DNA of 51,191 nt, from contig JANXYV010000151.1 of NCBI GenBank assembly GCA_025355875.1, positions 1-51,191 on the forward strand, in the 5' to 3' direction. A program made the translations under genes and the position numbers. The notes beneath the pieces are model-generated. The model was not told the origin of the DNA. It did no database searches and saw only the letters and a list, made by a program, of their open reading frames with translations. Of this stretch, positions 1-51,191 are shown one piece after another (the first letter of the stretch is position 1; every line of letters starts with the position of its first letter). The DNA comes from Prolixibacteraceae bacterium (lineage in GTDB: Bacteria; Bacteroidota; Bacteroidia; Bacteroidales; Prolixibacteraceae).

Positions 1-886
1 TCCCAATATCAAGTTTGTGGTAATAATTGATGAACTCTTCAAAACACGTTTTGTAGGTTTTTATAGTTTGCTCACTATATCTTAATTCCTGAAGTTTTTC
101 GATAAACTCTGACGGACACGTCCGGTAATTCGGTACGTCGTATGGGCTTATTCTATTTTTTCGCAAGCCCGGAGTTTCTTCTTCGAAGACAAAGTTCAGC
201 AGTAATTTTTGTGCCAGCAACTTCAATTCGTCGATAAATTTTTCGGCATAAGGAATGGTCCACCACCGGTTTTCTGTATTCCAGCGATAATATGGAAATT
301 TTCGTATTTCGCTGGTAAGTTCCTTATTATAGCCGTGAATGATATTCAAACTTCCTGAATTGGTTTTAATTACCAGCAAATCAGTTTTCGAGCGGTATGT
401 CTTTTCAATTGGGGTTTCAGCTTTTTCCTGAATAAACTCTTTGATCCGATCTCCGAAATAGTCTTTTATGATCTCGGCATTCTCGCGGTAATTGGGTATT
501 ACCCAGCAATAGTTAATTCGATCCCACCTGCTGTATAGCAAGGTTTTAATCAACCGAATATCTTTTTCGTTTTTGGGCAACTTTACTATGATCCTTTTCT
601 CGGTAAGGTGAATGGAAACATTCTGGTCAGTTTCAATGATATTCCTTTCCTGAAAAGCCGCCTGACTATTTTCCAGTTCATTTTTCTTGCTTGGATATTC
701 AAGATCAGGAAAAAGGCCTTTTAACCGGTTGAAAGCAAATTGTGTGTATGGAATGTGCCAGGATCTTAACGACCGGCTCCAACAGGCATCCTGAATTTGT
801 TTTAATCGTGATGCGATTTCCTGATTGTATGGAAAATCAACCTTGATACGTTTTTCTCCTTCATAAACAATTTTCGAGGCTTTCAT
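1..886 (-). CDS. Tyrosine recombinase/integrase with HARP-like N-terminal repeats (C-terminus beyond window)
   Basis: Partial gene: it starts at an ATG (884-886) and stays open for 295 codons to the left edge, so the catalytic domain is missing. Residues about 259-295 look like the SAM-like core-binding domain of phage-type integrases (SEFIEKLQELRYSEQTIKTY). The first 226 residues hold three repeats of about 48 residues (13-60, 98-145, 179-226), each ending in a W-x-IP motif (SWHIP, CWVIP, WWTIP). They resemble the HARP domain of SMARCAL1-type annealing helicases and the N-terminal extensions of some Bacteroidota integrases. It probably performs site-specific recombination, but Arg/His/Tyr catalytic residues cannot be checked here. 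The gene converges on the ppdK terminator side with about 220 bp between. The family call is good; the substrate is unknown. Confidence 0.75.
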   Translation of the reverse strand, partial: MKASKIVYEGEKRIKVDFPYNQEIASRLKQIQDACWSRSLRSWHIPYTQFAFNRLKGLFPDLEYPSKKNELENSQAAFQERNIIETDQNVSIHLTEKRIIVKLPKNEKDIRLIKTLLYSRWDRINYCWVIPNYRENAEIIKDYFGDRIKEFIQEKAETPIEKTYRSKTDLLVIKTNSGSLNIIHGYNKELTSEIRKFPYYRWNTENRWWTIPYAEKFIDELKLLAQKLLLNFVFEEETPGLRKNRISPYDVPNYRTCPSEFIEKLQELRYSEQTIKTYKTCFEEFINYYHKLDIG

Positions 887-962
887 AGTCAGATTTTTGG
901 CGTATATACATTCAAATTTAGTAAATACCCGCCAAAGTTTACTCCATTTTGCCCTGAAAAAC

Positions 963-999
963 AAAAAAGGGAACAAGCCTTTCGGATCATTCCCTTTTT
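963..999 (-). terminator. Rho-independent terminator of ppdK
   Basis: An inverted repeat pairs the A/G-rich arm at 964-972 with the complementary arm at 991-999. On the minus strand it is followed by a T-run, just downstream of the ppdK stop. The flanking 1000-1105 stretch holds short low-complexity spacer sequence and no gene. Confidence 0.65.
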
Positions 1000-1105
1000 A
1001 TTTAAAGCCCCCTCCAAACCTCCCCCGAAGGGTGAGGCTTAAAAAAAGCTATTGCCTTTCTCCCGTCATCCGTCTTCCTTCACTGGACTTCGGACTTTGG
1101 ACTTT

Positions 1106-3829
1106 TTACTTGCTGTGTTTTATATTTGCCTGTGCAGCGGCCAAACGTGCGATTGGCACACGGTATGGTGAGCAACTTACGTAGCTCATACCCACTTTGT
1201 CGCAGAATTCAACCGAACTTGGTTCACCGCCGTGTTCGCCGCAAATACCTATCTTCAGGTTTGGTTTGGTCTGGCGGCCACGGGTAACGCCCATTTCAAC
1301 CAGCAATCCAACACCATTCTGATCTAATACCTGGAACGGATCTTGTTTCAGGATACCGCGGTTCAGGTAATCGGGCAGGAATTTGCCGGCATCATCGCGC
1401 GAATAGCCCAAAGTCATCTGGGTTAAATCGTTGGTTCCGAACGAGAAGAAATCAGCTTCGGCGGCAATATGGTCGGCAGTTAAAGCTGCACGTGGAATTT
1501 CGATCATCGTACCTACCTGGTAGTCGATGCGGTCGCCTTTTTCAGCAAACACTTTTTCGGCCACGCTACGGATGATTTCAGTCTGGTTTTTCAATTCAGC
1601 CACTGTTCCAACCAATGGAACCATAATTTCAGGACGGGCATCCACGCCTTTTGCTTTCAGGTTCATGGCTGCTTCGATAATGGCACGGGCCTGCATCGCT
1701 GTAATTTCGGGATAGGTAATTCCCAAACGGCAGCCACGGTGTCCCAACATCGGGTTAAATTCGTGAAGCGATTCTACTTTTTGTTTGACTTGTTCGGCCG
1801 AAATACCCATTTCTTTGGCCATTTCAAGCTGGTTGGCTTCTTCGTGAGGAACAAATTCGTGCAACGGCGGATCGAGCAAACGAATGGTGACGCCGTATCC
1901 GGCCATCGCTTCGAAAATACCTTCGAAATCGCTGCGCTGCATTGGCAGCAGTTTTTCCAAAGCTTTTTCGCGACCGGCCACATCATCGGCCAGAATCATC
2001 TCGCGCATGGCTTTGATGCGTTCGCCTTCGAAAAACATGTGCTCGGTACGGGTCAGTCCGATACCTTGTGCGCCAAAATTGCGGGCAATTTGGGCATCTT
2101 TCGGAGTGTCGGCATTGGTGCGAACGGCCATCCGTTTGTATTTGTCAGCAATTTCCATCAATTCGCCAAAATATCCACTCAATTCAGGATCAATAGTGGC
2201 AATCTTGCCTTCATACACTTCACCCGTAGTTCCGTTCAGTGAGATGAAATCGCCTTCCTTAAAAGTTTTTCCATCACATGTCATTGTGCGAAGTTTATAA
2301 TCGATTTGCAGGGCACCTGCACCCGAAACACAACATTTTCCCATTCCACGGGCCACAACGGCAGCGTGCGAGGTCATGCCTCCACGTGCGGTCAGAATAC
2401 CTTTGGCTACGTTCATTCCGCGTAAATCTTCCGGAGAAGTTTCAATACGAACCAAAACTACACTTTTACCTTGTGCTACCCATTCTTCGGCCTCGTCGGC
2501 AAAGAAAACGATCTGGCCAGTAGCTGCTCCCGGAGATGCAGGCAATCCTTTTGCCAAAACGCGGGCGGCCTTAATGGCTTTTTTATCGAATACAGGGTGC
2601 AATAATTCGTCGAGTTTATTGGGTTCAACGCGCAGCAAAGCGGTTTTTTCGTCAATCAAACCTTCTTTCATCATATCGATGGCAATCTGCACCATGGCAG
2701 CCCCGGTACGTTTTCCACCGCGGGTCTGCAGCATCCACATTTTGCCTTCCTGAATGGTGAACTCCATATCCTGCATATCCTTGTAATGTTTTTCGAGATT
2801 GTTCTGAATTCTGAACAATTCATTGTACATCTGAGGCATTGCTTCTTCGAGAGAAGGATATTTGGCAGCGCGGTCGGCTTCGGAAACTCCGGCCAGTTCG
2901 GCCCATCGTTTCGAGCCTTCGATGGTGATTTGCTGTGGAGTACGGATCCCGGCCACCACATCCTCGCCCTGGGCATTGATCAGGTATTCGCCATTGAAAA
3001 GATTTTCGCCGGTTCCGGCATCGCGGCTAAAACATACGCCTGTTCCTGAAGTTAACCCCATGTTTCCGAATACCATGGCCTGAACATTCACTGCAGTTCC
3101 CCATTCTTCAGGAATCTGGTTCAGCTGACGGTAATAGATAGCACGGTCGTTCATCCAACTGTTGAATACGGCACAGACAGCACCCCAAAGCTGTTCATAC
3201 GAACTTTCAGGAAAATCGTGACCGGTTTTTGCTTTAACTGCAGCTTTGAATTTGGTAACCAGTTCTTTCAGTGCATCCACCGAAAGCTCGTTATCGTTGA
3301 TCACATTTTGTTCGTGCTTAACTTCTTCAAGGATTTCCTCAAATGGATCGATATCGGTTTTTGAAGTTGGTTTCATGTCAAGAACCACGTCGCCATACAT
3401 TTGCACAAAACGGCGGTAGCTGTCCCACACAAAGCGAGGGTTTCCGGTCTTTCTGGCCATTCCTTCCACCACAGTGTCGTTCAAACCGAGGTTCAGGATG
3501 GTATCCATCATACCCGGCATTGATGCGCGTGCGCCTGAACGAACAGAAACCAACAGCGGGTTGGCAGAATCGCCAAATTTGCCGCCGGTTTGAGCTTCCA
3601 CCTGTGCGATTGCTGCTTCGACATCAGCCTTTATCAGTTCAACCACATGTTCCCGACCCAATTTATTGTAGAGGGTACAAACATCGGTAGTGATGGTGAA
3701 TCCCGGGGGAACAGGAACACCAATCAAATTCATTTCTGCAAGGTTTGCACCTTTACCTCCGAGCAAGTTTTTCATGTCAGCTTTGCCTTCAGCTGCGCCA
3801 TTTCCAAACGTGTAAACGTACTTTGTCAT
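1106..3829 (-). CDS. ppdK: Pyruvate, phosphate dikinase
   Basis: Interconverts pyruvate + ATP + Pi and phosphoenolpyruvate + AMP + PPi in the cytoplasm, serving gluconeogenesis or PPi-linked glycolysis. The 907 residues are the usual full length. An N-terminal nucleotide-binding domain ([13 protein letters not shown] at 21-33, [16 protein letters not shown] at 95-110) is followed by the swivelling phosphohistidine domain, with the catalytic His at 488 in GGMTSHAAV. The C-terminal PEP/pyruvate barrel carries the [10 protein letters not shown] segment with its catalytic Cys. The start follows a Bacteroidota-type promoter at 3878-3885 and a terminator lies downstream, so it is probably transcribed alone. 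It is divergent from the small-RNA pair at 3939-4247. No defect is seen. Confidence 0.97.
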
Positions 3830-3877
3830 AAAATGTAATTTTATAAGAATTAAAAATTGTTTTCACTGTAAGTGGCA

Positions 3878-3885
3878 CAAATATA
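3878..3885 (-). promoter_or_regulatory. Predicted ppdK promoter (-7 element)
   Basis: On the minus strand this reads TATATTTG, matching the Bacteroidota housekeeping -7 element TAnnTTTG. It lies about 50 bp before the ppdK ATG. No clear -33 element was recognised. Confidence 0.55.
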
Positions 3886-3938
3886 AGGATTCCTTCAAGA
3901 AGCAAAAAACCAAAGGTCTTTTTAATTTCTTCAAAATC

Positions 3939-3993
3939 TTAACAATCCTTAACCATCGTTTATACCTCTTAACGACTCCTCGTTGTATATTTG
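3939..3993 (+). promoter_or_regulatory. Promoter of small RNA copy 1 with phased TTAAC boxes
   Basis: A perfect -7 element TATATTTG lies at 3986-3993. TTAAC boxes start at 3939, 3949 (TTAACC) and 3969, spacings of 10 and 20 bp, with 17 bp from the last box to the -7 element. The same spacing recurs before copy 2. The boxes lie on one helical face and look like sites for a dimeric or OmpR/PhoB-type regulator (inference). The one nearest the -7 element may instead be part of the -33 region. Confidence 0.6.
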
Positions 3994-3998
3994 CAGAG

Positions 3999-4090
3999 TA
4001 ATTCACAATAAGAATTCAGACAAGAGGTTTTTTTTCATAGAATAGGTTTGGTTAGGTTAGAAAAGGATGGTTGGGGCCATCCTTTTTTTT
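3999..4090 (+). ncRNA. Putative small RNA, copy 1 of tandem pair
   Basis: A predicted transcript of about 90 nt runs from about 7 nt past the -7 element to a strong terminator. It has no credible open reading frame. The segment from about 4018 is almost identical to copy 2 (three differences in about 73 nt). It contains a U8 tract, a G/U-rich C-poor stretch (GGTTTGGTTAGGTTAG) that could be single-stranded, and a terminator stem. The differences cluster in one wobble-preserving stem position, the hairpin loop and the 5' edge, as expected for a structured RNA. I know no family for it. Confidence 0.6.
4063..4090 (+). terminator. Intrinsic terminator of small RNA copy 1
   Basis: A perfect 8-bp stem (AAGGATGG at 4063-4070, CCATCCTT at 4077-4084) closes a TTGGGG loop and is followed by a T8 run at 4083-4090. 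Confidence 0.85.
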
Positions 4091-4106
4091 ACCACTATTC
4101 TCAGAT

Positions 4107-4161
4107 TTAATATTCTTTAACCTTGGTTCAGATGTGTTAACATTGATCGGATGTATCTTTG
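4107..4161 (+). promoter_or_regulatory. Promoter of small RNA copy 2 with phased TTAAC boxes
   Basis: The -7 element TATCTTTG is at 4154-4161. Boxes start at 4107 (TTAAT), 4117 (TTAACC) and 4137 (TTAAC). These are the same 10, 20 and 17 bp spacings as in copy 1, although the sequence between the boxes has diverged. Confidence 0.6.
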
Positions 4162-4167
4162 CTTCGT

Positions 4168-4247
4168 ACAATTTAGATAAGAGGTTTTTTTTCATAGAAT
4201 AGGTTTGGTTAGGTTAGAAAAGGGTGGCTGGGGCCATCCTTTTTTTT
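4168..4247 (+). ncRNA. Putative small RNA, copy 2 of tandem pair
   Basis: A predicted transcript of about 80 nt. Its body is offset by 157 bp from copy 1 and nearly identical to it, including the U8 tract and the G/U-rich stretch. Its 5' leader is about 11 nt shorter than that of copy 1. It ends in its own terminator about 200 bp before the DUF5009 gene, so it is more likely an independent RNA than a leader. Function unknown. Confidence 0.6.
4220..4247 (+). terminator. Intrinsic terminator of small RNA copy 2
   Basis: The stem AAGGGTGG (4220-4227) pairs with CCATCCTT (4234-4241) with one G-U wobble where copy 1 has A-U. The loop is CTGGGG and a T-run to 4247 follows. The base change keeps the pairing. 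Confidence 0.85.
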
Positions 4248-4447
4248 GACTATATTTTTTTTGATCGAAAATTTTCCCCAGGTTTGCCCTCGAACCACTA
4301 ATTCAACCACACCGTCAGATCAAAAGAACACCAGATACACAATAGGATTTGTGCGTGTGTTTAAATTCTGCAAAAATTTGTTCAACTTTACTGCAAACAA
4401 ATGAAGTTGTCCGATCTTAATTTATCTATGATTTAAAAACTGATCCT

Positions 4448-5569
4448 ATGGAGAATGCCTCAAAAAATCCGGAACCGGTTGTGGCTGGCAGGATTACCTC
4501 TGTTGATTTCTTCCGCGGCTTTACCATGTTCCTTTTGATAGGAGAAAGCACCCATCTTTACAGTCATATCGGTTCAATTCAAGGCAGCAGCCTGATGCAG
4601 TTTTTTGCCACACAACTCGACCATCACGAATGGCACGGACTTCACTTCTGGGACCTGATCCAACCATTTTTCATGTTTATCGTCGGAGTGGCCATTCCAT
4701 TTGCAGTGGCTAACCGGATTAAAAAGGGAGATTCAGATCAGACTATTTTAAACCATGCGCTCAAACGCTCATTTCTCCTGCTTTTTTTGGGATGGGCATT
4801 GTACTGTATCGGACCCGGCGAAATCGTTTTCAGGTTTCAGAACGTGTTGGCTCAATTGTCGGTAACCTATCTGGTTGCATTCCTGATCCGAAAAAAGAGT
4901 GTTACTTTTCAAATCACTTTTACCTTGGTTGTCCTTCTGATGACCGATCTTGCTTACCGGTATTTCCCCGTTGTAGGTTTTAACCATCCCTGGGTGCCAT
5001 TTGAAAATCTGGGCGCCTGGGTCAATAATAAAATTGAAGGGGTTGAGAAGGCTGATATCTGGGCTTCGTTAAATGCGGTTCCGACCATTGCTCACACCGT
5101 TTGGGGAGTTCTTTTCGGCCAGCTCCTGATGAGCGCCCGTCCGGTAAAAAAGAAAATTCAGATCATGCTGATGGCAGGATTTGCCTGTTTACTGATCGGT
5201 TTTTCGCTTGACTTATTGAATATTACGCCAATCATCAAGAAAATTGCCACTGCCTCTTTTGTTTTTGCAAGCGGGGGATGGGCCATCCTCGCGCTTTGTT
5301 TTTCTTACTGGATCATTGATGTCAAAAAGCTATTCGCCGGAGGATCGAAATTTTTTACGGTTGTCGGGATGAACTGCATTTTTATTTACCTCTTTTTTCA
5401 TATTGGAGGCTCCGATCTGATCAGCCGGATTTTTGTGCCTTTTTCCAAACTTCTTTTCTCGTGGAACGGTGAGATATCAGTCAACATTGCGACCAGCCTG
5501 GCAACCTGGTTTTCCTTGTGGTATATTTGCTACTGGTTGTTCAAAAACAAGCTGTTTATTAAGATATAA
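4448..5569 (+). CDS. DUF5009/HGSNAT-like multi-pass membrane acyltransferase
   Basis: A 373-residue polytopic inner-membrane protein with about ten hydrophobic segments. It opens with RITSVDFFRGFTMFLLIGES, the family signature of DUF5009 proteins related to heparan-alpha-glucosaminide N-acetyltransferase (NagX/YeiB-like). His residues in the first loop (LDHHEWHGLHFWDLIQPFFMF, with DHHEWHG near 59) fit the acyl-transfer site known in this superfamily. The expected role is transmembrane acetylation of a sugar such as glucosamine, from knowledge of relatives. It stands alone between the small-RNA pair and the convergent punA gene. Substrate unproven. Confidence 0.8.
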   Translation: MENASKNPEPVVAGRITSVDFFRGFTMFLLIGESTHLYSHIGSIQGSSLMQFFATQLDHHEWHGLHFWDLIQPFFMFIVGVAIPFAVANRIKKGDSDQTILNHALKRSFLLLFLGWALYCIGPGEIVFRFQNVLAQLSVTYLVAFLIRKKSVTFQITFTLVVLLMTDLAYRYFPVVGFNHPWVPFENLGAWVNNKIEGVEKADIWASLNAVPTIAHTVWGVLFGQLLMSARPVKKKIQIMLMAGFACLLIGFSLDLLNITPIIKKIATASFVFASGGWAILALCFSYWIIDVKKLFAGGSKFFTVVGMNCIFIYLFFHIGGSDLISRIFVPFSKLLFSWNGEISVNIATSLATWFSLWYICYWLFKNKLFIKI

Positions 5570-5650
5570 GTCAATACTATCCAATACTCAATAAAGAATA
5601 TCCAATATTCAGAATCCAACTTGGAATTTGGAACTTTGAACCTGAAACTC

Positions 5651-6463
5651 TTACAGTCCGGCAACCAGTTCTTTCAAAATCATGGTCATGTTGGGTTCGG
5701 CTTTCATGGCCGCTTCCTGAACTTCCTCATGCGAGATTTCGACGATCTGTCCGGGAACGCCGCTGTCGGTCACGATCGAAATTCCAAAAACAGTCATATT
5801 CATATGGCGGGCCACAATAACTTCAGGAACGGTTGACATACCGACCAGATCGGCGCCCAAATGCCGGAACATCAGGTATTCGGCCGGAGTTTCAAAGGTA
5901 GGACCGGAGACGCCCACATAAACGCCCTCTTTCAGGGAAATTCCGTTTTTCAACGCAATCGCTTTGGCCTTGTTCCGGAGATGTTCATCGTAGGATTTGC
6001 TCATATCGGGGAACCGCGGGCCAAGTTCGTTGAGGTTTTTTCCCCTAAGCGGATGTTCAGGAAAGAAATTGATATGATCGGTAATAAGAACCACATCGCC
6101 CACTTTAAAGTCGGGATTTAATCCTCCGGAAGCATTGGAAACAAACAAGGTGTTGATGCCCATCATTTTCATTACCCGAACCGGAAAAGTAACTTCTTTC
6201 ATGGAGTATCCTTCGTAATAGTGGAAGCGACCCTGCATGGCCAGTACGTTTTTTCCGGCCAGTTTCCCGAAGATCAGCTTTCCGGAATGTCCATCAACGG
6301 TAGAGACCGGAAAATCAGGAATTTCACTGTATGGAATAGTCCGTTCGATTTCAATTTCACTGACCAGTCCGCCAAGACCCGAACCCAGGATGATTCCGGC
6401 ATCAACGGGTTTTTTTACTATTTCGCTTATGAAGGTCGCGGTTGCTTTTATTTTCTCTAACAT
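5651..6463 (-). CDS. punA: Purine nucleoside phosphorylase (trimeric PNP/MTAP family)
   Basis: Phosphorolytic cleavage of purine nucleosides to base and (deoxy)ribose-1-phosphate, for purine salvage in the cytoplasm. The 270 residues match the low-molecular-mass class. Visible motifs are the phosphate loop GIILGSGLGGL (23-33), the HYYEGY segment, SNASGGL and VGMSTVPEVIVARH. At the position where mammalian PNP has its base-contacting Asn, this protein reads GISIVTDSGV with Asp233, as in methylthioadenosine phosphorylase; this may widen base preference (inference). Its first 62 nt overlap the 3' end of lpxK, so the two are probably co-transcribed. The start at 6463 is kept because the helix MLEKIKATATFISEIV is typical of the family. 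Confidence 0.92.
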   Translation of the reverse strand: MLEKIKATATFISEIVKKPVDAGIILGSGLGGLVSEIEIERTIPYSEIPDFPVSTVDGHSGKLIFGKLAGKNVLAMQGRFHYYEGYSMKEVTFPVRVMKMMGINTLFVSNASGGLNPDFKVGDVVLITDHINFFPEHPLRGKNLNELGPRFPDMSKSYDEHLRNKAKAIALKNGISLKEGVYVGVSGPTFETPAEYLMFRHLGADLVGMSTVPEVIVARHMNMTVFGISIVTDSGVPGQIVEISHEEVQEAAMKAEPNMTMILKELVAGL

Positions 6464-7505
6464 AGGTTACAATTTTTTCGTCAAAGTTTTTTCCTTCGCT
6501 ATCCAGGAATTTGATTTTCAGGGGTATGTAAAATAAATTAGCTTTCATCGAATCTGAAAGATCCATGTCCTTCAGGCGCATCGAATCTTTTTCGGTGGTG
6601 ATAATTACCTTATTTTCTGACTGAATGGAATTGAACTTTTGTTCTATCTGCTGAATGTTCGAAGGATTAAAATTGTGGTGGTCAGGATATTTCAAATCGG
6701 TAATATCTTCACTGAAGTTATTCAGATACTTGCGTAAGTGCTCCGGATTTGCAATTCCGGTAACGAGCAGCACACTTACCTTATCTGATGCAAGTTTGGG
6801 AGTGCTGATGGCCTTGTCAGGAAAGACCGGCGTGAGTGACTGGTAAACCATGGTCGTAAAAAACAGGTTCTGATATGGTCGCAGAAACACGTCTTTCATG
6901 ATAATCCGCCGAGTGATTGGCGAAATTTCCTGAGGACATTTGGTGTAGATAATCACATTTGCCCGGCGCATTTGCCATTTGGCTTCCCGAAGTCGGCCAA
7001 CAGGCATCAACTGGTCCTTGTCGATCGGGCGGTTAAAATCAATCAGCAGAATATTGATCCCAGGATTCACACTTCGATGCTGAAATGCATCGTCCAATAA
7101 AATCACATCGGGCAATTGCGCCGCTGCCTGAACCTGAATTTTTTGGATGGCCTGAACCCGCTTTTCGTCCACAATAACCTGTACCTCGCTGAACTTGGTT
7201 TTGATCTGCAAAGGCTCATCACCGACATCCGAAGCCAATGAATCAACCATAACTTCCTGATAACCTTTCGTTTTCCGTTTATAACCCCGGCTTATGGTGG
7301 TTACAATGAATTGTTTCCGAAGAAGTTCGACCAGGTATTCGGTGTGAGGAGTTTTGCCGGTTCCACCAACGGTAATGTTTCCAATCGAAATAACCGGTAT
7401 CTCGAATTCGGTGGATTTGAACAGTTTATAATCGTACAGGAAATTGCGTATCGAAATGATTAGCCCGTAAATGGCAGAAATTGGATATAGAAGGAATTTG
7501 AACAT
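6402..7505 (-). CDS. lpxK: Tetraacyldisaccharide 4'-kinase (lipid A synthesis)
   Basis: Phosphorylates the 4' position of the lipid A disaccharide precursor at the inner membrane. From the ATG at 7505 it gives 367 residues. A hydrophobic N-terminus (MFKFLLYPISAIYGLI) precedes the family P-loop VGGTGKTPH near 46-54, the DDAFQHR motif and a C-terminal ITTEKDSMR segment. An in-frame ATG 63 nt upstream would add 21 residues unlike the family, so I reject it. A -7 element at 7603-7610 lies about 100 bp upstream. The 3' end overlaps punA by 62 nt, longer than usual. Presence of this gene shows a lipid A-type outer membrane. Confidence 0.93.
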   Translation of the reverse strand: MFKFLLYPISAIYGLIISIRNFLYDYKLFKSTEFEIPVISIGNITVGGTGKTPHTEYLVELLRKQFIVTTISRGYKRKTKGYQEVMVDSLASDVGDEPLQIKTKFSEVQVIVDEKRVQAIQKIQVQAAAQLPDVILLDDAFQHRSVNPGINILLIDFNRPIDKDQLMPVGRLREAKWQMRRANVIIYTKCPQEISPITRRIIMKDVFLRPYQNLFFTTMVYQSLTPVFPDKAISTPKLASDKVSVLLVTGIANPEHLRKYLNNFSEDITDLKYPDHHNFNPSNIQQIEQKFNSIQSENKVIITTEKDSMRLKDMDLSDSMKANLFYIPLKIKFLDSEGKNFDEKIVTYVRENKSNRDLHKRNSKKTR

Positions 7506-7602
7506 CTTGGAATTCAAGTAAAAAGTAAAAAGGCAAAAGTGCAATTCTGATGATTGACAGGCATTCACGCAATATTAGGCTGTCACACTGACAATCGTAT
7601 TG

Positions 7603-7610
7603 CAAAAGTA
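7603..7610 (-). promoter_or_regulatory. Predicted lpxK-punA promoter (-7 element)
   Basis: On the minus strand this reads TACTTTTG, an exact TAnnTTTG match about 100 bp before the lpxK start. The stretch 7620-7800 is AT-rich, and no gene or RNA was recognised in it. Confidence 0.45.
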
Positions 7611-7803
7611 GGAAAATTTGAGGAGCGAACCGAATTAATGAAATGCATAAAACAGTAAGGAATTAAAACAGAATACCAATGCAAGACACATTTTCCCTTG
7701 ACTAACCAAACCTTTTTCATATTTTTACACAGCATAGACAGGAGCAATCCCTCTAAAATTTAAGTATATTGATAAAAACAGACTGTAATTAGATTATCAA
7801 CGC

Positions 7804-7847
7804 ATTGACATAGCATTAGCTATTATTCGCATACCAGAAACCTGAAA
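7804..7847 (+). repeat. Imperfect direct repeat, copy A, upstream of the toxin-antitoxin pair
   Basis: Shares about 80% identity with 8529-8576 beyond the toxin gene. Common blocks are ACATAGCATT, GCTATT, TTCGC and CAGAAACCT. The two copies bracket the toxin-antitoxin module in the same orientation. Confidence 0.6.
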
Positions 7848-7882
7848 GTTAAATGTTAATATTGAAATATATATTCATAAAA

Positions 7883-8095
7883 ATGGAAACAATAAGCATA
7901 CAAATAAAAAATCCGAAAGCCAAACAGTTGCTCAAAGATTTGGAATCGATGAATTTGATCACGATAAAATCGAAACCCACCTTGGGTATGATGCTTGAAA
8001 AGCTGCGAACAAAAGGTCAGGATGCTCCTAGGCTTGAAGAAATTACAAGTGAAGTAGAAAAAGTCAGGCAAATGCGCTATGATAAAAAAGCATAG
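7883..8095 (+). CDS. Probable antitoxin of PIN-domain toxin
   Basis: A 70-residue hydrophilic protein from the ATG at 7883. An ATG 30 nt upstream is possible but adds a hydrophobic stretch unlike an antitoxin. The N-terminus (METISIQIKNPKAKQLLKDL) resembles small antitoxins paired with COG1569-type PIN toxins in Bacteroidota, and the C-terminal half is helical and charged. It overlaps the toxin by 17 nt, the usual coupled arrangement. It would neutralise the toxin and probably repress the pair's promoter. The call rests mainly on context; the protein itself has no diagnostic motif. Confidence 0.7.
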   Translation: METISIQIKNPKAKQLLKDLESMNLITIKSKPTLGMMLEKLRTKGQDAPRLEEITSEVEKVRQMRYDKKA

Positions 8096-8495
8096 AATTA
8101 TTGTTGACACAAATCTGTGGATTAGTTTTTTGCTGTCGAAGCAATTTAGCTTCATCGATAAGTTGTTGAAAAATAGAAATGTGCAGCTTGTTTTTAGCTC
8201 TGAGCTTCTTTTGGAGTTTTTGGATGTGGTAAAGCGGCCAAAATTGAAAAAGTATTTCTCGAAAACCAATATCGATAACTTGCTCGAAATTATTGAGGAA
8301 TATGCAGTATTTATTCAGGTAACGTCTGCCGTTGATAGTTGTCGTGATAAAAAAGATAATTTCCTTTTGGCATTGGCAAAGGATAGTTCGGCCAATTATT
8401 TGATTACCGGAGATAATGATTTACTTGTAATAAAGAAATTTGAAGAAACTGAAATAATAACCATTGCAGAATATAAAATCAAAACAGAGATATAA
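8079..8495 (+). CDS. PIN-domain toxin (putative ribonuclease)
   Basis: A 138-residue PIN-fold protein of the COG1569/TIGR00305 toxin type. The acidic metal-binding residues are in place: Asp10 in IIVDTNLWISF, Glu46 in ELLLEF, Asp90/Asp93 in CRDKKDN and Asp112/Asp114 in TGDNDLL. Family members cleave RNA until bound by their antitoxin, so it should act as a growth-inhibiting RNase in the cytoplasm (inference). It overlaps the antitoxin and lies just before the palindrome and type III R-M operon, giving a defence or stability island. Strongly AT-rich like its partner, suggesting acquisition. Confidence 0.85.
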   Translation: MIKKHRIIVDTNLWISFLLSKQFSFIDKLLKNRNVQLVFSSELLLEFLDVVKRPKLKKYFSKTNIDNLLEIIEEYAVFIQVTSAVDSCRDKKDNFLLALAKDSSANYLITGDNDLLVIKKFEETEIITIAEYKIKTEI

Positions 8496-8528
8496 CAAAC
8501 GAAGATATAAAATACTGTAATTTAAAAT

Positions 8529-8576
8529 ATTAACATAGCATTCTGCTATTGTTCGCGCCCTCAGAAACCTAGGAAA
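8529..8576 (+). repeat. Imperfect direct repeat, copy B, downstream of the toxin gene
   Basis: Partner of 7804-7847. Its last third also forms the left arm of the long palindrome at 8556-8689. Confidence 0.6.
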
Positions 8577-8689
8577 TTTCTTATTAAGCGAGCATGCAAA
8601 CAGATTCAATGAGCAAAATGCTCACGACGGCAACGGCGTGGGCTTTTGACTTATCGTTTGCATGTAGCCTTCCTAGGGGCTAGAGGGCG
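8556..8689 (+). repeat. Long nested palindrome before the type III R-M operon
   Basis: Nested arms pair across 134 bp: CGCCCTC (8556-8562) with GAGGGCG (8683-8689), CCTAGGA (8568-8574) with TCCTAGG (8671-8677), and CATGCAAAC (8593-8601) with GTTTGCATG (8656-8664). An inner small hairpin GAGCA/TGCTC lies at 8611-8623. The two outer stems are separated by five unpaired bases on each side. It could be a MITE-like element, a folded non-coding RNA, or a recombination site. Nothing in it codes for protein. Confidence 0.7.
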
Positions 8690-8740
8690 GGTAAGAATTT
8701 AGCTCACGCTTTTTTTGTGGGTGATAGTCTTATCTGGATA

Positions 8741-10807
8741 ATGGTGGAAGCGAAAGCCGAAACCATGATCAAAGATATTCTACAGAACAACGAAAACCTG
8801 ACTTCCAATACGCGAACATTGGAAGTTCTTCACGCTCATTTTCCACAATGCTTTAACAAAGAAGGAACCTTTGACATCGACAAGTTTAAAGAACTGGTGC
8901 AAACCAACGTGGATGTAACGCACGAAGGTTACGACCTCAATTTTCTAGGGAAAAACTATGCCAAACTGTTGGCTTCGGTGGAAACTACTACTGTTATACA
9001 GCCGAATATAGAGCACAATGCAAAACCCGAAAACGCCAATAGTCAAAATCTGTATATCAGTGGTGATAACCTTGATGGACTGAAACACTTACTAAAATCG
9101 TATACAGGAGCTGTAAAATGTATCTATATCGACCCGCCTTACAACACAGGTACTGATGGTTTTGTGTATAACGACAAGTTCAACTATACCAACAAAGAAC
9201 TCACGAACAAATTAAGCATAAGCGACGAACAAGCCAATAAAATTCTTGATCTTACCCGCCGTGGTTCTGCTTCTCATTCTGCCTGGCTTACTTTTATGTA
9301 TCCACGCTTATTGCTGGCCCGCGATTTACTCACTTCTGATGGAGTTATTTTTATCTCCATTGACGACAACGAACAAGCCAATTTGAAATTGCTTTGTGAT
9401 AGTATTTTTGGGGAGGAAAATTTGATTTCACAAATTGTTGTTCAATCAAATAAAAGAGGTCAGACTTATAAACAATTAGCTAAGACTCATGAATATCTAC
9501 TCGTTTATGTCAAAAGTGAAAGCAGTATAGTTAATGAACTCAAAAAAGAATTGAATGGCAAGCTAAAATCAGATTCTATTGGGGTATTTTCGGAAAGGGA
9601 GTTAAGAAATAGGAATCCTAAATTTGGAAGATTTAATCGTCCCAACTTATATTATCCGATTTATATCAACCCATATACTATCGATGAAAATGGATATTGC
9701 CCCGTATCATTAACAAGGTCATTAGAGTTTAATGTAGAAGTTTTCCCACTTAACAGCGAAGGCAAAGAAAGTTGTTGGAGATGGGGACCTACGAAACTTA
9801 ACAAAAACATTAGTGAAAATACAGTGGAAAGTAATGCCGTTGGAAGGATTAAAACTACTGGAGAGTATGGTGTTTATGAAAAATACAGAAAGGAAACTTT
9901 TAAAGCAAAAACAATTTGGTTTGAAGATATTGTAATCTCTAACGAAGATGATGATGAGGATGAAATCTGGGATGAAACTGGAGTTATCACTGAGCAGGGT
10001 TCAACTGAATTGAGAAAATATGATATGGGAGATGTTTTTGATTTCCCTAAACCAACTTTCCTTGTGAAAAAGGTTTTGGAATTAGGTTCTGATATTGACT
10101 CATTTTGTTTGGACTTTTTTTCAGGTTCAGGGTCACTTGCAGAATCAGTATTAAGGTTAAATTCAAATTTAGGTAATAGAAAATTTATTTCTATTCAACT
10201 TCCTGAAAACCTAGACAATAAACTTAAAAATAGTTCAGCTTCTGATAGGGCGAAAGTACAGAAGGTCATTGATTTCATGGATATAAACTCATATCCTCAC
10301 ACATTGGACAACATTGGCTTTGAACGTATAAAACGTGCGGCCGCCAAAATAAAAGCCGAAACAGGTGCAGATATCGACTACGGGTTCAAGCATTATACTT
10401 TGGTTGAACCATCGGCAGATACCTTGGACAAATTAGAAGAGTTTAAAGCCTACGAATTGTTTACCAATAACGACACTTTGAGCCTTTTTGGCAAAGAAAC
10501 GGTACTCGAAACATGGTTGGTAAAAGATGGTTATGGCTTTGGGGCAAAAGTGCAGGAGGTAAAATTAGCCGATTATACAGCTTACCTTTGTGGAAAGCAC
10601 CTGTATTTTATTGAAGCGGACATTGATGAAAACGACATGGTGGCTTTGCTCGACAAATATCAGGCAGAATCTGCTTTTAGTCCCGAAAACATTGTGATAT
10701 TCGGTTATAGTTTCAATTTTTCGCAAACCGAAATGCTGCGCAAAAACTTGTTTGTGCTAAAAGACAGCCACAAAAACCTGAAAGCAAATTTCGATATCCG
10801 TTACTAA
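8741..10807 (+). CDS. mod: Type III restriction-modification system, DNA methyltransferase (Mod)
   Basis: N6-adenine methyltransferase that also provides target recognition for the type III complex. The catalytic motif DPPYNTG is at residues 131-137 and precedes the AdoMet-binding FFSGSGS at 459-465, the beta-class order of Mod subunits. The central region between them (about 9410-10270) is visibly more AT-rich than the ends and would hold the target recognition domain. The start is uncertain: a GTG at 8717, ATGs at 8741 and 8765 are all in frame. I took the first ATG. Res follows after 4 nt, so the two form an operon. The promoter was not identified, but the palindrome at 8556-8689 sits directly upstream. 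Confidence 0.93.
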   Translation: MVEAKAETMIKDILQNNENLTSNTRTLEVLHAHFPQCFNKEGTFDIDKFKELVQTNVDVTHEGYDLNFLGKNYAKLLASVETTTVIQPNIEHNAKPENANSQNLYISGDNLDGLKHLLKSYTGAVKCIYIDPPYNTGTDGFVYNDKFNYTNKELTNKLSISDEQANKILDLTRRGSASHSAWLTFMYPRLLLARDLLTSDGVIFISIDDNEQANLKLLCDSIFGEENLISQIVVQSNKRGQTYKQLAKTHEYLLVYVKSESSIVNELKKELNGKLKSDSIGVFSERELRNRNPKFGRFNRPNLYYPIYINPYTIDENGYCPVSLTRSLEFNVEVFPLNSEGKESCWRWGPTKLNKNISENTVESNAVGRIKTTGEYGVYEKYRKETFKAKTIWFEDIVISNEDDDEDEIWDETGVITEQGSTELRKYDMGDVFDFPKPTFLVKKVLELGSDIDSFCLDFFSGSGSLAESVLRLNSNLGNRKFISIQLPENLDNKLKNSSASDRAKVQKVIDFMDINSYPHTLDNIGFERIKRAAAKIKAETGADIDYGFKHYTLVEPSADTLDKLEEFKAYELFTNNDTLSLFGKETVLETWLVKDGYGFGAKVQEVKLADYTAYLCGKHLYFIEADIDENDMVALLDKYQAESAFSPENIVIFGYSFNFSQTEMLRKNLFVLKDSHKNLKANFDIRY

Positions 10808-10811
10808 TATT

Positions 10812-13787
10812 ATGGAACTAATCCTACAAACAGGGCTCATACATCAGCAGTGCGCAGTGGATGCAATTGCCAAGGTATTTGAAAAATCAGAAGTCAAACC
10901 GCCAAATCAATATTATAAAAATCCGATTGTTTCAATAGAAAATGTTCTTTTTGAAAACATCAAACAGATTCAAATTGAGAATGAAATCCATTCGTCATTT
11001 CGTACAATTGCCAAAACCGAAAAAGCCCTGCATTTGGATATAAAAATGGAAACGGGTACAGGTAAAACATACGTTTACACACATGCCATTTATGAACTTC
11101 ATCGCCGATACGGAATTAATAAATTTATTGTTGCTGTTCCCACATTACCTATAAAAGCAGGTGCAGAGCAGTTTCTGGGCGACAGCTATGTGCAAAAACA
11201 TTTTGAAAATACTTGTGGATATGGTGCACAAATTGAACTTTATACGCTGAAAGCACAAACAAAAAAGAAAGGAAAAACATTCTTCCCAAGTGCAGTACGG
11301 GCGTTTGTAGAAGGTTCCAACCAAACAAGCAACAAAATTTTTGTGCTGCTCACCAATATGCAATTGCTGACCAATGCGACCATGCTCTCGCGTTCCGACT
11401 ACGACTTTGGTATCCACGGATATTATCGGCCTTTCGATGCATTGGCAGCAACCAAACCTTTTGTGATCATTGATGAGCCACACCGCTTTCAGCGCGACCA
11501 AAAAGCTTTTGAAAAAATTACCGGTGAACTAAAACCGCAATGTATTATTCGTTTTGGTGCCACTTTTCCCGATATTGCGGTTGGCAAAGGAAAAAATAAA
11601 GTAACCAAAAAAGATTATCTCAATTTGCTTTACGACTTAAATGCTTGTGCATCATTTAATCAAAACCTGATAAAAGGAGTTGCAAAGGAACACTTTGAAC
11701 CACTGTCATCCAAAGAAGAGAAAATAAAAATCACAGCTATTGATAGTAAAACTTCTGTCACGTTTAATCATATTTTGGCTACAGGACGAAAACCATACAC
11801 CATGCAGTCGGGTGATTCGCTTTCTGTAATAAGTGATGAACTACGAGGATTGACCATTTCAGGTATAGGCACAAACTATGTTGAATTTTCAAATGGTCAG
11901 GAAAAGCGGGTTGGTGAAGAGTTTACGGTTGATATTTTTTCCGATTCCTATCAGGAACAAATGATTCGTTTAGCGATTCAACGGCACTTTGAGACAGAAC
12001 GTGCCAATTTTAACCGACCATGCAAAATTAAAACATTGGCACTTTTCTTTATCGACAATATTGAATCGTATCGTGGCGACATCAACGGCGATAAATGGCT
12101 GCATGCAATTTTCGAACAGTTATTAAAAGAGCGCATTGAATACGAATTACAACAAACTTGTTCCGATGAATACCGGGCTTATCTCGAAGCCAGCAAAGCC
12201 GATATATCAGCCTGTCATGCCGGATATTTTGCGAAAGATAATACCGATAGTGACGAAAGTATTGCCGAAGAGGTGGATGAAATTCTGCATAACAAAAAGA
12301 AACTGTTATCTATTGTAAACGAAGACGGTTCGCTGAATACACGTCGTTTTTTGTTTTCGAAATGGACATTGAAGGAAGGCTGGGACAATCCAAATGTATT
12401 TACCATAGTCAAATTGCGTTCGAGCGGTAGCGACAATAGCAAAATTCAGGAAGTAGGTCGAGGTTTACGTTTACCTGTTGACGAATTTGGCAACCGCATT
12501 TCAAACGAAGAATTTCTTCTGAATTACATTGTTGACTTTACAGAGGCCGATTTTGCAAACAGATTAGTTGCCGAAATCAATGCAGAATTGCCGGAAGGTC
12601 AGACGACGCAAATTTCAGCCCAGGAAATGGAACGTGTAGCAAACTTGAAAGGAATTACTACAAAAGTGCTTTTTATAGAATTGCTAAACAAAGACTTTAT
12701 TGATACAGACAAGTTAATTTTGGCTGATAAGATTAATGATTTTTATCGAGAATATCCTGAATTTAATAACACCCGACTTGCTGGTAATAAGGTAATTGAT
12801 AAAAATAAAAATCAACGAAACACAGTCAAAATTCGTACAGCAAAATTCAATGAACTTAAAGAACTTTGGACTGCCATTAATAAAAAATACGTCATATTCT
12901 TCGACAATAATATTGATCAATCTATTGAAGGAGATTTACATAGCTTATTAGAAGATGGTATATTTGGTTTGCAGGAGATTTCGTCCGACCGCCAGACAAT
13001 AAAAGCCGGGAAAGATAAGGTTGACGCGGTGGGTGAAGCTGGCGCTACATACTCTATTAGTGGTAGAAAAATGTCGTACAATATTTTTCTAAAGCGAATA
13101 AACAAAGCTACTTCAATTCCAATTGCAACAATTCATAAGGCAATTGTTCAATATGTCAGCGCTAAAGCAGAATTTAATCCTTCATTGTTCAACGAAAACT
13201 CCCTGGCTCGATTTATTTCCAAATTCAACGAATGGAAATACGACAATTTGAAAGGCCGCTTCAACTACAAACAAACCACTTATACACCAACTTCAACAAA
13301 ACTGACAAATATTGATGGATCTATAAAAGAGGAAGTTGTGCAAGGCGAAATAGGTATAAAACTATTAACTGGACAACCTTCAGATAAATATTTGTATGAT
13401 GTAATTGCTTACGATTCGGATTTAGAAAGAAAAAACATCATGGAGGATATTCAGGATGTTGTTGTATTTGGCAAAATTCCCAGAAAAAGCATCTCAATAC
13501 CTACCATTGGCAATGATTCATATAGTCCTGACTTTATGTATGTCGTAAATAAAAAAGATGGGCAAAAAGAATTAAACATTGTCATCGAGTCAAAAGACTA
13601 CAAAAGTGAAGCTGATTTACGAGGTGAAGAAGCAATGAAAATTAATTGCGCCGAAAAATTTTTCAATCAGCTCACATTGGATGGATATAAAGTATCATTT
13701 AAGAAGCAATTGAATAGTAGTGGCGTAAAATCAATTATTGAAGAGATTAGCAATAATCCAGACCGCAACGTGGTCGCAAATCTATAG
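10812..13787 (+). CDS. res: Type III restriction enzyme, helicase/nuclease subunit (Res)
   Basis: 991 residues, full family length. Walker A METGTGKT is at 79-86 and the DEAD-like box DEPH starts at 221. The SF2 motif VI-like segment KIQEVGRGLRLPVD follows. A C-terminal PD-ExK nuclease has Pro906-Asp907 and Glu926-Ser-Lys928 (SPDF and VIESKDYK). With Mod it cuts DNA carrying unmethylated sites in opposite orientation, an anti-phage role known for type III systems. All core motifs are intact, so the system is probably active. The gene sits 4 nt after mod. No transposase is seen at its end, but REP-like palindromes follow at 13900-13979. Confidence 0.94.
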   Translation: MELILQTGLIHQQCAVDAIAKVFEKSEVKPPNQYYKNPIVSIENVLFENIKQIQIENEIHSSFRTIAKTEKALHLDIKMETGTGKTYVYTHAIYELHRRYGINKFIVAVPTLPIKAGAEQFLGDSYVQKHFENTCGYGAQIELYTLKAQTKKKGKTFFPSAVRAFVEGSNQTSNKIFVLLTNMQLLTNATMLSRSDYDFGIHGYYRPFDALAATKPFVIIDEPHRFQRDQKAFEKITGELKPQCIIRFGATFPDIAVGKGKNKVTKKDYLNLLYDLNACASFNQNLIKGVAKEHFEPLSSKEEKIKITAIDSKTSVTFNHILATGRKPYTMQSGDSLSVISDELRGLTISGIGTNYVEFSNGQEKRVGEEFTVDIFSDSYQEQMIRLAIQRHFETERANFNRPCKIKTLALFFIDNIESYRGDINGDKWLHAIFEQLLKERIEYELQQTCSDEYRAYLEASKADISACHAGYFAKDNTDSDESIAEEVDEILHNKKKLLSIVNEDGSLNTRRFLFSKWTLKEGWDNPNVFTIVKLRSSGSDNSKIQEVGRGLRLPVDEFGNRISNEEFLLNYIVDFTEADFANRLVAEINAELPEGQTTQISAQEMERVANLKGITTKVLFIELLNKDFIDTDKLILADKINDFYREYPEFNNTRLAGNKVIDKNKNQRNTVKIRTAKFNELKELWTAINKKYVIFFDNNIDQSIEGDLHSLLEDGIFGLQEISSDRQTIKAGKDKVDAVGEAGATYSISGRKMSYNIFLKRINKATSIPIATIHKAIVQYVSAKAEFNPSLFNENSLARFISKFNEWKYDNLKGRFNYKQTTYTPTSTKLTNIDGSIKEEVVQGEIGIKLLTGQPSDKYLYDVIAYDSDLERKNIMEDIQDVVVFGKIPRKSISIPTIGNDSYSPDFMYVVNKKDGQKELNIVIESKDYKSEADLRGEEAMKINCAEKFFNQLTLDGYKVSFKKQLNSSGVKSIIEEISNNPDRNVVANL

Positions 13788-13899
13788 AAATACGCGATTG
13801 AACGGATATTCTTCGACCCGTCTTGGACGTATATCGTTGGTGGAAAATGCGTTTTGTTCAAATATGTTATCTCGCTATGATAAAGAAATGACTAGTAAT

Positions 13900-13917
13900 A
13901 GGCTTCGGCTAAAGCCT
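13900..13917 (+). repeat. REP-like small palindrome
   Basis: AGGCTT (13900-13905) pairs with AAGCCT (13912-13917). It resembles the GGCTTTAGCC palindrome at 40324-40353. It lies in the 282-bp gap after res, which holds no recognised gene. Confidence 0.4.
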
Positions 13918-13957
13918 TGTCCATGATGGAATGATAATTCAATTCAACACCATGAAT

Positions 13958-13979
13958 GGCGTTGCTAGTCAGCAATGCC
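13958..13979 (+). repeat. REP-like small palindrome
   Basis: GGCGTTGCT (13958-13966) pairs with AGCAATGCC (13971-13979) with one G-T wobble around a 4-nt loop. It may double as a weak hairpin beyond the crtB end. Confidence 0.45.
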
Positions 13980-14069
13980 AATATGTACTTACCAATCATT
14001 TTGATTATAAAGGTTTTGGTTATTGTCGCGGCTAATCTGACCAAACCTAGCCTTCAGACTACGAGCATT

Positions 14070-14903
14070 TTACAGCAGGTTCAATGCATTCTTAAAGTAA
14101 GCATTCACCAGCAAATAACTTTTCCGGCGGTTGGATACGCGGTACCTTTTCTTTAGAATCTCTTCCGGACGGGCTTTTTTGATTTTCCGGAGCAGGTTCA
14201 TATAATAGCTGTATGCAAGATAAACACCCAGCCTGACTTGTTTATTTAATTTGCGGATACCTTCCATTGATTCCTGAAAGTCCCGATCTATTTCGTCTTC
14301 CAGCTGTTTCTTTGTTTCTTCAGTAAAATTGGAAAAATCAATGTCCTTGAAATAGACCCGTCCTTTTTCGTTAAAATCATCGCGGGCGTCCCGCAGAAAA
14401 TTGACCTTCTGGAATGCTTCCCCAAGTTTTCGTGCGGGCGCTTTTAATTGATCGTATTTTTCAGGCTCATCAAAATAGAAAACCCGAAGGCACATTAAAC
14501 CAACTACCTCGGCAGAACCGTAGATATAGGTTTTCAGTAATTCAGGCGAGTATACATTGTTGGCAAGGTCCATTTCCATACTAAGCAGGAAGGCTTCGAT
14601 CAATTCACGATCGATTCCGAATTTGTGAACCGCCATCTGGAAACTGTCGATTATCGGGTTAATGCTAAAGTTGCGTTCAATGGCGATGAATGTTTCTTTT
14701 CTGAATTCTTCGAAAATGGTTCGCTGATCCTGATCGGTAAACGTATCCACAATCTCGTCGGCATAGCGCACAAAACCATAGATGCTGTAAATGCCTTCAC
14801 GGTATCTCGCATTTAGAACCCGCACACCCAGAGAAAAGGAAGTGCTGTAATTGCGGGTCGTTATCCGGCTGCAGTCAAGGTTATTTTTCCGGTAAATATC
14901 CAT
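14070..14903 (-). CDS. crtB: Phytoene synthase
   Basis: Condenses two geranylgeranyl diphosphates head-to-head to phytoene, the first committed carotenoid step. The 277 residues show the squalene/phytoene synthase pattern. The first Asp-rich motif is DEIVD (49-53) after FVRYA, and the second is LRDARDDF (Asp172, 175, 176) followed by GRVYF. It overlaps the end of the upstream crtI by 23 nt, implying translational coupling. Squalene synthase is the alternative, but the adjacent desaturase supports phytoene. No prenyltransferase crtE is in the window, so the precursor must come from elsewhere. Confidence 0.92.
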   Translation of the reverse strand: MDIYRKNNLDCSRITTRNYSTSFSLGVRVLNARYREGIYSIYGFVRYADEIVDTFTDQDQRTIFEEFRKETFIAIERNFSINPIIDSFQMAVHKFGIDRELIEAFLLSMEMDLANNVYSPELLKTYIYGSAEVVGLMCLRVFYFDEPEKYDQLKAPARKLGEAFQKVNFLRDARDDFNEKGRVYFKDIDFSNFTEETKKQLEDEIDRDFQESMEGIRKLNKQVRLGVYLAYSYYMNLLRKIKKARPEEILKKRYRVSNRRKSYLLVNAYFKNALNLL

Positions 14904-16371
14904 TGTCTTTCAGTATTCTTTCAGTTACTAACCGGGAGCTGATTACCACCATGGGAAGTCCGGTTCCAGGTACCGTTGATGCGCCCACATAATACAAGTT
15001 GCTGAATTTCTCATCCTTGTTTTTTGGACGAAAACCTCCAACCTGATTCAGGTCGTGAGCCAAACCCAGACCACTTCCGCGGTACAATCCAAACGTGTTT
15101 TGCCAGTGTTCTGGATTCAGGACGATTCTGGTCTCGGTATGTTTTTTAAAATCAAACCCGGTCCGTTCGCCCAGATCCTGAATGATGCCATCGGCAATTT
15201 CCTGATCGTCGCTCCAATCGGGTTTGTACCTTAAATCAGGAACGGGACAAAGTATAAAGATACATTCTTTTCCCGGAGGAGCATAACCGGGATTGTGCAT
15301 CGACTGGATATTGACGTAATAGTAGGGTTTGTCGAGCTTAATTTTATTCCTGAAAATTTTCGCCGCATATTCCTGAAAATTTCTTCTCAGAAAGTAATTG
15401 TGGTGGTACATCTCCGGAACTTTGGTGTCAAGCCCCAAATAGATGGTCAGTGGGGCGAGAGTCCATTTTTTTACATCCAGTTTCTCAGACGAAAAGGCTG
15501 GCCGTTTCAAAACTCCGCCACGAAATCCTGCAGCATCGGCATTGACCACAAACTGGTCAGCTTTCCACTCTTTTCCCGAACGGTCAGTAAACCAGAAGAT
15601 TTTCCCATTTTCTTCTGAAAAGCTGACGATTTCGGTGTTATAATGGATTTTTACTCCCCGGTTTTCGAGTTCCCGAAGAAGCCCTTCCACAATTTTGTAC
15701 ATTCCGCCTTTCACATTGTAATAACCATCATGAACCAATTCGGTGTAATTCAGTAAGGTATAAACGGCTGGAGTGTCGAAAGGCGTAGCTCCGAGGAAAA
15801 ACCCAACCAGCGAAAATATCACTTTGACTTCAAAGGATTCGAAATTCTGCTCCATTTCGGTCCACATCGACCGAAACATTTTTGGTGCATGTTTGATCGG
15901 AACAGTGGTCAATTTAAGCAGATATTGAGCCAAAGAATCGAAATTTTGATGGATAACTATCTTTTCGGTATCATGAAAAATCTGACCTGCGGCTTTTAGA
16001 AACTTGTGCAACTTCTTCTCAAAATCGGGTTCCAGATGTTGGAATTCAAGCGCCAGTTTTTTTAAATCTTTATAAATTAAATAGCTACGCGAATCGCCTT
16101 CAAAGTGAACCGAATAAAGTGGATCAAGTTCCACAAATTCGAAGGGCATCCGGATGTTGCAATCATTGACCAATTCCTGAAATTCATAACTCATGCTGAA
16201 GAACGTCGGGGCCATGTCGAATTTGAATCCATCTTTCTCCAGCAGGTTGAGCCTTCCTCCCGCACGATGGTATTGTTCGACCATCTCCACCTCGTATCCT
16301 CTCGAGGTTAAGCGAAGGGCGGTGCTCAATCCTCCAAGTCCGGTACCGATGATGAGAATTTTCTTCTGCAT
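14881..16371 (-). CDS. crtI: Phytoene desaturase
   Basis: FAD-dependent desaturase converting phytoene stepwise to lycopene-type products. The 496 residues begin with the dinucleotide-binding motif KKILIIGTGLGGLSTALRL and the acidic end VEMVEQYHRAGGR. The C-terminal CrtI signature region reads YYVGASTVPGTGLPMVVISS, typical of bacterial phytoene dehydrogenases. It is the first gene of the leftward crtI-crtB unit, divergent from crtD with about 100 bp between, where promoters for both sides must lie. The number of desaturation steps cannot be read from sequence. Confidence 0.92.
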   Translation of the reverse strand: MQKKILIIGTGLGGLSTALRLTSRGYEVEMVEQYHRAGGRLNLLEKDGFKFDMAPTFFSMSYEFQELVNDCNIRMPFEFVELDPLYSVHFEGDSRSYLIYKDLKKLALEFQHLEPDFEKKLHKFLKAAGQIFHDTEKIVIHQNFDSLAQYLLKLTTVPIKHAPKMFRSMWTEMEQNFESFEVKVIFSLVGFFLGATPFDTPAVYTLLNYTELVHDGYYNVKGGMYKIVEGLLRELENRGVKIHYNTEIVSFSEENGKIFWFTDRSGKEWKADQFVVNADAAGFRGGVLKRPAFSSEKLDVKKWTLAPLTIYLGLDTKVPEMYHHNYFLRRNFQEYAAKIFRNKIKLDKPYYYVNIQSMHNPGYAPPGKECIFILCPVPDLRYKPDWSDDQEIADGIIQDLGERTGFDFKKHTETRIVLNPEHWQNTFGLYRGSGLGLAHDLNQVGGFRPKNKDEKFSNLYYVGASTVPGTGLPMVVISSRLVTERILKDNGYLPEK

Positions 16372-16475
16372 TTGTTTAATAAATTACACACACACTTAAA
16401 CAAACTAAGTTCAAAATGTTTTTGTAAATTACGAAATTATTTTTGAAAGCTGCTTGTTTTTCATAAATTTATTGA

Positions 16476-17948
16476 ATGATGTCAAACGCTGTGGTACTAG
16501 GTTCAGGAATTGGTGGATTGGCAGCGGCTATCCGGCTTAGCCGTCAGGGGATTGACGTGACGGTTTACGAATCGGCTGATCGGGCAGGAGGGAAGATCGC
16601 CGAACTGAATTTGAATGGTTTTCGCTTCGATGCCGGGCCTTCGCTTCTGACTTTACCTGAAATGGTGTTCGAAATCCTGGACGACGACCTTCGTTTTCCG
16701 GTCCGAAAGCTCGAAATCATTACTAAATATTTTTATCCCGACGGCACACAGCTTTCAGCATATGGAAATATTACAAAACTTTCCGGAGAAATTGAAGGAA
16801 AACTGAACGTCCCGGCAGTTAAGGTGACTGACTATTTGAGAAAGGCCGCCAAAGTGTATGAGCTGACGTCTGATCTTTTCATTTTTGGATCGTTTCACCG
16901 CTTGAGAAACCTGATGAATCGAAATGCTCTGAAGACACTTGTGAATTTCAGGAAACTTCAGGCATTCCAAAACCTGCACAACTTCAATGTGCACGAACTT
17001 GAAGAAAAAAGATTGGTTCAGTTGTTTGACCGGTATGCTACCTATAACGGAAGCGATCCTAATCAGACACCGGCAACACTCAGCGTAATCTCGCATCTGG
17101 AGCACAATCTCGGGGCTTTTATTCCTGAGGATGGAATGTTCCAGGTGATAAGGTCGCTGGAGCAACAGGCTTTGCGTTTGGGTGTGAAATTCCATTTTGG
17201 GCAGCCTGTCCGGAAAGTGGAAATTGACAAAGGAAAAGTTCTGGGTTTGTTGCTCGATTCAGGATTTGTTTCGGCCGAAATTGTAGTAAGCGACGTGGAT
17301 ATTCACCACTTCTATTCCACGATTTTACCTGATAAAAAGAGACTTGCGAAGATCGACAGGGAAGAAAGATCTTCTTCAGCCCTGATTTTTTACTGGGGCA
17401 TGAAAGGGAATTATCCGGAATTGGATATTCACAATATTTTTTTCAGTGAAAAATATCCGAACGAATTCTATCACTTGTTCAGAACCAAGGATGTTTTCGA
17501 TGACCCTACGATTTATATTTATATCAGTAGTAAATACAATCCATCCGATGCGCCGGAAGGATCAGAAAATTGGTTTGTGATGATTAATGCGCCGGCTGAT
17601 ATTGGGCAAAATTGGAATATTTTTATTGAAACCTCGCGCAAAAAAATTCTTCAAAAACTGGAACTTATGCTTGGTAAGAACATTCGGAATTCCATCGTCA
17701 GCGAAGAAATACTTTCACCTCCTGAAATCGCTAAACAAACGGGTTCAGTAAATGGTTCTTTGTATGGAAGCAGCTCAAACAGCCGATTTGCTTCGTTTAA
17801 CCGTCATGCCAATTTCAGGAGCGATATTCATGGATTGTATTTTGTGGGAGGAAGTGTTCATCCCGGAGGTGGAATACCGCTCTGTTTGTCGTCGGCACGG
17901 ATTGTAGATGAATTGGTCAAAGAACAATTGATAAAAAACAGACTATGA
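16476..17948 (+). CDS. crtD: CrtD-like carotenoid desaturase (FAD-dependent)
   Basis: 490 residues, paralogous to crtI. It has an N-terminal FAD motif (VLGSGIGGLAAAIRLSRQG), ESADRAGGK and a C-terminal YFVGGSVHPGGGIPLCLSSA. Its length and its linkage to cruF point to a 1-hydroxycarotenoid 3,4-desaturase (CrtD) rather than a second phytoene desaturase (inference from context). It opens a tight operon: its stop overlaps the cruF start as ATGA. The first two codons are both ATG; the first is used here. A TAAATTTA element at 16464-16471, with TTTTG about 18 bp upstream, could be the promoter but would leave almost no leader. Confidence 0.8.
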   Translation: MMSNAVVLGSGIGGLAAAIRLSRQGIDVTVYESADRAGGKIAELNLNGFRFDAGPSLLTLPEMVFEILDDDLRFPVRKLEIITKYFYPDGTQLSAYGNITKLSGEIEGKLNVPAVKVTDYLRKAAKVYELTSDLFIFGSFHRLRNLMNRNALKTLVNFRKLQAFQNLHNFNVHELEEKRLVQLFDRYATYNGSDPNQTPATLSVISHLEHNLGAFIPEDGMFQVIRSLEQQALRLGVKFHFGQPVRKVEIDKGKVLGLLLDSGFVSAEIVVSDVDIHHFYSTILPDKKRLAKIDREERSSSALIFYWGMKGNYPELDIHNIFFSEKYPNEFYHLFRTKDVFDDPTIYIYISSKYNPSDAPEGSENWFVMINAPADIGQNWNIFIETSRKKILQKLELMLGKNIRNSIVSEEILSPPEIAKQTGSVNGSLYGSSSNSRFASFNRHANFRSDIHGLYFVGGSVHPGGGIPLCLSSARIVDELVKEQLIKNRL

Positions 17949-18586
17949 ATCACCCGAATTCAATCCGGATTGTACGAATTTTGATTGTGATTTGGTACCT
18001 GGTCGGAATCGCAGGCTTCATGAACCGATCGCTTCAACTTTATTTTCAGATGCTGACTCCTTTTGGAATCATCGCAGCTGCATTGCTGTTGATGGTGTTT
18101 CATGAACCAAAGAACCTTAAAAATGGACTCATCTTTTTTGGTATCGCATTGCTGGGTTTTGTGGTCGAACTGATTGGAGTAAATACCCAGGCTCTTTTTG
18201 GTTTCTATGGCTATGGAAATTCGCTCGGACCCAAACTTTGGAACACTCCGTTTGTCATCGGATTGAACTGGCTGATATTGATTTATTGCATTTCGTCGAT
18301 CGCACAACCAATTCGTGACAGCTGGTATTTTCCGTTGATCGGAGCTTCTGCGATGGTCGTTTTCGATTGGCTCATGGAACCAGTCGCTGTTGCAACCGAC
18401 ATGTGGTCGTGGTTTGGCGATACCATTCCGGTGAAAAATTACCTGGATTGGTTCCTGATTTCCGGATTTATTTTTCTGATTTTCCGGATTCTGAAAGTCG
18501 ATATCCACAACCGGATCGGCGGGATTCTCCTGCTGATGCAGGTGATTTTCTTTTTGGTTTTAAACGTATCCTTTCGCATCGCATGA
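17945..18586 (+). CDS. cruF: Carotenoid 1',2'-hydratase-like membrane protein (CruF family)
   Basis: 213 residues with about seven hydrophobic helices, matching the Caroten_synth (COG2324) family that includes CruF. That enzyme adds water across the terminal double bond of carotenoid psi ends, giving the 1'-hydroxyl to which sugars are attached. The motif region GFYGYGNSLGPKLWNTPFVI with FDWLMEPVA is characteristic. It acts in the inner membrane. Its start overlaps crtD and its stop overlaps the acyltransferase start, both as ATGA. The family is clear; the exact reaction is inferred from neighbours. Confidence 0.85.
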   Translation: MNHPNSIRIVRILIVIWYLVGIAGFMNRSLQLYFQMLTPFGIIAAALLLMVFHEPKNLKNGLIFFGIALLGFVVELIGVNTQALFGFYGYGNSLGPKLWNTPFVIGLNWLILIYCISSIAQPIRDSWYFPLIGASAMVVFDWLMEPVAVATDMWSWFGDTIPVKNYLDWFLISGFIFLIFRILKVDIHNRIGGILLLMQVIFFLVLNVSFRIA

Positions 18587-19194
18587 TAAAAGCAAAACAT
18601 AACCCATTCTATATCTGGTTTTTCAGAAATTACTTTGGAATGCTGAGGCGAATTCATTTCCGGAAAATGTCGCTCATTTCAACAATCGATATTCCTGAAA
18701 ACCATTCTGTTCTGCTTTTCCAGAATCATTGCAGCTGGTGGGACGGGTACTGGTCATATCTGGTAAGCCGGAAATATCTTCACCGGAAATTTCACGTGAT
18801 GATGCTCGAGAAACAACTGCGGAAGCGAATGTTCCTGAATAGTTGCGGAGTTTTTTCCATCCAAAAGAATAATCGAGATTTCCTGAATTCACTGGACTAT
18901 ACTTCTGAAATCCTGATGGATCCGAAAAATCTGGTCGCGATTTATCCGGCAGGCGAAATGTTTACCCAACACCGGCAAACCGTTCAATTTCAGGCCGGAA
19001 TTGAACGAGTCTTCCACAGCGAACATGAACCGTTTTCGATTGTCTTTGCCGTTTTTTTAACTGATTATTTCGGTTTTTCACGGCCTGAAATCCGCCTTTA
19101 CCTCGAAAATTATTCCGGAGAGCGAACGATGTTGGCAATGACCGACGCATTCAATTCGTTTTATCAATACTGTGTTTCAAAACAAACCGAATGA
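18583..19194 (+). CDS. PlsC-type acyltransferase of the carotenoid cluster (CruD-like)
   Basis: 203 residues from the ATG at 18583, chosen because it overlaps the cruF stop as ATGA; an earlier in-frame start at 18367 lies inside cruF. The HX4D catalytic motif is His49-Asp54 in NHCSWWDG, and YPAGEMF corresponds to the FPEGTRS block of lysophospholipid acyltransferases. In green sulfur bacteria an acyltransferase (CruD) esterifies the sugar of carotenoid glucosides. The location between cruF and a glycosyltransferase suggests the same role here. It could still be a general phospholipid acyltransferase. Confidence 0.8.
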   Translation: MIKAKHNPFYIWFFRNYFGMLRRIHFRKMSLISTIDIPENHSVLLFQNHCSWWDGYWSYLVSRKYLHRKFHVMMLEKQLRKRMFLNSCGVFSIQKNNRDFLNSLDYTSEILMDPKNLVAIYPAGEMFTQHRQTVQFQAGIERVFHSEHEPFSIVFAVFLTDYFGFSRPEIRLYLENYSGERTMLAMTDAFNSFYQYCVSKQTE

Positions 19195-20291
19195 TCATGG
19201 TATTTCTGGCTGGGTTCATATTGATTTTTCTGGCACTACGGACATTGGTTTCGCTGGTGAACCTATTGCCGGGACTGCACTTGCCATCGAAGAAACCTGT
19301 GGATTTTCCTGGAATTTCGATCCTGATTCCTGCACGAAACGAAGAAACGAACCTGGGAAAGCTGCTTGTCAATCTTCAGCAGCAGGATTATCCGGATTTG
19401 GAAATCTGGGTTTGTGACGACCATTCGTCGGACAATACCGAAGAAATTCTCAACTGGTTTGCCGGTGAAGATGAGCGAATTCAATGGTTTTTGGGTGAGA
19501 GACTTCCATCCGACTGGCTCGGGAAAAATTTTGCCTGTCATCAGTTGGCACAAAAGGCCTCAGGTGAATATCTGATTTTTCTGGATGCCGATGTGGAACT
19601 TTCAAACGATGCCATTTCGAAAGCGATGGCCTTTTTTCAGGAAAAAAAGCTGTCGCTTTTGTCGGTTTTTCCGGAGCAACGTCTTGAAACCTGTTCAGAG
19701 TGGATGACTGTTCCGCTGATGAATTGGATCCTGCAAAGTTTGTTGCCCCTAATCTTGGTTCAGAAAACACGACTCCCTTCGATGGCTGCGGCCAATGGAC
19801 AATTCATGATGTTCGGGGCCGAAAATTACCGGACCGATTTGTGGCATTCAAAAGTCAGAAACCAGAATGTGGAAGATATCCGGCTGGCCAGAATGATGAA
19901 ATCGGAAGGTTACCATATTGCGGTTTTGTTGGGAAATCACGATCTGTATTGCCGCATGTATCGAAATCTGAGTGAGGCGATATTAGGATTTTCGCGCAAT
20001 ATTCATGAGTATTTTGGTGGCCACCGGTGGATCATGATTGGCTACTGGCTTTTGATTTGCACAGGTCCGGTGGTCGTCTGGTTTATCTTTGGTTGGATAT
20101 TTTTGGCGATATTTGCCGGTTTGGTGATTATCAACCGCCTGGCGGTTGCTCAGTCCAGCCGGCAAGATGCGATTTTGTCAGTTCTTTTGCATCCCTTGCA
20201 GATGATTGCATTCACAGTCATTGTCTTTTTCAATCTTTACCGCAAAATGAAAAAAGAGACTTTTTGGAAAGGAAGAAAAATTCAGTTTTGA
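19191..20291 (+). CDS. Family 2 glycosyltransferase of the carotenoid cluster (CruC-like)
   Basis: 366 residues. An N-terminal membrane anchor is followed by a GT-A domain: GISILIPARNEETNLGKLL, Asp-Asp in VCDDHSSDNTEEI, and the metal-binding FLDADVEL. At least two C-terminal transmembrane helices follow. Its start overlaps the acyltransferase stop (ATGA), ending the crtD operon. The likely activity is transfer of a sugar to the hydroxyl made by CruF, as CruC does for chlorobactene, inferred from family and position. A related role in glycolipid synthesis is not excluded. A 94-bp gap without gene follows. Confidence 0.82.
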   Translation: MIMVFLAGFILIFLALRTLVSLVNLLPGLHLPSKKPVDFPGISILIPARNEETNLGKLLVNLQQQDYPDLEIWVCDDHSSDNTEEILNWFAGEDERIQWFLGERLPSDWLGKNFACHQLAQKASGEYLIFLDADVELSNDAISKAMAFFQEKKLSLLSVFPEQRLETCSEWMTVPLMNWILQSLLPLILVQKTRLPSMAAANGQFMMFGAENYRTDLWHSKVRNQNVEDIRLARMMKSEGYHIAVLLGNHDLYCRMYRNLSEAILGFSRNIHEYFGGHRWIMIGYWLLICTGPVVVWFIFGWIFLAIFAGLVIINRLAVAQSSRQDAILSVLLHPLQMIAFTVIVFFNLYRKMKKETFWKGRKIQF

Positions 20292-20385
20292 AACGTCGCA
20301 AAAGGAATCAGTCACTCTCGCTGTTTTCAGATGAGAAAAAGTACGAAAAATCCTAACGGAATTGAAGCTGAAAAAGTTTATTGAT

Positions 20386-21126
20386 ATGAAGATCAAATTG
20401 TTATTGGTTGTTATTCCCGTGTTCACTATACTTGTGGCAACGGCTCAGAGAAAAGATCTGGCCTATTACCAATGTGCCTTCTTCGAAAGTTACCGGGCTG
20501 GCAACATGGCGCCATGGCCTGGATTGATCGAAGATATGGAAAAGTCATATTCGATCGATCTGACCTGGCAGACCGAAATGGTAAAAGCCATGTATGGACT
20601 GGTTGGATACCTGATTGGGGCTGGTCAAAAGGACGAAGCGCGGGTGTATATCAACAGAGCTGCCGATCACGTCGATCTGTTATTGGAAAAGTATCCACAA
20701 AATGCCAAGTTGCATAGCATTTCAGGAGCTCTTTACGGATATAAAATAGGACTTGCATTTTACAAGGCTCCGTTTCTGGGACCCAAGAGCCTTTCCCATA
20801 TTGAAAAGGCCATCGAGTTGGATCCGGCTGAACCGGGCGGTTATATCGAAAAGGGAAATTCGTTGCTCTATCGTCCGGCAGCATTTGGAGGCGATAAGAA
20901 CGAGGCACTCGCTTATTATCGCAAAGCGCTGAAGCTGATGGAAAGTCGAACGGATCAAAAATGCGATTGGCAAAAAATGCTGCTTCGGGCGTTCATCCTG
21001 AAAGCGCTCTATGAAACCAACAAAATTGCCGAAGCCACCGCTTTCAAGCTCGAAATGCAGAAAGATTACGGTACGATGGATTGGATCAAACAGTTTGTGG
21101 GTGCCGAGTTGATGGAAGGAAAATAA
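20386..21126 (+). CDS. Secreted TPR-like protein of unknown function
   Basis: 246 residues from the ATG at 20386, chosen because it gives a clean signal peptide (MKIKLLLVVIPVFTILVATAQ). An in-frame ATG 24 nt upstream only adds polar residues. The mature part is helical with tetratricopeptide-like units, such as ALYGYKIGLAFYK, SHIEKAIELDPAEPGGYIEKGN and EALAYYRKALKLME. It likely resides in the periplasm as a scaffold. It is 94 bp after the glycosyltransferase, so co-transcription with the carotenoid operon is possible but unproven. A 36-codon open frame follows immediately at 21127 and is not called. Confidence 0.7.
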   Translation: MKIKLLLVVIPVFTILVATAQRKDLAYYQCAFFESYRAGNMAPWPGLIEDMEKSYSIDLTWQTEMVKAMYGLVGYLIGAGQKDEARVYINRAADHVDLLLEKYPQNAKLHSISGALYGYKIGLAFYKAPFLGPKSLSHIEKAIELDPAEPGGYIEKGNSLLYRPAAFGGDKNEALAYYRKALKLMESRTDQKCDWQKMLLRAFILKALYETNKIAEATAFKLEMQKDYGTMDWIKQFVGAELMEGK

Positions 21127-21208
21127 ATGAGAGAATTTGAAACACTCTGTGCTTTCTTGAGAAGAAGCGAAAAACCATGGACGATATATCCTGATCTGAA
21201 ATATTTTC

Positions 21209-21216
21209 TATATTTA
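21209..21216 (+). promoter_or_regulatory. Possible promoter (-7-like element) of the DUF1097 gene
   Basis: TATATTTA, one mismatch from TAnnTTTG, lies about 45 bp before the start at 21261. Confidence 0.35.
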
Positions 21217-21260
21217 CGCATTGACGAATTCTAATTTATCACCACTAAATCTTAAACCTT

Positions 21261-21788
21261 ATGGATTTCAAAAAATTTATTGTGATTCCTGTGTTCATTG
21301 CAATTCTCGCAGCTTCATTTATCGTTGTTGATCAGCTTCTTAATCCGTTAATGCCCATCTCCGATAAGGGTGGCTTTGGTTGGGTTACATTTCAGGCCTG
21401 GGCCATGTATTTTCTGGCCGGCGGAACTTTTAAAGGCGGACTTCGCACTTTTCTGGGTTATGTGATGGGTATCATCGCGGCAATTTCGATTATTTATTTA
21501 TTCGGAATTTTTAATAGTTCAACCGGATTCTGGGCTTTGCCACTTGCTGTTTTAATCGTGGTTATTCCGATGTGTTCAGTCGAAAAGGCTCCTTCTCTTT
21601 TTGATTTTGTTCCGGCTTTGTTCGTTTCATCGGCAGTATTTTTTGCCTTTGGCAAAATGTATCCGGGTGCCACGATGACCGCATCGACCATTACCATCCT
21701 GACTTATTGTGCGATCGGAATGGTTTATGGCATTGTAACCGTTAATTTAAGAGGTCTTTACGAGAAATCGGTTGCTGAAAAAGCTTGA
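21261..21788 (+). CDS. DUF1097 family membrane protein
   Basis: 175 residues with five to six hydrophobic helices and a soluble tail. It matches the DUF1097 (YcdZ-like) pattern, including GFGWVTFQAWAMYFLAGGTFKGG and a C-terminal IGMVYGIVTVNLRG. Relatives are inner-membrane proteins of unknown function, sometimes next to transport genes. It has a predicted promoter before it and a strong terminator after it, so it is a single-gene unit. No catalytic or transport motif is visible, and I do not assign a function. Confidence 0.75.
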   Translation: MDFKKFIVIPVFIAILAASFIVVDQLLNPLMPISDKGGFGWVTFQAWAMYFLAGGTFKGGLRTFLGYVMGIIAAISIIYLFGIFNSSTGFWALPLAVLIVVIPMCSVEKAPSLFDFVPALFVSSAVFFAFGKMYPGATMTASTITILTYCAIGMVYGIVTVNLRGLYEKSVAEKA

Positions 21789-21831
21789 AAAAATTAGCGA
21801 ATGAGCGTATTTCCAAAATAGAAGAATTACC

Positions 21832-21864
21832 GAAAAGGATGTCAGACCGGCATCCTTTTCCATT
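21832..21864 (+). terminator. Intrinsic terminator after the DUF1097 gene
   Basis: A perfect 10-bp stem, GAAAAGGATG (21832-21841) with CATCCTTTTC (21851-21860), is followed by a T-rich tail. The stem repeats the AAAAGGATG of the small-RNA terminator at 4061-4069. Confidence 0.8.
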
Positions 21865-21896
21865 TTAAAAATTGCTGGTTATTGAAGGGAAAAGTT

Positions 21897-21904
21897 TAAT
21901 TTTG
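21897..21904 (+). promoter_or_regulatory. Predicted promoter (-7 element) of the nucleotidyltransferase gene
   Basis: TAATTTTG, an exact TAnnTTTG match, lies 36 bp before the start at 21940 and directly after the terminator. Confidence 0.5.
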
Positions 21905-21939
21905 GCCGGATGCTTAAACAATCCAAGTAAAACAATCGC

Positions 21940-22839
21940 ATGAAACCAACTTTGTTAATTTTAGCTGCCGGAATGGGCAGTCGTTTTGGTGGCCTGAAAC
22001 AGATTGAACCTGTTGGTCCAAACGGAGAAACAATTCTGGAATATTCGGTTTTTGATGCTATTCGAGCCGGATTTGGCAAAGTCGTTTTTGTTATTCGCAA
22101 AAGTTTCGCCGGGGATTTCAAAGCGCGGTTTGAATCTAAACTTTCAGGAAAGATTGAAATTGAATATGTGTTTCAGGAAACCCATAAACTGCCGAAAGGT
22201 TTTGTTTTACCTGAAGGGCGAGAAAAACCATGGGGGACCGGCCATGCAGTGCTGATGGCCAGAGACGTGATTCAGGAACCGTTTGCTGCGATCAATGCAG
22301 ATGACTTTTATGGCGCTGAAGCTTTCCAAATCATTTCGAAGTTTTTGACCAATTCGGTCACAGCGCAACAATACGCCATGGTTGGATACACGCTGAAAAA
22401 TACTTTATCGGAATTTGGGGGCGTATCAAGGGGATTGTGTGTTACCGATTCTCAAAACAAGCTGACCCGGATTACCGAAACCCATAACATCAGGCACGAT
22501 GGAAATCGCGTGGTGTGCGAATCCGGAGACAGTAATAGTGTCGAATTAACTGGAAATGAAACGGTTTCAATGAATTTCTGGGGATTTCATCCGTCGATAT
22601 TCGAAAATATTGAAAACCAATTTATTGAATTCCTTACCAGCAATATCCAATTGCCAAAATCGGAGTTTTATATTCCTTTTGTAGTTTTTGACCTGATCAA
22701 TAAGCAACTGATCAATGTGGAAGTGTTAAGCGGCGATTCTCCATATTTTGGGATCACTTACAAAGATGAGAAACCTTTTGTCATCGAACAGATTCAAAAA
22801 CTAACCGATCGGGGAGTTTATCCGGCCAAACTTTGGTAG
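21940..22839 (+). CDS. Sugar-phosphate nucleotidyltransferase-like protein
   Basis: 299 residues with the nucleotidyltransferase fold at the N-terminus. The signature LILAAGMGSRFGGLKQIEPVG contains the G-x-G-x-R nucleotide loop and a Lys for the triphosphate. INADDFYG supplies the metal-binding Asp. It would activate a sugar phosphate to an NDP-sugar, or a related headgroup. The C-terminal half is not one of the well-known GlmU or RfbA extensions, and I cannot name the sugar. It is a single gene with its own promoter, convergent with murI. A weak inverted repeat near 22845-22866 may end it. Confidence 0.75.
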   Translation: MKPTLLILAAGMGSRFGGLKQIEPVGPNGETILEYSVFDAIRAGFGKVVFVIRKSFAGDFKARFESKLSGKIEIEYVFQETHKLPKGFVLPEGREKPWGTGHAVLMARDVIQEPFAAINADDFYGAEAFQIISKFLTNSVTAQQYAMVGYTLKNTLSEFGGVSRGLCVTDSQNKLTRITETHNIRHDGNRVVCESGDSNSVELTGNETVSMNFWGFHPSIFENIENQFIEFLTSNIQLPKSEFYIPFVVFDLINKQLINVEVLSGDSPYFGITYKDEKPFVIEQIQKLTDRGVYPAKLW

Positions 22840-22869
22840 GTAAAGGTCATTAGGTGTGCCTTTTTCAGG

Positions 22870-23706
22870 CTATTTGAGGACAATCTTTTCGCATTGGATA
22901 TTTTGCCCCAGGAAAGTCGTTGCATTTTTCTCGAACACTTCTTCATTTTCGGTGGTGAGGTATTTGACCTGGCCCGATTTGGTGCATTTCTCATCCATTT
23001 CCGGATGCCTGGCAAGGTATTCGACCAACTTCGAACTGACCAGTTTCCCTTGTTCGAGTAACCGGATATTTTCGGGAACAAATTTCAGGATGAGCGGAAT
23101 TAGCAACGGATAATGAGTACAGCCCAAAATAATGGAATCGATTTCAGGATCGGCAGCGAGCAGGTTGCGGATATTTTTTGATACAAAGTAATCGGTTCCG
23201 GGTGTGTCAATTTCATTGTTCTCCACCAGAGGAACCCACATCGGGCAGGCTTCCTGGGTGGTTTGAATTACTTTGCCTCCTGACCATTTTTCCAACTCGA
23301 TCGGGTAGGAATCGGAGAGAACGGTACCCACCGTGCCCAAAATCCCTACATGGCCATTTCGGGTGAATTCTCTGATCGATTCAACCGCCGGACGGATCAC
23401 ACCTAATACTCTGCGATTCGGGTCAATGCCGGGCAAATCGTTTTGCTGAATGTTCCGCAATGCCTTCGCCGATGCCGTATTGCAGGCCAAAATAACCAAT
23501 GGGCATCCCATTTCAAACAGCTTTTTTACCGCCTGAAGTGTATATTCATAAACAACCTCAAACGAACGTGAACCATATGGGGCACGGGCATTATCGCCCA
23601 AATAGATAAAATCGTATCCAGGAAGGTCGTTCAGAAATTCCTTCAGGATGGTTAAACCGCCATAGCCGGAATCAAAAACGCCGATGGGTTGAGTTTTGGA
23701 AGCCAT
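22870..23706 (-). CDS. murI: Glutamate racemase
   Basis: Interconverts L- and D-glutamate for peptidoglycan. From the ATG at 23706 it gives 278 residues. A longer in-frame start at 23742 lies inside the preceding terminator hairpin, so I reject it. The pattern is GVFDSGYGGLT near the N-terminus with Asp12-Ser13, and catalytic Cys75 in LACNTASA and Cys196 in LGCTHYP. It is the last gene of the leftward envelope block (bamA-ompH-ompH-murI), but the hairpin at 23734-23761 before it suggests it is only partly read from that promoter. It is convergent with the nucleotidyltransferase. Confidence 0.95.
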   Translation of the reverse strand: MASKTQPIGVFDSGYGGLTILKEFLNDLPGYDFIYLGDNARAPYGSRSFEVVYEYTLQAVKKLFEMGCPLVILACNTASAKALRNIQQNDLPGIDPNRRVLGVIRPAVESIREFTRNGHVGILGTVGTVLSDSYPIELEKWSGGKVIQTTQEACPMWVPLVENNEIDTPGTDYFVSKNIRNLLAADPEIDSIILGCTHYPLLIPLILKFVPENIRLLEQGKLVSSKLVEYLARHPEMDEKCTKSGQVKYLTTENEEVFEKNATTFLGQNIQCEKIVLK

Positions 23707-23733
23707 TTGGATTTCAGTTTTGAACAAAAATAA

Positions 23734-23761
23734 AAAAGCCATCCTAAAGAAGATGGCTTTT
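23734..23761 (-). terminator. Intrinsic terminator downstream of the second ompH gene
   Basis: AAAAGCCATC (23734-23743) pairs with GATGGCTTTT (23752-23761). On the minus strand the stem is followed by a T-run at 23731-23737. Confidence 0.8.
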
Positions 23762-23782
23762 CCGAATATTTTATCAGGTGGG

Positions 23783-24298
23783 TTATAGAATTCCCAGCTT
23801 GGTTTTTACGAATGGAAGGATGTCAATACTTTCTTTAGAATTGTAAAGGATAACCCTGGCGCTCATATCAAATACGTAAATCAGACCCTTTTCAGCTCCA
23901 ACTTCTTTCACTGCCTTATCCGCTTTTTCGAGAATTGGTTTGTACAATTCTGCATTTTTAGCCTGAAGTTGTTGTTGTGCGCTGGAAGAATAAGTCTGAA
24001 CCCGTTCTTGCATAGCTTGTAAATCTTCCTCTTTCATTTTACGCATGGTTTCAGACATGGAATCTTTCTTTGCGGAATATGCAACGAATTTTGCCTGCAA
24101 TTCTTTCTGCATAACACCGTAAGCATCTTCGATTTCCTTTTGATAAGCCATAAATTGTTTCTCTGCTGCGGCTCTTTCAGGCATAATCTGAACCAGGGCC
24201 TGCATATCGATATGACCAAATTTTGGGGCCTGAGCATTGGCAAAACCTGCTGAAAACAACAGTATTCCTAAAACACAAATTTTGAAAACACTTTTCAT
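23783..24298 (-). CDS. OmpH/Skp-family periplasmic chaperone (copy 2)
   Basis: 171 residues: signal peptide (MKSVFKICVLGILLFSAGFANAQ), then FGHIDMQALVQIMPERAAAEKQ. A long coiled-coil tentacle region (about 50-120) and the C-terminal strand region IYVFDMSARVILYNSKESID follow, the Skp/OmpH layout. Skp trimers hold unfolded outer-membrane proteins on the way to BamA. A second copy lies directly upstream and bamA beyond it, fitting this role. A TAnnTTTG element at 24322-24329 could drive this gene on its own, and the terminator at 23734-23761 ends it. Confidence 0.88.
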   Translation of the reverse strand: MKSVFKICVLGILLFSAGFANAQAPKFGHIDMQALVQIMPERAAAEKQFMAYQKEIEDAYGVMQKELQAKFVAYSAKKDSMSETMRKMKEEDLQAMQERVQTYSSSAQQQLQAKNAELYKPILEKADKAVKEVGAEKGLIYVFDMSARVILYNSKESIDILPFVKTKLGIL

Positions 24299-24321
24299 AC
24301 TTTTTTGGATTTAATTTTGGA

Positions 24322-24329
24322 CAAATTTA
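24322..24329 (-). promoter_or_regulatory. Predicted promoter (-7 element) of the second ompH gene
   Basis: On the minus strand this reads TAAATTTG, an exact TAnnTTTG match, 24 bp before the ATG at 24298. Confidence 0.4.
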
Positions 24330-24334
24330 GAATA

Positions 24335-24850
24335 TTATTTTTTATAACCAAGCTTGGACAAAACCTGATCGGACAGATCAAATTTCGGATTTGTATAGAT
24401 TAAAGTAATGCCATTGGCCTTGTCGAAGATGACAGCGTAATTTCCTTCGGTTGAGATATCCTGAATGGCTTTAAAAATGTCGTCCTGAATAGGTTTTACC
24501 AAACCCTGCCGTTTCTTGAACAGATCGCCATCGCGTCCGAAATACTTGCGCTGCAGCTCTTTGTATTCCTTTTCTTTTGAGATGATCACATCCTGGCGTT
24601 TGCGTTTCATTTCGTCGGAAAGCAACACACTTTCGGCCTGAAAGTCTTTGTACATCTGTTCGGTTTCGGCATGCATCGATTCGAGTTCTTTTTGATATTG
24701 GGCCGAAAGCTGGTCTAATTGCTCCTGGGCGGCTTTATACGACGGAATGTTGTCCAGGATATACTCAGAATCAACATAGGCAAATTTTTGGGCAAAGCTG
24801 CTGGCAACGGCCAGCAATAAAATTCCGGAGATAATAAGTAATTTCCTCAT
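24335..24850 (-). CDS. OmpH/Skp-family periplasmic chaperone (copy 1)
   Basis: 171 residues: signal peptide (MRKLLIISGILLLAVASSFAQ), KFAYVDSEYILDNIPSYKAAQEQ, a charged coiled coil, and a closing YAVIFDKANGITLIYTNPKFDLS. The paralogous copy follows after 36 bp. Paired ompH genes after bamA are common in Bacteroidota. The two differ enough that they may serve different clients or form mixed trimers (inference). It lies 61 bp after bamA and is probably read from the same transcript. Confidence 0.88.
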   Translation of the reverse strand: MRKLLIISGILLLAVASSFAQKFAYVDSEYILDNIPSYKAAQEQLDQLSAQYQKELESMHAETEQMYKDFQAESVLLSDEMKRKRQDVIISKEKEYKELQRKYFGRDGDLFKKRQGLVKPIQDDIFKAIQDISTEGNYAVIFDKANGITLIYTNPKFDLSDQVLSKLGYKK

Positions 24851-24911
24851 GATGTTATTTTTTTAGTTTGTTTACCAGGTTTAAGCAAATACCAGACCAA
24901 ATTCAAACAGA

Positions 24912-27578
24912 TCAAAATTGTTGTCCGATCACGAAATGGAATTGGCTTCCGGCTGCATCAGGTTGACCAGGAACCTTGTCAAATCCATATCCCCAGTCGA
25001 TCCCCATCAAACCAAACATAGGCAAAAAGATCCGGACTCCGGCACCAGCTGAGCGGTGAAGTTTGAACGGGTTATAATCTGCAAATGTGTCCCACGCATT
25101 ACCGGCTTCAAGAAATGAAAGCACATAAATGGTTGAAGATGGTTTTAAGATCACCGGATATCGCAGCTCCATTGAAAGCTTATTGTAAATGATCGAACCC
25201 TGTGACCTGCTTAAACTGTAATCTTTGTACCCGCGAAGGGCAATAATGTCGCTTCCGTATAAATTGTACCCGGACATACCCGAACCTCCCAGACGGAAAT
25301 TTTCGAATGGTGACTGCCGGTATTTGTTGTAATAGCCAAGGAATCCATATTCGACTTTGGTATGCAGAACCAACTTGGTATCTGTTGAAAGAGGCGAGTA
25401 GGTATCCCCTTTGAACACCCATTTGTGATATTCAATCCAACTGTAACGATCGGCATTCGATAAGCTTGGGTCACTGTAATTCACATGATTGAAGAGTGAA
25501 TAGGGAGGTGTCAACTGGAGCGAGAGCGAAAAGCTCGATCCACGGCGTGTATACAAAGGTTGGTCCATCGAATTTCGTCCGAAAGCCGTTTTGAAGCTGA
25601 GGTTGTTAAAGGAACCATTTCCTCCGCCAGTTCCATCATTCAGAAAATAATAGTAGCCGGCCATATTTTGCAGGTTATAATGCTGGAAGGATAGTTCGTG
25701 GTACAAGGTGAAATAATCATCCGGCCAGGTTAATCGGTAGCCGTAGCCAATTGCTGCTGCGGTTGTGATTTGTATCTGATCGGTGGCACTTGATCCGTTA
25801 CTATACGAATAGTTGGTTCCATAGTCGTAACCGCCGTATCCTCCATAACCTCCATAGCCGCCGTATCCTCCGTAACCGCCGTATCCTCCCATTGAACTTC
25901 CATAACCGCTTCCATATCCGCTGCCATATCCGCTGCCACCATATCCACTGTTGTATGTGTTATTGGCAGAGTAATTTACTTTCGAATGCGAAATAGAAAT
26001 GGTAAACGAATTTGGTTTTTTTCCGCCAAACCAGGGTTCGGTGAAGGTAAGGCTGTACGATTTGTAAAACTTGCCACTCGTTTGTGCTCTCAGGGCCAGG
26101 GATTGTCCGTCGCCGGTGGGCAAAGGTCTCCATGCCTCTTTATTTAAGATATTACGTACCGAGAAATTCGAAAATTTCAGACCGATTGTTCCCACAAACA
26201 TTCCTGCTCCCCATCCTCCTGAAAGTTCGATCTGGTCATTGGCTTTTTCAACCAATCCATAATTGATATCGACGGTTCCGTTTTCAGGATGAGGTTTTAC
26301 ATCCGGATTAATCGCTTCCGGATCGAAATGTCCTAATTGCGAAAGTTCCCTGACGGTGCGGATGATATCTGATTTGCTGAATAAATCACCGGGCAAAGTC
26401 CGGAGTTCGCGACGGGCCACGTGTTCATTGGTTTTTGTATTTCCTGAAATACCAATTTTGTCGATGGTAGCTTGTCTTCCTTCGTAAATACGCATCTCAA
26501 GGTCGATGGAGTCGGCTTCAATTCTCGTTTCCAGAGGATTGAGCTGAAAGAACAAATAGCCATGGTCAAGGTAAACACTGCTCACGGCATCTTCATCACT
26601 TTTGGTTCGCTTGTCGAGCAATTTCTGATCAAAAATGTCTCCCTTTTTGACTCCAAGCACCGCATTCAGATAATCCGACGGATAAACCGTATTGCCGACC
26701 CATTTGATGTCCCTGAAATAGTATTTGTGCCCTTCGTCGATCCATATGTCCAGCCGTACCCTGTTATTTTCGAGTTTGGTGATTGAATCTTTCACAATGT
26801 TGGCATCACGATAACCATTTTCGTTGTATTTTTTTATGAGGTTGATTTTATCTTCGGCATATTTCTCGCCCAGAAATTTCTTCGAACTGAACAGGTTTTT
26901 AATTTGTTTCGATTTCGTTTTTTTCATTGAATGATCAAGCACCATGGCGTTCAGGTTCTTGTTGCCATGATAAATAATCTGATTGATTTTTACCTTGGCC
27001 TTTTTATCCACGTTAATATTCAATATCACACTGTTCTTCTGAGTGGTATCATCTTTTTGTATGATATTCACTTCCGTGTTTAGAAATCCTTTCTCGAGAA
27101 AAAACGCCTTGATCGTCTTTTGCGCAGTATTCACCTGGTTGTCTGTCACCTGGCTGCCTTTGAGGAGCAATACCTTTTTAGTGATGTCATCTTTTTCCGA
27201 TTTAGTCAGCCCGGAAAAATTCACTTCCGACAATCGGGGCCTCTCCTGCAAATTAATGATTAACCAAATATTATCGCCAACAATTTTTTCTGCAGTAATT
27301 TTGATGTCCGAAAACAACCCGTGGTTCCATAATTTCTTGACTGAGTTGGTAATAGCATCTCCGGGAATCAAAATTTTATCGCCAACACTCAATCCTGAAA
27401 TGGATAGTAGCACCTGCGTATCCAGATAACGAATCCCCTGAATATTCAAACCCGCAATGACATATTCTTTCGGACTTGAATAATAAATGGAGAAGTTAGT
27501 GCTGTCAGTTTCAGCTTCCTGAGAGAAACCTTTTAAGCTGATTATCAGCAGAATAATAAACAATTTTATTTTTTGCAT
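24912..27578 (-). CDS. bamA: Outer-membrane protein assembly factor BamA (Omp85)
   Basis: 888 residues: signal peptide, five POTRA-type repeats (about 40-440), and a C-terminal 16-strand barrel. It inserts beta-barrel proteins into the outer membrane. Family landmarks are FTEPWFGG at the first strands, LGGSGMSGYNLYGSD with the conserved GLY/R-like turn, and a final aromatic strand ending in QQF. Residues about 544-585 are a Gly/Tyr-rich low-complexity stretch between early barrel strands, probably in a surface loop; this is unusual. uppS lies 17 bp upstream and ompH follows, so it is inside one leftward operon. Confidence 0.95.
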   Translation of the reverse strand: MQKIKLFIILLIISLKGFSQEAETDSTNFSIYYSSPKEYVIAGLNIQGIRYLDTQVLLSISGLSVGDKILIPGDAITNSVKKLWNHGLFSDIKITAEKIVGDNIWLIINLQERPRLSEVNFSGLTKSEKDDITKKVLLLKGSQVTDNQVNTAQKTIKAFFLEKGFLNTEVNIIQKDDTTQKNSVILNINVDKKAKVKINQIIYHGNKNLNAMVLDHSMKKTKSKQIKNLFSSKKFLGEKYAEDKINLIKKYNENGYRDANIVKDSITKLENNRVRLDIWIDEGHKYYFRDIKWVGNTVYPSDYLNAVLGVKKGDIFDQKLLDKRTKSDEDAVSSVYLDHGYLFFQLNPLETRIEADSIDLEMRIYEGRQATIDKIGISGNTKTNEHVARRELRTLPGDLFSKSDIIRTVRELSQLGHFDPEAINPDVKPHPENGTVDINYGLVEKANDQIELSGGWGAGMFVGTIGLKFSNFSVRNILNKEAWRPLPTGDGQSLALRAQTSGKFYKSYSLTFTEPWFGGKKPNSFTISISHSKVNYSANNTYNSGYGGSGYGSGYGSGYGSSMGGYGGYGGYGGYGGYGGYGGYDYGTNYSYSNGSSATDQIQITTAAAIGYGYRLTWPDDYFTLYHELSFQHYNLQNMAGYYYFLNDGTGGGNGSFNNLSFKTAFGRNSMDQPLYTRRGSSFSLSLQLTPPYSLFNHVNYSDPSLSNADRYSWIEYHKWVFKGDTYSPLSTDTKLVLHTKVEYGFLGYYNKYRQSPFENFRLGGSGMSGYNLYGSDIIALRGYKDYSLSRSQGSIIYNKLSMELRYPVILKPSSTIYVLSFLEAGNAWDTFADYNPFKLHRSAGAGVRIFLPMFGLMGIDWGYGFDKVPGQPDAAGSQFHFVIGQQF
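25824..25950 (-). repeat. Gly/Tyr-rich tandem repeat inside bamA
   Basis: A run of short near-repeats (9-bp GGC-GGT-TAC-type units coding Gly-Gly-Tyr and longer Gly-Tyr-Gly-Ser variants) spans about 40 codons. It is in frame with bamA and expected to vary in length by slippage. Confidence 0.8.
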
Positions 27579-27594
27579 TCGAATCGTTATTGAA

Positions 27595-28338
27595 TTAGCT
27601 TACTAATTGTTGGCTCGTTTTACCAAATCTTCTTTCCCGGTTCTGAAAGTCATAAATAGCCTCAAATAAATCTTCCTTTCGGTAATCAGGCCACAATTTA
27701 GGTGTAAAATATAGTTCACTGTATGCGATTTGCCATAATAAAAAATTGCTGATCCGGTATTCGCCACTTGTTCGTATTAAAAGTTCAGGATCAGGCATAT
27801 CCGAAGTATTCATGAAACCGTTCATCAAATTAAAATCAATTTCCGAAGGCTCAATTTTTCCAAGTTTCACCTGAACAGCGATGCGTTTTACCGCCTCCAT
27901 TATTTCCCATTTTGAACTGTAGCTCAGCGCCAAAACCAGGGTCAGCCCGGTACAGGTTTTTAATTTATCAATCGACCAGCTCAACTTTTCCTGAACATTT
28001 TGCGGAAGGCTTTCGATATCACCGATTACCCGGAGCCGAACATTGCTTTTCTGCAATTCATCGGTTTCTTCCGAAATAGCCTGAACCAAAAGTCCCATCA
28101 GTGCATCGACCTCTTCTTTCGGGCGGGCCCAGTTTTCGGTTGAAAAAGCGTAAAGTGTCAAATATTCAATTCCAATTTCACCGGCGCCTGCCACTACCGA
28201 GCGTACAGCTTCCACCCCATGCTCATGCCCAAAAGTCCTTTCGTTGCCCGATTGTGCTGCCCATCGTCCGTTTCCATCCATAATGATGGCCACGTGCCTG
28301 GGTATTCTGTCGCTTATCAGTTTGTCTTTAAATAACAT
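27595..28338 (-). CDS. uppS: Isoprenyl transferase (undecaprenyl diphosphate synthase)
   Basis: 247 residues. It extends farnesyl diphosphate to the C55 cis-polyprenyl carrier used for peptidoglycan and O-antigen. The catalytic Asp21 is in IIMDGNGRWA, and the family C-terminal signature RTSGEYRISNFLLWQIAYSE is complete. It sits between porG and bamA, the standard Bacteroidota order, 17 bp before bamA. Chain length is assumed from the family. Confidence 0.95.
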   Translation of the reverse strand: MLFKDKLISDRIPRHVAIIMDGNGRWAAQSGNERTFGHEHGVEAVRSVVAGAGEIGIEYLTLYAFSTENWARPKEEVDALMGLLVQAISEETDELQKSNVRLRVIGDIESLPQNVQEKLSWSIDKLKTCTGLTLVLALSYSSKWEIMEAVKRIAVQVKLGKIEPSEIDFNLMNGFMNTSDMPDPELLIRTSGEYRISNFLLWQIAYSELYFTPKLWPDYRKEDLFEAIYDFQNRERRFGKTSQQLVS

Positions 28339-28403
28339 TTCTATCGTTTAACTATCTTTTACTGGTTTTTTCAAACCAAAAAAAATCGTGCACAAAATCC
28401 AAA

Positions 28404-29186
28404 TTATTGCCTGTGGTTGCTGTTCCATATACCCCAGTCGACCATTTTATGGCGCGGAGTTCTCAATTCCCATTCCTTGTTTCCGTAAATCAGCTTATAG
28501 ACCAGATGCACGCCCAGATAGGCAGTCCAGTCGTTATTGTGCCAGGTGTCGGTGTATTTGACCGGTACATTTGGCGTGACCGTGGTATTCACATAACTGA
28601 GCGGATCGTCCAAATCATCCACTTTATCCGAGAATGATTTGTGCAAACTTGCCTCTAATCCAATACCAAACCGTTTACTGAGGTTATATTTTACCCCCAG
28701 ACCGAATGGAATGGTTGGGGACATAACACTCCCAGAAGTTTCGGCATGTTCAAAGTATGTCTGATCGACCAAAGGAGCTAGTTTTGCCGAATCCTTGGTG
28801 TAATTAAAGGTCTGCAATCCCAGTCCGAAAAAGATAAAGGTCGACCAAGGAGTAACTTTATCACCAACAATGTATTTTAGATAATTGAATTCGAATAACA
28901 GGGAAACATCCATTACATTTTTATGAAAATTCCAGGGTTCAGCATTATAAAAGCCTTCAGCGCCAATGCTTCCATTAATTACATTGAACCGAAATCCATA
29001 CCTGGGATTAAAATTGTACCTCACAAAACCACCGTAAGCCGGATTAAGCGATTTCTGTAATTCGATTTTGGTCATATCGCCAAAGTAAGTGCCTGCTCCT
29101 CCAAAAATACCAATATCAACACTCGGTTGCCCAAAGGTTTCAATTGCCAGAAATCCCATCAGAAAAAATACCAAAATTTGCTTCAT
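28404..29186 (-). CDS. porG: PorG-like outer-membrane beta-barrel (DUF6089), T9SS component
   Basis: 260 residues: signal peptide (MKQILVFFLMGFLAIETFGQ), then an eight-strand-type barrel with Gly/aromatic alternation. It starts SVDIGIFGGAGTYFGDMT and ends in a short basic tail. In Porphyromonas gingivalis the DUF6089 protein PorG is encoded just before uppS and bamA and is required for type IX secretion; the same order holds here, so I call it PorG-like. The GH3 enzyme in this window carries a T9SS sorting domain, consistent with a working system. Assignment rests on family and synteny. Confidence 0.8.
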   Translation of the reverse strand: MKQILVFFLMGFLAIETFGQPSVDIGIFGGAGTYFGDMTKIELQKSLNPAYGGFVRYNFNPRYGFRFNVINGSIGAEGFYNAEPWNFHKNVMDVSLLFEFNYLKYIVGDKVTPWSTFIFFGLGLQTFNYTKDSAKLAPLVDQTYFEHAETSGSVMSPTIPFGLGVKYNLSKRFGIGLEASLHKSFSDKVDDLDDPLSYVNTTVTPNVPVKYTDTWHNNDWTAYLGVHLVYKLIYGNKEWELRTPRHKMVDWGIWNSNHRQ

Positions 29187-29274
29187 CGAATTCCATTTTT
29201 GAAAGGGTTTTATACTTTATAAAACATTCAGGCACTAATATTTACACTCTGAACATAACACCTTTCAAGCGTTA

Positions 29275-29282
29275 CAAAAGTA
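29275..29282 (-). promoter_or_regulatory. Predicted promoter of the porG-uppS-bamA unit (-7 element)
   Basis: On the minus strand this reads TACTTTTG, an exact TAnnTTTG match about 90 bp before the porG start, inside the 176-bp gap after nadK. Confidence 0.45.
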
Positions 29283-29362
29283 ATACAATTCTTATATATC
29301 CATGCCTGGTGCATACTATAAAACCCAAATAGAGGTTAAAAATTGTTAAGTTCCTGAAGAAA

Positions 29363-30244
29363 TTAGTTGCGTTTATCCACTCCCCACATGAGTTTATTCC
29401 GAAGCGTAGCGAAGAAGGAGTGATCGTTTAGCCTGATTGTCTTAACTTTAAAGGGAGCCTTTCTGATCTTCAACAAAACAGAGAAGTGAATAGCTTCGGA
29501 CTGGGAATCGACTGAAGTAAGAAATTGAAGACCACGACCTTCAACCTGTAAAGTAATCGAATAGTGATCGGGTACAACCAGTGGCCGAACAGTCAGGTTA
29601 TGAGGAGCAATAGGGCTTATTACAAAATTTTCGGAGTCAGGGGTAAGGATGGGGCCGCCGACGCTGAGCGAATAAGCGGTGGAACCGGTTGGTGTGGCAA
29701 CAATCAGTCCGTCGGCCCAGTAGGTGTTCAGAAATTCATTGTTAATATAGGTGTGAATATTGATCATTGCTGAAGAATCGAGCTTGGTGACCGTGATTTC
29801 ATTGAGTGCATACTGAAACTCGGAATGATTGTTATGGACGATTTCGAGTTCAAGTATTGTTCGTTCGTCGATAATAATATTGCCATTCATGATATCGTCC
29901 AGAGCCCTTTCGATTTCATCCCGCGAAATATCTGAAAGAAATCCCAAGCGACCCGAATTGATCCCAACAAGAGGAATCGACCTGTGGCGGGCTGCAATAA
30001 ACGATTTCAGCAAAGTTCCGTCACCACCCAGACTTAACAGGAAAGAAATATCTTCCGGTAAGTCATCTCCATGTTCAAATACGCCCGATATTTTAGGATC
30101 AATTCCACAATCTTGCCGAAGATATTCCAGAAAGGGTTGATAAACAAAACACTCGATTTGCCTTTCCCCGAACAATTCAAAAAGCTTGGTTAGGTCCTCC
30201 AGAAAATCGGGATTTAAAGACTGACCGTAAAGTGCTATCTTCAT
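29363..30244 (-). CDS. nadK: NAD kinase
   Basis: 293 residues. It phosphorylates NAD to NADP in the cytoplasm. The GGDG motif is at 73-76 (SLGGDGTLLKS), followed by the conserved ALNEITVTK and TPTGSTAYSLSVGGPIL, all diagnostic. It lies 23 bp after the CBS-domain gene and is probably co-transcribed with it. No anomaly is seen. Confidence 0.97.
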   Translation of the reverse strand: MKIALYGQSLNPDFLEDLTKLFELFGERQIECFVYQPFLEYLRQDCGIDPKISGVFEHGDDLPEDISFLLSLGGDGTLLKSFIAARHRSIPLVGINSGRLGFLSDISRDEIERALDDIMNGNIIIDERTILELEIVHNNHSEFQYALNEITVTKLDSSAMINIHTYINNEFLNTYWADGLIVATPTGSTAYSLSVGGPILTPDSENFVISPIAPHNLTVRPLVVPDHYSITLQVEGRGLQFLTSVDSQSEAIHFSVLLKIRKAPFKVKTIRLNDHSFFATLRNKLMWGVDKRN

Positions 30245-30267
30245 GAATGGTAAGTTTGAAGCAAAAA

Positions 30268-30933
30268 TTAATAATTCATATATTTCATCAACTGATCGAA
30301 CCGGTCATCATACAAATTCTGCATCATCGATTCGTCCATATAGACTGCTTTGATATTGTAATCGTATCGGACAAATGTCTGGATAATAGCAGACAAATCT
30401 ATGACATTAATTTTCAAAGTCACATTCATCTGCCTTGATTCAGGTTCCTGATGAATGAAAAAGCTGAGGATTTTTGCATCATTTCCCTCAACAATCTGGG
30501 CAATTTGAGAAAGTGAGTAATCAATGGCGTTGATTTCCAGAACGATCACTCCACCTGGTTCCCTGACGGCTACCAAATCGGCAAATTTCTGAGCAAGGTC
30601 ATAAACAGTAATGACGCCGCAGTATTCGTGATGTAAGTTGAGAACCGGAATTGCACTGAGCTTCAGGACTGACGCAGCAGAAAAAACTTCATAAATATGC
30701 TGATTGGTATGAATGTGCGGAGAGAGCAAATGATCGGTATAATCGCCAACCGGCTTATCCATGATGTTCAGATCATAGATGATCTTGTCAGATATCAGTC
30801 CGATAAATCGCTTTCCATCCACCACCGGCAAATGCGAAATCCGGAAAATCTCCATCCAATTGAGTGCCTTCTGACCAGTATCGGAAGGTCGTAAACAGGG
30901 AACAACCTCTGAAAGAAGGTTTTGTGCGATCAT
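30268..30933 (-). CDS. CBS-pair protein with C-terminal ACT-like domain
   Basis: 221 residues. Two CBS motifs occupy about 1-125, with typical HLPVVDGKRFIGLIS and AIPVLNLHHEYCGVITVYD. A C-terminal ACT-like region (about 133-205) begins GGVIVLEINAIDYSLSQIA. CBS pairs bind adenine nucleotides and ACT domains bind small metabolites, so this is probably a ligand-sensing regulator. Its position before nadK suggests a link to NAD(P) or energy status (inference). No enzyme domain is attached. A TAnnTTTG element lies about 30 bp upstream. Confidence 0.75.
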   Translation of the reverse strand: MIAQNLLSEVVPCLRPSDTGQKALNWMEIFRISHLPVVDGKRFIGLISDKIIYDLNIMDKPVGDYTDHLLSPHIHTNQHIYEVFSAASVLKLSAIPVLNLHHEYCGVITVYDLAQKFADLVAVREPGGVIVLEINAIDYSLSQIAQIVEGNDAKILSFFIHQEPESRQMNVTLKINVIDLSAIIQTFVRYDYNIKAVYMDESMMQNLYDDRFDQLMKYMNY

Positions 30934-30961
30934 TTTTTTAAGTTTCTGTTATACAGTGTGT

Positions 30962-30969
30962 CAAATCTA
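30962..30969 (-). promoter_or_regulatory. Predicted promoter of the CBS-nadK pair (-7 element)
   Basis: On the minus strand this reads TAGATTTG, an exact TAnnTTTG match 29 bp before the CBS gene and in the 64-bp divergent gap with pdxJ. Confidence 0.5.
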
Positions 30970-30997
30970 AATTGTAACTTGCGCCTTTTAAATAGAT

Positions 30998-31714
30998 ATG
31001 ATGACCAGACTTAGTGTAAATATAAACAAAATAGCAACATTACGAAATTCACGCGGCGGAAATACTCCCAACGTTTTGGATGCAGCAATTAATTGTCAAA
31101 AATTTGGCGCCCAGGGAATTACGGTTCATCCAAGGCCTGATGAACGGCATATTCGCAGGCAAGATATTTTTGACATCCGTCCACATATTACTACTGAATT
31201 TAACATTGAGGGCTTCCCAACCGAAGATTTCATTGAGTTGGTGATTGCGGCTAAAGCCCATCAGGTTACGCTTGTTCCGGATGCCATTACCCAACTTACT
31301 TCCGATCATGGCTGGGATACCCATGCAAATTTATCATTTCTGAAAGAAGTGGTTGCCCGGTTTAAAGCAGAAGGAATCCGGACGTCCATTTTTGTCGATC
31401 CCGATTCGTCTTTTATTGAAGGTGCAATGGAAGCCGGAGCTAATCGTGTTGAATTATATACCGAGCCATTTGCAAAGATTTACCCGGTCGATCCGATCCG
31501 TGCAGTTGCCCCTTATAAGGAAGCTGCCAAACTAGCCCATCAGCTTGGTCTTGGGATTAATGCCGGTCACGATCTCAGCCTGAAAAACCTGCGCTTCTTC
31601 CACGATCATGTGCAATATCTCGACGAAGTCTCCATCGGACACGCCCTGATTGCCGATGCGCTCTACATGGGCTTGCGGAGCACCATTCAGGATTACCTTT
31701 ATTGTCTGCAATAA
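30998..31714 (+). CDS. pdxJ: Pyridoxine 5'-phosphate synthase
   Basis: 238 residues. It joins 1-deoxyxylulose-5-phosphate and 3-amino-2-oxopropyl phosphate in the DXP-dependent vitamin B6 pathway. Diagnostic pieces are [34 protein letters not shown], and [18 protein letters not shown]. The N-terminus has two ATGs in a row (30998 and 31001), and either may be used. The alpha/beta hydrolase starts 3 nt after the stop, so they form a unit. It is divergent from the CBS-nadK pair. Confidence 0.96.
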
Positions 31715-31717
31715 ATT

Positions 31718-32542
31718 ATGCACCTGTTTTATCGCCACGAAGGCACAGGCTTTCCAATTGTTATTGTTCACGGCTTGTACGGTTCGTCGGACAACTGGCT
31801 GACGGTTGCCAAAAAACTATCTGCTGAATACCAGGTTTTTAGCGTCGACCAGCGCAATCATGGTCGATCTCCCAATTCGGATGATCACAGCTACGAAAGT
31901 TTGAGAAATGATTTGGCCGAATTTTTCGATGAGCATCATCTTGAAAAAGCGGTAGTGATGGGTCATAGCATGGGCGGAAAAACTGCGATGAGTTTTGCGG
32001 CCGATTATCCGGAACGCGTCGAAAAATTAATCATAGTTGATATTGCGCCAAAAGATTATTTCCTGCTGAACGATGAAAGTCAGTATTACCTGCACAACCA
32101 TATTTTACTGGCCATGCTCGGGATTGATTTTACCAAAATCGAATCCAGGAAACAGGTTGAAATTTCCCTCCTTGAACAGATTGGCCATCCTGAAATCGTT
32201 CAGTTCCTTCTGAAAAATGTTCACCGGAACAAGGAAACACATCAGTTCGAATGGCGTCTGAACGTTCCTGTTTTGTACGACAATCTTGATGAAATCATCA
32301 AGGGAGTGAATGCACGTTGGTTCGAGGATCGGCTGCCGATATTCGATTATCCTGTTTTGTTCATCAAAGGCGCATTGTCGAATTACATTCTTCCTGAAGA
32401 TTATCCATCCATCCGGAGGATCTATCCGGAAGCAAAAATTGTTGAAATTCCGGATGCCGGACACTGGTTGCATGCCGAACAACCTCAGCTTTTTATGGAA
32501 GCAATTTGGAATTTCCTTCACTTAAAAAGGCTGAAATACTAG
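31718..32542 (+). CDS. Alpha/beta hydrolase (YbfF-like esterase)
   Basis: 274 residues, cytoplasmic (no signal). The oxyanion region HGLYGSSDNW is at 18-27, the nucleophile elbow GHSMGGK has Ser84, and a C-terminal His lies in DAGHWLHAEQ. The overall sequence resembles the YbfF/abhydrolase-11 esterase group acting on acyl-CoA or small esters. It starts 3 nt after pdxJ, but no vitamin B6 link is evident. It is convergent with the DUF6807 gene, with 28 bp between. Confidence 0.85.
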   Translation: MHLFYRHEGTGFPIVIVHGLYGSSDNWLTVAKKLSAEYQVFSVDQRNHGRSPNSDDHSYESLRNDLAEFFDEHHLEKAVVMGHSMGGKTAMSFAADYPERVEKLIIVDIAPKDYFLLNDESQYYLHNHILLAMLGIDFTKIESRKQVEISLLEQIGHPEIVQFLLKNVHRNKETHQFEWRLNVPVLYDNLDEIIKGVNARWFEDRLPIFDYPVLFIKGALSNYILPEDYPSIRRIYPEAKIVEIPDAGHWLHAEQPQLFMEAIWNFLHLKRLKY

Positions 32543-32570
32543 ATTTAAATGCCGGGTATTTTAAGCACTT

Positions 32571-33593
32571 TTAATGAAACCCTTTGGCAATCGCATTAAT
32601 TTCAGCATCGGTCAAATCGCCACCTACGACAATCTTGTGTTTAAAAACGACGCTTTCGCCTGTTTTCAGGACTAATTTTACCTTATCTGCGTTTTTGTCA
32701 AATACCCTTCCGCCAAGATTGTTCGTGGCAAACAGTCCGTAACCACGGGCATGCGACCATGACGGATAATTTGGATTCGTAGGATTGTCCAGAATCACCA
32801 GGGTGATGACTTCGCCTTCTTTCGCAGCCCGGAGTGCCACCCACGAACTCCTTTTTCCCCAGACATCGCCGCCTTTCACGCCTTCTGCATTTCGGTAAAC
32901 ACCATTCACTCCGTCGTTATTCAAGACCGGAACTTCGGTTTCAATGCCATTGGCATCCAGAAATTTTTCCGGTTTAGTCGACGGTTCCTCAAAAGCCCGG
33001 TCAACCCGCAAGCCAATCAATCCTTCCTTGTTTTCAGAAAAAGTAACCGGCTGCATGGCAGTCAGTTTGCTGGTTCGGACAATCGCACGCTGATTAGTTG
33101 TTCCTGAAAAGGTAAAGGTGGTTTCCTCGTTTAAAAGAACTTTGCTATTTATATCAACCCACTCAGAACTGGTCACCAATTCGCCTTTCTTCGGATCTTC
33201 GGAAACAATTCGCTTAAATTTCACTGTGCCGTATTTGGGTTTATCATTGGCTGGAATGGCAAACGAATTATTCCAGAAATCCAATCCATTCACATTCCCG
33301 AAATTGAACCACAAACCGACGTGGTGCGGATGGTCGGTCCGCTCAAATGGTCTTGGATTCAAGGGAAATCCGCGCGTAATGGTTTTTCCGGAGGCGCTTA
33401 AAATCGGATAAAGCGACTGCTTTTCCATATTATCGGGATAGATGAAAGCGGTGAAGAATTTCCCGTCGATCCAGACTTCTACCTTTTTCTCCTGTTCTTT
33501 GTTTTTAAACTCGACAGGCTGAGACTGAGTTGTCTGCGATAAACACAAAGAACCCCAAAATATGAGTGCTGAAAGAAATGAAAATTTTACCAT
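32571..33593 (-). CDS. Secreted DUF6807 (PmoA-like) protein
   Basis: 340 residues with signal peptide (MVKFSFLSALIFWGSLCLSQ). The bulk matches the DUF6807 or PmoA family, with segments such as RPFERTDHPHHVGLWFNFGNVNG (rich in His), WVALRAAKEGEVITLVI, and WSHARGYGLFATNNLGGRVF. Members are often found in polysaccharide-use loci and next to oxidoreductases; their activity is not settled. It is the last gene of the leftward glycosidase run (34 bp after GH3). The old methane oxygenase name does not indicate function here. Confidence 0.75.
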   Translation of the reverse strand: MVKFSFLSALIFWGSLCLSQTTQSQPVEFKNKEQEKKVEVWIDGKFFTAFIYPDNMEKQSLYPILSASGKTITRGFPLNPRPFERTDHPHHVGLWFNFGNVNGLDFWNNSFAIPANDKPKYGTVKFKRIVSEDPKKGELVTSSEWVDINSKVLLNEETTFTFSGTTNQRAIVRTSKLTAMQPVTFSENKEGLIGLRVDRAFEEPSTKPEKFLDANGIETEVPVLNNDGVNGVYRNAEGVKGGDVWGKRSSWVALRAAKEGEVITLVILDNPTNPNYPSWSHARGYGLFATNNLGGRVFDKNADKVKLVLKTGESVVFKHKIVVGGDLTDAEINAIAKGFH

Positions 33594-33626
33594 TTTCTGT
33601 ACGATTTTACGATTTTCGAATCCCCT

Positions 33627-36600
33627 TTATTCTTTCACCAGTTTTTTTACCAGTTTTCCTTCCGGAGTTGAGACCTGCACCATGTAAATTCCCGGTTTGA
33701 GGGCTGAACAGTCAAATTCAAACTGGGTTTGATGCGACGACAACTGATAGATTTGTACTTTTCTTCCGATAACATCCAGTATTTCGAGTTCAGATTTCAT
33801 TGGTTGATCCGGCAGATTCTCAAGGGTAGTCTGGCCCGAACTTGGATTCGGATAAAGAACCAATGCCGTTTGCTGGTCTTCAAGGCTTTGAAGAGCGGTA
33901 ATTGTGACTGAGAAATTCCAGGTTTCCTTGTCAGAAATGCCAGCAAACGAATTGTCGCTGTAATCCAAAACCGACGATTGATCCATTTCGAGATAGTACC
34001 TGACGCCGTTTTTAAGCTGGACGTTGTTCGAGAAGGTCAGAGTATTGGTTCCCATTCCTTTGATCGTCTTGGTGTTGATGGTTTCAATCAGGTTATCGGT
34101 CAGGTATTCTTTGATCCGAATGGCTTTGATGTAGTTATAGTAAACCGGTTCGCTGAAAGTTACCGAAAACGTATTGGTTGCTTTCGCATCCGAAGAATTT
34201 TTGGCCGGTAAAAACGATTTGATCTCCGGATTGATGGTGTCTTTAGCAGTAACAACCACCGAACTGGTCAACTGAATATTCCTCGAAGACCCTCCGACTT
34301 TAATGTCGAAATTTCCAGGGTCGTAGCCAAAGGCTTTTTTGTTCTCCTTGAAGTATGAAAACGCGGCGCTGTCGAGCTTGATCGTAAGGTTTTTTGTTTC
34401 GCCGGCGGTCAAAAATACCTTGGCAAAACCTTTCAATTCCTTTTCCGGACGAACCACTTGCGCACCTGGCTGGCTGACGTATACCTGGGCCACTTCAGCT
34501 CCCGAAACTTTTCCTGAATTGGTGACATTGAAACTGACTAACACCGTATTGAATCCGTTGGTATTTTCGTGCGAAATCTTCATGTCGCCATAACTGAAAC
34601 TAGTATACGAAAGCCCGTATCCAAATGGGAATAACGGTTCAACATTCTTGGTGTCGTAATACCGGTAGCCGAGCATCAGGCCTTCGGTATAGGCGACACG
34701 CTTGTTGCCGTTGATGTCGTAATAGCTTTTATACGTTGGATTATCTTCCCACTTCTTTTCAAAGGAAACCGGTAATTTTCCGGATGGGTTGGTGATGCCG
34801 AATAAAATTTCTCCGATGGCCGTTCCGCCTTCCTGTCCCGGATACCAGGCATGAAGGAGTCCTTTCACATTTCCGATCCAACTTTGTGTAGCCACATTTC
34901 CGCCGGCATTCAGGATCACAATGGTTCGTGAATTTACACGCGCAATAGAATTAATCAGGCTATCCTGTCCGGCCGGTAAAGCAAAAGTCCGGTCAGATCC
35001 TTCTCCTTCGTTACTGCTGTCGAAACCCACACAAACCACTGCAACATCGGCGTTTTTGGCAGCAAGAACGGCTGATGACTGAGCTAGTCCCATTTGCGAA
35101 TAACCCATTTTGATCTCAGCATCCCCGGCACTTTCATAATATTCAAGCTTGATCGGGTAAATCACATCTTTGGTCAGGGTAATTACCCCTTGTTTGGTAG
35201 TTGCTGCCTGATCATTCCACTGGTTGACAACCTGGGTGTTATTTACCCACAAACGGGAACCATCATCGCTTCTCACAAAGAAAGTATAATCACCAGTCAC
35301 CGGAACTTTGATCACACCCGACCAGCGGACCGAAAAATTATCAGCGGGAATTCCAGCAACTGCGGGAGCAGCAGCTCCCCAAGCAAAATTCACTTGTTTA
35401 TCAACCTGTGTTTTGGTGGCAGTTCCGGTCAGAGTTTTGTTGGCAAAATACTCAGCGGTCAATCCCCTCGTAGCCAACGTACTGTTGGTATAAAAGATAG
35501 AATTCTGATAGGAGCTTGCATCTTCGCCGTTTCCGGCATCAAAGGTAACTGTGATCCCGTTTCCGGCAGCTGCCGTAATACCATTAAGAACAGATACATA
35601 ATGAAAAGGATCTGTATACGAACTTCCTCCGCCGGTTACCCAGGCATCGGCATTCTTCCCGATGACCGCAATCGACTTTACCGAACTTTTATCGAGCGGA
35701 AGGACTGAATTCTCGTTTTTCAGGAGAACAATTCCTGAACGGGCCAAATCGAGTGCAACCTGTGCATTTGCAGGATAATCGGCTGGAATACTGGCATCGG
35801 TTTGCGGCTTGTCGAAAAAACCAAAGGTGAACAGCACCCGCAGAATCCGGGCAACTTTATCGTCAATCACTGATTGAGGAATCGTGCCATTGTTTATCAG
35901 AGGAAGCAGATTATTCGAATTCATATTATCACCGGCTGGCATTTCGAGATCAAGCCCGGCTAAGGCCGAATTCTTTCCGTTGTGCGTGGCACCCCAGTCT
36001 GACATGACAAAGCCTTTGAATTTCCAGTTTTCTTTTAAAACTTCAGTCAGCAAATGTGGATTCTCGGATGCCCAGGTTCCATTCACCAGATTGTACGACG
36101 ACATGACACAACCTGCTTTTGCCTCGGTTACTGCAGCCTTGAAGGCCGGTAAATAAATCTCTTCAAGGGTTCGTTCGTCCACATCGGAACTCACGCCGTA
36201 CCGGTCCCATTCCTGATTGTTCGCCGCATAGTGTTTGGCTGTGCAAACCACCCGTTCAGACTGAACACCTTCGATGTAACCTACGGCCATTCGTGATGAC
36301 AAGTATGGATCTTCGCCAAAATACTCGAAATTGCGGCCACACATCGGAGCACGGTGAATATTTAATCCCGGTGCCAGAAGGATATGAACGCCTCTTGACC
36401 GTGCATCTTTTCCCAAGGCCTGGCCAAGACGGTAAACCAGCGTTTCGTCCCAGGTAGAAGCGGTAAGGATTCCGGCCGGATATGCCGTCGTTTTTCCCCA
36501 GGTTCTCACCCCAACCGGACCGTCGGACATTTTAATTTCCGGAATTTTTAAACGGGAAATTCCACGGATATAAAAACTGTTTAATCCGCCGATGTAGCTC

Positions 36601-36749
36601 AGCTTTTCAGCCTGAGTCATTTTTGGCAACAAATCATTGACACGATCCTCAACAGGAGCATTGGGATCGAGGTAAACCTGCCCTTTTGATAATGAGAAAA
36701 TGCTAACTAATATGCAGGTGGTCAGGAATATGTGAAAAAATTTCTTCAT
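33627..36749 (-). CDS. GH3 beta-glycosidase with PA14, fibronectin-like, Ig-like and T9SS sorting domains
   Basis: 1040 residues: signal peptide (1-23), GH3 N-terminal domain with KHYAANNQE (172-180) and nucleophile Asp251 in VMSDWGA. The second GH3 domain is interrupted by a PA14 domain (about 430-552), with the acid/base Glu near 581-583 in EGEGSDR. Then come a fibronectin III-like domain, a bacterial Ig-like domain (about 845-955) and a C-terminal T9SS sorting domain (YPNPSSGQTTLENL to KLVKKLVKE). It likely removes terminal beta-glucose from oligosaccharides at the cell surface after T9SS export. The insertion matches known PA14-carrying GH3 beta-glucosidases. It heads into the DUF6807 gene and follows the GH5 gene. 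Confidence 0.9.
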   Translation of the reverse strand: MKKFFHIFLTTCILVSIFSLSKGQVYLDPNAPVEDRVNDLLPKMTQAEKLSYIGGLNSFYIRGISRLKIPEIKMSDGPVGVRTWGKTTAYPAGILTASTWDETLVYRLGQALGKDARSRGVHILLAPGLNIHRAPMCGRNFEYFGEDPYLSSRMAVGYIEGVQSERVVCTAKHYAANNQEWDRYGVSSDVDERTLEEIYLPAFKAAVTEAKAGCVMSSYNLVNGTWASENPHLLTEVLKENWKFKGFVMSDWGATHNGKNSALAGLDLEMPAGDNMNSNNLLPLINNGTIPQSVIDDKVARILRVLFTFGFFDKPQTDASIPADYPANAQVALDLARSGIVLLKNENSVLPLDKSSVKSIAVIGKNADAWVTGGGSSYTDPFHYVSVLNGITAAAGNGITVTFDAGNGEDASSYQNSIFYTNSTLATRGLTAEYFANKTLTGTATKTQVDKQVNFAWGAAAPAVAGIPADNFSVRWSGVIKVPVTGDYTFFVRSDDGSRLWVNNTQVVNQWNDQAATTKQGVITLTKDVIYPIKLEYYESAGDAEIKMGYSQMGLAQSSAVLAAKNADVAVVCVGFDSSNEGEGSDRTFALPAGQDSLINSIARVNSRTIVILNAGGNVATQSWIGNVKGLLHAWYPGQEGGTAIGEILFGITNPSGKLPVSFEKKWEDNPTYKSYYDINGNKRVAYTEGLMLGYRYYDTKNVEPLFPFGYGLSYTSFSYGDMKISHENTNGFNTVLVSFNVTNSGKVSGAEVAQVYVSQPGAQVVRPEKELKGFAKVFLTAGETKNLTIKLDSAAFSYFKENKKAFGYDPGNFDIKVGGSSRNIQLTSSVVVTAKDTINPEIKSFLPAKNSSDAKATNTFSVTFSEPVYYNYIKAIRIKEYLTDNLIETINTKTIKGMGTNTLTFSNNVQLKNGVRYYLEMDQSSVLDYSDNSFAGISDKETWNFSVTITALQSLEDQQTALVLYPNPSSGQTTLENLPDQPMKSELEILDVIGRKVQIYQLSSHQTQFEFDCSALKPGIYMVQVSTPEGKLVKKLVKE

Positions 36750-36901
36750 GATTTCATGATTTCATGATTTAGAATTTGGCCTGAAAGATACTTCATGTTT
36801 TAATAGGAACTATTACAGAAGGATTTAATTTCGCACTGAATTCCTGATGATCAACCAAAGCAGCTTCTGATCCGTTACCAAACCAGGCGAAACTATTTCA
36901 T

Positions 36902-38215
36902 TTACTTATGAATGGCACTCACTATCTTTTTGTTATAGGTTTTTACAATCTGCATCGTCGGGTCACTGCTGAAAACCGAGTTCAGTCCCTGTGCTTCCTG
37001 TGGCGGATCGCCCAGGTAGTCGTCGCCTGCTTTCCACATATTTTTTTTCCGGTCAGGATTAGGTTTTCCGGTTCCACTGAATGCCCAGAAGTTTGCCCCG
37101 GCCATCCTGTCCATTTTCTTTACGCTTTCGAGTACCCGGCCAAACGAAAAATTGTAGTACCGGTCGCGGATGGTTACTGGTGAACCCGGAGTGAAAACGA
37201 AACCATCGCGTGGCAGGCCAAATTCTTCAAAAACAAGCGGTTTATTCAGTTTACGGGCAACGGCGAGATGTTCGTCCATGTATTTTCCGGTATTGGTGAT
37301 TGCTTTTTCAATCGTGCCGACCATATCTTTGGGATTTAACCAACTCCAGTTGAAAGGCCAGATGTGCATGGTCAGGTAATCTACATCCTTCGAACTGTGG
37401 ATTTTTTCGAAGAGTTCGATGTCGTTCTCGCAGCCCCAGCTTCCTTCAGTTCCGGTGGTTACAAGGTGGTTGGTATCGAGCGATTTGATATAGGCAGCCG
37501 TTTCGTTCACCCAATTCAGGAATGGAACTTTATTTGCATTTGAAAAGGCCCGTGGTTCGTTGGCGAGTTCCCAGGTCATGATGGTCGGATCCTGAGAATA
37601 CGGAATTCCGGTAATCCGATTGGTTCGTCTCAGCATGTATTTGATGTGATTGCGAAGCTTTTCCTTACACTCGGTACATTGAAGAAAAGTACCCGAAAAC
37701 GTCATGAACTCGCTCCAGGTGTGGCCGGCTGTTTCAGGATAAGGAATTTCCCCTTTGCCGCTCCAGCTCAGGTATTGCGTAAAACCACCCGACCATTCCC
37801 AGGCATTGGTCAGGAAGAGAATGGCCACCATTTTCCGTTTGGCCATTTCTGAAAGCAGGAAATCCAGTCCTTCGAGCAATTCCGGATTATAAACTCCCGG
37901 AGAAAGCTGCAATGCCGGACTTACCCGACGTGGTTCGCCATCGGGACCTTCGGCTCCTGCTAAAATACGGAGGTTATCAATGCCGATGGCTTTCATCAGG
38001 TCGAGTTCTTCGAGAAGGCGCTGCCGGTTGCCTTCTTTTCCTTTGGAGCCCAAAATGGCACCGTACCAATAGTTGGCACCGATGTAATAATACGGTTTCC
38101 CGTTGCGGATGAAATGCCCGTTTTCAACTTTGATAAACTTATTGGATTGTCCGCTTGCATTGAACAATGGGAATGCAAAAAGCATGACGCCCAAAATGAT
38201 TACTAATTTTCTCAT
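36902..38215 (-). CDS. GH5 subfamily 7-like endo-beta-mannanase
   Basis: 437 residues from the ATG at 38215, chosen because it opens a signal peptide (MRKLVIILGVMLFAFPLFNASGQ). A longer start at 38263 adds 16 polar residues within the GH97 3' end. The (beta/alpha)8 domain has acid/base Glu220 in MTWELANEPR and nucleophile Glu331 in VFEEFGLPRDG, both typical of GH5_7 mannanases. It would cut beta-1,4-mannan chains. It overlaps no neighbour, with GH97 14 bp upstream. It carries no carbohydrate-binding or sorting domain. Confidence 0.85.
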   Translation of the reverse strand: MRKLVIILGVMLFAFPLFNASGQSNKFIKVENGHFIRNGKPYYYIGANYWYGAILGSKGKEGNRQRLLEELDLMKAIGIDNLRILAGAEGPDGEPRRVSPALQLSPGVYNPELLEGLDFLLSEMAKRKMVAILFLTNAWEWSGGFTQYLSWSGKGEIPYPETAGHTWSEFMTFSGTFLQCTECKEKLRNHIKYMLRRTNRITGIPYSQDPTIMTWELANEPRAFSNANKVPFLNWVNETAAYIKSLDTNHLVTTGTEGSWGCENDIELFEKIHSSKDVDYLTMHIWPFNWSWLNPKDMVGTIEKAITNTGKYMDEHLAVARKLNKPLVFEEFGLPRDGFVFTPGSPVTIRDRYYNFSFGRVLESVKKMDRMAGANFWAFSGTGKPNPDRKKNMWKAGDDYLGDPPQEAQGLNSVFSSDPTMQIVKTYNKKIVSAIHK

Positions 38216-38228
38216 ATTGAAGTGATTT

Positions 38229-40220
38229 TTAGTATAGTTTTTCGATTCGGGCAGCCCAGCCACCTCCGGGAGCCATTTGAATTTTCACTTTATCCCCTGA
38301 AGTGATTTTGATGATTTCCCTTTTGTAATCGGTTGCATCACGGTCGGCATTGATGCCATCTTTAATGATTATCGCCTGATAATTGCCAGATCCAAGAAAT
38401 GAAAAATCGAGGGTGATTTCGCGCGGAGTCCAGTTGGTCATGGCGCCGACAAACCAGGTCTCGCCTTTTTTTCGGGCGATGGCAGCAAATTCGCCAACTT
38501 TTCCATCAAGTGCAACAGTTTCGTCAGTTGTTGTGGGTATTTTGGCGATGAAATCGGTACATTCCTGCTCTTTCATATAGGTGGTCGGATTGTCGGAAAG
38601 CATCTGAAACGGAGCTTCGTACATGACATACATGGCCAGTTGGTTGCAGCGCGTTCCCATGCTCATAGGGTAGGAGCCAACCGGGCGATAATTGGCTTTA
38701 TTTGAATTTCTCATTGCTCCTGGCGTATAATCCATTGGCCCGGCCATCATCCGGATAAACGGAATACTAACACAATAGAGCGGTTGATCTTCGGTGGCCC
38801 ATTTGTAATTCTCCAAACCTTTCACTCCTTCGTATCCAACCACATTCGGATAGGTTCGCTGTAAACCGGTTGGTTTAAAAACGCCATGGTAATCAACGAT
38901 CAGTTTATATTCAGCGGCCTTTTTAGCAATTTCGTACAACGAGGCAACTGCAATCTGGTCGTCGCGGTCAACAAAGTCAATTTTGAAACCTTTTACTCCC
39001 ATTTTGGAATATTTCGGAAATGCCTCATCCATTTCATGCGAAACGGCATACCACGAAGCCCAAAGTACGACTCCCACTCCTTTTTGCTTTCCGTAATTCA
39101 CAATCTCCTGAATATCTATGTCAGGTGTGGTCACTTTTAAAATATCGGTATGACTCGACCATCCCCAGTCCATCACTATGAACGGTAGCTTATTGGCAGC
39201 GGCAAAATCGATGTAGTATTTATAGGTCTGCGTGTTATAACCCGCTTTGAAATCGACATGCGAGATATTCCAGTCGCTCCACCAGTCCCAGGCTACCTGA
39301 CCTGTCTTGATCCATGAAATATCGGTTAATCGTGAAGGCGATGCCAGTTTCTGGACCATGTCGTTGTTCAGTAATTCTTTGTCCTGAGCGCTGATTACCA
39401 CAGCCCGCCAGGGGAAATTCCGTGTTCCTGTGGTTTTCGCGATATATTCTGCTCTTTTGGTGGGGATCACATTCATATTCTGATAACCACCTTGTTTTGT
39501 TTCCAACGGATATTGTGGATAAACGCCCATAAATCCTTTTTTAGTCTGGTTCATATTCAGATACATTCCCGGATAATCTTCCAGATCGGCTTCGAGGATA
39601 ACCGCTTTTTTGCCATTGCCGACATCGACCAACAAGGGTAAAAATGCCAGTGAATCGGTGGCGAATTTTGAAATGTTGATTTCTTTGTATAGCGCCTCAA
39701 ACGAATGGTTGAATTTTTGTCCTGCCCGGTAATCCCACATATATGGAACAAATGCTTTGTAATCGCTGGTGAAATTGAAATTGGCTTCCTCATTTTTAAT
39801 GATGATTTCACCCTTCCTTTTGGTGGAGAAACGATAGGCAACTCCGTCGTTATAAACCCTGAAAACCAACCTGTAATCGCCTTTGCAATTGACTGTAAGC
39901 TGATTGTACAGATCGGAAATTTTTGCTTTTTTGTAATTGATTGTGGTAATCACCTGATCAACCTTTTCGGTTTTTGATGAACTGATTTTTGCCAAATCTC
40001 CCAACACTTCACCACTTTCAAATTTCAAAGATATGGTTGATGGCGCAATAATCTGTTGACCGTCATGTTGAACAGACCAAATCGTTTTTGCCCCGACTTC
40101 AAGTTTTAAGGTGATTTTGGCATCGGGAGATTTAAGTTCAAAGATTTTGCTTTTCTGAGCGTTGAGAATCATGGAGCTCAGGGATAGAGCGATGAATAGA
40201 CTGATTAGTTTAGTTCTCAT
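38229..40220 (-). CDS. GH97 glycosidase, probable retaining alpha-galactosidase type
   Basis: 663 residues, full GH97 length, with signal peptide (MRTKLISLFIALSLSSMILNAQ). The N-terminal beta-sandwich, central barrel and C-terminal sheet are in family order. GFKIDFVDRDDQ with Asp415 and GVKGLE with Glu470 fit the Asp nucleophile and Glu acid/base of the retaining branch (alpha-galactosidases such as BT1871, numbering from memory) rather than the Glu-based inverting SusB-type alpha-glucosidases. The neighbouring mannanase supports removal of galactose side chains from galactomannan. Clear family call; specificity is inference. Confidence 0.85.
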   Translation of the reverse strand: MRTKLISLFIALSLSSMILNAQKSKIFELKSPDAKITLKLEVGAKTIWSVQHDGQQIIAPSTISLKFESGEVLGDLAKISSSKTEKVDQVITTINYKKAKISDLYNQLTVNCKGDYRLVFRVYNDGVAYRFSTKRKGEIIIKNEEANFNFTSDYKAFVPYMWDYRAGQKFNHSFEALYKEINISKFATDSLAFLPLLVDVGNGKKAVILEADLEDYPGMYLNMNQTKKGFMGVYPQYPLETKQGGYQNMNVIPTKRAEYIAKTTGTRNFPWRAVVISAQDKELLNNDMVQKLASPSRLTDISWIKTGQVAWDWWSDWNISHVDFKAGYNTQTYKYYIDFAAANKLPFIVMDWGWSSHTDILKVTTPDIDIQEIVNYGKQKGVGVVLWASWYAVSHEMDEAFPKYSKMGVKGFKIDFVDRDDQIAVASLYEIAKKAAEYKLIVDYHGVFKPTGLQRTYPNVVGYEGVKGLENYKWATEDQPLYCVSIPFIRMMAGPMDYTPGAMRNSNKANYRPVGSYPMSMGTRCNQLAMYVMYEAPFQMLSDNPTTYMKEQECTDFIAKIPTTTDETVALDGKVGEFAAIARKKGETWFVGAMTNWTPREITLDFSFLGSGNYQAIIIKDGINADRDATDYKREIIKITSGDKVKIQMAPGGGWAARIEKLY

Positions 40221-40283
40221 TTTTATAGTTTTTAGAATATAGATTAATTTTTAATACTCTTTTTACCTCGATTATCCTTTGCT

Positions 40284-40396
40284 GTCTGCTTAAGCAGACG
40301 GATCCGCAGACAAATATTCAATTGGCTTTAGCCACAGATTTTGGGCTAAAGCCCAGATTTTCAATTAATATCATATCCGTTGACTGAAGTCAACGG
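40284..40396 (+). repeat. Cluster of three palindromes between GH97 and the GH35/42-like gene
   Basis: The 192-bp gap holds a perfect 16-bp palindrome (GTCTGCTTAAGCAGAC, 40284-40299), a GGCTTTAGCC/GGCTAAAGCC inverted repeat (40324-40333 and 40344-40353) and CCGTTGAC-TGAA-GTCAACGG (40377-40396). The middle and last resemble REP elements of this lineage, also seen near 13900-13979. They may fold in the mRNA between the two genes. No promoter was recognised in the gap. Confidence 0.65.
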
Positions 40397-40412
40397 CAAA
40401 GGATATTTCCTT

Positions 40413-42020
40413 TCAACGCGTGGTCAACGTAGTCCTTAACACCACCGGCTCAGCGCCAATCCTTGGCCCACCCCAGTCGGTTTCGTCGCCATTGCGGATG
40501 CGCAACAGCTTGAAGGTTCCGTTTTCGTACTTGCCTTCTTCGACTTTCAGGTATTGCCAGGCTTTGCCGGCATTGGCTCCTAGTGGTTTAAAAGTGAAAT
40601 GGCAGAGTGTACCCATTAATAAAAATTCGTTTTCGCCCAATTGCACGATCATCGCTTTGCCAAACGGATGTTTCATTTCCTGCTCTGTATTTCTTCTGGA
40701 AGTCCCAAAAGTTACTGTGGCTTCCCAGGCACCAAGGTTGATGGTCTGCACTGCATGATCTTCATGCTCAACAACAGCCTTGATTTTTCCTTCAAAACCC
40801 CATTTTGCCATCTCCCGCATCATCGGGCTGACCATTTCATATTCCTGTCCGAGCAGAGCCAGACGAACGGTGGCCTCAGCTTTTGCAAGACCATTGTCGT
40901 CAATTCCAAAGGGTGAAAATCCAATACCACCGGATGCGAGAACCGGATAGAAGTACCTTACATATTCTTCCCCAGAACCAATTTCCGGCACAAACAGCGG
41001 ATTGTCGGGACGCGAATACAGCTCAATCACCTTCAGTGCCTTTTCGCTTTCAGGCATGTAAATATCCGGCGCCAGCAAGTCAATGGCTGGCGCTGCAGCC
41101 TTCCAGATCGGAATCACATTGTCGGTCGGTCCGCCACTTTCGTAATTGTTTGCAGTTGGGTTGGTAATCGGGTCGCGCAAAGCGGCATTGACATACAATG
41201 GCAGCTGATTCACCGCTTTGCCAGCCGCAGCCACATAGCCAATGTAACTGGCAACCGACCATGCATGAAAATACTCGTCGGCATCTTTACCGAAAACTTC
41301 TGTCCAGGTACCTTTGGCAACGACGGGTTTATTCAGGGCTTTCAAAATTTCAGGTTTGAGCAATTCTGCCGGAACTTGTCCTTCAAAGGGTTTCCGGGCT
41401 TCCGAAGAATAATCGCGCACACTACCCCAGGCTCCGGGTTCATTTTCAACCTGAACCATGAGTATTGTATGCTGCGGGTCGGCTTTTTCCAAATATGCCA
41501 TCACCGCTTTGAACGCTTTTGCGTCGGCTTCCATCGCTGCTTTGGTATGCGGCGAAGGCGAATCAACAGGCTGCCCGTTTTTTCCGGTGATGTTGGGATA
41601 CTTTTTTGAATCAACTTTCATCCATTCGGGCATGTAATGATTGCTGCCGTTTTTCCAGGTGGCAAACCACAGAAGTACCAGGTGAACCTTGCGTTCGCGC
41701 GCCTGAACGAGCAGCGTATCAACCATCGAAAAATCGAACTTCCCGGGCTGCGCTTCAATCTGTTCCCAGTAGATTGGCACTTCGAGTGTGTTGGCGTGCA
41801 TTGCTGCAATGGCTTCCCAAACCTGTGGCAACATTCCCGGCCAGCCACTTGAATTATGTGCCTGACCTCCAAGTATTAAAAACGGTTGCCCATCCACCAG
41901 AAGGGCATGGCGGCCATTTTTTTCGATGATCCGGGGAACCGGTGTTTCCTTTACCTGTGCTGACACCGAAAAAGAAAGAACCGCAAAAAACAAAAGAATC
42001 GGGTTTAACTTATTTACCAT
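40413..42020 (-). CDS. GH35/GH42-like beta-galactosidase with DUF5597 C-terminus
   Basis: 535 residues from the ATG at 42020, chosen because a signal peptide begins there (MVNKLNPILLFFAVLSFSVSAQ). The longer frame from 42218 runs into the beta-propeller gene. The clan A barrel begins LLVDGQPFLILGGQAHNSSGW with acid/base Glu194 in QVENEPGAWG and nucleophile Glu346 in FVPEIGSGEE. The C-terminal region (about 385-535) fits DUF5597. It is expected to release beta-galactose or related sugars in the periplasm. It sits 19 bp after the propeller gene. Confidence 0.82.
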   Translation of the reverse strand: MVNKLNPILLFFAVLSFSVSAQVKETPVPRIIEKNGRHALLVDGQPFLILGGQAHNSSGWPGMLPQVWEAIAAMHANTLEVPIYWEQIEAQPGKFDFSMVDTLLVQARERKVHLVLLWFATWKNGSNHYMPEWMKVDSKKYPNITGKNGQPVDSPSPHTKAAMEADAKAFKAVMAYLEKADPQHTILMVQVENEPGAWGSVRDYSSEARKPFEGQVPAELLKPEILKALNKPVVAKGTWTEVFGKDADEYFHAWSVASYIGYVAAAGKAVNQLPLYVNAALRDPITNPTANNYESGGPTDNVIPIWKAAAPAIDLLAPDIYMPESEKALKVIELYSRPDNPLFVPEIGSGEEYVRYFYPVLASGGIGFSPFGIDDNGLAKAEATVRLALLGQEYEMVSPMMREMAKWGFEGKIKAVVEHEDHAVQTINLGAWEATVTFGTSRRNTEQEMKHPFGKAMIVQLGENEFLLMGTLCHFTFKPLGANAGKAWQYLKVEEGKYENGTFKLLRIRNGDETDWGGPRIGAEPVVLRTTLTTR

Positions 42021-42039
42021 GGTATTATTTTCAAGAGAA

Positions 42040-43035
42040 TTATCGTTGAAGTTCACCGTTGCCCGGGTTTCCGGTTTCGTCAAGCAATTGGATGTACGTT
42101 GCAGGTCCCAAATCAGGATTCTCCCAGGAAGAAAGCGCCCAAACGATTTTTTTATCCGGAGTGACTTCAAAAACCTGAACCGTTCCGGCCCATTCTTCGG
42201 TTTTATTGTTTCCGGCAATCCAGTTGCAAATCACCGTATTTCCATTGGCCAGTCGATTTGCGGTCTGAGTATTTCCGATCACAAACGGAGCATCTGCTTT
42301 GGTAAATTCCCAAACTGTATCGCCTTTTGGGTTCACTTCGCGCGTGTACCCGTTTCCATCTCCGGAAATCAGGGTATTTCCATTGTGCAACCGAATGGCC
42401 GACCAGGGATTCGGAGTATTGCCAACCGACCAGATTTCCTTGCCTTCCAGATCGAATTCGACCACTTTCTTTTCGGCAAAAAGTCCGACCATGATGGTTT
42501 TATTTCTGGTCCATCGCACATGGCGGAATTGACCGTGAGGATTGGTCGAAGCCGTTGGAATGACAATCTCTTTCAGTAATTTGTTGGTGGCTGTATTAAA
42601 GATCAGAACTTTCCCGACCGGTCCGTTCAAAACCATCAAAACACTGTCTTTTCCGATGGGTTGACACGAATGGGTTTCGGTTCCGGGTTCACACGTGTAT
42701 TGCCATAGGATGTTTTTTTCAGGAGTGATGATTCCTGCACCCGACATGCAGGCATATACGATATTTCCGTTCGATAGCATGGTGCAATCGTCGAATTCCT
42801 GGACCCGGCCGGCAGCAGTGAACTGCGGAATGGAATACTGCCAAACCACCTTTCCGCCCCGAACGACGAACATCGATTGAGCCTTTGGTTTACGGATGTC
42901 CCATTCGCCGGCATAAACGAAATCGTGCTGCTGGAGGCCTTTCCCGGGGAGTTTGTAGTTTTTATCAATGGTTTGCGCGCAGGCAAAAGCGCAAAAGAGA
43001 AACTGAATTGCCAAGGTTGTGAATACTGTTTTCAT
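42040..43035 (-). CDS. Secreted beta-propeller protein of unknown function
   Basis: 331 residues: signal peptide (MKTVFTTLAIQFLFCAFACAQ), then repeated blade-like units with GN-x-x-x-ISGDGNG, LSNGNIVYACMSG, and RLANGNTVICNW. The repeats resemble PQQ/NHL-type propellers. No catalytic motif is seen. It is the first gene of the leftward glycosidase run, so it may bind a sugar or act as an accessory factor (inference only). Confidence 0.65.
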   Translation of the reverse strand: MKTVFTTLAIQFLFCAFACAQTIDKNYKLPGKGLQQHDFVYAGEWDIRKPKAQSMFVVRGGKVVWQYSIPQFTAAGRVQEFDDCTMLSNGNIVYACMSGAGIITPEKNILWQYTCEPGTETHSCQPIGKDSVLMVLNGPVGKVLIFNTATNKLLKEIVIPTASTNPHGQFRHVRWTRNKTIMVGLFAEKKVVEFDLEGKEIWSVGNTPNPWSAIRLHNGNTLISGDGNGYTREVNPKGDTVWEFTKADAPFVIGNTQTANRLANGNTVICNWIAGNNKTEEWAGTVQVFEVTPDKKIVWALSSWENPDLGPATYIQLLDETGNPGNGELQR

Positions 43036-43162
43036 GGTAAATACGATTAGTTAGAAGTTAGAGATCAATTGTTAATTGCCGGACCTTTCTATTCATTAAA
43101 ATCTTCGGTTCGAAAAACGAACTAAAAATAGAACTTATCTGCCATTAAATCTGGCAAAGCAT

Positions 43163-43201
43163 AAAAAAAAGCAGAGAAACCTGAGATGTTCCTCCGCTTT
43201 T
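43163..43201 (-). terminator. Intrinsic terminator downstream of the first FISUMP gene
   Basis: AAAAGCAGAG (43167-43176) and CTCCGCTTTT (43192-43201) pair with one mismatch. On the minus strand the stem is followed by the T-run at 43163-43170. Sequence and flanks are similar to the terminator at 48588-48625. The rest of the 225-bp gap holds no recognised feature. Confidence 0.7.
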
Positions 43202-43260
43202 AACGCTAAAGTTAATTATCCATAAATCGCAATGCAGGATTTTTATACATCATTTAAGGT

Positions 43261-44607
43261 TTATCGCAGACCGTTTTTGTCCTTTAAGCATCGGACTGAA
43301 AAACCATTTTGCTTCCCCATATGAGAAGAGTATTCTGCCATTCTATTTACAGAGTTATAATAATAATATAAGTATCTGATCAAAGCGCCATCTCCAAATA
43401 TTTCAGAGGAACTCCACCAACCGGCAAAGGTGCCAAGACCTTGAAATTTACCGGTGTCCAACCATCTGGCACCGGATGGAAGGCCTGAAAAGCCACTGGA
43501 GTTGCTGCCATTTCCTCCACATTGCCATCCGGTTGTACTTTTCAGTTGAGAACCCTGATCAGTCCCACGGAAACCTGACTTATTTGAAGATTCCCAGGTC
43601 ATTCCAAGAAACCTCTCAAGGGTTTTCCATTCCTCATCTGTTGGTACATGCCAGTCAGTTGGACAAAGCTCTGATGTATCGGCAGCATACCAGTTATACA
43701 GTGCGCCATAAGAAGCTTTATTTGAAGCCTCATCGTAGTTATACCAGCAAACACCTGGGGTTTTTAGATTCTTCCATTCACAATTATCTGTAATCAATGG
43801 AATAGATGTGCCATCATTGTATTTGGTGGTTTTCAGGTTTTCGGCCATCCAAATCTGGTTGCCAATCTCAATGATCGGATAGTTGTTATTATCCCCATCG
43901 ACACACTTTACGAAATTAAAGGTAAGCACTTTGTCCCGGGTAGGAATATCAGTTTGAATCGTGGTGTATATCCCTGACCTGACAACAAATTTTAACCGGT
44001 CTCCTGAAACATAGGGCATGTCGATTATTGTTGGAGATATGCCAGCTTTCTTTTCTATCAGGGTTCCATTTGCTGATCTTTGGTTTGATGCAATTTTTTC
44101 AATCTTCAGAATTCCTTCGGATGATCCCATACTGATCATTTTTTTAGAAAATTGATATGATGTTCCAGTTACACTGACTAGATACAAACCTTTTTTTAAT
44201 CCGGATAATCGGAATTCCTGACTGCCAGTTTCTAGGTAGCTATAAATTTGATCAACTGGTCTGCCGGTAATATCAATTACAGAAATCATGGCTTCACCCT
44301 TGGCGGGAGGGACAAACTCCAAAATTGACTGATCAATCATTGGATTAGGATAAATCCTGAATAATAAGGAATTGTTTTTCTCCTCCACCGCAGTAAGGTC
44401 AGTCGGATCAGTCAGGCGTAAAATGTCACTCCCGTTTAACTTCAGCGAAGCGCCTGAATTGAGGTTCTCGACTTCGACAGTTTCCACAGTCGTTGATTCG
44501 CCAGTTCCTGCAAATGAAATCAGGTGATTTTGTGCGTTTACTTTTAAAGCATGGAAATGAGCAAAAACGACTAACAGCAACAAAAAGATTGAGTAAAGGC
44601 TTTTCAT
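43261..44607 (-). CDS. FISUMP-domain surface protein 1
   Basis: 448 residues: signal peptide (to about residue 25, ending KVNAQ). A T9SS sorting-like segment (about 75-155: FRIYPNPMIDQSILEF to KGLYLVSVTG) lies in the N-terminal third rather than at the end, which is unusual. The C-terminal half is a FISUMP domain, as in Fibrobacter: YPIIEIGNQIWMAENLKTTKYNDG, CWYNYDE, ALYNWYA, CPTDWHVPTDEEWKTLE, GFSGLPSGAR and GFSVRCLKD. The function of FISUMP is unknown; it is a secreted fold related to adhesin or lectin-like proteins. It follows the FAS1 gene after 64 bp and is probably read with it. Confidence 0.8.
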   Translation of the reverse strand: MKSLYSIFLLLLVVFAHFHALKVNAQNHLISFAGTGESTTVETVEVENLNSGASLKLNGSDILRLTDPTDLTAVEEKNNSLLFRIYPNPMIDQSILEFVPPAKGEAMISVIDITGRPVDQIYSYLETGSQEFRLSGLKKGLYLVSVTGTSYQFSKKMISMGSSEGILKIEKIASNQRSANGTLIEKKAGISPTIIDMPYVSGDRLKFVVRSGIYTTIQTDIPTRDKVLTFNFVKCVDGDNNNYPIIEIGNQIWMAENLKTTKYNDGTSIPLITDNCEWKNLKTPGVCWYNYDEASNKASYGALYNWYAADTSELCPTDWHVPTDEEWKTLERFLGMTWESSNKSGFRGTDQGSQLKSTTGWQCGGNGSNSSGFSGLPSGARWLDTGKFQGLGTFAGWWSSSEIFGDGALIRYLYYYYNSVNRMAEYSSHMGKQNGFSVRCLKDKNGLR

Positions 44608-44671
44608 TATCTTAAGTGATGACTCTTTTTGCTGGAAAAACTATATATTATTTAACATTTCGATTTAGTGT

Positions 44672-46159
44672 CTATTTTATCGGTGTAAATATGACCGTAT
44701 CCCAGAATAACATTCCCCAGGTAGTATTAACCACTTTAATTTTATGTTCCTCGGTTTTCTTCCAGTCGAATTCGCCCCAGCTTGTTGATTTTGCTGGATC
44801 CGTAATCAAAATGTCAGCGGTCTTCACATCATCAACATAGACCTCATAATTCATTTGACCTGACCACAAATTTGAAGTAATCTTATATTGACCCTTCATA
44901 ATCTTTGGAGTAGTTATTTCGCACCACCAGAATCCATTCATATTTAGGCAATCCCAATTCATCAAATCTCCGGTATTATGATTTTTGTAGTAGTATTGCA
45001 GATAGTCCCCCTCCCACTTAACTTTTGCGAATGTATTCTGTCCATCGCTCCACTTAATGTAATATTTTCCAAAATAGTCGCCCTGTTTCATGTCAAAGTA
45101 GTCGGTTGTTTCAAAAGTAAAAACAGTAGGATCCGGTTGAATTACCGGCAAAAGGCCATTGATGGTATGAAGCGCGCCATTCTTTGCTGGTATGTTTGAA
45201 GATGGAACGATGAACCCAGTGTATTTTCCTGTTTTCTTAATCACATTTAGTTTATAGTCTGTGCTGACCTCAACTGAAATATTGTTGTCGTACGATAAAA
45301 TCGGATACAATTGAGTGTTCAAAGACGACAAATAATAGGTCTCTGCCATGCAATGGTATTCCATATACCGATAGAATCCATTATTCAGGTAAGTGACACT
45401 GTCAGGAGCCTTCGTAAACATAGCAATCAACTCTTCAATGGTATGAATCCCAAATCTGTTGAAGACTGTATCGGGCACGGCTAAGACCGTGAACCGGGTT
45501 CGCGCCGATTTTTTCCCGAATGGAAACCGTATCACCTGGAGTGTATCTTTTATACCGGTCACTTTTAAGCCCTCCGCAAACAATTTATAGGCGGGGTCTG
45601 CAGCGACGACGTCATAAATGCTGCTCTTTAACGGAGCAATAACCTGATCAATGGCATGACAAATTCCGTTGGCACATAGGATGTCCCTATCAATGATTTT
45701 CGAATGCTTGTTTACAATGATATCTGATCCGGAAAACTCGGTCACTAAAAAGTCACCAAGAGCGTTGGTATCACGAAGTGCTCCCAGCTGTACGTCGCCG
45801 GTAGAAATCTGGTTTGATATCAGATGATTGTAGGCCAGCTCTTTTTGTTCAGCGACTGAAAGATTGGACAGCGAATTTTTACCAATTTGTTTATAGTATG
45901 CCTTCATGGCATCGTTGGTCGGTATAAATAAGGTAAATGGCCCTCTTATGGACAAAAGGTCTGTCAGATCTGCATTTTGGAGCAAGGTCTCAAATTCCGA
46001 GTATTTTTCAGGAACACTTTTCACATAGTCAGTGATAACTAGTTGTTCAGATTGGACCTTCCACAATTGCGGTTCTTGAGTGCAGCTGATTTGCAAAACA
46101 ATTACAAGCAGAACTATTATCGGCAGTTCTACCATCTTAAACAGGGATAGATTTTTCAT
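44672..46159 (-). CDS. Lipoprotein with two fasciclin (FAS1) domains
   Basis: 495 residues from the ATG at 46159, chosen because it opens a lipoprotein signal (MKNLSLFKMVELPIIVLLVI with lipobox LQISC). Two FAS1-type domains are visible: about 30-175 (GPFTLFIPTNDAMKAYY, AIDQVIAPL) and about 180-335 (FTVLAVPDTVFNRFG, GALHTINGLLPVI). An extra C-terminal beta-rich domain of about 155 residues (from about 340, ending WGMLFWDTVIFTPIK) is one I cannot name. FAS1 domains mediate adhesion, so a cell-surface attachment role is likely. It is first in a likely unit with FISUMP 1; the duplicated 161-bp region lies upstream. Confidence 0.82.
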   Translation of the reverse strand: MKNLSLFKMVELPIIVLLVIVLQISCTQEPQLWKVQSEQLVITDYVKSVPEKYSEFETLLQNADLTDLLSIRGPFTLFIPTNDAMKAYYKQIGKNSLSNLSVAEQKELAYNHLISNQISTGDVQLGALRDTNALGDFLVTEFSGSDIIVNKHSKIIDRDILCANGICHAIDQVIAPLKSSIYDVVAADPAYKLFAEGLKVTGIKDTLQVIRFPFGKKSARTRFTVLAVPDTVFNRFGIHTIEELIAMFTKAPDSVTYLNNGFYRYMEYHCMAETYYLSSLNTQLYPILSYDNNISVEVSTDYKLNVIKKTGKYTGFIVPSSNIPAKNGALHTINGLLPVIQPDPTVFTFETTDYFDMKQGDYFGKYYIKWSDGQNTFAKVKWEGDYLQYYYKNHNTGDLMNWDCLNMNGFWWCEITTPKIMKGQYKITSNLWSGQMNYEVYVDDVKTADILITDPAKSTSWGEFDWKKTEEHKIKVVNTTWGMLFWDTVIFTPIK

Positions 46160-46209
46160 GGCAGCAGATTTTAGATGAATGATTTGAATGACAGAACATT
46201 TATTTTTCT

Positions 46210-46370
46210 GATTCAAATTTGCATCTAATTGGCTGGCAAGGCATAGAAGCTATTCACTGGAAGATTACAGTATCTTCTAATTCATTGAAAATTTTTGACA
46301 AGGATTGAAATTATATTGCAAGTGGAGATTTTTTTGAATGTAAAATTGGTTCTTTCATGAAAACCATTTA
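46210..46370 (-). promoter_or_regulatory. Duplicated upstream region, copy 1 (before the FAS1 gene)
   Basis: 161 bp, gapless and 155/161 identical to 50886-51046. It lies upstream of the FAS1 gene and its last three bases are the stop codon of the regulator gene at 46368. It holds a CAAATTTG stretch (minus strand), one base off the TAnnTTTG -7 element, and two GCAAG-type direct repeats. It probably carries the promoter and regulator sites of the FAS1-FISUMP unit. The conservation is higher than in the flanking 5' leaders. Confidence 0.7.
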
Positions 46371-48434
46371 CAGATATCCATTTTCCTCCAAATATTTTTT
46401 TAATTGATCGTGTTTTGCCTGGTATTGGATTTCATAAGCCTTGAGTACCTTTTGAAATCGGAGATCACTGCGAATGCAATCAAATACAGGATCGTGCTGG
46501 AAAAGGGTTAAATCCCATTTGGGGATAGAAATTTTATTATTATAAATTAAAAACCTGAAGGCTTTATCCTTTTCTCCCAACATAATATAATCTGCAGCCT
46601 GAACAAGATTTAATACATCTTCATTTTTAAAGCCTTCCTCTTCTCTTTCCTTAAAATAGTTCTGTAATTCCAGATTAATAAAATACTTTGCTTCTTCTGT
46701 TTTCCCTGCTTTAAAGTAGGCATAACCAATGCGATGCAATAATTCTGGTTTTACTCCGGTTTTATTACAACGATCAACATATTTTTTAGCAATTTCGTAT
46801 GCTTCTTTGTGGTGACCTGAAAACGTGCAAAATTGAAATATTTCAAAATCCCATTCAGTTGTATCCCTTCTATATATCTGTTGTGCATACTGGTAAGCTT
46901 CTTCGAAATTTCCCCGGTTAAATTCCACCCATCGCATACAATGTAAATAGTAATTCGTATCATGAGTTATTTCCAACCTTTGTTTATAATACTTCTGAGC
47001 CTGTTCGGGAAATCCATATTCTAAATAGGTACAAGCTAACCAAAACAAATTATCAGGTAACTCATCCGGTCCGCGAAAACGCTTTACAAGCTCATGTTGA
47101 AGTCTAATACGCTTAATCCAATCGCCGCCATCTTTTAGATGATTTAAGTGATACCATTGAAAATATGCCCAGCTATTGTTTGGATTGTATTTTATGACTT
47201 TCTCAAAATTTTCCAATGCTTGTTCATTCTTACCCAATTCACTACAAACTATGCCTCTGGCCTGATATGCCTCTGAACAACGATCGTCATAAGCAAGTGC
47301 CCGGGTTGCCAGGATCAATGCTGAATCCAGATATTTTTTTGTAATATCAGTTGAGGCATATTGAAACAAGTATGTATTAGCCAATCCCGTATATGCCAGT
47401 GCGAACGTTGAGTCAAGTTCCAATGATTTACGAAAAGAAATCTGAGCACTTTCTAAAAATTCCTTCTTTTTTGAATCAATTCTGAATTTATCTAAATCGT
47501 ATTTTCCCATGGTGTAGAAATCGTATGCTGTAATGTCAGTTGTTGGTACTTTCCGGATACTCTGAATTTCTTCAGGTGTGATTACTGCATCCAGTTCACT
47601 GGCAATAGTCTCCGAAATCTCGCTTTGAATTAAAAAAATATCCTTCCAGGGTCGGTCATATACATTGGCCCAGGCATGGCCTTCTTCACCGGTTTTAATT
47701 AACTGCATAATCAGGCGGATCTTGTCTCCTTCTTTTTGTAAGCTGCCTTCGAGCAGATAGCCGACTCCCAGTTCCTTTCCGATCACTTTGGCCGTCTTAT
47801 CGGTTTTCCGATACTGCTCTACTGAAGTTCTGGAAAGAACCCGTATATCTTTAATCTTCGACAAATGCGTAAGAATAGCATCCATCATTCCATCAGCCAG
47901 GTATTGTTTTTCAGACTCATCACTCAGGTATTTAAAAGGAAGGACGGCAATTGATTTTTCAGCTTTTGAACCCGAAACCCGATGGAACAGGAAAATGGAA
48001 AGAGGAATCAGGAAAAAGGAACAAACAATCAAGGCAATCCACAATTTCCTTCTGTTCGGTTTCTTCGCGGTAGGTTCAAGTTCAACTACTTGCTCTTCGG
48101 GTTCATTTTCCTGTTCATGGTTTCTTAATTCTCCTGGAGCATGCCCAAAATATTCGTGGAAGCATTTATTGAAATAGGTTGGGCTGCCAAAACCAACACG
48201 GTAGGCTATTTCGGCAGCAGTCAAATCTTCGTTCAGCAATAGCTCCTTGGCCTTTTTGAGCCGGATCTCCCGGATAAACTGACTAATGGTTTGATTGGTA
48301 ATTGATTTTAACTTCCGGTGAAGGTTGGAATGGCTCATGCCCATTTCACCGGCAAGTTCTTCCGGGCCAAAATGCTCGTTGGCCAGGTTGGCTTCAACGA
48401 GTTCGGTGAGCCGATGTAGGAACTCTTTGTTCAT
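46368..48434 (-). CDS. Membrane-tethered AraC-type regulator with TolB-N-like and TPR domains
   Basis: 688 residues in the order: N-terminal AraC DNA-binding domain (1-104: two helix-turn-helix units, AYRVGFGSPTYFNKCFHEYFG), acidic linker, one transmembrane helix (about 128-152), and a domain starting KSIAVLPFKYLSDESEKQYL (about 157-280), as in adenylate cyclase or TolB-N-like regulators. At least six TPR-like units follow to the C-terminus. The DNA-binding part is cytoplasmic and the TPR part probably periplasmic, so it is a one-component sensor. Its neighbours and the duplicated upstream region suggest control of the FAS1/FISUMP genes (inference). A palindrome at 48496-48514 is a candidate self-regulation site. 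Confidence 0.85.
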   Translation of the reverse strand: MNKEFLHRLTELVEANLANEHFGPEELAGEMGMSHSNLHRKLKSITNQTISQFIREIRLKKAKELLLNEDLTAAEIAYRVGFGSPTYFNKCFHEYFGHAPGELRNHEQENEPEEQVVELEPTAKKPNRRKLWIALIVCSFFLIPLSIFLFHRVSGSKAEKSIAVLPFKYLSDESEKQYLADGMMDAILTHLSKIKDIRVLSRTSVEQYRKTDKTAKVIGKELGVGYLLEGSLQKEGDKIRLIMQLIKTGEEGHAWANVYDRPWKDIFLIQSEISETIASELDAVITPEEIQSIRKVPTTDITAYDFYTMGKYDLDKFRIDSKKKEFLESAQISFRKSLELDSTFALAYTGLANTYLFQYASTDITKKYLDSALILATRALAYDDRCSEAYQARGIVCSELGKNEQALENFEKVIKYNPNNSWAYFQWYHLNHLKDGGDWIKRIRLQHELVKRFRGPDELPDNLFWLACTYLEYGFPEQAQKYYKQRLEITHDTNYYLHCMRWVEFNRGNFEEAYQYAQQIYRRDTTEWDFEIFQFCTFSGHHKEAYEIAKKYVDRCNKTGVKPELLHRIGYAYFKAGKTEEAKYFINLELQNYFKEREEEGFKNEDVLNLVQAADYIMLGEKDKAFRFLIYNNKISIPKWDLTLFQHDPVFDCIRSDLRFQKVLKAYEIQYQAKHDQLKKYLEENGYL

Positions 48435-48495
48435 TGCAAGATTTTATTGGCTGAATTCCTGGTAATGCTTAATGCAATTAATATACAACATTATT

Positions 48496-48514
48496 AACTC
48501 ATAAACAATGAGTT
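48496..48514 (-). promoter_or_regulatory. Palindrome upstream of the regulator gene
   Basis: AACTCAT (48496-48502) pairs with ATGAGTT (48508-48514) around 5 bases, about 60 bp before the regulator start. It could be an operator for autoregulation, but this is a guess from position. Confidence 0.3.
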
Positions 48515-48587
48515 GTATGGCCGAAATAAAAAGCTATCACTATTTCGTTACGAAAAAAAAGCTAATTAGTTCTTCACTAATCAGGAT

Positions 48588-48625
48588 AAAAAAAGCGGAG
48601 AAGCATGATTTGCTCCTCCGCTTTT
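48588..48625 (-). terminator. Intrinsic terminator downstream of the second FISUMP gene
   Basis: AAAAGCGGAG (48591-48600) pairs perfectly with CTCCGCTTTT (48616-48625), followed on the minus strand by a T-run. It is similar to the terminator at 43163-43201. An additional weak hairpin lies at about 48561-48583. Confidence 0.8.
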
Positions 48626-48697
48626 AAAGCTAAAAGTTAATTCATTATGAAAAGTAATTTCTGATTTATTTGTTTAAAGTTTGTCCATCAGTTTGTT

Positions 48698-50848
48698 CTA
48701 ATCTCTTACGTATCGAACAGAATACCCTTCCTCCTTGGGCATGACGACCCGGTATACACAGGTATAATCGAAGCCCATCATTCGGAACCAGGCAGAACTC
48801 GTATTGTATTCGGTAGAACTCCACCAGTGCCCGAGGATGCCAATGTGGAAAAACCAACCGAAATCGCTGTAACGGGTGCCAGCCGGTAGAGCAGCAAAAC
48901 CAAACTCGTTGGTTGCACCGGCATTTGGACTATTCCAATATGTTGTATTGGTTTCTTTTAGTTTTCCGCCAGCCACACTTTCTCCTCCTAGGAAAGTAGT
49001 TAACTCAGTCCACTCGGCATCACTTGGTAAATGCCATCCGGGGGGACAGGCTGCCTTGGCAGCAGGCCAGTTGTACAAAACACCATAAGTACTGTAATTA
49101 GCAGTTAATTTGGCTGCGGCCACATCTGTGCCATCATAGTCATAAACATAGTAATACGGTTCAGTAGATGAACCCACAGAAGGTGAGCTAACAGCTGGCA
49201 GATAAGCCAGATTCTCGGCCATCCATTCTTTGCCATTAATAATAATTGTCCGGTAGGTTTTGCCAGCGATGTCAAGGGTTCCGGTTTGGCCAGTGTTTCC
49301 TTCAGTTACTGTAATATAATTCGTAAATGTTTTAGTATTGTTGCCAATATTGTTTGTTACTTTCAGCGAAACAGAATAGATACCAGTTGAACTGTAGGAA
49401 TGCCATGGGGATTGTTCCGTACTGAAAGTTCCATCACCAAAATCCCATAACCAACTAGTTGGTGTATTATTCGATTTATCGGTAAAATTTACGCTTTGTT
49501 CTTTGATAATAGTCGTGACCGAAGCTGAGAAATCAGAAATCGGTTCCTCTTGAGAAGATGAAGTTAAAGAATCCCTTATATAACGAACAGAAAAGCCATA
49601 ACCTTTGCCATATAAATACCTGTTTAAAGTACTTTCGTTGCTGTACAGGAGCCAGCGCATGGCTTCGTCTGTACGGATCTCAGTATTACTCCACCAGGTC
49701 CCGTAGATGCCAATGTCTCCGAATGTGCCGCCGTCCCAGCGATAGCCGCCTGGAAGACCCGCAAAACCACTGGAATTAGTTCCGTTTCCGTTATTATTCC
49801 ATCCACTGGTAGCTTTCATTTGTGTGCCCTGATCGGTACCGAGGTAGCCCAAGCCATCGGCTTGTGCCTGACTCATACCCAAGGCTTTTCCCAGTTGTTT
49901 CCATTCGGCATCACTTGGCAAATGCCATCCGGGCGGACAGGCAGCTTTTGCGGCTGGCCAGTTGTATAAAACACCGTATTTTGCATAGCTTGGTTTGTTT
50001 TTGGCCGCAGCAACATCGGTACCATAGTAACCACCTACGTAATAGTAGGGATCGGTGGTACTCCCCGAGCTTGACTTATACACCGCAGGCAAGTATGCCA
50101 GGTTTTCAGCCATCCACCATTGGTTGCCAATTTTTACAACTTTGTAGCTTTTGTTGTCTTTATCAATGCAACTTACAAATTCAACCTCGAATGTTTTAGA
50201 AACAGTTGGGGTTTCCGTAAGGATAGTCGTACTCAAACCTGAAGAAATCGAATAATGAATGAAATCACCTTCGGTGTAACTTAATGTTTTGTCCGTTGTT
50301 GCACGCTTCAATTGATTTGAATCTGGCCTTTGTGAGTTTAATTTTTCGCTTCCAGAATACAAAATAGAACTGTTTTGTAATGCTTTACCTGTGCAAATCG
50401 CTTTATAACTGGTAGACTCGTCGCTTTTTAGTAACGAAACAAAATAGATCCCTTCAACCGGGAATTTTAGCTCAAAACGATGTGTTCCCTGCAAAAGGCT
50501 TTGCCTTTTTTGGTTCAGGATTTGGCCATTGGCATTGTACATCCTGATTTCTACCTGTTGGGCTTTATCCGTAGAGAAACATAAAGTCGCATTTTCATCA
50601 GCAGGATTTGGATAGATACTTCCCTTTTCAATCTTATTGGGCAAAGGATTAATACTGGTGATCGTTTTCACCAACACAAGAGATTCACCACCCGCAAGTT
50701 TTACAAGCTGGTTTGTTCTCAGATTAGTCGCCTGAACACTATCGATTGGAGTTCCGCTTACTTTGGGTTGAAATGAAATGGTAAGATCCTGGGCAAAAAC
50801 ACTGCAAATTGCCCATAAAAAAACAATTAAAGAGGATAATTTCTTCAT
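48698..50848 (-). CDS. FISUMP-domain surface protein 2 (two FISUMP domains and a PKD domain)
   Basis: 716 residues from the ATG at 50848, which begins a signal peptide (MKKLSSLIVFLWAICSVFAQ); a longer frame to 50920 adds 24 residues unlike a signal. Order: T9SS sorting-like segment in the N-terminal part (IYPNPADENATLCFS to EGIYFVSLLK), first FISUMP domain (YKVVKIGNQWWMAENLAYLP to GFSVRYIRD), PKD domain (FSASVTTIIKEQSVNFTDKS, WDFGDG), second FISUMP domain (ending GYSVRYVRD). The two FISUMP units share near-identical DNA around 49014-49080 and 49905-49971. Probably a surface-attached or secreted protein of unknown binding partner. Its upstream region duplicates that of the FAS1 gene. Confidence 0.82.
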   Translation of the reverse strand: MKKLSSLIVFLWAICSVFAQDLTISFQPKVSGTPIDSVQATNLRTNQLVKLAGGESLVLVKTITSINPLPNKIEKGSIYPNPADENATLCFSTDKAQQVEIRMYNANGQILNQKRQSLLQGTHRFELKFPVEGIYFVSLLKSDESTSYKAICTGKALQNSSILYSGSEKLNSQRPDSNQLKRATTDKTLSYTEGDFIHYSISSGLSTTILTETPTVSKTFEVEFVSCIDKDNKSYKVVKIGNQWWMAENLAYLPAVYKSSSGSTTDPYYYVGGYYGTDVAAAKNKPSYAKYGVLYNWPAAKAACPPGWHLPSDAEWKQLGKALGMSQAQADGLGYLGTDQGTQMKATSGWNNNGNGTNSSGFAGLPGGYRWDGGTFGDIGIYGTWWSNTEIRTDEAMRWLLYSNESTLNRYLYGKGYGFSVRYIRDSLTSSSQEEPISDFSASVTTIIKEQSVNFTDKSNNTPTSWLWDFGDGTFSTEQSPWHSYSSTGIYSVSLKVTNNIGNNTKTFTNYITVTEGNTGQTGTLDIAGKTYRTIIINGKEWMAENLAYLPAVSSPSVGSSTEPYYYVYDYDGTDVAAAKLTANYSTYGVLYNWPAAKAACPPGWHLPSDAEWTELTTFLGGESVAGGKLKETNTTYWNSPNAGATNEFGFAALPAGTRYSDFGWFFHIGILGHWWSSTEYNTSSAWFRMMGFDYTCVYRVVMPKEEGYSVRYVRD

Positions 50849-50885
50849 GGCAGCAAAATTTAGATGAATAAATGAATTAATTCTT

Positions 50886-51046
50886 GATTCAAATTTGCAT
50901 CTAATTGGCTGGCAAGGCATAGAAGCTATTCACAGGAAGATTGCAGTATCTGCTAATTCATTGAAAATTTTTGACAAGGATTGAAATTATATTGCAAGTG
51001 GAGATTTTTTTGAATGTAAAATTGGTTATTTCATGAAAAACATCTA
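50886..51046 (-). promoter_or_regulatory. Duplicated upstream region, copy 2 (before the second FISUMP gene)
   Basis: Partner of 46210-46370 with six substitutions and no gap. It lies 37 bp before the FISUMP 2 start. At its far end the aligned triplet is a stop codon (CTA on the plus strand), as in copy 1, after which the sequence changes to an IS end. Confidence 0.7.
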
Positions 51047-51053
51047 CAATAAT

Positions 51054-51191
51054 GGCTCTATGTCGGATACAGTGGGTAATCAAATTTGAGTTTAGCTGTT
51101 AAGAAGTAAATCATGTTGATGAAATTTTCGATATTTCTATACCCTCTTGCCCTTCGTTTTGCAAGTTGAACCTTATTGTTTATTCCTTCCA
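51054..51191 (-). mobile_element. ISL3-type insertion sequence, right-hand portion only
   Basis: It begins at about 51054, where homology to the copy 1 region stops and a GGC-starting terminal sequence begins, and contains the transposase fragment. The other end, terminal repeat and target duplication lie outside the window. Confidence 0.6.
51058..51191 (-). CDS. ISL3-family transposase, C-terminal fragment (runs off the window)
   Basis: 43 residues plus stop (CTA at 51058-51060) are visible, and the start is beyond the right edge. EGINNKVQLAKRRARGYRNI followed by ENFINMIYFL matches the C-terminal block of ISL3-type DDE transposases. The element's terminal sequence GGCTCTA at 51054-51060 overlaps the stop codon. 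It is probably the end of an intact insertion sequence next to the second duplicated region. Not long enough to test the catalytic triad. Confidence 0.75.
   Translation of the reverse strand, partial: EGINNKVQLAKRRARGYRNIENFINMIYFLTAKLKFDYPLYPT

Follow-up and report, generated by a model that had tools for sequence, protein, structure and literature searches.

The RNAs described so far that most resemble those reported here are the FopS RNAs, a multicopy sRNA family of the Bacteroidaceae whose consensus, as presented in PMC11697453, is a single-stranded 5' stretch followed by a terminator. By that account, B. thetaiotaomicron has 14 FopS RNAs whose 5' seed pairs with susC start regions so that translation is repressed, the RRM protein RbpB counteracts these RNAs, and the authors regard the family as highly conserved within the Bacteroidaceae and possibly under an unknown regulator (PMC11697453). 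A literature search for FopS beyond Bacteroides listed two papers, one of which is PMC12119571. GibS, as described in PMC7366714, likewise has a seed in its single-stranded 5' part that pairs with target start regions, but it is 145 nt long, carries a second seed (R2) and has a PM2 promoter, whereas the units reported here are predicted to be 80-91 nt long. Rfp18 of Flavobacterium psychrophilum is likewise a conserved Bacteroidota sRNA with several mRNA targets; unlike the RNAs of this locus it is, by the account in PMC9723704, strongly structured, pairs via its third stem-loop and has protease targets.

In the window (the whole 51,191-nt stretch of Prolixibacteraceae DNA that was analysed), we find two near-identical units in tandem beside ppdK. 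We propose, with a probability of roughly two in three, that these units are tandem trans-acting sRNAs that form a distant FopS branch, are driven by a regulator through TTAAC repeats and block MKK-type starts, with those of SusC favoured. The features are as follows.

1106..3829, minus strand: ppdK, with Pfam PPDK domains, the divergent neighbour of the array
3939..3993, plus strand: copy 1 promoter, TTAAC repeats, then 12 nt, then the -7 box TATATTTG at 3986-3993
3939-3943 (-47), 3949-3953 (-37), 3959 (-27), 3969-3973 (-17): copy 1 array, reading TTAAC, TTAAC, TT, TTAAC
4000..4090, plus strand: predicted copy 1 sRNA, about 91 nt, taken to start about 7 nt past the -7 box
4028..4040, plus strand: proposed seed of copy 1, UUUUUUUUCAUAG, reverse complement of CTATGAAAAAAAA
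4043..4060, plus strand: G/U-rich extension of copy 1, UAGGUUUGGUUAGGUUAG, complementary to 5' UTRs of the CTAACC/CCAAACC type
4059..4088, plus strand: terminator hairpin of copy 1, from folding and covariation
4107..4161, plus strand: copy 2 promoter, repeats, then 12 nt, then the -7 box TATCTTTG at 4154-4161
4107-4111 (-47), 4117-4121 (-37), 4127 (-27), 4137-4141 (-17): copy 2 array, reading TTAAT, TTAAC, TT, TTAAC
4168..4247, plus strand: predicted copy 2 sRNA, about 80 nt, 5' end inferred
4185..4197, plus strand: proposed seed of copy 2, identical to that of copy 1
4216..4245, plus strand: terminator hairpin of copy 2, from folding
4448-5569, plus strand: downstream gene, 373 aa, labelled DUF5009 in the sequence-only reading, with a NagX-type match below cut-off and without a Pfam match

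The sequence-only reading had described the locus as two promoter-RNA-terminator units next to a PPDK gene, resembling duplicated trans-acting sRNAs with an unstructured pairing region, and this description holds. Each unit has a Bacteroidota -7 box (TAnnTTTG; 3986-3993 and 4154-4161) and a hairpin followed by a U-run, and the 72-nt cores are 95.8% identical. Three differences separate the cores: one at the 5' edge, one a stem change from A-U to G.U and one, in the predicted fold, a change of the loop-closing pair from U.G to C-G; the first two agree with the earlier description, which had placed the third within the terminator loop. The repeat itself consists of 87-nt copies (4013-4099 and 4170-4256; 91% identity) at a spacing of 157 nt, and the promoter elements, at 3949 and 4117, are separated by 168 nt, so the interval of 157-168 given earlier combines two distances. 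In many congeners (L012, L014 and others) there is one GGUUAGGU-type and one GGUUUUGUGAG-type copy. In the window (3999-4247) both cores are of the first (GGUUAGGU) type even though the copy 2 leader resembles that of the second (GGUUUUGUGAG) type, a pattern suggestive of gene conversion or replacement.

Most, though not all, measures indicate covariation in the terminator stem. Within the alignment of related copies, 94.1% of the stem cells are paired, 6 of the 11 pairs have changes on both sides (equalled by 6 of 500 shuffles) and the covariation score is equalled by none of 500 shuffles; the count of further pair types in the stem is not unusual (117 of 500 shuffles reach it). The two cores fold at -16.0 and -17.1 kcal/mol, with z-scores of -2.5, -1.0, -2.2 and -1.9 for four ways of cutting. 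A simple terminator scan reported neither of the unit hairpins and gave a sole match at 3549-3565.

At Rfam's curated cut-offs (gathering scores) there is no match in the window, and the sequence-only reading had known of no matching family in Bacteroidota. That statement does not survive: FopS (RF04319) shares the layout, and each copy can be aligned to its model over the full length, albeit with a score under the gathering threshold. When the stretch alone is searched at E <= 10, 18 matches are obtained, the best two of which are RF04319 (copy 1 at 4027-4092, 29.0 bits, E 0.016; copy 2 at 4184-4249, 29.9 bits, E 0.01) and the next of which has an E of 0.32. Both alignments cover the whole model (positions 1-71 of 71), and seed, extension and terminator follow one another as they do in FopS. 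The RF04319 gathering score of 56 bits is not reached by these copies or by the best match in the genus (38.6 bits; best scores per genome 30-39 bits), and because of this shortfall in the defining score we do not file the window RNAs under RF04319. Even so, among the 23 congeneric genomes, 20 have a window-family copy as their best RF04319 match; in G016 that match is at another place, and its position is not listed for G001 and G006. RF04319 exceeds its cut-off in 5 of 61 genomes, all from other families, where further loci score 35-44 bits. Of 247 genomes drawn evenly from the class, eight have an RF04319 match at E <= 0.001 (seven over the cut-off), and the window's own genome is not among the eight.

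For the reciprocal comparison we used a covariance model, R1, made from 26 copies of the window family; its rows were picked by eye from 47 stretches, all chosen by a T-run plus CATA, one of which (L037) is the antisense of a SusC start. R1 matches copy 1 at 4029-4090 (84.7 bits) and copy 2 at 4186-4247 (84.3 bits), each sequence being itself part of the model. It also matches all eight RF04319 loci (about 3 kb each) at the RF04319 positions, with 23-34 bits on L038-L042, which are over the RF04319 cut-off, and 27-40 bits on L043-L045, which are below it; across 800 kb, sequence other than known copies scores up to 27.8 bits with R1, which overlaps the 23-34 bits on true FopS. Genome-wide at E <= 0.01, R1 finds nothing in G038 and G047, the sole two of the 41 genomes searched that have over-cut-off RF04319 matches. 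Judged from sequence, the window RNAs are FopS-like and probably homologous to FopS as a distant branch, and the case for this is one of agreement in position and order, not of any single score. Both groups are multicopy and share a TAnnTTTG (sigma-ABfr-type) promoter, a single-stranded 5' U5-8 CAU(A/g)G seed followed by a GGUUA-type extension, a Rho-independent terminator and predicted pairing with susC start regions. In contrast to FopS, the window RNAs stand in a tandem array beside ppdK, have a longer leader before the seed and number three in their own genome (E <= 0.01) against 14. If the relationship is real, start-codon-blocking sRNAs extend to another family of the order. Two RF04319 matches elsewhere in the genome (G000:C180:724-798 and G000:C120:21250-21302) were considered as further sRNA members and set aside; by eye they are antisense to gene starts and look like targets, and the FopS model may thus also flag likely targets.

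By DNA search, 30 of 61 genomes contain the core. Besides the window's own genome they include 20 of 22 congeners and 9 of 14 genomes from other genera of the family; none of the 24 genomes outside the family has it. In the covariance search that the sequence-only reading had suggested, 31 of 41 genomes have an R1 match at E <= 0.01. These comprise every one of the 23 from the genus, the two other family members searched and, among other families of the order, 6 of 16. At this threshold there are one to six matches per genome across the 23 genomes of the genus; the three in the window's own genome are the tandem pair and C43:6047-6124. Among named genomes, a pattern scan gave 17 contigs (ten Prolixibacteraceae, six Bacteroidetes/Bacteroidota and one Chitinophaga pinensis), whose PpdK proteins are 70-95% identical to the window's. 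The contig titled Chitinophaga pinensis (L138, CAMDGL010000239.1) is from a MAG and carries the core and a PpdK that is 93.6% identical; its name is probably wrong. PpdK adjoins the RNA in 56 of 71 loci (24 of 29 from the DNA search, 15 of 25 from the R1 search and 17 of 17 named contigs), a set in which some loci repeat one place, one (L103) is the window's own and 54 have flanks of only about 1.5 kb. If our reading is true, ppdK is a recurring genomic address for start-codon-blocking sRNAs.

Upstream of both units lies an element that the sequence-only reading did not mention. TAnnTTTG occurs 5-60 nt upstream in 41 of 47 related copies, where mononucleotide shuffles give 2.4 expected. Among 44 promoters aligned at the -7 box (those in which a relaxed box is preceded by enough sequence; L018 is anchored at a wrong box), nearly all have TTAAC at -37 and -17, and the consensus also has TTAA at -47 and TT at -27, which together make a 10-bp register. 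A strict form of this pattern, TTAA-N6-TT-N8-TTAAC-N(9-15)-TAnnTTTG, has two sites in the 5.18-Mb genome, both of them the window sRNA promoters, and the reversed-pattern control has none. Across genomes it is present in 30 of 61 (66 places; 2 matches for the reversed pattern), and the distance from the last repeat to the -7 box is exactly 12 nt in all 59 distinct occurrences read, although 9-15 was permitted. Most occurrences are copies already known by sequence. By a loose script rule, a seed-like stretch lies within 260 nt of the pattern in 49 of the 59; read by eye, five of the other ten also have one (L222, the second of L249, L257, L262 and, weaker, L259), L255 is doubtful, L260 has an R1 match about 280 nt downstream, and L224, L251 and L254 have no fitting RNA stretch. 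Nine occurrences, L224 and L260 among them, are in other families (G042, G046, G051 and G052) with diverged RNA, and tandem pairs are also found in G046 and G051; the element alone also flagged such RNAs where the RNA sequence has diverged. The third member in the window's own genome has TTAAC at -47 and -37 and none at -17. The matches listed in a literature search held nothing relevant on a TTAAC element. We regard the TTAAC array as a new, highly specific control element.

The FopS promoters are arranged differently. Whereas the window units carry TTAAC at -47, -37 and -17, 13 of 34 RF04319-locus promoters have a TTAA/TTA pair near -62/-52 (TTAA at -65 to -60 with TTA 9-11 bp further; 0.5 expected and a maximum of 3 in 300 shuffles, the range having been chosen after inspection of the data). 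The distance from box to RNA is 7 nt in all 34, while in the window family the spacing from box to seed is mostly 20-38 nt.

Direct repeats at a 10-bp period, set beside the half-site layouts of this class, point to a dimeric OmpR/CpxR-like protein, probably a winged-helix response regulator, which would bind the array. In enterobacteria, OmrA and OmrB are a homologous, adjacent sRNA pair under OmpR that represses TonB-dependent receptors with the help of Hfq. The window RNAs are also a homologous pair, but are unrelated to OmrA/OmrB in sequence, and their regulator is a predicted one. A bolder extension, to which we give somewhat less than even odds, is that the FopS-like anti-start-codon sRNAs across the Bacteroidales are the main regulon, and in some genomes the sole one, of one dedicated envelope- or nutrient-sensing regulator of this direct-repeat-binding, OmpR/CpxR-like kind. 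If true, this would be a separately evolved Bacteroidota counterpart of the OmpR-OmrA/B circuit for down-regulating TonB-dependent transporters, and the 10-bp-phased element would be a handle for isolating the regulator of start-codon-blocking sRNAs.

The 5' stretch U8-CAUAG is antisense to CTATGAAAAAAAA, the start of MKK genes. U6-CAUAG is invariant in the 26-row alignment, which is partly selection as rows were picked by T-run plus CATA. The seed aligns to UUUUUCAUgG of the FopS model, and the G/U extension UAGGUUUGGUUAGGUUAG aligns with AUUAGAUUUAAGGUUAA. The sequence-only reading had singled out a conserved G/U-rich stretch for pairing and for target prediction; this stretch does contribute to the best predicted duplexes, but among unpaired positions conservation is highest in the U6-8 CAUAG just before it, and the G/U part alone gives a p of 0.07 in the comparison below against 5e-6 for the seed part alone (own genome). 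In L022 the extension is lengthened by repeated GGTTA units and so varies between species like a short tandem repeat.

Using predicted duplex energies, which ignore accessibility, we find excess complementarity to SusC starts in two species, much of which MKK starts explain. In the window's own genome, TIGR04056 has 40 matches, of which the 14 over the curated cut-off were used as SusC starts and 13 weaker ones for contrast (L060, L061, L071 and ten matches without loci were left out). The SusC starts average -21.3 kcal/mol against -15.5 for 343 gene starts, each taken as the first ATG, from 400 kb and the window (p 2.9e-6); the start of L055 was moved to the second ATG (MKKIIQ), and the SusC mean is -20.6 with it unmoved. 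The contrast is reached by none of 200 shuffled sRNAs (made with 120 of the 343 background genes) and gives a p of 2.2e-4 against the 13 weaker TIGR04056 matches and of 0.01 against 16 other MKK genes. The best target, L046 (SusC, NCBIfam), has a duplex of -31.8 kcal/mol that runs from the leader across the start codon into codon 6 and beats all 343 background starts. In the congener G012, with its own sRNA, 15 SusC starts (of 57 matches, those with loci) exceed 262 gene starts (p 2.3e-4; two other tandem copies, p 1.5e-4 and 1.6e-4), and none of 150 shuffles (made with 100 of the 262 background genes) reaches the contrast; these starts are not clearly better than 13 MKK genes of G012 (p 0.14). 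L161 of G012, the ortholog of L046, reaches -25.3 kcal/mol, and 15 of the 56 G018 SusC matches (again those with loci), tested against the sRNA and background of G012, give a p of 1.7e-3. SusC starts stand out against other MKK starts in the window's own genome (p 0.01) but not clearly in G012 (p 0.14), so a large share of the signal is accounted for by ATGAAAAAA itself. Most of the target signal can be put down to the anti-start seed, and extra leader pairing is seen for some targets only.

Based on these data, we propose the following mechanism. A regulator that binds the 10-bp-phased TTAAC direct repeats would switch on both promoters, each yielding an RNA of 80-91 nt with a single-stranded 5' part and a terminator. 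U8-CAUAG would base-pair over the start codon of MKK-type mRNAs and the A-rich (Lys) codons that directly follow it, and the G/U-rich part would anneal to 5' UTR stretches rich in A and C, for example CTAACC or TCAAA, so that ribosomes would be unable to initiate on the paired mRNA start; SusC-type outer-membrane transporters would be the favoured targets. Anatomy, conservation, covariation, FopS similarity, the phased promoter and SusC-start complementarity are all computational observations; common descent with FopS, expression of the predicted sRNAs, the regulator and repression in vivo are proposed. A single RRM_1 protein is encoded in the genome; it is 156 aa long when read from the first ATG, ends in a glycine-rich tail and may play some part with the sRNAs. 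Hfq gave no match at E <= 0.001.

The resemblance to FopS might instead have arisen by convergence, in a trans-acting sRNA family that came independently to an anti-start U-run and a terminator. For a phylum that lacks Shine-Dalgarno sequences, a seed against the start codon is an obvious choice, and low complexity favours chance similarity; the sub-cut-off RF04319 scores, the failure of R1 to find FopS genome-wide in two of two genomes and the difference between 7 nt from box to RNA in RF04319 loci and mostly 20-38 nt from box to T-run here all fit this explanation. Convergence has more difficulty with a full-length RF04319 alignment in which three elements follow in matching order, with the window family being the genome-wide best RF04319 match in 20 of 23 genomes, with loci in other families that both models match at the same places and, subject to its post hoc range, with the TTAA/TTA pair in 13 of 34 RF04319 promoters against 0.5 expected. 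We therefore consider convergence unlikely and favour common descent of the window RNAs and FopS. We are similarly doubtful that the main target is one or a few dedicated mRNAs, for example for exported proteins with CTAACC-type leaders, with the SusC pairing incidental. The best G012 duplex does belong to such a candidate, a gene for a 292-aa protein with the leader AACCTAACCCAACCTTATGCAAAAAC (L184, reverse strand near 16184; -33.2 kcal/mol against the G012 sRNA) that beats every SusC start tested in G012 and whose antisense R1 matches at 24.7 bits; the gene adjoining the array scores -24.6, and several non-SusC genes outscore most SusC genes. Enrichment of the SusC class in both species and the FopS precedent argue against dedicated targets.

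The sequence-only reading had named a longer coding or leader transcript as an outcome that would overturn it, and we reject that role as very improbable. The downstream gene at 4448-5569 does lie on the same strand about 200 nt away, which would suit a leader or attenuator, but a promoter and a terminator are predicted for each copy separately, and that gene was seen at the window's own locus only among the 71 loci (54 with flanks of about 1.5 kb). A small coding RNA is also hard to reconcile with the sequences, as core lengths vary across all frames (the 47 extracted stretches, the non-sRNA L037 among them, cover all three residues modulo 3). In agreement with the earlier statement that there is no open reading frame, the sole plus-strand ATG of copy 1 lies inside the terminator stem and is absent from copy 2, and a coding role of the units is unlikely.

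Two weaker R1 matches deserve mention beside the tandem sRNAs. At 48588-48656 of the window (minus strand; 23.2 bits), UUUUCAUAAUGAAUUAAC is followed by a terminator-like hairpin; this is possibly a remote member or a chance match, and because its score is below the best background score we do not count it. In L077 (13733-13804, about C62 33733-33804 of the window's own genome; 27.8 bits, the maximum for sequence other than known copies), U7-CAUUGAG and UUAGUUAGGUUUAGUUACGG precede a hairpin, and this may be a further, diverged family member. A plasmid-borne element was also considered and dropped, as a plasmid collection gave no match. Elsewhere in the window (8717-10807, plus strand) lies a type III restriction-modification methyltransferase-like gene with N6_N4_Mtase and EcoP15I C-terminal domains.
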